A stretch of DNA of 64,000 nucleotides from an uncultured Pelagibacteraceae bacterium. GTDB taxonomy: Bacteria; Pseudomonadota; Alphaproteobacteria; Pelagibacterales; Pelagibacteraceae. The stretch spans positions 122,871 through 186,870 of the forward strand of contig CACIHO010000002.1 in NCBI GenBank assembly GCA_902586485.1. Reading direction: 5' to 3'. Within the stretch, counting starts at the first letter, position 1. Each line of letters opens with the position of its first letter. Below the pieces are notes generated by a model. That model saw nothing but the letters and a program-made list of their open reading frames with translations, searched no databases and had not been told where the DNA came from. A program made the translations under genes and the position numbers. Shown here piece by piece: positions 1 to 64,000 of the stretch.

Positions 1-1248
1 TTACTTGAAGCAGATGTCTCTTTGGATGTTGCAAAAGATTTTATTGAAAAAGTTAAGCCAAAAGCATTAGGCCAAGAGATAATAAGGTCTACCTCTCCTG
101 GGGATATGGTCGTTAAAATTGTTTATGATGAGCTTGTAGACTTATTAGGTGCAACAAATAATGAGATAAATTTAAACGCAGTACCACCCGTGCCAATGAT
201 GTTAGTTGGGTTACAAGGTTCTGGAAAAACAACAACAACAGCAAAATTAGCAAAATTTTTAGAAAATAATAAAAAGAAAAAAGTAATGATGGTCAGTCTA
301 GATATTTACAGACCAGCTGCACAAGAACAACTTAGATCTTTAGGAGAACAAAATAATATTTTAACTTTACCTATTATAGAAGGTCAGCAACCTGCTGATA
401 TTTGTAGAAGAGCAATAAGTGCTGCTAATTTAAATGGAGCTGAAATAATTTTATTTGATACTGCTGGTAGAACTCAAATCGATTTACAAATGATGAGTGA
501 AATTAAGCAAATTGAAGCTGTCATTAATCCAACAGAAACTTTCTTAGTTGCAGACTCTTTAACAGGTCAAGTTGCAGCTTCAGTGGCAAAAGAATTTAAA
601 AATACAGTTAATTTATCTGGAATTATTTTAACTAGGGCTGATGGTGATGCAAGAGGTGGAGCCGCAGTGAGTATGAAATATGTTTCAAACGTTCCAATCA
701 AATTTTTAGGGATAGGAGAAAAAATAGATAATCTTGAAGTTTTCCATCCAGATAGAATTGCAAACAGAATACTTGGTATGGGGGATATCGTATCCCTTGT
801 AGAAAAGGCAGCTCAAGATTTAGGAGAAGAAAATCTTAAAAAAGCAGAGGAAAATTTAAAAAAAGGTCAATTCTCTATGGAAGATTATTTATCTCAATTA
901 AGACAAATGAAAAAAATGGGTGGCATTGAGGGAATTATGTCTTTTATGCCAGGAGTTTCTAAAATTAAATCTCAAATGGATTCAGCGGGAATTGATGAAA
1001 GTATAATTACTAAAAATGAAGCTGTTATTTTATCAATGACAAAAAAAGAAAGAGAGAACCCAAAAATAATTGATGGTTCTAGAAAAAAAAGAATTGCTAA
1101 TGGCTCTGGCACAGATCCGGCCACTATCAATAAATTGCTTAAGCAATTTAAAATGATGTCTGAAATGATGAAAAAGATGTCAAAAGGAAATCTGAAAGGT
1201 ATGTCTGATAAAGGTATACCGCCAGAGCTATTTAACCAATTAAAGTAA
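1..1248 (+). CDS. ffh: Signal recognition particle protein Ffh (SRP54), 5' end truncated by window
   Basis: Frame is open from base 1 (LLEADVSLDVAKDF...); GTPase motifs GLQGSGKTTTTAKLA, DTAGR, TRADGDARGG; Met-rich M domain at the C-terminus. Confidence 0.97.
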   Translation, partial: LLEADVSLDVAKDFIEKVKPKALGQEIIRSTSPGDMVVKIVYDELVDLLGATNNEINLNAVPPVPMMLVGLQGSGKTTTTAKLAKFLENNKKKKVMMVSLDIYRPAAQEQLRSLGEQNNILTLPIIEGQQPADICRRAISAANLNGAEIILFDTAGRTQIDLQMMSEIKQIEAVINPTETFLVADSLTGQVAASVAKEFKNTVNLSGIILTRADGDARGGAAVSMKYVSNVPIKFLGIGEKIDNLEVFHPDRIANRILGMGDIVSLVEKAAQDLGEENLKKAEENLKKGQFSMEDYLSQLRQMKKMGGIEGIMSFMPGVSKIKSQMDSAGIDESIITKNEAVILSMTKKERENPKIIDGSRKKRIANGSGTDPATINKLLKQFKMMSEMMKKMSKGNLKGMSDKGIPPELFNQLK

Positions 1249-1260
1249 AAAGGAGAAGAA

Positions 1261-1722
1261 ATGTTAAAATTAAGATTATCAAGAGGTGGAACAAAAAAAC
1301 GTCCTGTTTATAAAGTTGTTGTTGCTGACAGTCGTTTTGCAAGAGATGGAAGATTTATAGAAAAGGTTGGTTTCTTTAATCCTCTATTACCAAAAGAGAA
1401 AAAAGAAAGAGTGGGCCTAGAAGCTGAGAGAATTAAATATTGGCTTGGTCAAGGAGCTCAACCAACAACTAGAGTAGCAAGAATTTTAGGTGAGAATGAA
1501 CTAATGCCTATGCCTGCAAATGGAAATAATCCAAATAAAGCAGTGCCAAAAAAAGAGAGAAATAAAAAAGAAGAGGATAATAAAGAAGCTCCTAAAGAAG
1601 AAGCTCCTAAAGCAGAAGCAGCTCCAGCAACAGAAGCCCCTAAGGAAGAAGCTCCTAAAGCAGAAGCAGCTCCAGCAGCAGAAGCTCCTAAGGAAGAAGC
1701 TTCAGCAGAGGAAAAAAAATAA
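1261..1722 (+). CDS. rpsP: 30S ribosomal protein S16 with Ala/Pro/Glu/Lys-rich C-terminal extension
   Basis: [41 protein letters not shown] is S16; good RBS (aggagaag); repetitive tail from about residue 95. Confidence 0.97.
1597..1700 (+). repeat. 48-bp in-frame tandem repeat (about 2.2 copies) encoding [11 protein letters not shown](T/A)EAPK in rpsP
   Basis: Copies at 1597-1644 and 1645-1692 differ at 2 positions; a partial third copy follows. Confidence 0.9.
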
Positions 1723-1736
1723 TTTAAAGATTATTT

Positions 1737-2423
1737 ATGTGGCAAGCTCAAGTGTTTACACTGTATCCAGAGGTTTTTCCTGGTCCTTTATCTAAAGGAC
1801 TCTATGGAAAAGCTTTATCAAATAATTTATGGAAACTTAAAGTTGTAAATATAAGAGATGCAGCTGATGACAAACATAAAACAGTAGATGACACACCTTA
1901 TGGGGGTGGTTCAGGGATGTTGTTAAAAGCAGATGTTCTTGCAAAGTCTTTAGATGAAAATAAAAATGAGAGTGAGAGAATTTTATACTTATCGCCAAAA
2001 GGAAAAAAATTTGATCAAAATTTAGCAAAAGAGCTAGCTAGTGAAAAATCTCTGTCTTTAATTTGTGGTCATTTTGAAGGTGTGGACGAAAGAATACTTT
2101 CAACAAGAAATATTGAGGAAATTAGTATTGGAGATTACGTTTTGTCAGGCGGGGAGTCAGCTGCATATGTAGTTATAGATAGTATTTTAAGATTGCTGCC
2201 AGGTGTATTAGGAAATGAAAACTCTAAATTAGATGAAACCTTTGAAAATGGTCTTCTAGAGTATCCTCAGTATACAAAACCTCAAATTTGGGAGGAAAAA
2301 GCTGTGCCAGACGTGTTATTATCAGGTGATCATAATAAAATTAAACACTGGCGTTTATCTCAATCTGAGGCTATAACACGCGACCGAAGACCAGATTTAT
2401 GGGAAAAATATAAGAAGAATTAA
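1737..2423 (+). CDS. trmD: tRNA (guanine-N1)-methyltransferase TrmD
   Basis: [38 protein letters not shown] motifs typical of TrmD. Confidence 0.97.
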
Positions 2424-2439
2424 CTTGATAAATATTAAC

Positions 2440-3015
2440 ATGAAAACAATTGAAGAAATAAACCAGCATAACGTAAACAAAATTCTTTCAGAAAAAAAAA
2501 TTCCAGAATTTTATCCTGGAGACGTTGTTAAAGTTGGTGTGAGAATTACCGAGGGTAAAAAAGAAAGAATTCAATATTTTGAGGGAGTGTGTATTGCTAA
2601 AAAAAGCAGAGACTTAAACTCATCTTTTACGGTTAGAAAGATTTCATTTGGAGAGGGTGTTGAGAGAACTTTTCCTTTATTTGGAACTTTAATTGACTCA
2701 ATTAAGGTTATTAGATCAGGTAAAGTAAGAAGAGCAAAACTTTATTATTTAAGAGACAGAACTGGTAAATCAGCAAGGATTGCAGAAAAAATTAGAAAAA
2801 AAATTGGTATTGATATTGAGGCAAAACCAGAGACAGTTACTGAGGAAAATGTAGCTCCTGCAGTAGAAGCAACAAAAGAAGAAGCTCCTAAAGCAGAAGC
2901 AGCACCAGTAGCAGAGGCTCCTAAAGCAGAAGCAGCACCTAAAGAAGAGGCGGCTCCAGCAGCAGAGGCTCCTAAAGAAGAACAAAAATCAGAAAGCTCT
3001 ACAGAAAAAAAATAA
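2440..3015 (+). CDS. rplS: 50S ribosomal protein L19 with EAPKAEAAP-type C-terminal extension
   Basis: [11 protein letters not shown]... [30 protein letters not shown] is L19; ATG at 2440 preferred over the track's TTG at 2425. Confidence 0.95.
2878..2925 (+). repeat. 48-bp segment in rplS closely similar to the rpsP tail repeat
   Basis: gaagaagctcctaaagcagaagcagcaccagtagcagaggctcctaaa versus rpsP 1597-1692 units (about 90% identical by eye). Confidence 0.85.
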
Positions 3016-3026
3016 TTTTTTTTTCA

Positions 3027-4430
3027 ATGTCTACAACATTATACGATAAAATTTGGAACGATCATCTAGTTGACCAACAAGATGATGGCACATCTTTACT
3101 TTTTGTAGATAGACATTTAATTCATGAGGTGACAAGCCCCCAAGCTTTTGAAGGATTAAGAAATTCTAACAGAAAAGTTAGACATCCAAATTTAACTTTA
3201 GCAGTTGCAGATCATAATGTTCCAACAACTGACAGATCAAAAGGTATTTCAGATGAAGAATCAAAAATTCAAGTAGATACTTTAGAGGCAAATTGTAAAG
3301 AATTCGGTGTTCAGTTATTTGGTATGGATGATAAGAGGCAAGGTATCGTTCATATTATTGGACCTGAACAAGGTTTTACTCAACCAGGTACAGTTATTGT
3401 TTGTGGAGATAGTCATACCGCAACGCATGGAGCATTTGGTGCTTTAGCATTTGGAATAGGAACTTCAGAAGTTGAGCATGTTTTAGCAACCCAAACACTA
3501 GTTCAGAAGAAAGCTAAAAATTTTAGAATTAATGTTAACGGTGAACTTCCTTTAGGAGTTACTTCTAAAGATGTAATACTTCAAATAATTGGAAAAATAG
3601 GTACAGCAGGTGGAACAGGATCTGTTGTGGAATATGCTGGAGATTTAATAAGATCTTTAAGTGTTGAGCAAAGAATGACTATTTGCAATATGACAATTGA
3701 AGGTGGTGCAAGAGCAGGATTAATTGCACCAGATGAAAAAATTTTTGAATATTTAAAAGGAAAACCAATGTCACCAAAAAGTGAAAATTGGGATAAAGCT
3801 TTGAACTATTGGGAAACTTTAAAAACAGATTCTGATGCTAGTTTTGATAAAGAAATTAGCCTTAATGCAAATGAAATTTTGCCTATGATTACATGGGGTA
3901 CATCACCGCAAGATGTAATAACAATTGATGGAAAAGTTCCAAATCCAAATAATGAGACTGATGAAGATAAAAAAAATTCAATTGAAAGAGCTTTAAAGTA
4001 TATGGGTTTAAAACCTGACATGGCAGCCACAGATATAAAAATAGATAAAGTATTTATTGGTAGTTGTACTAATGGCAGAATAGAAGATTTGAGAGAAGCA
4101 GCAAAAATCGTAAAAGATAAAAAAGTATCATCGCATGTTAATGCTATAGTAGTTCCAGGCTCAGGCTTAGTTAAAGAACAAGCAGAGCAAGAAGGACTAG
4201 ATAAAATTTTTGTTAGCTCAGGGTTTGAATGGAGAGAACCAGGTTGCTCTATGTGTTTAGCGATGAATGCCGATAAATTAAAACCAGAAGAAAGATGCGC
4301 CTCTACATCAAATAGAAATTTTGAGGGAAGACAAGGTAGAGGTGGTAGAACTCATCTAGTTAGTCCAGGAATGGCTGCAGCAGCTGCAATTTCAGGTAAT
4401 TTAGATGATGTCAGAAAGTATCAAAATTAA
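3027..4430 (+). CDS. leuC: 3-isopropylmalate dehydratase large subunit
   Basis: Aconitase-family motifs [49 protein letters not shown]. Confidence 0.97.
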
Positions 4431-5036
4431 ATGCAAAAATTTAATAAATTAAAAAGTATCCCAGCTTATTTACCAATTGTAAATATTGATACAGATATGA
4501 TAATTCCAAAGCAGTTTTTAAAAACTATCAAAAGAACTGGTCTAGGAAAAAATTTATTTTTTGAAATGAGATATGATGATCAAGGCAAAGAAATAAATGA
4601 TTTTGTGTTAAACAAAGATCCATTTAATCAATCTAAAATTTTAATTGCTGGAAAAAACTTTGGATGTGGTTCATCAAGAGAACATGCTCCTTGGGCTTTA
4701 TTAGATTTTGGAATTACTTGTGTGATAAGCTCAAGTTATGCAGATATTTTTTTTAGTAATTGTTTTAAAAATGGAATTTTGCCTATAATCCTTGAAGAAG
4801 AAAAGATAAAAGAGCTATCTGAATACGCAAATAGACAAGAAGAAATCTCTATTGATTTGAATGAAGAAAAAATAGTTTATGGAAATAATGAGCTAAAATT
4901 TGAAGTTGATCCATTTAAGAAAAAATGTTTGTTAGAAGGGCTTGATGATATCGCTTTATCACTAAAAAAATCAGAAAAAATAGAAAAGTTTGAAACAAAT
5001 TTAAAAAACGAAAAGCCTTGGGTATTTAATGATTAA
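4431..5036 (+). CDS. leuD: 3-isopropylmalate dehydratase small subunit
   Basis: [33 protein letters not shown]. Confidence 0.97.
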
Positions 5037-6135
5037 AGTAAAAAAAAGAAAAATACTTTTACTTCCTGGTGATGGTATTGGTCCAGAGGTAATAACTGAG
5101 GTAAAAAAAATCATTAACTGGTTTAATGATAAAAAATCTTTAGATTTTGAAATTGATCAGGAGCTAGTTGGTGGTTGTTCTTATGATAAACATGGCACCC
5201 CAATCACTGATGAGGTTTTTTATAAAGCACTAGAAAGTGAAGTAATTATGCTTGGAGCAGTTGGTGGTCCTACATGGGATAACCTAGAATTTTCCAAAAA
5301 ACCAGAAAGAGCATTATTAAAACTTAGGAAAGAATTAAAGCTTTTTGCAAACTTAAGGCCTGCAATTTGTTTTAAACAATTAGTCGATGCTTCAACCCTT
5401 AAGCCAGAGGTAGTTTCAGGACTAGATATAATGATAGTAAGAGAGTTAACGGGTGGAATATATTTTGGTGAACCTAGAGGAATAAAGCCAATTGAAAATG
5501 GTGAAAGAAAAGGAATTAATACTCATACATATACAACTAGTGAAATTACAAGAGTAGCTAGAGTTGCTTTTGATTTAGCAAGAAAAAGATCAAACAAAGT
5601 TACATCATGTGAAAAGTCAAATGTAATGGAAGCCGGACAATTATGGAAAGAAGAAGTTAAAGAACTTCATGAAAAAGAATACAAAGATGTAGAGTTAAGC
5701 CATATGTTAGCAGATAACTGCGCAATGCAACTTTTAAGAAACCCAAAGCAATTTGATGTAATTGTAACCGATAATTTATTTGGGGATATGCTGTCTGATC
5801 AAGCTTCGATGTTAACTGGATCTTTAGGTCTTTTGCCGTCAGCGTCTTTGGGTGCAAAAAATAAAGATGGTGAGATGAGAGCAATGTATGAGCCAATACA
5901 TGGATCGGCTCCTGATATAGCTGGACAAGGTATTGCAAATCCAATAGCTTCTATTTTAAGTTTTGCTATGGCTTTAAGGTACTCTTTAGATCTTGATAAA
6001 GAAGCAGATGATTTAGAAAAGGCAGTTCAAGATGTTCTAAATGATGGATTAAGAACAAAAGACATAATGTCAGAAGGCATGAAAGAAACGTCTACTTCAG
6101 CAATGGGTGATGCGATAATTTCAAAATTGCAATAA
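5029..6135 (+). CDS. leuB: 3-isopropylmalate dehydrogenase
   Basis: [41 protein letters not shown]; overlaps leuD by 8 bp. Confidence 0.97.
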
Positions 6136-6161
6136 AACTAGAATTATTTTAAGGTTTAAAT

Positions 6162-7925
6162 ATGCCAAGTTATACAGCTCCAGTAAAAGACATGATGTTT
6201 CTCTTTGAAAAATTAAGAGACAATAAAAATTATAATGAACTTGAAAAATATAATGAAGTTAGTTCAGATCTAGTGAAAGATATTTTAGAGGAAGCAGCCA
6301 AGATAAATCAAAATTTAATTTTACCTCTTGCTAAATCAGGAGATGAAAATCCAGCGGTTTTAGAAAATGGTGTTGTCAGAACACCCCCAGGCTACAAAGA
6401 AGCGTATCAAAAGTATATTGAGGATGGTTGGACTTCATTGTCTTGTGATCCAAAATATGGAGGTCAAGGAATGCCAAAAACAGTAAGTGCATTTTTTGAT
6501 GAAATGCTATCTTCAGCAAGCTTGTCATTTAAATTATATAGTGAACTAAGTATTGGTGCTTATAATTGTATCAATCATCATGCCTCTGATGAAATTAAAA
6601 ATAAATATTTACCAAAGATTGTAGAAGGTAAGTGGAGTGGTACAATGTGTTTAACAGAACCAGTCTGTGGTACCGACCTTGGCTTGTTAAAAACTAAAGC
6701 AATTAAACAATCAGATAATACTTATAAAATTAGTGGTCAAAAAATATTCATAACTTCAGGAGACCATGATTTAACCGAAAATATTATTCACTTAGTTTTG
6801 GCAAGATCACCAGACTCTCCATCTGGTACTAAGGGAATTAGTTTATTTTTAGTTCCAAAATATATTGTTAACCAGGATGGTAGTATTGGTCCAAGAAATG
6901 GAATTTCAACTGGATCAATTGAGAGTAAGATGGGTATTAAAGGTTCAGCAACTTGTGTTTTAAATTTTGATGATGCAACTGGTTACATGATTGGTAACAA
7001 AGATAAAGGTCTTAGTGCAATGTTCACAATGATGAATTTAGAGCGAATAGTTGTAGGCATTCAAGGTTTAGGTATTTCTGAAATTGCTTATCAAAATTCA
7101 CTTTCTTACGCAAAAGAAAGAAAGCAAGGAAAAACAAATAATTCAAAATCTAATAATGGTGCAGATTTTATAATTGATCATGCAGACATTAGAAGAACTT
7201 TACTTAATATGAAATCAATAATTGAGGGTGAAAGAGCATTATGTTTTTGGCTTTCTCAACAAACAGAAGTAAGTCTTTATCATCCAGACGAAAAAATTAA
7301 ACAAGCTGCTTTAGATTACGTTTCATTAATGACGCCTGTGGTTAAATCACTTTTTACAGATTTAGCTATGGAAATTACTAGCGATGCAATGCAGATACAT
7401 GGAGGATATGGATATACTAGAGACCAAGGTATTGAGCAATTATATCGAGATAATCGTATTACCCCAATTTATGAAGGAACAAATTCCGTACAGGCTGCAG
7501 ATTTAGTATTTAGAAAATTATCTAACAAAAAAGGCGATGTTATAAATAAGTTTTTAGAAATGATTAAATCTGAATGTGAGAGCAAAAATGAAAAAGTAAA
7601 AACATTTTCTAAAGAATTAAACCATTATTTAGATATTTTATCCAAATTCACAGATTGGATAAATGATAAAAATAAAATTGAAAAGGATGATGTTAGTGCT
7701 GCAGCAAATGATTATTTAAAAAGCTTAGGTTATGTTTCAATTGCTTATGCTTGGATTAAAATTTTAGAGGTTAGTTTTAATGATTTTAATACAAATAAAG
7801 AATTTTATAGTGATAAAATAAATACAGCTAAATTTTATTTTGATAAGGTATTACCTCGGGCTGAGTATCATTACAAATCAGCAATCTCGGGAAGCTCAAA
7901 TATAATGAATTTTAAGTTTAATTAA
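6162..7925 (+). CDS. dmdC: Acyl-CoA dehydrogenase, probable 3-methylmercaptopropionyl-CoA dehydrogenase DmdC
   Basis: About 590-aa FadE5-like acyl-CoA dehydrogenase (CLTEPVCGTDLG, QIHGGYGYTRDQGIEQLYRDNRITPIYEGTN), in an operon with dmdB and dmdA. Confidence 0.88.
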   Translation: MPSYTAPVKDMMFLFEKLRDNKNYNELEKYNEVSSDLVKDILEEAAKINQNLILPLAKSGDENPAVLENGVVRTPPGYKEAYQKYIEDGWTSLSCDPKYGGQGMPKTVSAFFDEMLSSASLSFKLYSELSIGAYNCINHHASDEIKNKYLPKIVEGKWSGTMCLTEPVCGTDLGLLKTKAIKQSDNTYKISGQKIFITSGDHDLTENIIHLVLARSPDSPSGTKGISLFLVPKYIVNQDGSIGPRNGISTGSIESKMGIKGSATCVLNFDDATGYMIGNKDKGLSAMFTMMNLERIVVGIQGLGISEIAYQNSLSYAKERKQGKTNNSKSNNGADFIIDHADIRRTLLNMKSIIEGERALCFWLSQQTEVSLYHPDEKIKQAALDYVSLMTPVVKSLFTDLAMEITSDAMQIHGGYGYTRDQGIEQLYRDNRITPIYEGTNSVQAADLVFRKLSNKKGDVINKFLEMIKSECESKNEKVKTFSKELNHYLDILSKFTDWINDKNKIEKDDVSAAANDYLKSLGYVSIAYAWIKILEVSFNDFNTNKEFYSDKINTAKFYFDKVLPRAEYHYKSAISGSSNIMNFKFN

Positions 7926-9541
7926 TGAGCCATTACGATACAAATTTAGATAAAAATAAAGCAAATCACGTACCCCTCACTCCCTTAACTTTTTTAAAAA
8001 GAGCAAAAGAAATCTACCCAAATTATGAGGCTATAATATATGAAGAAAGAAATTATACCTGGGCTGAAGTTTATAAAAGAGTTGTAAAATTTGCTAGTGC
8101 ATTGACAAAAATAGGTATTAAAAAAGGTGACACGGTTTCATTCTTAGCTTTCAATACACCAGAGATTTTTGAAGCACACTACTCTGTACCTATGACTGGT
8201 GCAGTTCTTAATACGATAAATATAAGATTAGATGCCAAAACAATTTCCTATATTTTAGATCATAGCGAGGCAAAAGTGTTAGTTGTGGATAGACAACTTC
8301 ATGGAGAAGTAAAAAAAGCATTAAAAAATCTTAATAAAAAAATAACTATTATTGACATAAACGATAAATATGCTGACCAATCAAAATTGGAAAAAATTGG
8401 TGATTTAGAATATGAAAGTTTTTTAAATACAGGTGATGAAAATTACCAATGGCAAATGCCCGAAGATGAGTGGCAAGCTATATCACTAAGTTATACATCA
8501 GGTACTACAGGAAATCCCAAAGGTGTTGTCTATCATCATAGGGGAGCATATTTAATGTCTACAGGAAGCTCGGTTGCTTGGAATATGCCAAATAGATTAA
8601 ATTTTTTAACAGTTGTTCCAATGTTCCATTGCAATGGCTGGTGTTATCCATGGACTGTGCCGATGCTAAACGGAAGAACAATATGTTTAAGAAATATAGA
8701 TATTAAAAAAATTTTTGAACTTATTGATAAATATGAAATCACTCATTTTGGTGGTGCTCCAATAGTATTGAATATGATTACTGGAGCCCCAGAAAGTGAT
8801 AAGAAAAAATTAAAACAAAAAGTTTATGTTTTAACTGCTGGTGCTCCTCCACCAAGTATAATTTTTAAAAAAATGAGAGCTCTCGGATTTGAAGTAATGC
8901 ATGTATATGGTTTAACAGAAACTTATGGGCATGTAACTCTGTGTGCCTGGAATGATGAGTGGAATAATTTCGATGAAGAAAAACAAAACGAGATTAAAGC
9001 AAGACAAGGTGTAAAGTATCCTAATACGGAAGGTGTCGTTGTTTTAGACCCTGAGACAATGAAAGAAGTTCCTAGAGACGGAAAGACAATCGGTGAAATC
9101 ATGATTAGAGGAAATGTCGTAATGAAGGGATATTTCAAAGATAAAGAGGCTACCGAAAAAGCCATGAAAGATGGTTGGTTTCACAGTGGTGATTTAGCTG
9201 TAATGCATTCTGATGGCTATATTAAAATACAAGATAGATCAAAAGATATAATTATTTCTGGAGGAGAAAATATTTCTTCAATTGAAATTGAAAATACTTT
9301 ATCCAAACACCCATCCGTTTCGATTGCTGCGGTTGTTGCAAAACCAGACGAAAAATGGGGTGAAGTGCCATGTGCATTTATTGAAGTGGTTAAAGACAAA
9401 CCAGTTAGCGAGAAAGAATTAATTGATTTTTGTAAAGAAACTTTAGCAGGCTTTAAAGTTCCAAAAAAGGTTGTTTTTTGTGAGTTACCAAAAACCTCAA
9501 CAGGTAAAATACAAAAATTTGAACTGAGAAAACAAGTTTAG
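7925..9541 (+). CDS. dmdB: Acyl-CoA ligase, probable methylmercaptopropionate-CoA ligase DmdB
   Basis: AMP-binding motifs SYTSGTTGNPKGVVYHHRG, YGLTETYG, GWFHSGDLA, STGKIQKFELR; dmd context. Confidence 0.88.
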   Translation: MSHYDTNLDKNKANHVPLTPLTFLKRAKEIYPNYEAIIYEERNYTWAEVYKRVVKFASALTKIGIKKGDTVSFLAFNTPEIFEAHYSVPMTGAVLNTINIRLDAKTISYILDHSEAKVLVVDRQLHGEVKKALKNLNKKITIIDINDKYADQSKLEKIGDLEYESFLNTGDENYQWQMPEDEWQAISLSYTSGTTGNPKGVVYHHRGAYLMSTGSSVAWNMPNRLNFLTVVPMFHCNGWCYPWTVPMLNGRTICLRNIDIKKIFELIDKYEITHFGGAPIVLNMITGAPESDKKKLKQKVYVLTAGAPPPSIIFKKMRALGFEVMHVYGLTETYGHVTLCAWNDEWNNFDEEKQNEIKARQGVKYPNTEGVVVLDPETMKEVPRDGKTIGEIMIRGNVVMKGYFKDKEATEKAMKDGWFHSGDLAVMHSDGYIKIQDRSKDIIISGGENISSIEIENTLSKHPSVSIAAVVAKPDEKWGEVPCAFIEVVKDKPVSEKELIDFCKETLAGFKVPKKVVFCELPKTSTGKIQKFELRKQV

Positions 9542-9548
9542 GTAATTT

Positions 9549-10322
9549 TTGATTTTTCAAATAGAAAATAAAAATATTCATGTATCAGATGCTGGACAGG
9601 GAATAGATTTAAATAAAGAAACAATTGTATTTCTTCATGGAAGTGGTCTATCCCACATAGTTTGGTCATTAACTGAACAATTTTTTTCTAACAAAAATTT
9701 TAATGTATTATCTATTGATTTACCTGGGCATGGTAATTCAGATGGACCCTGCTTAGATAGTATTGAAAAAATTGCTGATTGGTTAGAGCAAGTATTTGTA
9801 AAATTAAATTTAAAACAACTATTTATTGTTGGGCACTCTCAAGGATGTCTGGAGATACTCGAATATGCATCTAAATATAAAAATAGATTAAAAAAAATAG
9901 TTTTCGTTGGTGGTTCAAATAGAATGCCAGTTCATCCAGATCTAATCGATTTAGCAAAAAATGGAGATAGTGATGCTGTTAAATTGATGATGAAGTGGGG
10001 CTATGAAGGTTCAAAAAAATTTATAGGAGGTAATCCAGTGGAAAAAATAATACAGTCACCAAGAGATATTAGAGAAATATTAGCAGTCGATTTAATTGCA
10101 TGTAATAATTATACCAACGGCTCTAATGCTGCTAGATTAATAGACTGTCCCTCTTTGTTGATATTTGGATCATTAGACAAAATGGTAAATCTAGAGTCAG
10201 GTAAAAAGTTTTCTAATTTAATTAAAAAATCAACAACACATATAATTGAGGGTTGTGGTCATATGATTATGATTGAAAAAGCATTCGAAATGAGAGACAA
10301 GGTTTTAGAATTTTTAAAATAA
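9549..10322 (+). CDS. Alpha/beta hydrolase encoded between dmdB and dmdA
   Basis: [10 protein letters not shown] oxyanion region, nucleophile elbow GHSQG, acid FGSLDKMV, histidine [12 protein letters not shown] start; abuts dmdA. Confidence 0.88.
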
Positions 10323-11431
10323 TGAAAAGTTTTTCAATTGCAAAATCAAGAAGGCTGAGAGGCACTCCTTATACCTCTAGAATAGAAAAACAAGGGGTTA
10401 CGGCTTATACAATATACAATCATATGTTGCTTCCAGCTGCCTTTGGTTCAATTGAGGACTCATACCATCACTTAAAACAGTATGTTCAAATTTGGGATGT
10501 AGCTGCTGAAAGACAGGTAGAAATTTCTGGTAAAGACTCAGCGAAATTAGTTCAGTTGATGACTTGTAGAGATTTATCTAAATCGAAAGATGGAAGATGT
10601 TATTATTGTCCAATAATTGATGATAACGCAGGTCTGATAAATGATCCAGTTGTACTTAGATTAAATGAAAATAAATGGTGGGTATCTCTTGCTGACTCAG
10701 ATGTAATATTATTTGCAAAAGGATTAGCTATTGGAAATAAATTTGACGTAAAGATTTTTGAACCTGATGTTGATATAATGGCCGTACAAGGTCCAAAGTC
10801 ATTTGAATTAATGGAAAAAGTTTTTGGAGATAAGATAGTTAATTTAAAATTCTTTGGTTTTGATTATTTTGAATTTGGTGGTGATAAACATTTAATTGCA
10901 AGATCTGGTTGGTCTAAACAGGGTGGTTATGAAATTTATGTAGAACATAATGTTTCTGGATTAAAATTATATGATCATCTTTTTGAAATTGGAAAAGAAT
11001 TTAATATCAAACCAGGTTGTCCGAATTTAATAGAACGTATTGAAAGTGGATTATTATCGTATGGAAATGATATCGATAATGGAGATAATCCATATGAATG
11101 TGGATTTGATAAATATATTAACATAGACAGCGAAGTTAATTTTTTAGGTAAAGAGAAATTAAAAAAAATTAAATCTGAAGGAATTAAAAAAAAATTAATG
11201 GGAGTAATGCTTGATATAGATAAAATAAGTATTACAGGATCATTGGAATTAAGTGATCAAAACAATAATATAATTGGAGAATTGAGATCAGCTTGCTATT
11301 CACCACATTTTAAAAAAGTTATTGGTATTGCTATGATGAAAAAACCACACTGGAACGTCGATCAGGATATAAAAGCTAAGATAAATGGTGAAATATGTGT
11401 GGGTAAAGTTTGCGATTTACCTTTTATTTAG
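10322..11431 (+). CDS. dmdA: Dimethylsulfoniopropionate demethylase DmdA
   Basis: GcvT-like; [79 protein letters not shown]... closely resembles Pelagibacter DmdA. Confidence 0.95.
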
Positions 11432-11446
11432 TATAAAACTCTAAAT

Positions 11447-12442
11447 ATGAACATAGCTATAGTAGGTGCAACAGGTAATGTAGGCAGAAAAACTCTTGAA
11501 GTTTTTGATAAAAAAAATTTCAGATTTGATAATTTATATCTAGTTGCATCAGAAAAAAGTGCAGGAAAAAAAATATTATTTAGAGATAAAGAATATGAAA
11601 TTGAGAATTTAGAAAACTATGATTTTTCTAAAGCTGATATTACTTTTTTTGCAGCAGGAGGAAAAATTGCAGAAAAATATGCAGAAAATGCAGCTAAACA
11701 CACAGTGGTAATTGATAATTCAAGTTTTTTTAGGATGGATCCAGATGTACCTCTGATTGTTCCACAAGTAAATTCTTCTGACATAAAAAAAATGAAAAAA
11801 AATATTATTGCAAACCCAAACTGCTCAACAGCACAACTTGTTATTGCTCTTAAACCACTTCATGATTTATATAAAATTAAAAGAGTTGTAGTTTCAACTT
11901 ATCAATCTGTTTCAGGTGGTGGAAAAAGCCCAATGGATGAATTAATAGAACAAACTAAAAAATATTTAGATGGAAAAAAAATAGAGTCCAAAAATTTTAC
12001 TAAACAAATTGCTTTTAATGTTATTCCACATATCGATGTATTTTCTGATGATGGATATACAAAAGAAGAATTAAAAATGACAAATGAAACAAAAAAAATA
12101 TTAGATGAAACAATTGAACTTACAGCAACATGCGTACGAATACCTGTATTAGTATCTCACTCCGAGTCGGTTAACATAGAGTTTGAGAAAACATTTACTT
12201 TAGATAAGGTAAGAGAAGCTTTAAGCAATGCAGAAGGTTGTCAGGTTATTGATAAAAGAGAAAATGGAGGTTATAGCACTCCTTTTGAGGCAGCTGGAAA
12301 TGATGAGACTTACATATCTAGAATTAGAGAGGATAAAACTAAAAAAAATTCTCTTAATTTATGGATTGTTTCAGATAATTTATTAAGAGGTGCTGCACTT
12401 AATTCTGTTGAAATTGCAGAAACAATAATTAAATCAAAATAA
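11447..12442 (+). CDS. asd: Aspartate-semialdehyde dehydrogenase
   Basis: VGATGNVGRKTLEV, IANPNCSTAQLV, STYQSVSGGG. Confidence 0.97.
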   Translation: MNIAIVGATGNVGRKTLEVFDKKNFRFDNLYLVASEKSAGKKILFRDKEYEIENLENYDFSKADITFFAAGGKIAEKYAENAAKHTVVIDNSSFFRMDPDVPLIVPQVNSSDIKKMKKNIIANPNCSTAQLVIALKPLHDLYKIKRVVVSTYQSVSGGGKSPMDELIEQTKKYLDGKKIESKNFTKQIAFNVIPHIDVFSDDGYTKEELKMTNETKKILDETIELTATCVRIPVLVSHSESVNIEFEKTFTLDKVREALSNAEGCQVIDKRENGGYSTPFEAAGNDETYISRIREDKTKKNSLNLWIVSDNLLRGAALNSVEIAETIIKSK

Positions 12443-12446
12443 TAAA

Positions 12447-12827
12447 ATGGAAAATAGACCTTTATCACCACATATACAAATTTATAAATGGCATATTTCT
12501 TCTTTAGTATCCATTTCACATAGAATTACAGGGATAATTAATTTTTTTGCGATAACTTTAATTTGTATTTGGTTTGCTTTTATGCTTTTAGGAGAGAGTG
12601 AATATCAAACTATAAAAATTTTTTTAGAATCTTTTTTGGGGAAATTTATATTAATTGGAATAACTTGGTCTTTTAGTTTTCAAATGTTAAGTGAGATTAG
12701 ACATTTAATTATGGATTTAGGTTATGGCTTTGAGTTACAAACAACTAAAATCACAGGTTTGCTTGTTATTTTCGGTTCAATTCTTTTAACTATATTAGTT
12801 TATATATTTGGAAGAGGAGTCATTTAA
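12447..12827 (+). CDS. sdhC: Succinate dehydrogenase cytochrome b556 subunit
   Basis: NRPLSPHIQIYKWHISSLVSISHRITGI motif; upstream of sdhDAB. Confidence 0.95.
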   Translation: MENRPLSPHIQIYKWHISSLVSISHRITGIINFFAITLICIWFAFMLLGESEYQTIKIFLESFLGKFILIGITWSFSFQMLSEIRHLIMDLGYGFELQTTKITGLLVIFGSILLTILVYIFGRGVI

Positions 12828-13156
12828 TGCTACCGGTTACAAAAAAATGGTTGTTTTTAAAATTTAGCTCTTTAATTTTGTTACCTCTAATGCTTTGGTT
12901 TATTTTAAGTTTAGTAAATTTTTATGATAAAAGTTATCAAGAAATAGTTGGTTTTTTGACATCTCAACCATCTAAATTTTTAATGGGACTGTTTCTGGTA
13001 TTTATTTATTTTTTTTCAGCATTAAGTATTAGTGAGGTTTTTGAGGACTATATAAAAGACACGAAAATCAAAAATGCCGCAAACAAAATCTTAAATTTTT
13101 TTGCTATAACAATTCCAATTTTAACAATAATTGTTATTTTTAATTTAAATACATGA
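12827..13156 (+). CDS. sdhD: Succinate dehydrogenase membrane anchor subunit
   Basis: Three predicted TM segments; position between sdhC and sdhA. Confidence 0.88.
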
Positions 13157-14928
13157 AAGCCTATAATATCATAGATCATGAGTACGATGTTGTTGTACTT
13201 GGAGCAGGTGGCTCAGGATTAAGAGCAGCTGTGGGATTAAGTGAAGCTGGTTTAAAAACAGCCTGTATCTCAAAAGTATTTCCCACAAGAAGTCATACGT
13301 CTGCTGCACAGGGTGGAATATCAGCAGCCCTAGGAAATATGGGGGAAGATGATTGGAGATGGCATATGTATGACACTGTAAAAGGTGCAGACTGGTTAGG
13401 AGATCAAGATAGCATCGAATATTTATGTAAAGAAGCGCCCAAAGCAGTCTTGGAATTGGAAAAGTATGGTGTTCCTTTTAGTCGAACAGAAGAGGGAAAA
13501 ATTTATCAAAGACCATTTGGTGGTATGACCAAAAATTATGGAAATGGAATTGTTCAAAGAACTTGTGCAGCTGCAGATAGAACAGGGCATGCAATATTAC
13601 ATACTTTATATGGACAAGCTTTAAAACATAACACAGAATTTTTTATTGAATATTTTGCTTTAGATTTATTAATGAAAGATGGAGAGTGCAAAGGATTAAT
13701 AGCATGGAATCTTAATGATGGTACAATTCATAGATTTAGAGCGCATACTGTAATTATTGCAACTGGAGGATATGGAAAGGTATACTACTCTGCTACATCA
13801 GCTCATACTTGTACAGGTGATGGTAATGCCATGGTCTTAAGAGCAGGACTACCTTTGCAAGATATGGAATTTGTACAATTTCATCCAACAGGTATCTATG
13901 GACATGGAACACTTATATCAGAAGGTGTAAGAGGTGAAGGTGGCTATTTAGTAAATTCAAAAGGTGAGAGATTTATGGAAAGGTACGCGCCAAATGCAAA
14001 AGATTTAGCGTCAAGAGATGTTGTCAGTCGATCAATGTCTATAGAAATTAATGAAGGAAGAGGTGTAGGTAAAGATCAAGATCATGTTCATTTACATTTA
14101 AGTCATTTAGACAAAAGTGTAATTGAAAATCGATTACCAGGTATCACTGAAGCTGCAAGATTGTTTGCAAATGTTGATGTTACTAAAGATCCTATACCTG
14201 TAGTTCCTACAGTTCACTATAACATGGGAGGTATTCCAACAAATTATAAAGCAGAAGTGCTAACAATGAATGGTTCTGAAAAAACAGTTCCTGGTTTAAT
14301 GGCTATAGGTGAAGCAGCATGTGTTTCTGTTCATGGAGCAAACAGACTTGGTTCTAATTCATTAATTGATTTAGTAGTATTTGGAAGAGCAGCTGCAAAA
14401 AGAGCAGCTGAACTAGTAAAACCCAGAACACCACATGAAGAAATACCAGAAACTGAAACTCAAAAGTGTTTGGATAGATTTGATAAACTTAGAAATGCTC
14501 AAGGGGATAATAGTACTGCAGAGTTAAGACTCTCGATGCAGAAAACAATGCAATCTAAATGTGCAGTATTTAGAACAGAAAAAAATCTTAAACAAGGGGT
14601 TGATGAGATAGGCAAAACTTACGATGGAATGAACTCCATTTCTGTTAAGGATAAATCTTTAGTATTTAACACTGATTTAGTAGAAACCTTAGAATTTGAT
14701 AATTTAATTAGACAAGCGGTAGCAACTGTAGACTCAGCATATCACAGAAAAGAAAGTAGAGGAGCTCACGCAAGAGAAGATTACCCAAAAAGAGATGATG
14801 AAAAATTTATGCAACATACTCTTGCATGGTGTGATGGTAAAAATACAAAGATTAGTTATAGACCTGTCCATCAATCAACTTTAACTAATGAAGTGCAATA
14901 TTTTCCACCTCAAGAACGGGTATATTAA
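13153..14928 (+). CDS. sdhA: Succinate dehydrogenase flavoprotein subunit
   Basis: [63 protein letters not shown]. Confidence 0.98.
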
Positions 14929-15707
14929 TGGTTCAATTGAGTTTACCTAAGAATTCTGAAATTAAAAAAGGTAAATACTTTAAGGACAAAACAGGATCAA
15001 AAAATTTAAGAAAAGTAAATATTTATAGATGGGATCCATCCACAGATGAAGGTCCTAGGATAGACACTTATGAAGTTGACATGGATAATTGTCCTTCAAA
15101 GGTCTTAGATATTTTAAATAAAATCAAAAATGAAATCGACTCAACTATAACATACAGAAGATCTTGTGCTCATGGTGTATGTGGTTCATGTGCAATGAAT
15201 ATGGGGGGTAAAAATGGCCTTGCTTGCACCACTCCACATGCTGAAATTGAGGGAGATATTGATATTTATCCATTACCTCATTTAAAAGTTAAAAAAGATT
15301 TAATTGGTGATTTGGATGGATTGTACAAACAGTATCAATCAATTGAACCATGGTTAAAAAATAATTCAACAAAAGAAACTACAGAAATTTATCAATCCAA
15401 AGAAGACAGAGCAAAACTAGATGGTGCTTATGAATGTATTATGTGTGCTTGTTGCTCTACTTCTTGCCCAAGTTATTGGTGGAATGGTGACAAATATTTA
15501 GGTCCAGCAGTTTTGTTACAAGCATATAGATGGATTATTGATAGTAGAGATGATGAGCGAAAAGCAAGATTAAAAAAAGTTGCTGATGAATTAAAATTAT
15601 ACAGATGTCATACTATTTTAAATTGTACAAATGCATGTCCTAAAGGCTTGAATCCAGCAAAAGCTATAGCTGAAATAAAAAAAATGTTAGCAACGGCTAA
15701 TGTTTAA
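14928..15707 (+). CDS. sdhB: Succinate dehydrogenase iron-sulfur subunit
   Basis: Cys motifs [47 protein letters not shown]. Confidence 0.98.
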
Positions 15708-15746
15708 ATAGACTATTTGATATTTTTGATCTAAAACACCGTATTC

Positions 15747-17240
15747 ATGAATTTAATAGAACACTTCGTAAACGGTAAAATAATTCCGGGATCTTCAGAT
15801 AAAAAGGGAAAAGTTTTCAATCCAGCAACTGGTGAACAAGAGTCTGAGGTAAGACTTGCTTCAAGATCTGATTTAGACAGTGCTGTTGAGGTAGCAAAAA
15901 AAGCATTTGAAACTTGGTCCTTAAAACCTGCTCTTCAAAGAGCTAGAATAATATTTAAATTTAAAGAATTAATTGAAAAAAATTCTGATGAATTAACCAA
16001 GTTAATAGTTTCAGAGCATGGAAAGGTTTATGAAGATGCAAGAGGTTCTTTAACTAGAGGACTTGAAGTAGTGGAATTTGCTTGCGGAATTCCACATTTA
16101 TTAAAAGGTGAGTTTTCCGAAAATGTTGGCACTAATGTTGATAGTTGGTCAATGAGACAACCTTTAGGAGTTGTTGCAGGTATCACACCTTTTAACTTTC
16201 CAGCAATGGTTCCAATGTGGATGTTTCCAATAGCAATAGCATGTGGAAATACTTTTATTCTTAAACCATCAGAAAAAGACCCATCTTGTGGTCTAAGATT
16301 GGCTGAACTTCTATCTGAGGCTGGTCTTCCAGATGGAGTGTTTAATGTAATAAATGGTGATAAAGAAGCTGTAGATGCAATTTTAGAAAATAAAGATATT
16401 AAAGCTGTTAGTTTTGTTGGATCTACTCCTATTGCAAAATATATTTATGAAAATTCAGCTAAAAATGAAAAGAGAGTTCAAGCTTTAGGTGGAGCAAAAA
16501 ATCATTTAGTTGTTATGCCAGATTGTGATTTGGATGGTGCTGTAAATGGATTAATGGGCGCTGCTTATGGTTCAGCTGGAGAAAGATGTATGGCTCAATC
16601 AGTTGCTGTTGCAGTTGGAGATATTGGAGATGAGCTTGTATCAAGATTATCAAAAAAAGCTGAGGCGTTAAAAGTGGGTCCTGGAATGGATAAAACTTCA
16701 GAAATGGGACCTTTAGTTACAAAAGAACATTTAGAAAAAGTTACAAATTATGTTGATTTAGGTGTTAAGGAAGGTGCAAAGCTAGTGGTTGATGGTAGAG
16801 GTTTAAAACTACAAGGTTATGAAAATGGTTTCTATATTGGTGGATGTTTATTTGATCATGTAAATAAGGATATGAGAATTTATAAAGAAGAAATATTCGG
16901 TCCAGTTTTATCAGTTATTCGAGTGAAAACTTTTGAGGAAGCTGCAAAATTAATTAACGACCATGAGTACGGAAATGGAGTTAGTATTTATACAAGAGAC
17001 GGTGATGCAGGCAGAACTTTTGCAAGCAAAATTCAAGTAGGTATGGTTGGTATTAATGTACCTATCCCGGTGCCTATGGCATTTCATAGTTTTGGTGGTT
17101 GGAAAAGATCTTTGTTTGGAGATAGTGGAATGCATGGTATGGAAGGAATAAAATTTTACACTAAACTTAAAACAGTAACATCTAGATGGCCTTCAGGTGT
17201 CCGATCAAATGCGGAATTTGTTATGCCAACAATGAAATAA
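15747..17240 (+). CDS. mmsA: Methylmalonate-semialdehyde dehydrogenase (CoA-acylating)
   Basis: ALDH fold; GITPFNFPAMVPMWMFPIAIACGNTFILKPSEKDPS, QALGGAKNHLVVMPD, AGERCMAQS. Confidence 0.93.
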   Translation: MNLIEHFVNGKIIPGSSDKKGKVFNPATGEQESEVRLASRSDLDSAVEVAKKAFETWSLKPALQRARIIFKFKELIEKNSDELTKLIVSEHGKVYEDARGSLTRGLEVVEFACGIPHLLKGEFSENVGTNVDSWSMRQPLGVVAGITPFNFPAMVPMWMFPIAIACGNTFILKPSEKDPSCGLRLAELLSEAGLPDGVFNVINGDKEAVDAILENKDIKAVSFVGSTPIAKYIYENSAKNEKRVQALGGAKNHLVVMPDCDLDGAVNGLMGAAYGSAGERCMAQSVAVAVGDIGDELVSRLSKKAEALKVGPGMDKTSEMGPLVTKEHLEKVTNYVDLGVKEGAKLVVDGRGLKLQGYENGFYIGGCLFDHVNKDMRIYKEEIFGPVLSVIRVKTFEEAAKLINDHEYGNGVSIYTRDGDAGRTFASKIQVGMVGINVPIPVPMAFHSFGGWKRSLFGDSGMHGMEGIKFYTKLKTVTSRWPSGVRSNAEFVMPTMK

Positions 17241-17249
17241 AGGAAATAG

Positions 17250-18212
17250 ATGACAAAAATATCTTTAATTGGTGCAGGCCAAATAGGTGGAACTCTTGCA
17301 CATTTGATAGGAACAAAAGAATTAGTAAATGAAGTGGTTTTATTTGATGTAGCTAGTGGTATTGCAAAAGGTAAAGCATTAGATATTGCACAATCTTCAT
17401 CTATAGATGGTTTCAATGTTAGGTTTTCAGGAACTGATAACTATGAAAGCATAAAAGATTCAGATGTAATTATAATTACAGCTGGCGTTCCAAGAAAGCC
17501 TGGCATGAGTCGAGATGATCTCCTTGGAATAAATTTAAAAATCATTAAACAAGTTGCTGAAGGTGTAAAGAAAAATGCTCCTAATGCTTTTGTGATCTGT
17601 ATCACCAATCCTTTAGATGTTATGGTTATGGCATTTCAAAAATTTTCAGGTTTGCCATCAAATAAAGTAGTTGGTATGGCAGGTATTTTAGATAGTTCGA
17701 GATTTAAATTATTTTTATCATTAGAACTAAATGTGCCTGTAAGAGAAATTGAGGCAATGGTTATGGGTGGTCATGGTGACACCATGGTCCCTATGCCAAG
17801 ATTTACAAAAATTTCAGGTAAACCTTTGTTAGATCTTGTAAAGGATGGAAAGATTTCATCAGAAAGGGTTGAGGAAATTAATCAAAGAACAAGAGATGGC
17901 GGTGCTGAAATAGTTAAATATTTAGAAAAAGGATCAGCCTTTTATGCACCAGCAGCTTCAGGTGTTCAAATGGCAGAAGCATATTTGAATGATCAGAAAA
18001 AATTATTACCCTGCGCTGTACAATTAAATGGAGAATATGGTGTGAAAAATGTTTATGCAGGTGTTCCTGTTGTCATCGGAAAAAATGGTGTAGAAAAAAT
18101 TGAAGAGATTGATTTAGATGAAAAAGAAAAAAAAGAATTTATGCATTCAATAGATGCTGTAAAAGCTTTATGGGAAGCTGCATCTAAAATAGATCCTGAT
18201 TTATCTAAATAA
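17250..18212 (+). CDS. mdh: Malate dehydrogenase
   Basis: [44 protein letters not shown]. Confidence 0.97.
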
Positions 18213-18214
18213 TA

Positions 18215-19375
18215 ATGAATATTCACGAGCATCAAGCTAAACAAATATTGAAAAAATATGGAGCTGTAGTTCCTGAAGGAGTATTTGCGCTTAATGTTGA
18301 TGAACTTATTCAAAAAGCAAAAGCACTTAAAACTGAGAAATATGTTCTTAAAGCACAAATTCATGCGGGTGGTAGAGGAAAGGCTGGTGGTGTTAAAATT
18401 TTAAACTCTATTGAGGAACTAACAGTAGCAGCTAAAGAATTGCTAGGAAAAATACTTGTAACTCATCAAACTGGTCCTGAAGGTAGAGAGGTAAAAAGAT
18501 TATACGTAGAAGAATCTTCAAGTATAGATAAAGAATTTTATTTATCGTGTTTAGTAGATAGGGCAAGTTCTAAAATTGCATTTATATCAAGTGATCAAGG
18601 TGGAATGGATATTGAAGAGGTTGCTAGCAGTTCACCTGAAAAAATTATAACTACAAAAGTTGATATGGGTGATGAAATTTCTGACTCAGATTGTGAGAAG
18701 ATAGTTAAAATTTTTAATTTAAATGAAGAAGCAAAAAAACAAGCAATAACATTAATTAAATCAATATATAAAATGTTTGTCAGCACAGATGCAAACATGG
18801 TTGAAGTAAATCCATTGATTTTGACAAAAGAGGAAAAAATTGTTTGTTTAGATGCAAAAGTTAATTTTGACTCAAATGCATTATTTAGACATCCAGAAAT
18901 TGTTGAACTAAGAGATTTAAATGAGGAAGATTCTACAGAGATAGAAGCTAGCAAGCATGATCTTGCATATATCAAGCTAGATGGAAGTATCGGTTGTATG
19001 GTAAATGGAGCAGGATTGGCGATGGCAACAATGGATATAATTAAATTGTATGGTAAAGAGCCAGCAAATTTTTTAGATGTAGGTGGTGGTGCATCTAAAG
19101 AAAAAGTATCCGCTGCATTAAAGATAATTCTTTCAGATAAAAATGTTAAAGGTATTTTAATTAATATTTTTGGAGGAATTATGAGATGTGATGTACTTGC
19201 TCAAGGAGTAGTTGATGCAGCTAAAGAAATTAATATTAGTGTACCTTTAGTTGTAAGATTAGCAGGTACAAATTTCAAGGAAGGAAAAAAAATTCTTGAT
19301 AATTCTGGATTAAAATTAATTTCTGCAGAAAATTTAGATGATGCTGCTAAGAAAATTGTTAAGGCGATAAAATAA
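18215..19375 (+). CDS. sucC: Succinyl-CoA synthetase beta subunit
   Basis: [52 protein letters not shown]. Confidence 0.98.
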
Positions 19376-19376
19376 A

Positions 19377-20252
19377 ATGTCAGTTTTGGTAAACAAAAAT
19401 ACTAAAGTAATTTGTCAGGGATTTACTGGTTCACACGGAACATTTCATTCAGAGCAGGCTATAAAATATGGAACCAATCTTGTTGGTGGAGTTACGCCAA
19501 AGAAAGGTGGACAAATACATTTAGACAGACCAGTTTTTAATAGCGTTTTAGAGGCAAAAAATGAAGTAGGAGCAGATGCAACTATGATTTATGTACCTGC
19601 TAAATTTGCAGCAGCAGCAATCATTGAGGCTATCGATGCATCAATTGAACTTATTGTTTGTATAACTGAAGGAATTCCAATTCAGGATATGCTTAAAGTG
19701 AGACAAAAATTAAGTGGCTCTAATAGCAGATTAATTGGACCTAATTGTCCAGGAATAATTACACCAGATGAATGTAAAATTGGGATTATGCCGGGAAGTA
19801 TTCACAAAAGAGGAAGTGTTGGAATTGTATCAAGGTCAGGAACATTGACATATGAAGCAGTAGCCCAAACAACTGAAAATGGACTTGGTCAATCAACTTG
19901 TATTGGTATTGGTGGTGATCCTATTAATGGAACAAATTTTATAGATTGTTTAGATTTATTTTTAAATGATGATGAAACAGAGTCTATTTTAATGATTGGT
20001 GAAATTGGAGGAACAGCCGAAGAAGAAGCAGCTGACTTTATAAAAAATCATAAGATTAAAAAACCAATAGTTGGATTTATCGCTGGACTTACTGCTCCTA
20101 CAGGAAGGAGAATGGGGCATGCTGGTGCCATTATATCAGGTGGCAAAGGTGGAGCTGAAGATAAAATAAAAAAAATGGAAGAATGTGGTATTATAGTTGC
20201 TAAATCACCATCAATTATTGGAAAAACTTTATTTGATAAACTGTCTAATTGA
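19377..20252 (+). CDS. sucD: Succinyl-CoA synthetase alpha subunit
   Basis: [48 protein letters not shown]. Confidence 0.98.
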
Positions 20253-20287
20253 AAAATAATATCAGAGAGATATATTAAATAAATAAG

Positions 20288-23206
20288 ATGTCTTCATCAA
20301 AAAATCTCGACTTCAAAAAAACTTCATTTTTAAATAAATCTAATAGTGCATTTATAGAAGAAATGTATTTAAAGTTTGTTAATAAAGATGCTGATCTTCC
20401 AGAAAGTTGGGCAAATTATTTTGAGGGAATTGGTGAAGAATTAAATGTTATAGCAAAAGAAATTAATGGTCCATCATGGGGACCTACTAAAAAAAAGATC
20501 AATATTGATGAATTGCAAAAAAAAATAGAAGAACAAGATAAAAATGATTTTGATAATGTCAAATTAGACACTTCAGAAAAATTTAATTTTCAATTACTTG
20601 CCGATTCAAATAAAGACTCTATTAGTGCTGTAGCTTTAATTCGAGCATATAGACTAAGAGGACATTTACTAGCAGACCTTGATCCATTAGAAATGAGAGA
20701 GTCTGAGTATTTAGACGAACTTCATCCAGATTTTTATGGTTTTAAAAAAGAAAATTACGACAAAAAGATATTTCTTAATGGAGTAATTAATCGTAAGTAT
20801 GCAAATATAAGAGAAATACTTAAATTTATGAAAAAGACCTATTGTGGAAAAATAGGTTATGAGTTTATGCATATTTCAAATCCTGATGAAAGAAAGTGGT
20901 TTAGAGATAGAATAGAGCAAGATAAAAATGCACTTCAATTTACTAAAAACGGAAAAGAGGCAATTCTAAATAAATTAGTACAGGCGGAAGGTTTTGAAAA
21001 ATTTTTAGCCAATAAATATGTGGGTACAAAAAGATTTGGCTTGGATGGTGGAGAAAGTTTGATACCTGCACTTGAACAAATTATAAAAATTGGTGGTCAG
21101 AATAATATTAAAGAAGTTAAAATAGGAATGTCTCACAGAGGTAGACTTAATGTTTTAGCAAATGTTTTACAAAAGTCTTACAAGAAAATTTTTAATGAAT
21201 TTGCAGGTGAATTTAGTTCTGATACTGAGGATAGTGCTGGAGATGTGAAATATCATCTTGGAGCATCATCAGACAGAGAGTTTGATGGAAATTCAGTTCA
21301 CGTAAGTTTGACGGATAACCCTTCTCACTTAGAGGCTGTTAATCCAGTTGTTTTGGGGCAGACAAGAGCTAAACAATTTTTTCACAAAGACAGAGATAGA
21401 AATAAAGTTATACCTATCCTTATTCATGGAGATGCAGCATTTGCAGGTCAAGGTGTTGTAGCTGAATGTTTTGCAATGTCTGGTTTACCCGGACATAATA
21501 CTGGAGGAACGATTCACATTATTGTTAATAATCAGATAGGATTTACTACTAGTCCAAGATTTGCAAGGTCCTCTCCTTATCCATCTGATGTTGCAAAAAT
21601 GGTAGAGGCACCGATTCTTCATGTTAATGGAGATGATCCAGAAGCTGTTGTTTATGCAACTAGAATAGCAACAGAATTTAGATTAAAATTTAACAGAGAC
21701 GTAGTAGTAGATTTAATATGTTATAGAAGGTTTGGACATAATGAGGGAGATGAGCCATCATTCACTCAACCTTTGATGTATAAAAAAATTAGATCACATC
21801 CAAGTGTTTATAAAATTTACGGAAATAAACTTGTAAACGAAAATTCTATAACACAGGAATTATTAAATCAAAATGTCAAATCATTTAAAGATTTACTTGA
21901 TAAGCAATACAAGAGTGCAAAAGACTACAAACCTAAGATAGAATGGTTTGAAGGAACATGGTCTAGATATAAACCTGAAAGAGGAAAAGATAAAAGAGGA
22001 ATAACAGGTTATGAGGAAGATAAATTAAAATTTATATCAAAAAAAATAAATACTATTCCTGAAGAAAAAAATATTCACAAAACTATCACTAAAATATTTA
22101 ATGCTAGAAAAGAAAATATTCAGAAAGGAACTAGAATTGATTGGTCCTCAGCAGAGGCTCTAGCATTTGGATCTTTGCTTGAGGAAGGATATCCTGTAAG
22201 ACTTGTAGGACAAGACTCTGGTAGAGGAACCTTCAGTCAAAGGCACTCTGTACTAAGAAATCAAACAGATAATTCGAGATATGTTCCTTTAAATAATATT
22301 TCAGATAATCAAAAACAATTTGAAATAGTAGATAGTTTTTTATCTGAACTTGCAGTTTTGGGATTTGAATACGGTTACAGTCTTGTAGAGCCAAACACTC
22401 TTACTCTTTGGGAGGCTCAATTCGGTGACTTTGCAAATGGTGCTCAAGTGGTAATTGATCAATTTATTGCTTCTGGTGAGAGAAAATGGAATAGAGCATC
22501 TGGAATAGTAATGTTATTGCCGCATGGATATGAAGGTCAAGGTCCAGAGCATTCGTCAGCAAGACTAGAAAGATTCTTACAACTTTGCTCAAATGATAAT
22601 ATGCAAGTAATGAACTGCACAACACCCGCAAATTATTTTCATGCTCTGAGAAGACAAATGCATAGGAGTTTCAGAAAGCCGTTGGTCATAATGACACCAA
22701 AATCACTATTAAGAAATAAATATTGTGTTTCAAATTTAGAGGATTTTAATAAAAAAAACACTTTCCATAGGGTATTGTGGGATCACGCCATCGATCCTAA
22801 GTCCAAAGGATTTGTTAAGTTAAAAGATAGCTCTAAGATTAAAAAAGTAATTCTTTGTTCTGGAAAAGTATATTTTGATTTATTAGATGCCAGAGAAAAG
22901 CTCAAAAAAGATGATGTTGTGATGTATAGAATTGAACAATTGTATCCTTTTCCTGCAAAAGCATTGGTTAATGAATTAAAACCATATGCTAAAAATGCAA
23001 AATTTTTCTGGTGTCAAGAAGAGCCAAAAAATATGGGAGCATGGTTTTCTGTGAGGGACTATATCCAATGGACATTAGACACTATTAAGGCTAATAATAA
23101 CAAAATTTCTTATATAGGAAGAAGCCCAGATGCAACTCCAGCAACAGGATATGCTAAAAGGCATAATTCTCAACAACAAGAAATAATTAAAAAAGTATTT
23201 GAATAA
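20288..23206 (+). CDS. sucA: 2-oxoglutarate dehydrogenase E1
   Basis: [69 protein letters not shown]. Confidence 0.98.
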
Positions 23207-23211
23207 TTATA

Positions 23212-24510
23212 ATGAGTGAAAAAATTTTAGTTCCAGTTCTAGGAGAAAGTATAACAGAAGCAACTGTTGCAAAATGGCTTAAAAATCCAGGTGATAACGT
23301 TGAAGCAGATGAGCCAATTGTAGAACTCGAGACAGATAAAGTAAATTTAGAGGTTCCATCGCCAATTTCTGGAGTATTAACTGAGATAAATTCACAAGAT
23401 GGTTCTGTAGTTGAAGTTGGTGCATTATTAGGATCTGTATCTGAAGAAGGCGGGTCAGTAAAAACTACATCAGTCAAGAAGGAAGAAATTAAAAAAAATC
23501 AAGAAGTCGTTAATGAAAGTAATGTAATAAAATTAGACGCTAGCAAAAAAGAACCAAAGATATTTGAAGAAAAAAAAATCCAAAAACCTAAATCAAAACC
23601 ACTTGTTTTAACTGAGGAAATCAAATCAGAAGTTGCCATAAAAAGAGATACAAATCAAACCTTGTCTCCAGCAGTGAGAAAAATTGTTGTTGAAAATGAA
23701 ATAGATATTAATTCAATTCAAGGTTCTGGAAAAGATGGAAGAGTTTTAAAAGGCGATCTAATAAGTCAGATGGGAGCAAATCCAAAACCATCTGAAAGAA
23801 AAATTCAATATGGTGAAGAAGAACGAATTAAAATGACTATGTTGAGACAGACTATTGCAAAAAGATTAAAGCAAGCTCAAGAGAATGCCGCTCTTTTAAC
23901 AACATTTAATGAAGTTGATATGAGTAGCGTAATGGAAATGAGGAAAGAAAATCAAGAGGATTTCCAATCTCGTTATGGAATAAAATTAGGATTTATGTCT
24001 TTCTTTGTAAAAGCATGTGTAGTTGCTTTAAAAAATTTCCCTGCAGTAAATGCTGAAATAGACGGAGATGAGATTATCTATAAAAACTATTACAATATTA
24101 GCTTTGCTGTCGGAACAGATAAGGGTTTGGTTGTTCCAGTTTTAAGAAATGCAGATGAATTATCCTTTGCTGACATTGAAAAAAATATTAAAGAAATTTC
24201 AGAAAAAGCTCGAGATGGAAAGCTAACGATTGAAGATCTTCAGGGAGGAACATTTACAATAAGTAATGGAGGTGTGTATGGGTCTATGCTTTCAACCCCA
24301 ATACTAAATTTACCACAATCTGGAGTGTTGGGCATGCATAATATAGTGGAAAGACCAGTTGTTGTAGACGGGGAAATCAAAATAAGACCAATTATGTACT
24401 TAGCATTATCATATGATCACAGAATTATTGATGGAAAAGAGTCTGTATCTTTCCTTAAAATGATTAAAGAAAACTTAGAAGACCCTAGAAGGTTGTTTTT
24501 AGATATTTAA
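23212..24510 (+). CDS. sucB: Dihydrolipoamide succinyltransferase (E2 of 2-oxoglutarate dehydrogenase)
   Basis: Lipoyl domain [16 protein letters not shown]3-binding domain, catalytic [11 protein letters not shown]. Confidence 0.97.
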
Positions 24511-25911
24511 ATGTCAGAAAAATTTCAAGCTGTTGTTATTGGAGGTGGACCGGGTGGTTATGTTTGTGCGATCAGACTTGCTCAATTAGGATTAAAAACC
24601 GCGTGTATAGAATCTAGAGGGTCTTTAGGAGGCACTTGTTTAAATATTGGCTGCATCCCATCAAAAAGCTTACTTAATTTGTCTGAAGAATTTCATAAAG
24701 TAAAAAGTTTGGCAAACAAAGGTATTGAAGTCGGTGAAGTAAAATTAAATTTAGACAAAATGATGAAAAGTAAAGATAAAGCTGTAACCGTTCTTACAAA
24801 AGGTGTTGAGTTTCTTTTGAAAAAAAATAAAGTTACTTACTTTAAAGGACACGGAAGTTTTAAATCTAAAAATGAAATTTTAATAAAGGATGATAAAAAT
24901 AAAGAAAACATTATCCAAACAGAAAAAACAGTTATTGCAACAGGATCAGTTCCAGTTTCGTTACCAGGAATAGAAATAGATGAGAAAACAATTGTCTCAT
25001 CAACAGGTGCTTTAAAGTTAGAAAAGGTACCTAAGAAAATGGTTGTAGTAGGAGGAGGCTACATAGGATTGGAGATGGGATCTGTATGGTCAAGACTTGG
25101 AGCAGAGGTGCAAGTTGTTGAATTTCTCGATCATATTACACCTGGAATGGATAAAGAAATCTCCTCAGAATTTATGAAAATTTTAAAAAAACAGGGAATG
25201 AAATTTAATATGCAAAATAAAGTTGAAACAATTAAAAAAAATGCATCAGGTGCAGTGGTTTCAACAATAGATAAAGATGGTAATAAAAATAATTTTGACT
25301 GTGATGTTGTTTTAATTTCTGTTGGCAGAAAACCTAATACAGATGGTTTAAATTTAGAGTCTGTAGGATTAGATCTTGATGAAAGAAATAGAATTAAAAC
25401 TGATAAAAGTTTTAAGACGAACGTTGAAAATATTTATGCAATAGGTGATGTAATTGTTGGTCCAATGCTTGCACATAAAGCAGAGGATGAAGGTATAGCA
25501 GTTGCAGAAAATATAGTTGGTCAATCCGGGCATGTAAATTATGATACAATCCCAGGAGTTATTTATACAACACCAGAGGTAGCATCAATTGGTAAAACAG
25601 AAGAGCAATTAAAAGAATTAAATAAAAAATATAAAGTAGGGAAATTTTCATTTATGGCTAATTCAAGAGCTAAGGCTATAGATGATGCAGAAGGTTTTGT
25701 TAAAATTTTAGCTGATGAGCAAACTGACAAAGTATTAGGTGCACATATAATTGGACCCCATGCAGGAGAGTTAATTGCAGAGATTGGCGTTGCTATGGAA
25801 TTTGGAGCAAGTGCAGAGGATATAGCTAGAACTTGTCATGCCCATCCAACTTTTTCTGAAGCAGTTAAAGAAGCAGCGTTATCTGTTGATAAAAGGGCAA
25901 TACACTCTTAA
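24511..25911 (+). CDS. lpd: Dihydrolipoyl dehydrogenase
   Basis: [49 protein letters not shown]-like C-terminus. Confidence 0.97.
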
Positions 25912-26005
25912 TTATCTATTTTTATAATATAAAATTTATTTTATTCTGTATTAATTAAGAAACAAAAATATGTTTTTTAATTTTAACTTAAATTAAGGTA
26001 AAATT

Positions 26006-27904
26006 TTGATTTATCGTTCTGAAATTGATGGTTTGAGAGCCTTGGCTGTTTGCTCTGTAGTCATTTATCATTTTTTTCCAAACATTTTACCAAATGGATA
26101 TCTTGGCGTAGATATTTTTTTTATAATTTCAGGTTATTTAATTACTCAAAACATACTAAGAATCAAAGGTAATTTTGTAGAGAAATTAAAATACTTTTAT
26201 GAAAGAAGATTTAAACGTTTATTTCCTGCACTTTTTGTCTTCCTGTCAATTACTGCCTTAGGATTAATATTTATATTAATTAATTCAGACTATGAAAATT
26301 TCATTTCATCTTTATTTGCAGCAAAAACTTTTTGGGCAAATATTTATTTTTGGAGAGATGGAGGGTATTTTGGAGGTAATGACCAATTAAAACCATTGCT
26401 TCATACTTGGTCATTATCAGTTGAGGAACAATTCTATATTTTTTATCCAAGTTTTTTAATTTTCTTATTTTGGGTTAGAAAAAAAATAGGTTTACCAATA
26501 ATTATATTTGTAGGTATCCTAACGTCACTAAGTTTTTTCGTATGGATTTTTCTGAATCAAATTGGTGGTGAAACTCCAGCATTTTTTTTATTACCAACAA
26601 GAATTTGGCAATTTGGACTTGGTAGTTTTTTTGCTATTTTACACTTAAAAGAATATTCAAATTTTTCTACAAATAGTCAAATTATATCAATTATTTCTTT
26701 TGTTTTAATTTTGATTGGACTATTAATTAAATTCGATAACCAGATTTTAACTTTAATTGTTAGTTTTGGTACTGTACTGTTTTTATTTTTTACTCTAAAT
26801 AAAAAAAATTTTATTATTATAGCTCTTAAAAGTTTTTTGTTTACTTACATTGGAAAAATTTCTTATTCTGTTTACTTATATCATTGGCCGGTCGCTGTAA
26901 TTTTACTTTATTATTATGTAAAAGAGCCTCCGTTATTAATATCATTACTAGGGATTTTTATTAGTTTTTTCTTTGGTCTATTGTCATATAGGTTTGTAGA
27001 GGTTCCATTCAGATATCAATTCAAATTTAAAAGTTCAGTGATATTAGTTTTTACATGTGCATTAATTAGTTTTTCGATTTTTAAATTCCAAAATAGTTAT
27101 AATAAACTGAATGATTTAGATAATTGGGCTGAAACAACTGGAACAAATTATAGATGCCCAATTTCATCTTATTTTCCATATGGCACACAAAGAGCTTGTT
27201 TACTTGGAGAAGGAGACATAAATAAGAAAAATAAAATTATTTTACTTGGAAATTCTCATGCTCAGATGTATGCGCCATTATTTTCTGAGAGTCTAAAAGA
27301 AACAGGTGTAGGTGGTATCTTGGTCCCTTTGAATGATTGCCTACCAACAACATCGATTAATGTAAATTTAAATTGTTTTAAATATGCAAAAAAAAATTTA
27401 CAAACAATAATGAAAGATCAAGATTATAATCATATATTTATTTCAATGACTTGGTATAATTCTAAATATAAGAATGAGAATGGAAAAGAAGTTGAGCCAA
27501 AATTACTTGTTAATTCTGTAATCAATTTGATAAATCAAATTAAATCTAGTGGTAAAGAAGTTTATTTAATTTCACCCATTCATATTCCTAATCAGGAATT
27601 ATCAAGTGAATTACCAAGAAAACTTAAATTTAATTGGTTAACAAAAGAAGAAATTTTTAAACAAACACTCGAAGATAGAGAAAAATATGATCAAAAATTT
27701 GAAAATTTTAATTTAAAGTTTGAAAAAATTTTAGGAGAAAATTACATAAAAGTTTATAATGATTTATGTGATTTAAAAAATTGTTATTTTGTAAAAGATA
27801 ATGTTATGTATTTTTCTGATGCCTCACACTTATCTCAAAAAATTATGAAAAAATTAATCTCTTCTAAAAAGCAAATTATAAATGTTTTGGAAAGACTGGA
27901 ATAG
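26006..27904 (+). CDS. Membrane acyltransferase (OafA/YrhL, acyltransferase-3 family) with C-terminal SGNH-like domain
   Basis: YRSEIDGLRALAVCSVVIYHFFPNILPNGYLGVDIFFIISGYLIT; many TM segments; C-terminal GNSHAQMYAP and DASHLS motifs; TTG start. Confidence 0.92.
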   Translation: MIYRSEIDGLRALAVCSVVIYHFFPNILPNGYLGVDIFFIISGYLITQNILRIKGNFVEKLKYFYERRFKRLFPALFVFLSITALGLIFILINSDYENFISSLFAAKTFWANIYFWRDGGYFGGNDQLKPLLHTWSLSVEEQFYIFYPSFLIFLFWVRKKIGLPIIIFVGILTSLSFFVWIFLNQIGGETPAFFLLPTRIWQFGLGSFFAILHLKEYSNFSTNSQIISIISFVLILIGLLIKFDNQILTLIVSFGTVLFLFFTLNKKNFIIIALKSFLFTYIGKISYSVYLYHWPVAVILLYYYVKEPPLLISLLGIFISFFFGLLSYRFVEVPFRYQFKFKSSVILVFTCALISFSIFKFQNSYNKLNDLDNWAETTGTNYRCPISSYFPYGTQRACLLGEGDINKKNKIILLGNSHAQMYAPLFSESLKETGVGGILVPLNDCLPTTSINVNLNCFKYAKKNLQTIMKDQDYNHIFISMTWYNSKYKNENGKEVEPKLLVNSVINLINQIKSSGKEVYLISPIHIPNQELSSELPRKLKFNWLTKEEIFKQTLEDREKYDQKFENFNLKFEKILGENYIKVYNDLCDLKNCYFVKDNVMYFSDASHLSQKIMKKLISSKKQIINVLERLE

Positions 27905-27934
27905 GTTGTCTATTGAGATCAGAATTTATTACAC

Positions 27935-29890
27935 ATGAAGTATCCAGTATTATTACCAAATATTTTTGATTATCCTTTTACATATGAATCTAATATCAAT
28001 CTTAGATTAGGTGATTATGTTTTAGTACCTTTTGGAAAATCGAATATTACTGGTGTTGTGTGGGACGAGTTTGAAAAAAATAGTAATAAAAAATTTCAAA
28101 TAAAAAAAATAATAAAGAAGTTGGATGTTGTTCCGTTAAAAAAAAAAACAATAAACTTTTTGAATTGGTTTGCAGATTATAATCTTGTACCAAAGGGTAT
28201 GGCATTAAAGTTAGTACTCTTAAGTAATAATGCTATAGAGAATAAAGAAATTCAACTTTATGAAATTTTCAATAGAAAAATTAAAAAAAACTCAATCAAA
28301 CTATCTTATGACCAAAATAAATCCTTAGAACAAATGAAAATTAAAAATAAAAAATTTAGAGTTCATGTTTTACAAGGAACGACTGGATCAGGCAAAACCT
28401 TAGTTTATTTTGAGGCTATAAAACCATTGATAGAGAGGGGTTTTCAGGGATTAATTTTGTTGCCAGAAATAGGTCTAACCAGTCAGTTTGAACAAAAATT
28501 TTTAGAATATTTTGGTTTTAGTCCTGCAATCTGGCACTCAGGTATTTCAAAAAAAAAAAAAGAATTAATTTGGAGCGGTGTTTCTAACGGTAAAATAAAA
28601 ATAATTATTGGTGCCAGGTCTTCATTATTTTTACCATTTAAAAATTTGGGTATGATAATTGTTGATGAGGAACATGATCAATCATTTAAACAAGATGAAG
28701 GCATAACATATAATGCTCGTGATATGGCAATTTCTAGAGCATCTTTTGAAAATATTCCAATCAATTTGATCACTGCCGTTCCTTCTATAGAAACTTTTGA
28801 AAATATAAAAAAAGGTAAATATGAGGTTTCTAGATTAAACGAAAGATATCAAAACGCAGCTTTACCTAATTATGAAATTATTAATTTAAATAATACAAAA
28901 CTTGAAAAACAATCATGGTTATCAAATAAAATTATTGAAAAAGTTAATTTACATTTAGAAAAAAAAGATCAAGTTTTGTTTTTTTTAAACAGAAGAGGTT
29001 TTTCTCCAAATGCTCTATGCAATAAGTGTTTTACAAGTTTTACATGTCCAAATTGTAGTATAAATTTAGTTTATCATAAAAATAAAAATAATTTATTATG
29101 CCATTATTGTGGTTATAAATCTGATCTTAAAAGAAACTGTATAATAGAAGGCAATTGTGAATTTATTTTTAGTGGCCCTGGTGTTGAGAGAATCTCAGAA
29201 GAGGTAAAAAGAAAATTTCCTGGAAAAAAAATAGAGATTTTTTCAAGTGACACAATGAATAAAAAAGATTCTAAAGAAAAAATAGATAAAATTATCAATA
29301 ATGAAACACATATTTTAGTTGGAACTCAATTAATTTCAAAAGGTTTTCATTTTCCTAGCTTAAATTGTATTGTAGTTGTTGATATTGATCTTTCATCTCA
29401 AGGACACGATTTAAGAGGTGCAGAAAAAAATTTGCAGCTTTATCATCAACTTTCAGGACGTGCAGGAAGAACAGGAAAACCAGCAACAGTATATTTTCAA
29501 ACTTATGAAAATAATACTAAAATGATTTCAGAAATTACAAGTAAAAATCCAGATATTTTTTTAGAGAGAGAACTGGAGATAAGAAAAAAAAATAAGTTAC
29601 CCCCATTTCAAAGATTTATTTCTTTAATCTTAATGGGAGATAATGAAATAAAATTAGAAAAAGAAGCTATTAATTTTAAAAATTTTATTGAAAATAAAAT
29701 TGAAGGAAAGATACTAGGTCCAGTGAATGCCCCATTATTTAGATTAAATAGAAAATTTAGAATTAGATTTTTAATTAGAGGCTTAAAATCCATGAAACTA
29801 CAAAGCTCCCTTGCCAAAGTTATTTCAAAATATAAATTTTCTTCTGGAATAAAACTTTCAGTTGATGTTGACCCAATTAACTTCAATTAA
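27935..29890 (+). CDS. priA: Primosomal protein N' (PriA helicase)
   Basis: GTTGSGKTLVYFEAI, DEEHDQSFKQ, Zn-binding CNKC/CPNC/CHYC, GTQLISKGFHFP, QLSGRAGRTGKP. Confidence 0.96.
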   Translation: MKYPVLLPNIFDYPFTYESNINLRLGDYVLVPFGKSNITGVVWDEFEKNSNKKFQIKKIIKKLDVVPLKKKTINFLNWFADYNLVPKGMALKLVLLSNNAIENKEIQLYEIFNRKIKKNSIKLSYDQNKSLEQMKIKNKKFRVHVLQGTTGSGKTLVYFEAIKPLIERGFQGLILLPEIGLTSQFEQKFLEYFGFSPAIWHSGISKKKKELIWSGVSNGKIKIIIGARSSLFLPFKNLGMIIVDEEHDQSFKQDEGITYNARDMAISRASFENIPINLITAVPSIETFENIKKGKYEVSRLNERYQNAALPNYEIINLNNTKLEKQSWLSNKIIEKVNLHLEKKDQVLFFLNRRGFSPNALCNKCFTSFTCPNCSINLVYHKNKNNLLCHYCGYKSDLKRNCIIEGNCEFIFSGPGVERISEEVKRKFPGKKIEIFSSDTMNKKDSKEKIDKIINNETHILVGTQLISKGFHFPSLNCIVVVDIDLSSQGHDLRGAEKNLQLYHQLSGRAGRTGKPATVYFQTYENNTKMISEITSKNPDIFLERELEIRKKNKLPPFQRFISLILMGDNEIKLEKEAINFKNFIENKIEGKILGPVNAPLFRLNRKFRIRFLIRGLKSMKLQSSLAKVISKYKFSSGIKLSVDVDPINFN

Positions 29891-29998
29891 CCACAAAAAA
29901 GAGGCCCTTTTTACGAATCCGCTACTTGAAGACATAAGGGTCATATGCTATTTAGGGCGTGATTTTTAAATAATCTTCAACATTATAGAGGAACTAAG
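29891..29998 (+). promoter_or_regulatory. Putative promoter/structured leader of the atpHAGDC operon
   Basis: 108-bp intergenic with complementary segments 29903-29909/29936-29942 and 29926-29932/29974-29980; possible TTGAAG-N17-TATTTA promoter from 29926. Confidence 0.4.
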
Positions 29999-30556
29999 TT
30001 GAGTAAAGATACCGGATTTTCAATAACTTCAGCTGAAAGGTATTCTCTTGCGCTTTTTGAACTTTCAGAGGAAAACAACCTTTTAAGTCAGATCGAAGAT
30101 CAGTCTTCAGCTATTCTTAATTTAATTGAGAAAAGTGAAGATTTTTCAAATTTTATTAAAGATCCAACTACTAGCCAAGAAGATTTATTAAAAGTAATTA
30201 ATACAATATCTGAGAATAATAAATTTCATTCCTTATTTAAAAATTTTTTAAGTTTCTTAATTCAAAAAAGACGTTTCTTTTTTATTGAGCGTATCCTTAA
30301 AAGCTTTATTGAAATTTGTTCTAGAAAAAGAGGTGAACTTAAGGCAGAATTAAAATCAGCAAAACAATTATCTAATGAAGAAATTGCAAAAATTACAGAG
30401 GAGTTAACAAAAAATTTCAGCTCAAAAATAAAATTAAACTACAAACATGATGAAAGTTTAATAGGAGGTTTGGTAGTACAAGTAGGAAGTACTATGGTCG
30501 ATACCTCAATTAAAAATAAATTACAACAAATCGAAAATAGAATGATAGAGGCATAA
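29999..30556 (+). CDS. atpH: ATP synthase F1 delta subunit
   Basis: AERYSLALFELSEE, C-terminal GGLVVQVGSTMVDTSIKNKLQQIE; first gene of atpHAGDC; TTG start. Confidence 0.96.
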   Translation: MSKDTGFSITSAERYSLALFELSEENNLLSQIEDQSSAILNLIEKSEDFSNFIKDPTTSQEDLLKVINTISENNKFHSLFKNFLSFLIQKRRFFFIERILKSFIEICSRKRGELKAELKSAKQLSNEEIAKITEELTKNFSSKIKLNYKHDESLIGGLVVQVGSTMVDTSIKNKLQQIENRMIEA

Positions 30557-32092
30557 ATGGAAATAAATCCTTCAGAAGTTACAAAAATATTAAAAGAACA
30601 AATTAAAAATTTTGGTGATAAAGCAGAAGTCACAGAAGTTGGTCAAGTTTTATCAGTTGGAGATGGGATTGCTAGGATTTATGGTTTGGATAATGTTCAG
30701 GCCGGTGAAATGGTAGAGTTTGCAGATGGTTCAAAAGGTATGGCTCTAAACTTAGAAAGTGAAAATGTTGGTGTCGTAATTTTTGGTGATGACAGAAATG
30801 TTAAAGAAGGAGATGTAGTAAAAAGAACTGGTAATATTGTTGATACTCCAGTTGGAAAAGAATTATTAGGAAGAGTAGTGGATGGTTTAGGAAATCCTAT
30901 TGACGGAAAAGGACCATTAGATAAAGGAATTAAAAAAAGCAGGGTTGAAGTAAAAGCTCCTGGTATTATTCCTCGACAATCTGTAAGTGAACCAATGCAA
31001 ACTGGTCTTAAATCAATCGATAGTCTAGTTCCGATTGGAAGAGGACAAAGGGAATTAATTATTGGTGATAGACAAACTGGTAAAACAGCAGTTGCAGTAG
31101 ATGCGATTATTAATCAAAAAAAAATCAATGAATCTGGAGATGAAAAACAAAAACTTTATTGTATATACGTTGCAGTTGGACAAAAAAGATCAACAGTTAG
31201 ACAAATTCAAAAAACATTAGAAGAAGCAGGAGCTATGGAGTACACCACAATCGTTGCTGCTACTGCATCTGACTCTGCTCCTTTACAATTCTTAGCACCA
31301 TACACAGGTTGTGCTATGGGTGAGTATTTTAGAGATAGTGGAATGCATGCGTTAATAATTTATGATGATTTGTCTAAACAAGCAGTTGCTTATAGACAAA
31401 TGTCATTGCTATTAAGAAGACCTCCAGGACGTGAGGCTTATCCTGGAGATGTATTTTATCTTCATAGTAGATTACTTGAAAGAGCAGCAAAATTAAGTGA
31501 TGAACATGGTGGTGGATCACTTACTGCACTGCCAATTATTGAAACACAAGGTGGAGACGTATCAGCGTTCATTCCAACTAACGTAATTTCGATTACAGAC
31601 GGACAAATTTTCCTTGAAACAGAATTATTTAATCAAGGTATAAGACCTGCAATTAACGTAGGTTTATCAGTATCTAGGGTTGGTTCATCAGCTCAAACAA
31701 AAGCGATGAAAAAAGTTTCTGGTTCAATGAAATTAGAGCTAGCGCAATACAGAGAAATGGCAGCTTTTGCTCAATTTGGATCTGATTTAGATGCATCTAC
31801 CCAGCAACTTTTGAATAGAGGCTCTAAGTTAACTGAACTTTTAAAACAAAAACAATATTCTCCTATGACTGTTGCAGAACAAGTTATTTCAGTATTTTGT
31901 GGAGTAAAAGGTTATTTGGATGATATTGATTTAAAAGATGTTGCTGAATTTGAGAGCAAGATTATTGAAAAATGTAAATCAGATAAGCCTGAAATTATCG
32001 AGTCAATTTTAAGTTCAGGAAAACTTGAGGAAGATAAAGAAAAATTACTTGTTGAGGTAATAACTCAATTAAAAGGAAATTTTAAATCTTAA
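30557..32092 (+). CDS. atpA: ATP synthase F1 alpha subunit
   Basis: [32 protein letters not shown]. Confidence 0.98.
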
Positions 32093-32098
32093 TAATTT

Positions 32099-34391
<2,293 letters not shown>

Positions 34392-34392
<1 letters not shown>

Positions 34393-34784
34393 TGAGCGAA
34401 GAGTTCAAAGTTGAAATAGTAAATCCTGAAAAATCTTTTTTAATAAAAGATGATGTTTCAGAAGTTGTGGTCCCTGCTTTTGAAGGAGAGATGGGCATAT
34501 TGAAGGATCATATTTCTATTATTTCCTTTTTGAAACCTGGGATAATTAAGATTTTATCAAAATCAGGTGATCAAAATTACTATGTTGAAGATGGAATAGT
34601 TGAGTTCAAAAATAACAATTTATCTATTTTAACAAGTACAATTTTTAATCTTGCTGATATGGATAAATCAAAGCAACAAGATTTACTTAAACAGGCAGAA
34701 GAAGAGGCTAATAAAACTGATATTAACGATCAATCTAAATATTTAGCAGATCAAAAAGTTGAAGTTTTAAAAACTCTAAATTAA
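34392..34784 (+). CDS. atpC: ATP synthase F1 epsilon subunit
   Basis: Position after atpD; beta-sandwich N-terminal domain VEIVNPEKSFLIKDDVSEVVVPAFEGEMGILKDH. Confidence 0.95.
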
Positions 34785-35249
34785 TTTTTTTACTTTTTCT
34801 TTAAGTTCTTTGTATACATGATGTTTAAAATCAACAACAACATCAGTAATTAAATCTAAGTCAATCCACTTCCAATCTAAAAATTCTGGATTAGATGTAT
34901 TAATATTTATTTCATTATCATTCCCAGTAAATCGCATTAAAAACCATTTTTGCTTCTGACCTTTATACTTACCTTTCCAAATAATACCTAGTAATCTATC
35001 AGGTAAATCATAGGTTAATGTACCATCTAATTCTTTTATAAGTTCTACGCTTTTGATACTTGTTTCTTCCTCTAGTTCTCTAAATGCAGCTTTTAAATTA
35101 TCCTCTCCCTCATCAACACCACCCTGAGGCATTTGCCAAAAATTTTTGGGATTATCTATTCTTTTTGCTACGAATACTTTATTTTCTTTATTTAATAACA
35201 CAATTCCGACCCCACTTCTCAGTGGTAAATCTTTTAAATTTTTATTCAT
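34776..35249 (-). CDS. rppH: RNA pyrophosphohydrolase RppH (Nudix)
   Basis: RSGVGIVLLNKENKVFVAKR, Nudix box GGVDEGEDNLKAAFRELEEETS. Confidence 0.94.
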   Translation of the reverse strand: MNKNLKDLPLRSGVGIVLLNKENKVFVAKRIDNPKNFWQMPQGGVDEGEDNLKAAFRELEEETSIKSVELIKELDGTLTYDLPDRLLGIIWKGKYKGQKQKWFLMRFTGNDNEININTSNPEFLDWKWIDLDLITDVVVDFKHHVYKELKEKVKKLI

Positions 35250-35250
35250 A

Positions 35251-36390
35251 TTATCCGTTAAGTAACTTAATAGCGTAGTTTAATTGATTATCAGTATCAG
35301 TTTTTATTCTAAAATCATCACCTTCTTCATTTACTTCAATATCCGGTCTAACACCTACTTCGGAAATAGATTTTCCAGAAGGAAGATAATATTTTGCGAC
35401 AGTTAATCTGATAGCACCACGATTTTTTAAAGGAATAATGGATTGGACAGAACCTTTACCAAAGCTATTTTCACCAACGATGATTGCTCTTTTGTGATCC
35501 TTTAAAGCTCCAGCAACAATTTCAGATGCAGATGCTGAACCATAGTTAATTAAAACCAATAGTGTTTTTCCATCGGTAATATCTCCTTTTTTTGCAAACC
35601 ATTTTCTATTTTCAGATTTTTTTCTGCTTTTTGTTGAAACTATCTCTCCATTTTCCAGAAAAAAATCTGATATCTTTATTGCTTGAGATAAAAGACCTCC
35701 AGGATTATTTCTTAAATCTAAAATAAATGAATTTAAGTTTTTATCTTTTTTAAGTTTTTTAATTTGTTTTTCTATTTGATCACTACTGTTATCGTTAAAT
35801 GAAGTAAGCCTGATGTATCCAATATTTTCATCTATAATTTCAGATTTTACAGATTGAACCTGAATAACTTCTCTTATGATATTAAATGTTAGCGCTTTTC
35901 TTTCGCCTCTTCGTCTTACTGTTAACTCTATTCCAGAACCTACAGGTCCTCTCATTAAATCAACAGCTTCACTTAATGATTTTCCTTGAACCTGGACATC
36001 ATTTATTTTGACTATGTAATCACCAGCTTTTAATCCAGCCCTAGATGCAGGTGTATCATCTATTGGTGAAATTACTTTTACCACACCAGCCTCCATGCTA
36101 ACTTCAATTCCTAGTCCACCGAATTCACCACTAGTTTCTGTTTGCATTTCATCAAAAATTTTAGGAGACATGTAGGATGAATAAGGATCTAAGGATTGTA
36201 AAAGTCCATTGATAGCAGAGTCCATACTCTCAGATTGATTGAACTCATCAACATATTCTTTATTAATTTTTTCTAGAACCTCACCGAAGAGATCAATTTT
36301 TTTATAAATATCAATTTCAGCTGAAATAACAGTTTTATTTAAATAAAAAACGGAAAAAAAAATTAATAATAAAAATTTATTTTTTTTCAT
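35251..36390 (-). CDS. ctpA: C-terminal processing protease (S41 family, PDZ domain)
   Basis: LRNNPGGLLSQAI, NYGSASASEIVAGALKDHKRAIIVGENSFGKGSVQ; start reassigned to ATG at 36390 (ATGA overlap with the rsfS stop). Confidence 0.95.
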   Translation of the reverse strand: MKKNKFLLLIFFSVFYLNKTVISAEIDIYKKIDLFGEVLEKINKEYVDEFNQSESMDSAINGLLQSLDPYSSYMSPKIFDEMQTETSGEFGGLGIEVSMEAGVVKVISPIDDTPASRAGLKAGDYIVKINDVQVQGKSLSEAVDLMRGPVGSGIELTVRRRGERKALTFNIIREVIQVQSVKSEIIDENIGYIRLTSFNDNSSDQIEKQIKKLKKDKNLNSFILDLRNNPGGLLSQAIKISDFFLENGEIVSTKSRKKSENRKWFAKKGDITDGKTLLVLINYGSASASEIVAGALKDHKRAIIVGENSFGKGSVQSIIPLKNRGAIRLTVAKYYLPSGKSISEVGVRPDIEVNEEGDDFRIKTDTDNQLNYAIKLLNG

Positions 36391-36737
36391 ATCATCACTT
36401 TTTCTTTTGGAATTAGCTCTGACCAAATTTTTTCTAATTCATAAAATTTTCTTTTTTCTGGATGAAAAATATGAACAATCAAATCAATCCCATCAACAAG
36501 TTTCCATTCTCCACTTTCTTTACCCTCAATTTTTGAGTCTTTTACACCGTTATTTTTAAGTTTTTCTAAAACTTGTTCTGATAAAGATTGAATATGTCTA
36601 GATGATGTTCCACTTGCTATGATCATGTAATCAGCCATAGAACTTTTGTCTTTAAGATCAATAGTTACAATGTCTTGAGCTTTATTTAGATCTAGTGTGT
36701 TGATAACAATTTCTTTTAGGTCTGAAATTTTGTCCAT
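36387..36737 (-). CDS. rsfS: Ribosome silencing factor RsfS
   Basis: DKSSMADYMIIASGTSSRHIQSL, VDGIDLIVHIFHPEKRKFYELEKIW. Confidence 0.96.
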   Translation of the reverse strand: MDKISDLKEIVINTLDLNKAQDIVTIDLKDKSSMADYMIIASGTSSRHIQSLSEQVLEKLKNNGVKDSKIEGKESGEWKLVDGIDLIVHIFHPEKRKFYELEKIWSELIPKEKVMI

Positions 36738-36754
36738 TAATTAAATTTAGATTA

Positions 36755-37276
36755 TCAAATTTTTCTTAATTGAGAAGATGAAATGTTGACTTTATTAAAC
36801 TCAATAAACTCTAGATTGGTCTTATTAAGTTGCTTAAATGTCTTTGATTTTAAAGAATTTTTTTTATACCCATGTCTATCAAAAACTAGGATGTTACATT
36901 TTTGTGAAATTAATTTAGATTTATGCCATTTATGAAAATTAATAAGGTTGTCGGCACCCATTAAAAAATAAATTTCAATGCTTTTATTTTTTTTTAAATG
37001 ATTGATTAAATTAATAGTTTTATTTGATTTAATAATTTTTTCATAAAATTTAACTTTAATAAATGAATTTGTACTAATAATTTTTTTACAATATTTAATT
37101 CTGTTAGCAACAGTTGTTTTGCTCTCTACTTTAAATGGATTTTTTTTTGTAATTGCCCAAATAACTTTTTTGAGTTTGAATCTTTTTTTTGCTTCCTTAG
37201 AAATTGCCAAATGTCCTTTATGAGCAGGATCAAACGATCCACCTAATACACCAATTTTTATTTTTGTTTTATTCAA
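36755..37276 (-). CDS. nadD: Nicotinate-nucleotide adenylyltransferase
   Basis: GVLGGSFDPAHKGHLAIS, FLMGADNLINFHKWH, C-terminal ISSSQLR. Confidence 0.95.
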   Translation of the reverse strand: MNKTKIKIGVLGGSFDPAHKGHLAISKEAKKRFKLKKVIWAITKKNPFKVESKTTVANRIKYCKKIISTNSFIKVKFYEKIIKSNKTINLINHLKKNKSIEIYFLMGADNLINFHKWHKSKLISQKCNILVFDRHGYKKNSLKSKTFKQLNKTNLEFIEFNKVNISSSQLRKI

Positions 37277-37277
37277 T

Positions 37278-38528
37278 TTAATTTCTTATTTTACCATTAC
37301 TAGTGATTTCATATTTATATGAAATCAATTGATTTAAACCTACAGGACCTCTTGGTGGTAGCGTATTAGTAGAAATTCCAACTTCTCCACCAAATCCAAA
37401 TTCACCGCCATCAGCAAATTGAGTTGAGGTATTATGCATTGCAATTGAGCTTTTAACATTTTTTAGGAAATATTTTGCTGTCTTTTTATTTTTTGTAATG
37501 ATGGAGTCAGTGTGCATAGTTCCGTATTTGTTAATATGCTTAATTGCCTCTTCAGAATTTTTAACAACTTTAACAGATACAATTGATGATAAATATTCAG
37601 TTGACCAATCTTTTTCTTTTGCAGGATATACTTGACCATTGTAATAACTTTTCAAAATCTTATCGCCAATTATTTTACAACCACTATTTTCAAGTTCCTG
37701 CAAAATAGGATTACTAAATTTTTTGACTATATTTTTATGAATAAGAATAGTTTCAGTCGCACCACAAATACTTGTATTTCTTAATTTAGCGTTATAGACA
37801 ATTTCTTTAGCCATTTTTAATTCTGCATCTTTATCTATATAAGTATGACAAAGCCCCTCTAAGTGCCCAATTATAGGTACTTTGGATAATTCTAAAACTT
37901 TTTTGACTAAATTTTTTCCACCACGAGGTATGATGACATCGATATATTTTTTCATCTTAGAAAGCATAATATCCACAAGCGTCCTTTGTTTTGAATCAAT
38001 AAATTGTATAAAGTTTTCATTAACTTTATTTTTTTTAAGCGCTTTTCTAAACAGCTTAGCTAAAGCTTTATTTGAATTTATGGCCTCAGAGCCTCCTTTC
38101 AAAATCACTACATTTCCAGATTTAAAACAAAGACTAGCAACATCTGAAGTTACATTTGGTCTACTTTCATAAATAACTGCAATAACTCCAATTGGTATTG
38201 AAACTCTTTTAATATTCAAACCATTCGGTCTTTTCCATTTTTCTAAAGTCCTATCTATAGGATCACTTAATTTAGCTATTTTTAAAATAGAATTTATAAT
38301 TCCATCTAATTTATTTTCATTTAAATGAAGTCTTTTGATTAAGTTTTCTTTTAACCCTTTTTTTCTTGCGTAACTAATATCTTTTGAATTTTGATTAATA
38401 ATAAATTTTTTTTCATTCTTAATTAATTTCGCGTAATCATTTAAGACTTTATTTTTTACTTCAGTTGTAACTTTATACTCACTAGCTTTTCGAGCTTTTA
38501 TTCCAATTAAATTCATATATTCAATCAT
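37278..38528 (-). CDS. proA: Gamma-glutamyl phosphate reductase
   Basis: PIGVIAVIYESRPNVTSDVASLCFKSGNVVILKGGSEA, LRNTSICGATETILIH. Confidence 0.97.
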   Translation of the reverse strand: MIEYMNLIGIKARKASEYKVTTEVKNKVLNDYAKLIKNEKKFIINQNSKDISYARKKGLKENLIKRLHLNENKLDGIINSILKIAKLSDPIDRTLEKWKRPNGLNIKRVSIPIGVIAVIYESRPNVTSDVASLCFKSGNVVILKGGSEAINSNKALAKLFRKALKKNKVNENFIQFIDSKQRTLVDIMLSKMKKYIDVIIPRGGKNLVKKVLELSKVPIIGHLEGLCHTYIDKDAELKMAKEIVYNAKLRNTSICGATETILIHKNIVKKFSNPILQELENSGCKIIGDKILKSYYNGQVYPAKEKDWSTEYLSSIVSVKVVKNSEEAIKHINKYGTMHTDSIITKNKKTAKYFLKNVKSSIAMHNTSTQFADGGEFGFGGEVGISTNTLPPRGPVGLNQLISYKYEITSNGKIRN

Positions 38529-40623
<2,095 letters not shown>

Positions 40624-40639
40624 TTAATTGGTTGTACTA

Positions 40640-40894
40640 TTAATTGGGCTTTACAGAAACGAAAGTTCTATCTGATTTAGATTTTTTGAAAACAACTTTC
40701 CCTTTAACAACTGAAAATATTGAATGATCTTTACCCATACCAACATTTTCACCTGGAAAAATCTTAGTTCCTCTTTGTCTAACAATTATGTTTCCAGGAA
40801 TTACTGTTTCACCACCATACTTTTTTACACCAAGTCTTCTACCGGCACTATCTCGTCCGTTTCGTGATGATCCACCTGCTTTTTTTGTTGCCAT
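40640..40894 (-). CDS. rpmA: 50S ribosomal protein L27
   Basis: [29 protein letters not shown]. Confidence 0.98.
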
Positions 40895-40908
40895 AATTTA
40901 CCTAATAA

Positions 40909-41307
40909 CTATTTGCTTACTGCTTCCTTAACTTCTTCTTTTTTTGAAGTTTTAGAAATTTTTTCAGCTTCTGATAACACTTTACCATCTTTTGAAAAAA
41001 TTTTGTTAATTCTTATCATAGAATATTGTTGCCTATGCCCATTTTTTCTTCTTGAATTTTGTCTTCTTCTTTTTTTAAAAATTAAAATAGTTCTATTTTT
41101 GCTATTTTTAATTAAATCTGCCTCTACTTTTGCACCCTCAACATTTGGAGTTCCAATTTCAATTGATTTGTCATCACCGTATGCCAAAATTTCATTAAAC
41201 TCTATTTTAGTCTCAGGTTTTGAGTCTTGTAGTTTTTCAATCTTTAGAATTTCTCCAGACTTTACTTTATACTGTTTTCCACCTGTTTTTATTACTGCGT
41301 ATGACAT
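40909..41307 (-). CDS. rplU: 50S ribosomal protein L21
   Basis: MSYAVIKTGGKQYKVKSGEILKIEKL; start reassigned from 41361 to ATG at 41307. Confidence 0.96.
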   Translation of the reverse strand: MSYAVIKTGGKQYKVKSGEILKIEKLQDSKPETKIEFNEILAYGDDKSIEIGTPNVEGAKVEADLIKNSKNRTILIFKKRRRQNSRRKNGHRQQYSMIRINKIFSKDGKVLSEAEKISKTSKKEEVKEAVSK

Positions 41308-41371
41308 AGTACGATTTAATTTAGAGTTACCGCAATATAGTTGTAGACAGCCTTTAGTCAAGCCGAATTAA

Positions 41372-42091
41372 TTAAAAATTATCCTTAAAATCTCTTAATT
41401 TTGAAAAGGTTTTAACATCTTTTGCTCTTAAAAATATATTACACTCCAATTCCTCTTTTAAAGTTGAGGGTATCGTAGGAATTCCATTTTCTCTTAACTT
41501 TTTTATTTTTTCTATTTTTTTTTGTAAATCTTTGTTTTCAGAATCATATTTTTTGCAAAATTTTGCATTGTTAAGAGTGTATTCATGACCACAATAAATT
41601 TTTGAATCTTCTGGTAATAATTTAATTTTGTTTAAAGATTCAAACATTTCCTCATAAGAACCTTCAAATATTCTTCCACAACCAAGTGAGAAAAGTGTAT
41701 CTCCGGTAAAAACTATTTTTTCTTTAAAAAAATTAAAACAAATATGGCCTGAAGTATGTCCAGGTATATGCATAATTTTAGCTTCAAAGTTTTCGGCTTT
41801 CCATATTTGATTATCTTCTAACAATATGTCTATCTCTGGTATTCTTTTCGAGTCTCCTTTAAAACCTACAACAACTGATCCATATTTTTTTTTTAATTCT
41901 TGATTTCCTCCAATGTGATCATAGTGATGATGAGTATTAAGAATGTATTTTAATTTTATATTTTTATTCTTTAGGAAATTTATTATTGGCTCAGCCTCAC
42001 TGGGATCTACAATACACGCAGAATTGTTACTTTCGTCTATTATTAAATAGCTATAGTTGTCTTGAAGACAAGGTATAATTTCAATACGCAT
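41372..42091 (-). CDS. gloB: Hydroxyacylglutathione hydrolase (glyoxalase II)
   Basis: THHHYDHIGGN, HIPGHTSGH, FTGDTLFSLGCGRIFEG, YCGHEYT. Confidence 0.95.
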   Translation of the reverse strand: MRIEIIPCLQDNYSYLIIDESNNSACIVDPSEAEPIINFLKNKNIKLKYILNTHHHYDHIGGNQELKKKYGSVVVGFKGDSKRIPEIDILLEDNQIWKAENFEAKIMHIPGHTSGHICFNFFKEKIVFTGDTLFSLGCGRIFEGSYEEMFESLNKIKLLPEDSKIYCGHEYTLNNAKFCKKYDSENKDLQKKIEKIKKLRENGIPTIPSTLKEELECNIFLRAKDVKTFSKLRDFKDNF

Positions 42092-42092
42092 T

Positions 42093-42689
42093 TTATTTTT
42101 CTATCAAAAATATACCTAGATCTGCAAACAAATTCTTAACTCCTAAATTACTCTGATTTATTATTGATGAATTAAGATTATTTAAAGCGAGTGATTTAAA
42201 AATTTTAATATCTTTTGATTTTACAAAGTGAAAAAAATCTTTGATTGTACACATATGTAAATTTGGTGTGTTATACCATTCATCTGGTAATGTTTTTGTA
42301 ATTGGCATTGTACCTTTAAATAATAAATGAAATCTTACTTTCCAGTATCCAAAATTAGGAATCGTAACTATTGCTTTTTTTCCGACTCTTAAAAGTTCAT
42401 CTAAAACTAATTCAGGATTAAGAAAAGCTTGCAGGGTTTGACTCAAAATAACATAATCAAATGATTTGTCTGGAAATTGTTTTAAATCTTTTTCAGCATT
42501 TCCTTCAATTACTGTTAAACCTTTTGCAATGCATTCTTGCACTCTTTCTTTTGAGATTTCTAATCCTCTTATATTTATGTTTTTATTATTCTTTAAAAAT
42601 TTCATCAAAGTTCCATCAGCACAACCTACATCTAAGACTTTCTTATCTTTTTCAATTAAATCTGCTATTACCTGAAATTCATTTTTCAT
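42093..42689 (-). CDS. metW: Methionine biosynthesis protein MetW (SAM-dependent methyltransferase-like)
   Basis: VLDVGCADGTLMKFLK, PNFGYWKVRFHLLFKGTMPITKTLPDEWYNTPNLHMCTIKDF; overlaps metX. Confidence 0.95.
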   Translation of the reverse strand: MKNEFQVIADLIEKDKKVLDVGCADGTLMKFLKNNKNINIRGLEISKERVQECIAKGLTVIEGNAEKDLKQFPDKSFDYVILSQTLQAFLNPELVLDELLRVGKKAIVTIPNFGYWKVRFHLLFKGTMPITKTLPDEWYNTPNLHMCTIKDFFHFVKSKDIKIFKSLALNNLNSSIINQSNLGVKNLFADLGIFLIEK

Positions 42690-43806
42690 AATTAATTTCC
42701 TCGTAAGATTTATCTAAAAAGTTTTTAAGTGCACTTAAGAAATCAGGAACGTCTAGTAAAAAGGAGTCGTGACCTTTATCCGACTCAATTTCTACAAATC
42801 CAACATCAGCTCCTATTGAGTTTAAAGCAATCACAATATCTTTGTTTTCTTGGGTTGGATAAAGCCAATCTGAAGTAAATGAAATTATAAAAAATTTCGC
42901 GTTTGTATTTTTAAATGCTTCTGAAAGATTACCATTGAATTGTTTTGCTAAATCAAAATAATCCATAGCTCTAGTAATATAAAGATAACTATTTGCATCA
43001 AATCTATCTACGAAAACTGAGCCCTGATATCTTAAATAACTTTCTATTTGAAAATCAGCGTCAAACCCAAATTTAAGATCTTCTCTCTCTTGCAACTTTC
43101 TTCCAAATTTTTCCTGCAAACCTTTTTTAGATAAGTAAGTAATATGAGCTGCCATTCTAGCTACTGCCAATCCTTTTCCAGGATTAGTATCGTTTGATGT
43201 ATAATTCCCATCTTTCCAATTACTATCAGCTGTAATAGCTTGTCTACCTAGTTCGTTAAAAGCAATATTTTGAGCTGAATGACTAGATGTGGTTGCTATC
43301 GGTATAACTGTTTTAGATTTATCAGGAAAGTTGCTAATAAACTGAAGGACTTGCATACCTCCCATTGAACCACCAGTTATAGAAAACAGTTTATCAATAC
43401 CAAAATGATCAAGTAAATTATATTGAGCATTCACCATATCATTAATTGTAATAACGGGAAAATTTGTTCCAAAAATTTTTTGATCAGGATCTTTATGACT
43501 TGGTCCGTACGACCCCATACATCCACCAATTACGTTAGAACAAATAACAAAATATTTATTTGTATCGATAGCTTTATCAGGACCTACTGCATAACTCCAC
43601 CAACCTTCTTTGTTAGTTACAGGGTTTATTCCGGTTAAAAATTGATCTCCTGTTAGAGCATGAAAAACTAATATTGCATTATCTTTTTTTGAATTAAGTG
43701 AACCGTAAGTTTCATAGGCAACTGGAAAATTTTTTATGCTCTTTCCACAGTCTAATTTCAGTGGTTTCTTTACAATTAAAGTTTTTATGTTTTTCTCAGT
43801 ATTCAT
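42679..43806 (-). CDS. metX: Homoserine O-acetyltransferase
   Basis: VAYETYGSLN, ITGGSMGGMQVLQF, SDWLYPTQENKDI, SDKGHDSFL. Confidence 0.96.
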   Translation of the reverse strand: MNTEKNIKTLIVKKPLKLDCGKSIKNFPVAYETYGSLNSKKDNAILVFHALTGDQFLTGINPVTNKEGWWSYAVGPDKAIDTNKYFVICSNVIGGCMGSYGPSHKDPDQKIFGTNFPVITINDMVNAQYNLLDHFGIDKLFSITGGSMGGMQVLQFISNFPDKSKTVIPIATTSSHSAQNIAFNELGRQAITADSNWKDGNYTSNDTNPGKGLAVARMAAHITYLSKKGLQEKFGRKLQEREDLKFGFDADFQIESYLRYQGSVFVDRFDANSYLYITRAMDYFDLAKQFNGNLSEAFKNTNAKFFIISFTSDWLYPTQENKDIVIALNSIGADVGFVEIESDKGHDSFLLDVPDFLSALKNFLDKSYEEINYEK

Positions 43807-43840
43807 AGTTTTTGACTGTTTCGAATTGTGAGAAAAAAAA

Positions 43841-43892
43841 CTATTTTAGCGGTTTTTTTTAAGCGCTCGCAATTCAGTTAAATCAGCGCATA
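43841..43892 (-). ncRNA. SAM-II riboswitch aptamer upstream of metX
   Basis: Minus strand TATGCGCTGATTTAACTGAATTGCGAGCGCTTAAAAAAAACCGCTAAAATAG; matches the SAM-II core GCGCUGAUUUAAC...UUGC.AGCGC...GCUAAAA in spacing and sequence, and lies upstream of the classic target gene. Confidence 0.92.
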
Positions 43893-43997
43893 ATTTTTTT
43901 ACTAGAACTTATTTATTATGTCAATTTTTTAAAAAATCCTCTTATTCTCTATAAAATTTTGTAATTTTATCTATAAAGAGCACATAAATTAAAAAAA

Positions 43998-45083
43998 ATG
44001 ATAACTCCAAATTTCAAAAAATTTAAAATTGAGGCTTATAAGCCTGGTAAATCAAAAGTTAAGAAACTTAAAAACGTAATTAAGCTTTCTGCAAATGAGT
44101 CTGCTTTAGGTATGAGCCCTAAAGCAAAGAAAATAATATCCAATATAAATCTGAATTTAGATAAATATCCAGACGGAAAATCTAAAAATTTAAGAAAAGC
44201 AATATCTAAAGCTTATAAATGTAATTCTGAGAAAATTATTTGTGGAGCTGGTTCAGATGAAGTTATTCAAATGCTTTGTCAGTTGTTTTTAAACCCAAAA
44301 GATGAGGTTGTGGTACCAGAGTACAGTTTTTTAATGTATAGAATTTACTCAAAAATTGTAGGTGCAAAAGTTGTATTTGCAAAAGAAATTAATTTTAAAG
44401 TTTCGGTAAATGGAATTTTAAAAAAAATTACAAAAAAAACTAAAATTGTGTTTATAGCTAACCCAAACAATCCTACAGGAACTTACTTATCCAAAAAAGA
44501 AGTTTTAGAATTAAGAAAAAGATTAAATAAAAAAATTTTACTAGTTATAGATGATGCCTATGCAGAATATATGAAAAACAAAGATTATTCATCTGGGTTA
44601 GATTTGTTTAAAAATAAAGACAATGTTTTCATCCTTAGAACTTTTTCAAAAATGTTTGGATTAGCTTCTCTGAGAGTAGGTTGGGGATATGGATCAAAAA
44701 AAATAATTGATGCGCTAAATGTTATAAAACCACCATTTAATGTAAATGGTATTGCTCAATTAGCTGCCACTGAGTCACTGAAGGATAAAGGTTTCATAAA
44801 TAAATCGATTAAACATAATTTATTATATTCTAAAAAAATTAAGAAATTTCTTGAAACATATAATATTTTTTCAAATTCAGTTTCAGCAAATTTTTTGTTA
44901 CTTAATTTTGAAAAATGCAGATATTCAGCAAAATTTCTTTATGAAAAACTTAAAAATAAGGGAATTATTTTAAGATCAACTGAAGATGGTTATCATATAA
45001 AGAATAAATTAAGGCTAACTATTGGATCAAAAAAAGAAAACTTAAAATTTATAAGTGTTATTAAGCAAGTATTGAAAAAATGA
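43998..45083 (+). CDS. hisC: Histidinol-phosphate/aromatic aminotransferase
   Basis: KLSANESALGMSPKA, NPNNPTGTYLSK, RTFSKMFGLASLRVGWGYG. Confidence 0.92.
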   Translation: MITPNFKKFKIEAYKPGKSKVKKLKNVIKLSANESALGMSPKAKKIISNINLNLDKYPDGKSKNLRKAISKAYKCNSEKIICGAGSDEVIQMLCQLFLNPKDEVVVPEYSFLMYRIYSKIVGAKVVFAKEINFKVSVNGILKKITKKTKIVFIANPNNPTGTYLSKKEVLELRKRLNKKILLVIDDAYAEYMKNKDYSSGLDLFKNKDNVFILRTFSKMFGLASLRVGWGYGSKKIIDALNVIKPPFNVNGIAQLAATESLKDKGFINKSIKHNLLYSKKIKKFLETYNIFSNSVSANFLLLNFEKCRYSAKFLYEKLKNKGIILRSTEDGYHIKNKLRLTIGSKKENLKFISVIKQVLKK

Positions 45084-45976
45084 AAAATATTTTAATTATT
45101 GGCTGTGGATTATTAGGTTCATCTTTATTAAGGCGTATTAGCAAAAAAAAAATAGCAAAAAAAATATTTATTTATGAAAAATCAAAATCAAATCTTGCTA
45201 AGATAAAAAGATTAAAATTACCTGGAACAATTGTTAAATCATTAAAAGAAGGCGCATGTAACTCCGATTTCATCATCTTTTGTACACCAATGAGTGAATA
45301 CAAAAATATTATTTTAAAAATTAATAAATTTATAACATCGAAAACATTGATTACAGATATTGGTTCTTCGAAAATTGAAACTTCTAAAATTATAAATAAA
45401 TTTTTAAAGAAAGGTATTCATTGGATTCAAAGTCACCCAATAGCTGGATCAGAGGTCAGTGGACCAGAGCATGGTAAAGAAAATATGTTTACTGATAGAT
45501 GGTGCATAATAATTAAAGAAAAAAATATCAAAAAAAATAATATAAATATTCTAACTAAGTTTTGGAAAAAAATTGGAGCAAAAGTAGTTGTTATGAGCGC
45601 TGAAAAACATGACAAAATTTTTTCCATTACTAGTCATTTACCACACTTAATTGCATATAATCTGGTGAAATCTGCACAAGATTTTGAGAAAAAACAAAAT
45701 TATGAACTAATCAAATATAGCGCTGGTGGATTACGAGATTTTTCTAGGATTGCAGCATCAAATGAAATCATGTGGAGAGATATTTTTTTTAATAATAAAA
45801 ATAATATCTCAAAAGCGATTGATTTGTTTATTAAAAATTTAAATCAATTTAAAAAAGATATTAATTCAAAAAATAATAAGTCTATCGTAAAGAAACTTAT
45901 TCAGACTAAAAAAGTAAGGTCAAAAATCATCAAATTGAAACAAGATATTGATAAACCTGACTTTGGAAGAAATTAA
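45080..45976 (+). CDS. tyrA: Prephenate/arogenate dehydrogenase
   Basis: IIGCGLLGSSLLR, SHPIAGSEVSGPEHG, SHLPHLIAYNLV; directly after hisC. Confidence 0.93.
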   Translation: MKNILIIGCGLLGSSLLRRISKKKIAKKIFIYEKSKSNLAKIKRLKLPGTIVKSLKEGACNSDFIIFCTPMSEYKNIILKINKFITSKTLITDIGSSKIETSKIINKFLKKGIHWIQSHPIAGSEVSGPEHGKENMFTDRWCIIIKEKNIKKNNINILTKFWKKIGAKVVVMSAEKHDKIFSITSHLPHLIAYNLVKSAQDFEKKQNYELIKYSAGGLRDFSRIAASNEIMWRDIFFNNKNNISKAIDLFIKNLNQFKKDINSKNNKSIVKKLIQTKKVRSKIIKLKQDIDKPDFGRN

Positions 45977-46722
45977 TATTTTATTTTAGATACTTTTTTT
46001 ACCTTTAGCTTGGCAGTTTTTTCAATTCTATTAATTGTTTCTATAATTGGCATAATAATTACTTTTCTTTCTGGACCATAAGCATGAATTAGTTGTTTAG
46101 AATTTAAACATATAGCAACATGACCTTTCCAAAAAATAATATCTCCTTTTTTAAATAGTCTTTTCTTTGAATTCTTTTTTGTATATTTGATCTGATCTTT
46201 TGTATCTCTTGGATAAAACGAATTATTATAAAAATAAAATATTTGTAATAAGGCTGAACAATCAATACCTTTAAATGTTTTTCCACCCCAAACATATTTT
46301 ACATTGAGATATTTTTTAAATATTTTTGTAAAATTATTTTCTTTATGATTTATTTTTTTAATATCAGCTTTTTTAATCCATTTATTTTTTTCAATTTTTA
46401 CGTAATTCTTATTTTGCTCAAATACAGATAATTTGGATGCATATGGAAGCCAACTGCTAGTTCCAATTCCAGGTTTTTTATAAATCTTTGCTTTTAGTGA
46501 ACTGACTTTATAATTAGGGCTAAATTTTTCTATATATTTTGAATTTTTTATAAACCCCTTATAATTATCAAATAAAGTTTTAATTTTTATCCAATTTTTA
46601 TTTTTTGCTAATATTTTGAATTTTTCACCATGTATAATTTGTGAAGTTACCTCAGATCTTTTCGAAGGATTTTTGTAAATATTCGAAAAATTACCTATGA
46701 AATAAAAATTATTTTGCACCAA
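45973..46722 (-). CDS. SH3-domain plus NlpC/P60 peptidase-like protein
   Basis: Bacterial SH3-like repeats and YVWGGKTFKGIDCSALLQIFY ... GDIIFWKGHVAICL (Cys/His of NlpC/P60). Confidence 0.85.
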   Translation of the reverse strand: MVQNNFYFIGNFSNIYKNPSKRSEVTSQIIHGEKFKILAKNKNWIKIKTLFDNYKGFIKNSKYIEKFSPNYKVSSLKAKIYKKPGIGTSSWLPYASKLSVFEQNKNYVKIEKNKWIKKADIKKINHKENNFTKIFKKYLNVKYVWGGKTFKGIDCSALLQIFYFYNNSFYPRDTKDQIKYTKKNSKKRLFKKGDIIFWKGHVAICLNSKQLIHAYGPERKVIIMPIIETINRIEKTAKLKVKKVSKIKY

Positions 46723-48085
46723 TTTTAATTTTGTTTTTAATTAACCATAAACAAATTAATGATGGTATCACCATTATAGTCGTTAAAACAAAAAATGTTC
46801 CCCAATCTCCGTTTAACCAGTCAACTAGAGCTCCAGAGGATGAAGCTAAAGTAGTACGACCAGCAGTACCAATTGAAGCAAGCAATGCATATTGTGTGGC
46901 TGTATAAGTTCTATCAACTAGTAATGATATAAATGCAACAAATGCTACAGTTGCAAAAGCTGCTGTGATATCATCGGCTATAACCGCAATTGCAAATAAA
47001 ATTTCTGATTTTCCGGTCCATGCTAAAACTGCAAATAAAAGATTGGTTATAGCCATTAACCCACCAGCAAAGAACATAGTTTTAATTGTTCCAGCTCTCA
47101 TGGCCATTACTCCACCCAACAAAGTAAATACAACTGTTGTTATCCAGCCAAGTCCTTTTGAATAAATTGCAATTTGACCTTTGGAGAAACCAATTTCTTT
47201 ATAAAAAACAATAGACATTCTTCCCATAAATGCCTCACCTATCTTGAACAAGAAAACAAATCCTAAAATTCCAGCTGCAATGGCAAAACCATTTTTTCTA
47301 AAAAAACTAATAATAGGTCCGCCTATAGTTCCTGTAATATATGCGATAAAGTTTGTAATAATATTGCTAGATCCAAGTTTTCCTTCAATTAATTTGTCCG
47401 TTTCTCTCTGTTTTGCTTGTCTGTTTGTCTCTATAGGTTCATGAACAAACATTAATCCAATATTCATTAAAATTATTAAAATACCTAAAATTAAAAAAGT
47501 AGCTTGCCAGTAGTCAGCAACCCCTAGGTTTTCAAAAAATTCTGCTGTGACTAAAGCAACAACTCCACCTAATTTATAACCTGTCCACCAACCAACAACA
47601 GCCATAGCTGCACCAGCAGCCATTGATTTTCCCTCATTTTCGTTTATCTGTTCAATTCTTAATGCATCTACAGTTATATCTTGGGTTGCTGACGCAATAG
47701 CAATAATTAAACCTACAGTAATCAATAAAGCCAAATTTTCAGTTGGATTAATCACACTCCAAACAACAAGACTTAACAAAATAATTAATTGCATCAATAC
47801 TATCCATCCTCTTCTATGACCTAATTTTTTTGTTAGTATTGGAATTTGAATTCTATCTATAATGGGAGCCCACAAATAATTGAAAGCGTATACTCCAAAA
47901 ATTAAACCTGCCCATCCAATTGTTGATCTACTAAGACCTTCCTCTTTAAGCCAAAGACTCAAGCTGCTTGCAATTAATACCCATGGAAAACCACTTATTG
48001 CACCTAATAAAAGAATTCTTACCATTCGAATATCTTTATAAACTGCAAGAGAATCAAGCCATGTTTGTTTCTTTGTTTCAGACAT
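46709..48085 (-). CDS. AmpG-like MFS transporter (putative muropeptide permease)
   Basis: 12-TM-like; LWLKEEGLSRSTIGWAGLIFGVYAFNYLWAPIIDR, SATQDITVDALRIE; start at ATG 48085 with RBS GGAGAA. Confidence 0.82.
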   Translation of the reverse strand: MSETKKQTWLDSLAVYKDIRMVRILLLGAISGFPWVLIASSLSLWLKEEGLSRSTIGWAGLIFGVYAFNYLWAPIIDRIQIPILTKKLGHRRGWIVLMQLIILLSLVVWSVINPTENLALLITVGLIIAIASATQDITVDALRIEQINENEGKSMAAGAAMAVVGWWTGYKLGGVVALVTAEFFENLGVADYWQATFLILGILIILMNIGLMFVHEPIETNRQAKQRETDKLIEGKLGSSNIITNFIAYITGTIGGPIISFFRKNGFAIAAGILGFVFLFKIGEAFMGRMSIVFYKEIGFSKGQIAIYSKGLGWITTVVFTLLGGVMAMRAGTIKTMFFAGGLMAITNLLFAVLAWTGKSEILFAIAVIADDITAAFATVAFVAFISLLVDRTYTATQYALLASIGTAGRTTLASSSGALVDWLNGDWGTFFVLTTIMVIPSLICLWLIKNKIKIGAK

Positions 48086-48087
48086 AA

Positions 48088-49527
48088 TTAATTTCTCCAA
48101 AATGATGGTAAGAACAATACTAATATTGCAAACAACTCAAGTCTACCTAAAATCATACCTAGAGTTAAGATCCATTTAGAAATATCAGGTAAAGTTGAAA
48201 AATCTCCATTAGGCCCAATTATAGGACCCAAACCCGGACCAACATTTGATATAGATGTTGCTGCTCCAGAGATAGCAGTTATAAAATCGAGACCTGTTAA
48301 TGATAATAATGCAGCTAAAATAAAAAAAATAACAAAGTAAAAATAAATAAATGAAATTATTGATGCAATAAATTTATCATCAACTGATCCTTGATCGTAT
48401 TTAATTATAAATATTCCTTTAGGATAAATAATTTTTTTTAATTGGTTTAATATAAATAAATAAAGAATTTGAATTCTAAAGATTTTAACACCACAAGTAG
48501 TAGATCCAGCACACCCTCCAATAAACATTAGTGCAAGAAATATTGTTATAGGAAAGCTTCCCCAACCATCAAATTCAGCATTGACATAACCTGTCCCTGT
48601 CAATATTGAAATTGTATTAAAAAAAATAGATCTTAAACTGAAGTTTCCGTTATTATTAAATAATAAATAAATTGATAATATAATAATGCTTATAATTATT
48701 ATTTTAATAAATGTTCTAATTTGAATATCGCTTAAAAATATTCTTTTATTACCATTAATAAATTTAATATATGCAATAAATGGAATACTTCCTAGAATTA
48801 TAAAAATCATTGAAGATATTTCTATAGGAACACTGTTAAAATATCCGATTGATTGATTATAATTGGAAAATCCACCTGTAGCTATAGTAGTCATAGAATG
48901 AGTTAAACTATCAAATTTTCCCATTCCAAATATCCAATATGATAATGCACAAAGAGCGGTTAGACCTGAATAAATGTAAATAAGTCTTAAAGCTATTTCT
49001 TTTGATTTAGGAAGAATTTTTTCAGAAGAGTCGTTGCTTGAAATTTTGAATAATTGCATACCACCAACATTCATTATAGGCATTAGTGTAATTGCCATTA
49101 CAATAATACCAATACCACCTAGCCATTGTAGTATTGCTCTCCATAATAGAATGCCTTTAGGAGTATTCTCTAAGTTGGAAATAATTGTAGATCCAGTTGT
49201 TGTAATACCAGACATACTCTCAAAAAAAGCATCAGTAATTGAAAGCTCCATAGTCGAAAATATAAATGGTAAAGATCCAAAAATAGCAATACTTAACCAG
49301 GACAAAGCAGTTAATAAAAATGCTTGTTGTAAATTTAATTTTTTATCGTGATCTAGATTTGAAAGAAAAAATAATGATCCAAAAATTATTGTCACAATAG
49401 ATGCACCAAAAAATGATGAATCTATTTCAGAATAAATAAATTGAGCAATTATAGGGATGAACATTGAGACCCCTAAAATTATTTGCAAGATTCCAAGTGT
49501 AAAAAAAACAGTTTTATAATTAGACAT
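48088..49527 (-). CDS. trkH: Trk-type potassium uptake protein TrkH
   Basis: ESMSGITTTGSTIISNLENTPKGILLWRAILQWLGGIGIIVMAI, GGCAGSTTCGVKIFR. Confidence 0.94.
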   Translation of the reverse strand: MSNYKTVFFTLGILQIILGVSMFIPIIAQFIYSEIDSSFFGASIVTIIFGSLFFLSNLDHDKKLNLQQAFLLTALSWLSIAIFGSLPFIFSTMELSITDAFFESMSGITTTGSTIISNLENTPKGILLWRAILQWLGGIGIIVMAITLMPIMNVGGMQLFKISSNDSSEKILPKSKEIALRLIYIYSGLTALCALSYWIFGMGKFDSLTHSMTTIATGGFSNYNQSIGYFNSVPIEISSMIFIILGSIPFIAYIKFINGNKRIFLSDIQIRTFIKIIIISIIILSIYLLFNNNGNFSLRSIFFNTISILTGTGYVNAEFDGWGSFPITIFLALMFIGGCAGSTTCGVKIFRIQILYLFILNQLKKIIYPKGIFIIKYDQGSVDDKFIASIISFIYFYFVIFFILAALLSLTGLDFITAISGAATSISNVGPGLGPIIGPNGDFSTLPDISKWILTLGMILGRLELFAILVLFLPSFWRN

Positions 49528-49618
49528 TTTGAAAGAACATTATTTTATGGTAAATAAATTTCAACTCTATAAGAATTAATAAAATCGCCAATTTAAGATT
49601 TTTATAAAAGATATACTC

Positions 49619-51181
49619 GTGATTAAAAAAGAAATTTTAGACAAAACAAGTGCTTGGCCTTTCGTTGAAGCAAAAAAAATGCTTCGTGAGAGAAAATCAT
49701 TTATTGATAAAAAAGGAAAAATTACCCTTCAAACAGGATATGGTCCAAGTGGTCTTCCTCATATCGGAACATTTGGCGAAGTTGCAAGGACTTCGATGAT
49801 GGTGAATGCCTTAAAGCAACTTACAGATTTACCAACTGAGATAATTACTTTTTCTGATGATATGGATGGTTTGAGAAAAGTTCCTGACAATGTTCCTAAT
49901 CAGGAATTACTAAACAAAAACTTACATAAACCATTAACACAAGTTCCTGATCCATTTGAAAAATTTGCAAGTTTTGGAGACCATAATAATGAAATGTTAA
50001 AAGATTTTTTAAATAGTTTTAATTTTAAATACAGTTTTAAAAGTTCGACATCTTTATATAAAGGTGGTTTTTTCAACCCAACTTTAAAAATTATTTTAGA
50101 AAATTATGATGGTATAATGAACATTATACTTCCAACTTTAGGCAAAGAACGTCAGCAAACTTACTGCCCCTTTTTACCTATTTGTCCAGATACAGGTCAT
50201 GTCCTCGAAATTCCAGTTATAGAAATTGATAAAAAAAATTCCAAAATAATTTTTGATAATAAAGGTAAAAAATTAGAATCTAGTGTTTTGGATGGAAATT
50301 GTAAATTACAATGGAAAGTTGATTGGGCAATGAGATGGTATGCTCTAGATATAGATTTTGAAATGTATGGAAAAGACCTTATTGAGAGTGCAATTTTATC
50401 GACCAAAATAATAAATTTAATTGGTAAAAAACATCCATCTGGATTTGCTTATGAATTATTTCTTGATGAAAAGGGTGAAAAAATTTCAAAATCAAAAGGA
50501 AATGGTATTACTATCGACCAATGGTTAAAATATGCTTCACCTGAAAGCTTATCTTTATACATGTATCAAAATCCAAAAAGAGCAAAAAAACTTTATAAAG
50601 AAATAGTCCCTAAAGCTGTAGATGAGTACCTTGATAATATTGAAAAATCAAAAAAACAAACTGAACAACAATTAGTGATGAATCCTGTTTGGCATGTTCA
50701 TAATGGATATATTCCAAAAGAAGAGATGATTATGACCTTTTCTATGTTGTTGAATTTAGTTGAGACAAGCAATGCTGATAACAAAGATTTATTATGGAAG
50801 TTTGTTAAAAAATATAAATCTAACATTCATGAAAAAAACTTTCCAATTTTTGATGGACTAGTTGGTTATGCAATCAAGTATTTTATTGATGTTATTAAGG
50901 CTCAAAAAAAATATAAAAAACCATCTGAAAATGAAAAATTAGCTCTACAAGCTTTAGTTAAAACTTTAGAACAATGTAATGATCAGATGTCTCCTGAGGA
51001 TATACAAACATTAATATATTCAACAGGTAAAGAGAATGGGTATGCAGAAAACTTAAGAGATTGGTTTAAGTTAATTTATGAAGTGGTGTTTGGAGACGAA
51101 AATGGACCTAGAATGGGTTTTTTTATAAGTTTTTTCGGTGTTAACGAAACAAAAGAATTGATAATTAATAAATTGAAATAA
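49619..51181 (+). CDS. lysS: Lysyl-tRNA synthetase, class I
   Basis: Class I signatures GPSGLPHIGTFGE (HIGH) and EKISKSKGNG (KMSKS); SAWPFVEAKKML N-terminus; GTG start. Confidence 0.95.
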   Translation: MIKKEILDKTSAWPFVEAKKMLRERKSFIDKKGKITLQTGYGPSGLPHIGTFGEVARTSMMVNALKQLTDLPTEIITFSDDMDGLRKVPDNVPNQELLNKNLHKPLTQVPDPFEKFASFGDHNNEMLKDFLNSFNFKYSFKSSTSLYKGGFFNPTLKIILENYDGIMNIILPTLGKERQQTYCPFLPICPDTGHVLEIPVIEIDKKNSKIIFDNKGKKLESSVLDGNCKLQWKVDWAMRWYALDIDFEMYGKDLIESAILSTKIINLIGKKHPSGFAYELFLDEKGEKISKSKGNGITIDQWLKYASPESLSLYMYQNPKRAKKLYKEIVPKAVDEYLDNIEKSKKQTEQQLVMNPVWHVHNGYIPKEEMIMTFSMLLNLVETSNADNKDLLWKFVKKYKSNIHEKNFPIFDGLVGYAIKYFIDVIKAQKKYKKPSENEKLALQALVKTLEQCNDQMSPEDIQTLIYSTGKENGYAENLRDWFKLIYEVVFGDENGPRMGFFISFFGVNETKELIINKLK

Positions 51182-52233
51182 TGTATTCAAACTTAAGATC
51201 TTTAATATTTAAAATAGATCCTGAAAGAGCACATTTTTTAGCAATTCAATCACTCAAACTTAATCTAGTTTCAAATATATTTGATGAAAACAAAAATGAT
51301 CCTATTTTAAAAACAAAACTATTTAATCAAAATCTTGATAATCCTATAGGTATTGCAGCAGGTTTTGATAAGAATGCAGAGGTATACAACCCTTTATTTA
51401 AGTTGGGTTTTGGATTTGTTGAAGTAGGTACGGTTACACCATTAAAACAATATGGAAATGAAAAACCAAGAGTATTTAGATTGGTAGAAGATCAAGCATT
51501 AATTAATAGGCTAGGTTTTAACAATCAAGGGTCAGATATAATATTAAATAGAATAAAATCTAATAAAAAACTAGGTGTACTAGGTGTAAATTTAGGACCC
51601 AACAAAAATTCTAATGATAGATTAAATGATTATTTAATTGGATTAGAAAAATTTTCTGAAGTTGCAGATTATATTACAATCAATATTTCTTCGCCAAATA
51701 CTGAAAATCTAAGAAACTTTCATGACGAGAATAAATTAAAAGATTTATTAACATCTATCTCAGAGAAAAAAAAAAAATTAAAAACTGAAATTCCTGTGGC
51801 TGTAAAAATTTCACCAGACATTAACGAAAACCAAATTGAATTAATTTCAGAAATACTTTTAGAAAATGATATAAGTGCAATAATAATTTCAAATACATCT
51901 GAAGCTTCTAGAGAAACACTTCAAAATATACAGAGACATCAAAAAGGTGGTTTATCTGGAAAACCTATTGAAAAAAAATCCAATTTTTTAATAAGTAAAT
52001 TTTACAATTTAGTAAAAGGTAAAATTAAAATAATTGGAGTAGGTGGTGTTGATTCTGGTAAATCAGCTTATGATAAGTTTTTATTGGGAGCAGATTATGT
52101 TCAACTTTATACTGGCATGGTATTCCAAGGACCTAATATTGCTGGGATGATTAAAAAAGACCTAAAAGAATTACTGACAAGAGATGGTGTCAAAAATTTC
52201 ACAGAAATTGTGGGAAATAAAACTGTTTCTTAA
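51181..52233 (+). CDS. pyrD: Dihydroorotate dehydrogenase (quinone, class 2)
   Basis: NPIGIAAGFDKNAEVYNPLFKLGFGFVEVGTVTP, NISSPNTENLR, GVGGVDSGKSAYDKFLLGADYVQLYTG. Confidence 0.97.
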   Translation: MYSNLRSLIFKIDPERAHFLAIQSLKLNLVSNIFDENKNDPILKTKLFNQNLDNPIGIAAGFDKNAEVYNPLFKLGFGFVEVGTVTPLKQYGNEKPRVFRLVEDQALINRLGFNNQGSDIILNRIKSNKKLGVLGVNLGPNKNSNDRLNDYLIGLEKFSEVADYITINISSPNTENLRNFHDENKLKDLLTSISEKKKKLKTEIPVAVKISPDINENQIELISEILLENDISAIIISNTSEASRETLQNIQRHQKGGLSGKPIEKKSNFLISKFYNLVKGKIKIIGVGGVDSGKSAYDKFLLGADYVQLYTGMVFQGPNIAGMIKKDLKELLTRDGVKNFTEIVGNKTVS

Positions 52234-52244
52234 ATGTATTAAAC

Positions 52245-52273
52245 TTGACGCCTTCAATATCTCCCCTTATATA
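52245..52273 (+). promoter_or_regulatory. Putative sigma-70 promoter for rpmB (TTGACG-N17-TATATA)
   Basis: TTGACG at 52245-52250, 17-bp spacer, TATATA at 52268-52273, 12 bp before the rpmB ATG. Confidence 0.6.
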
Positions 52274-52285
52274 GGCACTGTTATT

Positions 52286-52597
52286 ATGTCAAAAAAATGT
52301 GAACTTACCGGTAAAATTCCAATGAAAGGTCATAATGTTAGTCATGCTAACAACAAGACTAAAAGAAGATTTTTACCCAACCTAAAGAAAGTAAAATTTA
52401 CAAGTAAGCTTACTGGAAGAAGTTTAAAACTTACTGTAAGTAACTCAGGTGTAAGGTCAGTTGACAAAAAAGGTAGTTTTGATGAATTTTTAAAAACTGT
52501 AAAAAATAAAAATTTATCTCCTAGATTAAAAAAATTAAAAAAAGTGGTTTTAATTAAATCCCCTTTTAAAAAGAAAACTGTAGCTAAATCAGCTTAA
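52286..52597 (+). CDS. rpmB: 50S ribosomal protein L28
   Basis: MSKKCELTGKIPMKGHNVSHANNKTKRRFLPNLKKV; the upstream extension in the track (from 52184) overlaps pyrD and is not L28-like. Confidence 0.96.
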   Translation: MSKKCELTGKIPMKGHNVSHANNKTKRRFLPNLKKVKFTSKLTGRSLKLTVSNSGVRSVDKKGSFDEFLKTVKNKNLSPRLKKLKKVVLIKSPFKKKTVAKSA

Positions 52598-53151
52598 TGA
52601 ACAAATTATTTATCACCCTGTCAATAATGATGGGGATTGTTGTACTATCCTCTAATTATTTAGTTCAGTTCCCAATCAATTATTTTGGATTAAATGAGAT
52701 TTTAACTTACGGAGCTTTTAGTTACCCAATAGCTTTTTTAATAACAGATTTAGCAAATAGGTCGTATGGAAAATTATTAGCAAGGCAAATTGTATATTTG
52801 GGGTTTTTAATAGGAATTATATTTACATTGTTATTCTCAACTGATTTTGCAGATTTAATCTCGGTTAGAATTGCAATTGGATCAGGGGTTGCCTTTATTA
52901 CTGCTCAATTATTGGACATTCAAATTTTTGATCGACTAAGAAAAAAAGAGTGGTTTGTTGCGCCACTTACTTCATCTTTGATTGGATCAACAGTCGACAC
53001 ATTTTTATTTTTCTCAATATCATTTTATGCAACAGGGGTACCTTGGGTTACTTTATCTCTTGGAGATTTAGCAGTAAAAATTTTAGTTGCTATAATAATG
53101 TTGATACCATTCAGAATGTTATTGAAAATTATTAAACCAATTAAAGTTTAA
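52597..53151 (+). CDS. VUT family / YhhQ queuosine precursor transporter-like membrane protein
   Basis: YGAFSYPIAFLITDLANRSYGKLLARQIVYLGFLIGIIF; multi-TM. Confidence 0.85.
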   Translation: MNKLFITLSIMMGIVVLSSNYLVQFPINYFGLNEILTYGAFSYPIAFLITDLANRSYGKLLARQIVYLGFLIGIIFTLLFSTDFADLISVRIAIGSGVAFITAQLLDIQIFDRLRKKEWFVAPLTSSLIGSTVDTFLFFSISFYATGVPWVTLSLGDLAVKILVAIIMLIPFRMLLKIIKPIKV

Positions 53152-54023
53152 TATAAAAATTTATAAGACAAAATTTTATAAGCTAATTTCGCAACAAGAA
53201 AATTATAGGAATTAAATCCTTTAATTGGAGATAGTTCATTAATATCCGCACCAACAATTTTTGAGTTTTGTGCTGCAATTCTTATTATGTCTAATGTTTC
53301 GTCCCACAAAAGTCCTCCTGGTTCAGGTGTACCAGTCGCAGGCATAATACTTGAATCTAGTCCATCTACATCGAATGTTAGATAAACAGTTTTGTTTTTA
53401 ATCAGTTTTTTAAATTTAGACAAATTCCATTTTTTTTTATCTTTTGCCCAAAAAATATTTATTCTTGAAGAATTTTTTTTTAAATATGGTATTTCACTTT
53501 CTGAGATATTTCTTATCCCAAATGAAATTAAAGAAACATTTTTATAATCTAGACATCTTCTAATTGCTGAGGCATGTGAAAATTTTTCTCCTTTATAGCT
53601 TTGACGTAAATCTGCATGAGCATCAAAATGTAAGAGGCAAATATTTTTATATTTTTTAGTAAAAGGAACAATACACCCAGGAGTTATTGAATGCTCTCCA
53701 CCTAAAGTCATTGGGAAAAGCTTTTTATCTAAAATTTCTTTATTAATATTTGAGATTTTATTAAGTGCTTTTTTAATATTTTTATCAATTTTAAATGGTT
53801 TTAAAGTTTTAATACCTATTTTTTTATAAGGTTCACAATTAAGTTCTTCATCATATAACTCAACTTGATGAGATGCTTTTATGATTTCTTTAGGTCCATT
53901 TTTTGTTCCTCCCCCGTAACTGACAGTTTTTTCTAATCCAAATGGAACAATCACAGCTTTTTCTTTAAAGCTAAATTTATTTTCAATTCCTAAAAACCCA
54001 TTTTTATTTGATAGATATTTCAA
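53148..54023 (-). CDS. speB: Agmatinase/arginase (ureohydrolase) family protein, SpeB-like
   Basis: GGEHSITPGCIVPF, HFDAHADLRQSY, TFDVDGLDSSIMPATGTPEPGGL. Confidence 0.9.
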   Translation of the reverse strand: MKYLSNKNGFLGIENKFSFKEKAVIVPFGLEKTVSYGGGTKNGPKEIIKASHQVELYDEELNCEPYKKIGIKTLKPFKIDKNIKKALNKISNINKEILDKKLFPMTLGGEHSITPGCIVPFTKKYKNICLLHFDAHADLRQSYKGEKFSHASAIRRCLDYKNVSLISFGIRNISESEIPYLKKNSSRINIFWAKDKKKWNLSKFKKLIKNKTVYLTFDVDGLDSSIMPATGTPEPGGLLWDETLDIIRIAAQNSKIVGADINELSPIKGFNSYNFLVAKLAYKILSYKFLY

Positions 54024-54025
54024 TT

Positions 54026-55069
54026 TTATTCAAAAATTTTTGTATAGTTTTTTCTTTCTCTGTTTTTCCATTCACCTTTATGAAAAGCATCACTTGCTAT
54101 CAATGGTAAAACACTAGTTGCCTCTGCAAACACCATCTGTTCTTTTGTAATATCTACTTTTCCCCATGAACTTGCTTCTTTTAATGTGGAGCTGCTACAT
54201 GCTCCGTCTCTACTATCAGCAACAGTAATTTGAACAGCATATTTATGCATGTCTACATCTTTTCCTAATAGTTCAGCACAAATAACAGTATCTTGAATAA
54301 AGTTTTTAGGCACACCACCACCAATCATAAATAATCCAGAACCTTTAGATTTGATTTTAATTTCTGTTAGTTCTCTAAATTCTCTAACTGAGTCTATTGT
54401 CATATGTTTTTTTGGATTTTGTTCTTGGTGCATAACTAATCCAAATCCTGCACTCGAGTCAGTAAAAGCAGGGCAGAAAATAGGAACATTATTGTCAAAA
54501 GCGGTTTCAATTAAAGAGTCTTTTTTCTTTGAGTTATTTTTTAAATATTTTCCCATTTCATAAATGAACTCTCTTGAAGTATAGCTTCTCGCCTCTAGGT
54601 TATTAGCGATTTCACATATAATTTTATCACACATTTGAAGCTCTTCTTCATCTATGTAAGTATCGTAAATTCTATCTATATAGTTGTCTCTCAGCTCAGT
54701 ATCATCTTGAAATTGTGAACCTTGATAATGTTTAAAACCAAGAGCTTCAAAAAAATCCATATCTACTATAGAGGCTCCTGTTGCAACAATTGCATCCACC
54801 ATATTATATTTAACTAAATCTTTATAAATATTCATACATCCAGCTGCCGAAGTAGAGCCCGCTAAGGTAAGGAAAATTGTACAATCTTTATCTTTAAGCA
54901 TCTCGTTATAAATATTAGCAGCATTTGCTGTTTCTCTAGAAACAAATGACATTTTTTCCATTGAGGATATAATTTTTCTAGAGTCGAAAGTAGTTATATC
55001 GATGTGCTCAACAGGATTTTTTAAGAAATCTCTTTTACTGTTATGACCTGGATTTTTTTGACTCGACAT
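54026..55069 (-). CDS. Deoxyhypusine synthase-like protein
   Basis: TLAGSTSAAGCMNIYKDLV, DAIVATGASIVDMDF, catalytic-Lys region KEASSWGKVDITKEQMVFAEATSVLPLIASDAF. Confidence 0.9.
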   Translation of the reverse strand: MSSQKNPGHNSKRDFLKNPVEHIDITTFDSRKIISSMEKMSFVSRETANAANIYNEMLKDKDCTIFLTLAGSTSAAGCMNIYKDLVKYNMVDAIVATGASIVDMDFFEALGFKHYQGSQFQDDTELRDNYIDRIYDTYIDEEELQMCDKIICEIANNLEARSYTSREFIYEMGKYLKNNSKKKDSLIETAFDNNVPIFCPAFTDSSAGFGLVMHQEQNPKKHMTIDSVREFRELTEIKIKSKGSGLFMIGGGVPKNFIQDTVICAELLGKDVDMHKYAVQITVADSRDGACSSSTLKEASSWGKVDITKEQMVFAEATSVLPLIASDAFHKGEWKNRERKNYTKIFE

Positions 55070-56253
55070 TAAGCTACCATGTTAGCTTTGTTAATGTCTT
55101 TATCATACATTGTCATTATTGGGTTATCTTCAACTTCATAAATTTCATTTGAGTAATAACCATTAAACTGAGTTCTAAATGTTAATCCATATGCGCCAAG
55201 TTGACCAAGTTCAATATAATCATTTTCTTTAATATTATTTGGAAGCAAAAAAGGACCTTTCATATAATCCATGCTATCACATGTAGGTCCAAAGAAATCA
55301 AAAGCAGTTAATTTTTTTGAAATTATTTTATTAGAATTTTCTTTAATCATTCTAGATGGGAATACAATGTTTGGTGTACCAGCATCAAAAAGAGTACCAT
55401 AGGTACCATCATTAATATAAAGCTTTTGTTTTTTTCTTAAATTAACCCTTATAACTGTTGAGCCACTTTCAGCAACTAAAGCTCTGCCAGGCTCACAAAT
55501 AATTTCAGGAAGTTTTTCAAGCTTTAAATTTTCTAAACTCTTTTTTATTTCTTTAAAATAACTACTTAAAGATTGCGGAATTAAGTCAGGATAGATTGTA
55601 GGGAAACCTCCACCGACATTAATGTAATCTGGAATAATTTTTGTTTTTTTAATTATATTTCCTATTTCACTAATTCCTTTTGAATAAGAAATTGGATGCA
55701 TACATTGCGAACCAACATGAAAACTTAAACCAATCTTTTTAGCATGTTGTTTTACAAGTCTTAACAAACCTATTGCTTCTGAAGTTAAAGCACCAAATTT
55801 TTTAGATAAATCAATTTCTGCATGTTCATTTGAAACAGCAACTCTTACAAATAATTCTAAATCTTTAGCGTTATTTGTACTTTCAATTATTTTAATCAGT
55901 TCATCTTTAGTATCTAATGAAAAAGTTTTTACACCATAATTAAAATATGCTTCTTTTATACTTTCTCTACTTTTAACAGTATGCATATAAGAGCATTTAG
56001 CTGTATTGCTAAAAGTTTTAATATTTTTAATTTCCTCCATTGATGCTACATCAAATTGTTCAACTCCACTTTCTATGATTGTTTTTATTACTTCAGGGTG
56101 TGGATTAGTTTTGACTGCATATAAAATTTTTCCTGGAAATTTGTTTAGGAAAAACTTAACAGCAGATTTTATGGAATTCTTTCTTATACAGTAAACTGGT
56201 TTTTCAGGTTTCAGCTGATTAACTAATTCTTCAACTGATTTAAATTTTTGCAT
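55069..56253 (-). CDS. Ornithine/lysine decarboxylase (fold-III PLP enzyme)
   Basis: ILYAVKTNPHPEVIK, FHVGSQC, CEPGRALVAESGS, FGPTCDSMDYM; start reassigned to ATG at 56253 with RBS GGAGG. Confidence 0.93.
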   Translation of the reverse strand: MQKFKSVEELVNQLKPEKPVYCIRKNSIKSAVKFFLNKFPGKILYAVKTNPHPEVIKTIIESGVEQFDVASMEEIKNIKTFSNTAKCSYMHTVKSRESIKEAYFNYGVKTFSLDTKDELIKIIESTNNAKDLELFVRVAVSNEHAEIDLSKKFGALTSEAIGLLRLVKQHAKKIGLSFHVGSQCMHPISYSKGISEIGNIIKKTKIIPDYINVGGGFPTIYPDLIPQSLSSYFKEIKKSLENLKLEKLPEIICEPGRALVAESGSTVIRVNLRKKQKLYINDGTYGTLFDAGTPNIVFPSRMIKENSNKIISKKLTAFDFFGPTCDSMDYMKGPFLLPNNIKENDYIELGQLGAYGLTFRTQFNGYYSNEIYEVEDNPIMTMYDKDINKANMVA

Positions 56254-56411
56254 TTTAAATGCCTCCAAAAAAAATTTAATAAAAAAAAGCCTTTTTAAAA
56301 AAAACTTTAATATTTTTTGGCATATAAAGTAAACAGCACTAAAGTAAAGCAAATAATTCAAGCCAGAAATGCGTTAAATTCATGTATTGTAATATCTTGC
56401 AGAGAACCTAT

Positions 56412-56984
56412 ATGAAGCTTATGAAAGAAGAGGCAAAACTACAGATTCTTAGCGATTTTGAAAATAAATCATTATTAATCGTGGATGACGATAATCCTTT
56501 CCGTGAGCGTTTAGCAAGAGCGATGGAAAAAAAAGGATTTGAGGTTTTTCAAGCTGAGAGTGTACAAAAGGGAGTTGAATCCGTAAAAACTAAAAAACCT
56601 GGTTTTGCTGTTGTAGACTTAAGGCTTGCAGATGGTAATGGACTTGAGGTTGTAAAAGAAATTCAGTCTTCAAATAGTGAAAGCAGGATCATCATGTTAA
56701 CTGGTTATGGAAATATCCCAACGGCAGTAGCTGCTATCAAAGAAGGTGCCATAGATTATTTAGCTAAACCTGCTGATGCAGAAGATGTAGAGAAAGCATT
56801 ATTGGCAGATCCTTCAAAAAAAGCAGCCCCACCAGAAAACCCGATGTCGGCTGATAGAGTTAAATGGGAACATATACATAGAGTTTTCGAGTTATGTAAT
56901 AGGAATGTTTCAGAAACAGCCAGAAGGCTTAAAATGCACAGAAGAACTCTTCAAAGAATTCTTTCTAAAAGATCACCTAGATAA
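56412..56984 (+). CDS. actR: Response regulator of ActR/RegA/PrrA type
   Basis: LLIVDDDNPFRERLARAMEKKGFEVFQAES, VVDLRLADGNGLEVV, C-terminal Fis-type HTH NVSETARRLKMHRRTLQRILSKRSPR. Confidence 0.93.
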   Translation: MKLMKEEAKLQILSDFENKSLLIVDDDNPFRERLARAMEKKGFEVFQAESVQKGVESVKTKKPGFAVVDLRLADGNGLEVVKEIQSSNSESRIIMLTGYGNIPTAVAAIKEGAIDYLAKPADAEDVEKALLADPSKKAAPPENPMSADRVKWEHIHRVFELCNRNVSETARRLKMHRRTLQRILSKRSPR

Positions 56985-57528
56985 ATTTTTTAATTTTTAT
57001 TATTTGCTTAGTCAAAAGAGCTAAAAGCGTAATTTTAAAAATCTCGGCTAATAGAAATGGTTTTGCACCTAAAGCAAAAATTGGCTTATCCCATCCAATC
57101 AATGTTCCAAGCCAAATTAGACCCAAAATATAGATTGTTGAAGTTGCAATAATTAACTTAAATAAAATAACGAAAAAATTATCATCAACCTTTATTTTAG
57201 AAGCTAAGTAACAAGCCGTTAAAAAACCAATTAAGTAACCCATAGTTGGTCCTGTAAAGTAAATTAATCCAACACCTTTTTCAGGAGAATTTGAAAATAC
57301 AGGAAGCCCTGCAATTCCTTCAATTAAATATAGACCAATTGTAGCTAGTGCAATTTTTTGCCCTAAACTTATTCCTAAAAATAATACAACAAATGTTTGC
57401 ATAGTCATCGGAACTGGATAGAAAGGAATTTTGATTTTTGCTGATATAGTTAGTGCTATTGAACCAAGAACAATAACAACCAGAGATTTAAATAGTTTGG
57501 CTTGCGTAAGATTTTTTGTTAATTCCAT
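56977..57528 (-). CDS. bioY: BioY-family biotin transporter
   Basis: SAKIKIPFYPVPMTMQTFVVLFLGISLGQKIALATIGLYLIEGIAGLPVFSNSPEKGVGLIYFTGPTMGYLIGF. Confidence 0.94.
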   Translation of the reverse strand: MELTKNLTQAKLFKSLVVIVLGSIALTISAKIKIPFYPVPMTMQTFVVLFLGISLGQKIALATIGLYLIEGIAGLPVFSNSPEKGVGLIYFTGPTMGYLIGFLTACYLASKIKVDDNFFVILFKLIIATSTIYILGLIWLGTLIGWDKPIFALGAKPFLLAEIFKITLLALLTKQIIKIKKFI

Positions 57529-57642
57529 TGTTAAATAATACTCAAAATATAAAAAATAATCTACTTATAATTGTTATAATAATTGAAAGTAAATTTTTTT
57601 ATATACAGAATATGTTATCATTATAATATTTAATAATACTTC

Positions 57643-60417
57643 ATGAATAAAATTCAAAAAACAGATCATTTTTATTTGGTTGATGGCTCTGGTTATATTT
57701 TTAGAGCTTATTATGCTTTGCCTCCATTAAGCAGAAAAAGTGATGGTCTTCCAACAGGTGCTGTAAGTGGTTTTTGCAGTATGTTATTTAAATTATTAGA
57801 AGATTCAAAATCCAATCAAAACTTGCAAAAACCAACACATTTTGCAGTAATATTCGACTCAGCAAGAAAAACTTTCAGAAATGAAATTTATAGTGATTAT
57901 AAAGCTAATAGATCTGAGGCGCCTGACGATTTAGCTCCACAATTTGAATATATAAGAAAATCAGTCCTGGCATTTAATTTGCCATCTGTGGATCTTCCTA
58001 ATTACGAAGCAGATGATTTAATAGCTACATATGTTGATCAAATTCTTAAAAAGGGTGCAAAGGTTACAATTGTTTCATCAGATAAAGATTTAATGCAACT
58101 TTACAAAAAAGGGGTTCGAATTTTTGACCCTATGAAAAATAAATTTATAACTGATGATGATGTTTTAAAAAAGTTTGGAGTAGATGCTTCAAAAGTTATT
58201 GATGTACAATCTTTAGCAGGAGATAGTAGTGACAATGTTCCTGGTGTTCCGGGGATAGGTGTTAAGACAGCCGCAGAGCTAATTAACAAATATGGTACTT
58301 TAGAAAACTTACTAAAATCTGCTCATGAGATTAAGCAAAATAAAAGAAGAGAAACATTAATTGAGAACAAGGATAAAGCATTAATAAGTAAAAAACTAGT
58401 AACACTAGATCATAACTCTCCTGTTGATATGGAGTTAAGTGAATTTAAATTGCAAAATATAGATAAAGATAAATTATATAAATTTTTAAGAGAAATGGAA
58501 TTCAATAGGTTGTTAAGCTCTGCAATTTCTGCTTATGGAGAACCTGAACTAGAAAGTAATAAGATTGAAACTAAAAATCTAGAAAAACAACAAACGGTAA
58601 ATAATAAAAATTACTATTTAATTAATAGCTTAGATGAAATTGATAAATGGATAGAGGAGGCAGAAGAGGTTGGTGAAGTCGCTGTAGATACGGAAACCAC
58701 TTCATTAGATCCTCACCAAGCAGATTTAGTAGGTATTTCTCTTTGCTCTAAAATTGGAAAAGCATGTTACATACCAGTTGGTCATAAGTCACCCAAGTGT
58801 CTTAAAAAAGAAGCAGTAATTAAAAAATTAAAAAAAATATTAGAAGATCCTAGTATTAAAAAAATAGGTCAAAATATAAAATTTGATTTTATCGTATTTT
58901 ATAAGTGTGGAATAAAACTTTCATCAATGGAAGATACAATGCTGATGTCTTATGTTTTAGATGCTGGAAAAAATAGACATAATATGGATACTTTATCAGA
59001 AATTCATTTGGGACATAAAACTATTTCTTTTAAAGAGATGGTAGGCACAGGTAAGAAAGAAATTAATTTTAGTGAAGTAGAATTAGATAAAGCAAAAGAT
59101 TACGCTGCTGAAGATGCTGATGTTACTTTTAGATTATACAAGAAATTTGTCAAAAATTTAAAATCAGAGAAAATGATCAATATTTATGAAATTTTTGAAA
59201 AGCCATTAATTAAAATTCTTGCATTTATGGAAATAGAAGGAGTTGAAATTGACAGTAAGTTTTTAAAATCTCTTTCATCCAAATTTGAAAAAAAAATCCA
59301 AAAACTTGAAAAAGAAGTATTTAAAATTTCTAAAAAAGAGTTCAATATCGCATCTCCAAAGCAATTAGGTGAAATAATTTATAATGACTTGAAAATAGCA
59401 GGTTTAAAGAAAACTAAAAAAGGAAGTTTTGCAACAAGTGCAAGTGTTTTGGAGGATTTAGCTTTTAAAGGTCATGAGTTTCCAAAATTAATTTTAGACT
59501 GGAGACAAGTTTCAAAATTAAAAAATACTTATTCAGATGCTTTACCTGAACATTTAAACCCAAATACAAAAAGAGTTCACACTTCGTTTTTGCTGGCTGC
59601 TACAACGACTGGAAGACTAGCATCTAGTGATCCCAACTTACAAAACATACCAATTAAATCAGAAGACGGAAAAGATATAAGAAAAGCTTTCACTGCAAAA
59701 AAAGGGCACCTATTAATTTCTGCGGATTACAATCAAATTGAGATGAGAATTTTAGCAGACCTGGCAGATGTAAAAGAACTGAAAAAAGCTTTTAAAAATA
59801 AAGAAGATATTCACTCTTTAACAGCTAGCCAAATATTTAATATTGATATCAAAAAAGTTAATCAAGATCACAGACGAAAGGCTAAGGCTATTAATTTTGG
59901 AATTATTTATGGAATTTCGCAATATGGATTAGCTAAGCAAATAAATGTTTCTAACTATGAAGCAGAGGAATTTTTGAATTCATATTTTGCTAAGTTTCCA
60001 GAAATTAAAGTTTACATGGATAATACAATTAAATTTTGTAGGAAAAGTGGATATGTTAACAATATTTTTGGACGAAGATCTCATTTTAATGGAATAAATG
60101 ACAAAAACTTTAATGTCAGAAATTTTCAAGAACGTGCTGCAATTAATGCACCCATTCAAGGTTCTGCTTCTGAAGTAATGAGATTAGCTATGATAAGATT
60201 AGATAAGAAATTATCAGAGGAAAAAAATTCTAATTCAAAAATGCTCTTGCAAATTCATGATGAATTAATTTTTGAAATTCCAAAAAAAGATGAAAAGGTA
60301 ATGATTAAATTAATTGAGAGAGAAATGACCAGTGTAGCTCAGAGTGATTATCATTCTTTTTCAACTCCTTTAACAGTTGATATTAATGTTGGAGATAATT
60401 GGGGCATGTTACATTAA
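57643..60417 (+). CDS. polA: DNA polymerase I
   Basis: 5' nuclease domain, VDTETTSLDPHQADLVGISL 3'-5' exonuclease, ATTTGRLASSDPNLQNIPI, QIHDELIFEIP. Confidence 0.98.
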   Translation: MNKIQKTDHFYLVDGSGYIFRAYYALPPLSRKSDGLPTGAVSGFCSMLFKLLEDSKSNQNLQKPTHFAVIFDSARKTFRNEIYSDYKANRSEAPDDLAPQFEYIRKSVLAFNLPSVDLPNYEADDLIATYVDQILKKGAKVTIVSSDKDLMQLYKKGVRIFDPMKNKFITDDDVLKKFGVDASKVIDVQSLAGDSSDNVPGVPGIGVKTAAELINKYGTLENLLKSAHEIKQNKRRETLIENKDKALISKKLVTLDHNSPVDMELSEFKLQNIDKDKLYKFLREMEFNRLLSSAISAYGEPELESNKIETKNLEKQQTVNNKNYYLINSLDEIDKWIEEAEEVGEVAVDTETTSLDPHQADLVGISLCSKIGKACYIPVGHKSPKCLKKEAVIKKLKKILEDPSIKKIGQNIKFDFIVFYKCGIKLSSMEDTMLMSYVLDAGKNRHNMDTLSEIHLGHKTISFKEMVGTGKKEINFSEVELDKAKDYAAEDADVTFRLYKKFVKNLKSEKMINIYEIFEKPLIKILAFMEIEGVEIDSKFLKSLSSKFEKKIQKLEKEVFKISKKEFNIASPKQLGEIIYNDLKIAGLKKTKKGSFATSASVLEDLAFKGHEFPKLILDWRQVSKLKNTYSDALPEHLNPNTKRVHTSFLLAATTTGRLASSDPNLQNIPIKSEDGKDIRKAFTAKKGHLLISADYNQIEMRILADLADVKELKKAFKNKEDIHSLTASQIFNIDIKKVNQDHRRKAKAINFGIIYGISQYGLAKQINVSNYEAEEFLNSYFAKFPEIKVYMDNTIKFCRKSGYVNNIFGRRSHFNGINDKNFNVRNFQERAAINAPIQGSASEVMRLAMIRLDKKLSEEKNSNSKMLLQIHDELIFEIPKKDEKVMIKLIEREMTSVAQSDYHSFSTPLTVDINVGDNWGMLH

Positions 60418-60467
60418 ATTTATAACATTGCCCAAATTAGGACAATTTAGTATTTTTAAACTACTTT

Positions 60468-61175
60468 ATGCAAAAACAAACAATAGCTTTAATTGATGAC
60501 GATAGAAATATTTTAACAAGTTTGAGTATCGCATTGGAAAAAGAGGGTTTTAAAGTTCAAACATATATTGATGGTGAAAGTGCATTAATCGGTTTAACCA
60601 GAATGCCACCTGACTTAGCAGTCATAGACATAAAGATGCCTAAGATGGATGGAGAAGAATTACTAAAAAAACTTCGAAAAAAAACTTCCTTACCAGTAAT
60701 TTTTTTAACATCTAAAGATGATGAAATTGATGAGTTGTTAGGTCTAAAGCTGGGCGCAGATGATTTTGTAAAAAAATCAGGAGGTTTTTCTATAAAAGTC
60801 TTGATTGAAAGAATTAGAGTGCAGTTAAGAAAAAAAGATACAAATAATATTCTAGAGGAAAATAAAAGCTTGATATCTCATGGAAGATTAAAATTAGATC
60901 CATCACAACTCGAGTGTGAATGGAATGGAAAACAGTTGCCTGATAAATTGACGACAACTGAGTTTTTAATTGTTAAAGAATTAGCAAAGAGGCCTGGTAT
61001 AATTAAAGAAAGAGCTCAGCTTATGGATATAGCTTACCGAGAGGATACAGATATTGAGGATAGAACTATTGATAGTCACGTAAAACGAATTAGAAAAAAA
61101 TTTAAAAAAGTAGATCCTGATTTTTCAGCTATTGAAACTAGGTATGGTAGTGGATATAGATGGAATGTTAGCTAA
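60468..61175 (+). CDS. chvI: Response regulator, ChvI-like (OmpR family)
   Basis: IALIDDDRNILTSLSIALEKEGFKVQTYIDGESAL, winged-helix DRTIDSHVKRIRKKFKKVDPDFSAIETRYGSGYRW. Confidence 0.88.
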   Translation: MQKQTIALIDDDRNILTSLSIALEKEGFKVQTYIDGESALIGLTRMPPDLAVIDIKMPKMDGEELLKKLRKKTSLPVIFLTSKDDEIDELLGLKLGADDFVKKSGGFSIKVLIERIRVQLRKKDTNNILEENKSLISHGRLKLDPSQLECEWNGKQLPDKLTTTEFLIVKELAKRPGIIKERAQLMDIAYREDTDIEDRTIDSHVKRIRKKFKKVDPDFSAIETRYGSGYRWNVS

Positions 61176-62716
61176 TGTTTAGTAAATACTTAAAAACTCT
61201 CTCTATATTAAAAAAATTTTTATTTATAAATTTTGTAATTTTTACAATTATTGGACTATTTACATTCACATATCTAAATAATATTCAGCCAAGTTTAATA
61301 AAAAAAAAATCTCAAAATCACACAAACATTATTAACAACACTATTGACAATATTTTAAGGCTAGATGTAAAATTCCAATCTGACGATATTAGAAGATTTT
61401 TATTTTCTACAAGGTTTATTTTTCAGAATTTAGATAGAGTAATTTTTTTTGATGATCAACTTAACCTTATTGGAGACACTGATACTTTAGATCTTGATCC
61501 AAGATCATTCTCTACAAGACTTGATAAAATTGAATTTGAACGTTTAGATAATGAGGAAACAGAAAAAATTATTGAGGAAAAAAATATAACAATTGATGAA
61601 AAAAAACCTGTTTCATTCAAAGATGTATTGAAAAATTATTCTAGTTCTGAAAATTTAGGAGCTACTTACACATTTACTCAAGAAGATTTTAATCAATTTA
61701 ATGTAACAACAATTAAGAATGTTACAAAGAATGAAATTAATCTTGGTTATGTAGCAATAACCGAAAATGCTAATGAAATAAAGACAGCGATAGATGAGAG
61801 AAAAGCATTTGTAATAAGAACAGCTATATCTGTAGGATTTGTAATATTAATTTTTTCTTTTGTTTTAAGTAGATATTTTATTAAACCAATACAAAATCTC
61901 GTGGGATATACAATTCGTATCAAAGAAAAAAGTCAAATTAAACCAGGTATTGAAAATTTGAAAAAAAGAAATGACGAATTAGGACTTTTATCTAATTCTT
62001 TAGAGGATATGACAAATGAGCTTCAAAAAAGAGTTACACATGCAGAAAACTTTTCGACAGATTTAGTTCATGAAATTAGAAATCCATTAGCATCTTTAAA
62101 AAGTGCATCAGAAATTTTACAAGACACAAATGATAGCGAACAAAGAAATAGATTATTGAATATACTTAGTCATGATGTTCAAAGAATAGAAAGATTAATT
62201 ACTGATTATTCGCAAATGTTAAAGGATGAAGTTGCTTTAAGTAAAGAAAAAATGAAAAAAATTGATATTGAACCTATCATTCAATCAGTTGTTGATGATT
62301 ATAACAATATTCATCAAGTGAAAAAAGGAATAAAAATTGAATATAAAAATGATGGAAAAGATAAATATTTAATAAATGGTATAGAAAACAGAATTGAACA
62401 AATCATTGCAAATTTATTAGACAATTCAATATCATTTAGTAAAGATGGTGCTAATGTTTTCGTTGATGTTTCTATTAATGGAAAAAATCAAATATCAATA
62501 AAAATTATTGATGAGGGACAAGGATTTAAAGAAAAAGACACATCAAGAATATTTAAAAGATTTTATAGTAATAGACCTGAAAAATTTGGAGAACACTCAG
62601 GTCTAGGTTTAAATATAGTAAAAAACTTAGTTGAACTCCACGATGGTGAAATTGTAGCATCTAATCGGTCTGATAAAGAAGGAGCAATGATAGAGATAAG
62701 ATTTCCCAATGTTTAA
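61175..62716 (+). CDS. chvG: Sensor histidine kinase, ChvG-like
   Basis: Two TM segments, HAMP, LVHEIRNPLASLKSASEIL, N-box LLDNSISFS, GLGLNIVKNLVELHDG. Confidence 0.88.
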   Translation: MFSKYLKTLSILKKFLFINFVIFTIIGLFTFTYLNNIQPSLIKKKSQNHTNIINNTIDNILRLDVKFQSDDIRRFLFSTRFIFQNLDRVIFFDDQLNLIGDTDTLDLDPRSFSTRLDKIEFERLDNEETEKIIEEKNITIDEKKPVSFKDVLKNYSSSENLGATYTFTQEDFNQFNVTTIKNVTKNEINLGYVAITENANEIKTAIDERKAFVIRTAISVGFVILIFSFVLSRYFIKPIQNLVGYTIRIKEKSQIKPGIENLKKRNDELGLLSNSLEDMTNELQKRVTHAENFSTDLVHEIRNPLASLKSASEILQDTNDSEQRNRLLNILSHDVQRIERLITDYSQMLKDEVALSKEKMKKIDIEPIIQSVVDDYNNIHQVKKGIKIEYKNDGKDKYLINGIENRIEQIIANLLDNSISFSKDGANVFVDVSINGKNQISIKIIDEGQGFKEKDTSRIFKRFYSNRPEKFGEHSGLGLNIVKNLVELHDGEIVASNRSDKEGAMIEIRFPNV

Positions 62717-62758
62717 TCATATCTTGATAAATAAATACTTAACTGTATAAAGCTTGCC

Positions 62759-64000
62759 ATGGATGATTATAAAGTAAAAGACATCACTCAAGCAGAATTT
62801 GGTAGGAAAGAAATATCAATTGCTGAAAGTGAAATGCCTGGTTTAATGGCATTAAGAGAAGAATATTCTAAGGAAAAACCATTAAAGGGTGCAAGAATTA
62901 TTGGATGTCTACATATGACGATTCAAACAGCTGTATTGATTGAAACTTTAGTTGCATTAGGTGCTGAAGTTCGTTGGTCTTCTTGTAATATTTTTTCAAC
63001 CCAAGATCATGCGGCGGCTGCAATTGCAAAGGCTGAAATTCCTGTTTATGCTTGGAAAGGTGAAACAGAGGAAGAATATTTATGGTGCATTAAACAAACT
63101 ATAATTGGAAAACCAGACTGGAAGCCTAATATGTTATTAGATGATGGTGGAGATTTAACAGCTATCATGCACAATGAATATCAGGACCTAATGAAAGATG
63201 TTAAGGGTGTTTCAGAGGAGACTACTACTGGAATTAAAGCACTTAATAAAATGGAAAAAGATAAATCGCTTTTAGTTCCAGCAATAAATGTAAATGACTC
63301 TGTTACTAAATCAAAATTTGATAATTTATATGGATGTAGAGAAAGTTTAGTAGACGGGATAAGAAGAGCTACTGATGTGATGATGTCTGGAAAAATTGCA
63401 ATTGTAGCTGGTTTTGGAGACGTTGGAAAAGGAAGTGCTGCATCCTTAAGACAAAGTGGTGCTAGAGTTTTAGTTACAGAAGCAGATCCAATTTGTGCTC
63501 TCCAAGCTGCAATGGAAGGTTATGAAGTGGTATTAATGGAGGAAGCTATAAGTAGAGCGGATATCGTTGTAACAGCCACAGGTAACAAAGACATTGTCAC
63601 TGCTGATCATATGAGAGATATGAAGGATAGAGCCATCTTATGTAATATTGGTCACTTTGATAATGAAATACAAGTTGAAGCTCTTAAAAATTATAAGTGG
63701 ACTGAAGTAAAACCTCAAGTACATGAAATAGAGTTACCTAGTGGTAAAAGAATTATTCTTCTGGCTGAGGGAAGATTAGTTAATCTTGGTTGCGCAACTG
63801 GACATCCAAGTTTTGTAATGAGTGCATCATTTACTAATCAAGTTATTGCTCAAATAGAACTTTGGCATAATTATAAAAATTATGAAAATAAAGTTTATGT
63901 ACTTCCAAAACATTTAGATGAAAAAGTAGCAACTTTGCATTTAAAAAAAGTTGGGGCAAAACTAACAAAATTATCAAAAGAGCAAGCAGATTATATAAGC
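62759..64000 (+). CDS. ahcY: Adenosylhomocysteinase, 3' end truncated by window (absent from the ORF track)
   Basis: Translation from ATG 62759 gives [37 protein letters not shown]..., [20 protein letters not shown]; no stop before 64000. Confidence 0.96.

Follow-up and report, generated by a model that had tools for sequence, protein, structure and literature searches.

The metX leader on the minus strand of a Pelagibacteraceae DNA stretch of 64,000 nucleotides (the window) carries a SAM-II aptamer whose pseudoknot helix P2 ends exactly at a tract of eight U residues, and no terminator hairpin was found between this aptamer and the metX start codon. Downstream of the U-tract, related leaders share a block that is complementary to the aptamer. 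We propose, with a probability of roughly 45%, that this leader is a SAM-dependent OFF switch for metX-metW that would act on transcription; its terminator would be the SAM-bound pseudoknot together with the U-tract, without a dedicated hairpin. The SAM-II aptamer and its position before metX in SAR11 are already published (PMC5069961; PMC2704228). It appears that the novelty lies in the platform, as a hairpin-less platform is not described in the literature examined, which did not extend to the SAM-V paper (Poiata 2009).

The minus-strand element is almost certainly a SAM-II aptamer before metX, and SAM binding by this copy is expected from its sequence. Positions 43891-43840 of the minus strand read AUGCGCUGAUUUAACUGAAUUGCGAGCGCUUAAAAAAAACCGCUAAAAUAGU, followed by U's. 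The sequence quoted in the first-pass annotation was recovered exactly on this strand as 51 nt from 43891 to 43841, with the end given as 43892 being one base too high. The SAM-II (metA motif) core reported there was also found: the pattern GCGCTGATTTAAC-N-TTGC-N-AGCGC occurs once in the 64-kb window, with 0 occurrences expected from 100 dinucleotide shuffles. In a cmscan of a 401-base search region, RF01726 (SAM-II; 32.9 bits, E = 1.4e-4, model positions 1-60 of 60) and RF00521 (25.2 bits, E = 9.9e-4, positions 1-79 of 79) both matched over the full model and on the correct strand. Searching the genome assembly of the window (1.07 Mb, 79% complete) with RF00521 placed the SAM-II before metX at the top with an E-value of 6.2e-4, and the runner-up had 0.3. 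P1 is intact as described (GCGCU with AGCGC). All SAM-contacting bases are kept (leader positions 10, 11, 19, 20, 21, 44, 45 and 47), with the contacts taken from the bhmT copy (U10, U11, A20, U21, U22, U46, A47 and A49; PMC11508383) and their correspondence assigned by hand. The placement before metX in a metX-metW-gloB cluster was borne out as well, since the AUG at 43806 lies 34 nt after 43841 and all three genes score above the NCBIfam cut-offs. No RF01826 (SAM-V) match was observed in the metX region; the SAM-V of this genome is located before metY (G000:C11:7572-7638). The aptamer pattern had no copy in viral contigs, and the metX loci related to that of the window are all from Pelagibacteraceae, which identifies the source genome as SAR11.

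A covariance-model hit above the Rfam gathering threshold had been suggested as a check. The matches were significant and full-length, but no match within the window reached the gathering score (44 bits for RF01726 and 36 bits for RF00521). This is no evidence against SAM-II, because the published metX SAM-II of P. ubique HTCC1062 (SAR11_0217; PMC2704228) is also below gathering with 31.8 bits (RF01726) and 26.7 bits (RF00521), and the bhmT SAM-II of this strain (L271), which is reported to bind SAM with a KD of 1.2 uM (PMC5069961), was not detected by the models of Rfam release 15 even at E up to 5. As these known positives fall short, the gathering threshold was dropped as an arbiter; the shortfall in score lies with the models. 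Because the bhmT copy of HTCC1062 is missed, Rfam-based surveys probably undercount SAM-II in SAR11. Genome G106 was taken as HTCC1062 on the grounds that its SAM-II/SAM-V tandem at 1127471 (minus strand) lies inside the bhmT intergenic region 1127293-1127553 of PMC2704228.

A SAR11-specific model, made from 22 rows with P1 only and with the window sequence among them, gave 77.3 bits for the window and matches in 283 of the 298 family genomes. The pseudoknot was assessed in 43 distinct SAR11 SAM-II sequences from the leaders of metX, metY, bhmT and other genes. In this set 95.3% of the pseudoknot cells were paired and 43 cells were changed on both sides, with a covariation score of 0.242 compared to 0.130 for shuffled sequences and no more than 0.080 for slid partners. 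P2a is invariant and 100% paired; P2b is 81% paired with both sides changing, and its pairs covary between C-G, U-A, A-U and U-G. Within the genus of the window (g1), the aptamer core is nearly invariant. The coordinates of the leader features and of the downstream genes are given in Table 1.

Table 1. Features of the metX leader and the downstream genes, in window coordinates.
Feature	Position	Strand	Basis or remark
Putative -35 box TTGACA	43919..43924	-	sequence
Putative -10 box TAAAAA, 17-nt spacer	43896..43901	-	sequence; TACAAA or TATAAA-like in relatives
P1 5′ strand GCGCU	43885..43889	-	cmscan; pair counts, one covarying pair
L1 pseudoknot strands ACU (P2b) and UUGC (P2a)	43869..43878	-	pair counts
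Captured aptamer segment GAAUUGCGAG (3′ half of L1 and P1 3′ strand)	43866..43875	-	alternative-fold pairing
P1 3′ strand AGCGC	43863..43867	-	cmscan; pair counts
A8C of aptamer loop L3	43852..43860	-	pairs with GU8 43841-43833 in the alternative fold
Pseudoknot 3′ strand GCUAAAAUAGU (P2a and P2b; with SAM-contacting U44, A45, A47)	43840..43850	-	cmscan; pair counts; PMC11508383
U8 tract directly 3′ of P2, no intervening hairpin	43833..43840	-	leader comparison
Anti-aptamer CUCACAAUUC	43823..43832	-	pairs with GAAUUGCGAG 43875-43866, 9/10; C23 opposed to A63
Second anti-aptamer element AGUCA	43813..43817	-	pairs with UGAUU 43885-43881; UCAGC-like in relatives
metX, homoserine O-acyltransferase	42679..43806	-	NF001209 508.6 bits, cut-off 331; acetyl/succinyl not distinguished by models
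metW	42093..42689	-	TIGR02081 236.6 bits, cut-off 189.5
gloB, hydroxyacylglutathione hydrolase	41372..42091	-	TIGR03413 285.7 bits, cut-off 200.8

Upstream of the aptamer, a putative promoter (TTGACA-17-TAAAAA) ends about 7 nt before P1, and TTGACA precedes the aptamer in every g1 metX leader displayed. A simple consensus scan missed this promoter because its -10 box lacks the T at position 6. The arrangement implies a transcription start at about 43891-43889, putatively at the first base of P1; an equal distance between promoter and P1 has been described for SAM-II (PMC1273637). The hisC gene is divergent from the metX-metW-gloB cluster.

To describe the expression platform, 166 copies from genus g1 were reduced to 138 distinct parsed leaders. 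These leaders are kin, so that their counts do not represent independent events. A run of five to nine U's immediately follows the G of P2b in all 138 leaders, with U8 in 95 of them, and the tract is followed by CUCNCAAUUC or a close variant and, further 3′, by a UCAGC-like element. A hairpin terminator between aptamer and metX was found neither in the window leader nor in any other g1 metX leader, and a scan of the window gave no terminator-like site. Neither the P2 3′ strand (GCUAAAAUAGU) nor the 34 nt before the AUG contains a GGAG-like Shine-Dalgarno (SD) sequence.

The conserved block downstream of the U-tract is complementary to the aptamer. Among 98 unique leaders folded with ViennaRNA, the helix of this anti-aptamer (H1) is part of the minimum free energy (MFE) structure in all 98, the helix of the second element (H2) in 93, and an A/U hairpin between the A's of L3 (A6-9 across leaders) and the U-tract in 96, as well as in the window; P1 is present in none. 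Conservation is 97-100% at the nine paired anti-aptamer positions and 69% at the unpaired one, and the mismatch opposite C23 is constant in the helix of g1 leaders. The spacer after the anti-aptamer is mostly 31-66% conserved (first base 86%). Variants of the second element (UCAGC, UAGC, CAGUC) lie about 10-15 nt before the AUG and are complementary to the P1 5′ strand and the start of L1. When the spacer was compared with the aptamer 5′ strand, the stem score was 5.89 versus 4.49 for shuffled spacers (z = 15), with the peak at the segment of P1 5′ and L1 start, and duplex energies between aptamer and downstream sequence had a mean z of -5.0. The window leader adopts the same alternative fold at -15.5 kcal/mol, with a z of only -1.9 against its own dinucleotide shuffles; given this modest value, support for the fold comes from the comparison and not from the single fold. 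Little covariation is seen in the anti-aptamer helix because its aptamer side is invariant within the genus. Two relatives carry CTCGC(A/T)AATTC in place of the block and keep the pairing with the aptamer. As modelled, these leaders very probably share a conserved alternative fold that is mutually exclusive with the SAM fold.

The direction of regulation was assigned from the product of metX. This is a methionine precursor, so SAM should turn metX off, and the SAM fold should therefore correspond to termination and the free fold to read-through. With ample SAM, P1 and the SAM-stabilized pseudoknot P2 would form in the nascent leader. As P2 ends exactly at the U8 tract, the ligand-bound pseudoknot would take the role of the terminator stem, and polymerase would be released some 34 nt short of the metX start. 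In the SAM fold the end of the stem abuts the U-tract and 8 U's extend from the stem to the release point, like in an intrinsic terminator. When SAM is scarce, P2 would be unstable and polymerase would read through. In the read-through RNA, CUCACAAUUC and the AGUCA/UCAGC element would take both P1 strands and the core of L1, the A8 loop would pair with U8, and the leader would be locked in a fold that is blind to SAM, so that metX is made. In the free fold the U-tract and both P1 strands are hidden. Synthesis of the anti-aptamer follows that of the U-tract and comes too late to prevent termination there, which is why we assign it this later locking role. A function as a classical antiterminator was discarded for the same order of synthesis.

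Control of transcription rather than translation is probable, and in alpha-proteobacteria the commonest association of SAM-II is with transcription terminators (PMC2258182). That the pseudoknot itself is the terminator, with termination at the U-tract, is a tentative reading that falls somewhat short of an even chance. Still more tentative is the full scheme for Pelagibacter metX leaders, in which the SAM-completed P2 against U8 would be the intrinsic terminator stem and the anti-aptamer would lock the read-through RNA in the free fold. Against a pseudoknot terminator, P2 is A/U-rich and weak beside the U-tract, and many relatives no longer have its last pair, A14-U52. According to a 2024 review, a ligand-stabilized intrinsic terminator is possible in principle and unlikely to turn up, as SAM would have to bind inside the exit channel of the polymerase (PMC10907184). 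Conservation of U8 is also explained by its pairing with A8. The four HTCC1062 transcripts that respond most strongly to sulphur do not include metX.

The main rival at the level of transcription is Rho loading. In this case the free fold would hide the pyrimidine-rich U8CUCACAAUUC... stretch, and SAM would expose about 35 unstructured nucleotides before the AUG on which Rho could load. Such a mechanism accounts for an anti-aptamer that lies 3′ of the U-tract and covers it, and the stretch is single stranded in the SAM-bound leader. Riboswitches that work through Rho are known from other Gram-negatives. However, a Rho site would be expected to be longer and richer in C than the exposed stretch, and in sister genera this place is taken by an intrinsic terminator, so that we consider Rho loading unlikely. 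A post-transcriptional switch, which we hold to be rather unlikely, would let the two folds equilibrate on the full leader and alter ribosome access or protection of the 5′ end, either through translation or through mRNA stability. Such a switch would be in keeping with the two conserved folds of the full-length leader, which exclude each other, and the crystallised metX SAM-II is generally held to work by SD sequestration. In addition, enforcing P1 in the window leads to pairing of AUAGUUUUU with AAAAACUAU over the start codon. This pairing between U-run and start codon is not conserved in the spacers of relatives, though, and no SD-like sequence lies near the AUG. The predicted accessibility of the AUG is nearly equal in the two states (0.61 vs 0.55 unpaired), with no consistent difference across 136 leaders. 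Translational control by hiding of the start codon was dropped for lack of a consistent change in accessibility.

Two further explanations were weighed. The downstream block could be a protein-binding site on DNA or RNA whose complementarity to the aptamer is incidental, and the block is indeed too uniform for covariation to prove pairing. Where the block varies, however, it does so at the unpaired position, which can be A, T, C or missing, the two relatives with a rebuilt block have retained the pairing, and the variable second element stays complementary to the other P1 strand (z = 15), which makes a protein site very improbable. It is hardly credible that the aptamer is a relic which decayed without a platform after loss of the terminator in g1. 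Such decay would fit the lack of a hairpin and the sub-gathering Rfam scores, but a nearly invariant aptamer core stands beside a variable spacer, the platform block is conserved as strongly as the aptamer, and the match is retained in 283 of 298 family genomes.

In metX leaders of family f2 and of genera g8 and g10, a compact terminator hairpin (about -10 to -13.6 kcal/mol) with a U-run lies downstream of the SAM-II aptamer. Across metX leaders, the hairpin terminator and the adjacent U-tract are nearly mutually exclusive, with one g10 leader carrying both. In the MetX tree, g10 is sister to g1 (support 0.994) and g8 comes next. This distribution suggests that g1 lost the hairpin and that a U-tract at P2 and an anti-aptamer came to replace it. 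The terminator loops of the sister leaders, like those of the tandem loci, usually contain a sequence complementary to the aptamer core (e.g. GCUAAAGCG with CGCUUUAGC); the mean stem score between terminator loop and core is 8.56 compared to 4.82 for shuffled sequences. Since these loops complement the core, they may do the same job as the g1 anti-aptamer, holding the free aptamer apart, with a different pairing partner.

Several observations were made on other SAR11 SAM-II loci. In L212-L236, L264-L268 and L009-L038 the terminator loop usually contains the complement of the SAM-binding core, and both sides covary in L219, L221 and L232; in those loci the antiterminator strand seems to be provided by the aptamer core itself. 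Among the genus g8 metX leaders (L219-L221, L224, L228, L230 and L231), L224 and its neighbours presumably differ very little from the Sargasso Sea metX SAM-II of the crystal structure (2QWY), and in them the aptamer is followed by the terminator GCCCAGUUUAGCUGGGCU9 and then the AUG. In L217 and L226 (genus g6), SAM-II lies directly before metW, as judged by its N-terminus, instead of metX, and the terminator hairpins are weak or consist of A/U only. A compact SAM-II-like element was also observed in the genome of the window (L269:1440-1480), directly before SAM-V (L269:1501-1567) and metY, as well as in L270 (HTCC1062 metY), L272, L273, L274 and L275, which comprise metY leaders and one mmuM-like leader. 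It has a P1 of about 4 bp (such as AGCC/GGCU), an L3 of about 7 nt and the core GAUUUG..CCUAUUGC..GCUAAAA.GGA. Next comes AAUCGG, which is complementary to the CCGAUU of the element. For these leaders Rfam gives SAM-V alone.

The closest known system is the metX SAM-II of HTCC1062, which precedes the same gene in the same genus-level group and has a near-identical aptamer. Its leader (G106/L241) contains the U-tract and the CUCACAAUUC block as in the window, with small sequence differences only; the text examined from PMC2704228 describes the aptamer and not this platform. The SAR11 SAM-II/SAM-V tandem has the SAM-II aptamer, the bacterial family and a proposed control at the transcription level in common with the window. 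In the tandem, however, a separate intrinsic terminator stem and SAM-V follow SAM-II, and the metX leader of the window carries neither. We take 2QWY, from a Sargasso Sea metagenome, to share its aptamer architecture, loop lengths and contact bases with the window. It is the textbook direct-occlusion riboswitch, in which the RBS is said to be hidden in P2 (PMC10907184), whereas the P2 strand of the window (AUAGU) is without an SD-like sequence. The textbook view of RBS hiding in 2QWY itself is called into question by the close SAR11 relatives that have a terminator hairpin at this place. In Sinorhizobium meliloti, SAM-II has a transcriptional (metZ) or a translational (metA) output, and metZ uses a typical Rho-independent terminator without an aptamer-adjacent U-tract, unlike the window (PMC9373788).

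The leader studied here is shorter than 90 nt, is conserved in a very abundant bacterial group and seems to attenuate its gene without a terminator hairpin. The nearest mechanistic parallels are Guanidine-IV and the hypothetical group of 'ligand-stabilised terminators' (PMC10907184), where a ligand-dependent pseudoknot is coupled directly to an intrinsic terminator. Guanidine-IV destabilizes its terminator and thereby acts as an ON switch, whereas the pseudoknot of the metX leader would be the terminator of an OFF switch. If the SAM-bound pseudoknot terminates transcription alone, this leader would represent a minimal natural terminator built by its ligand.
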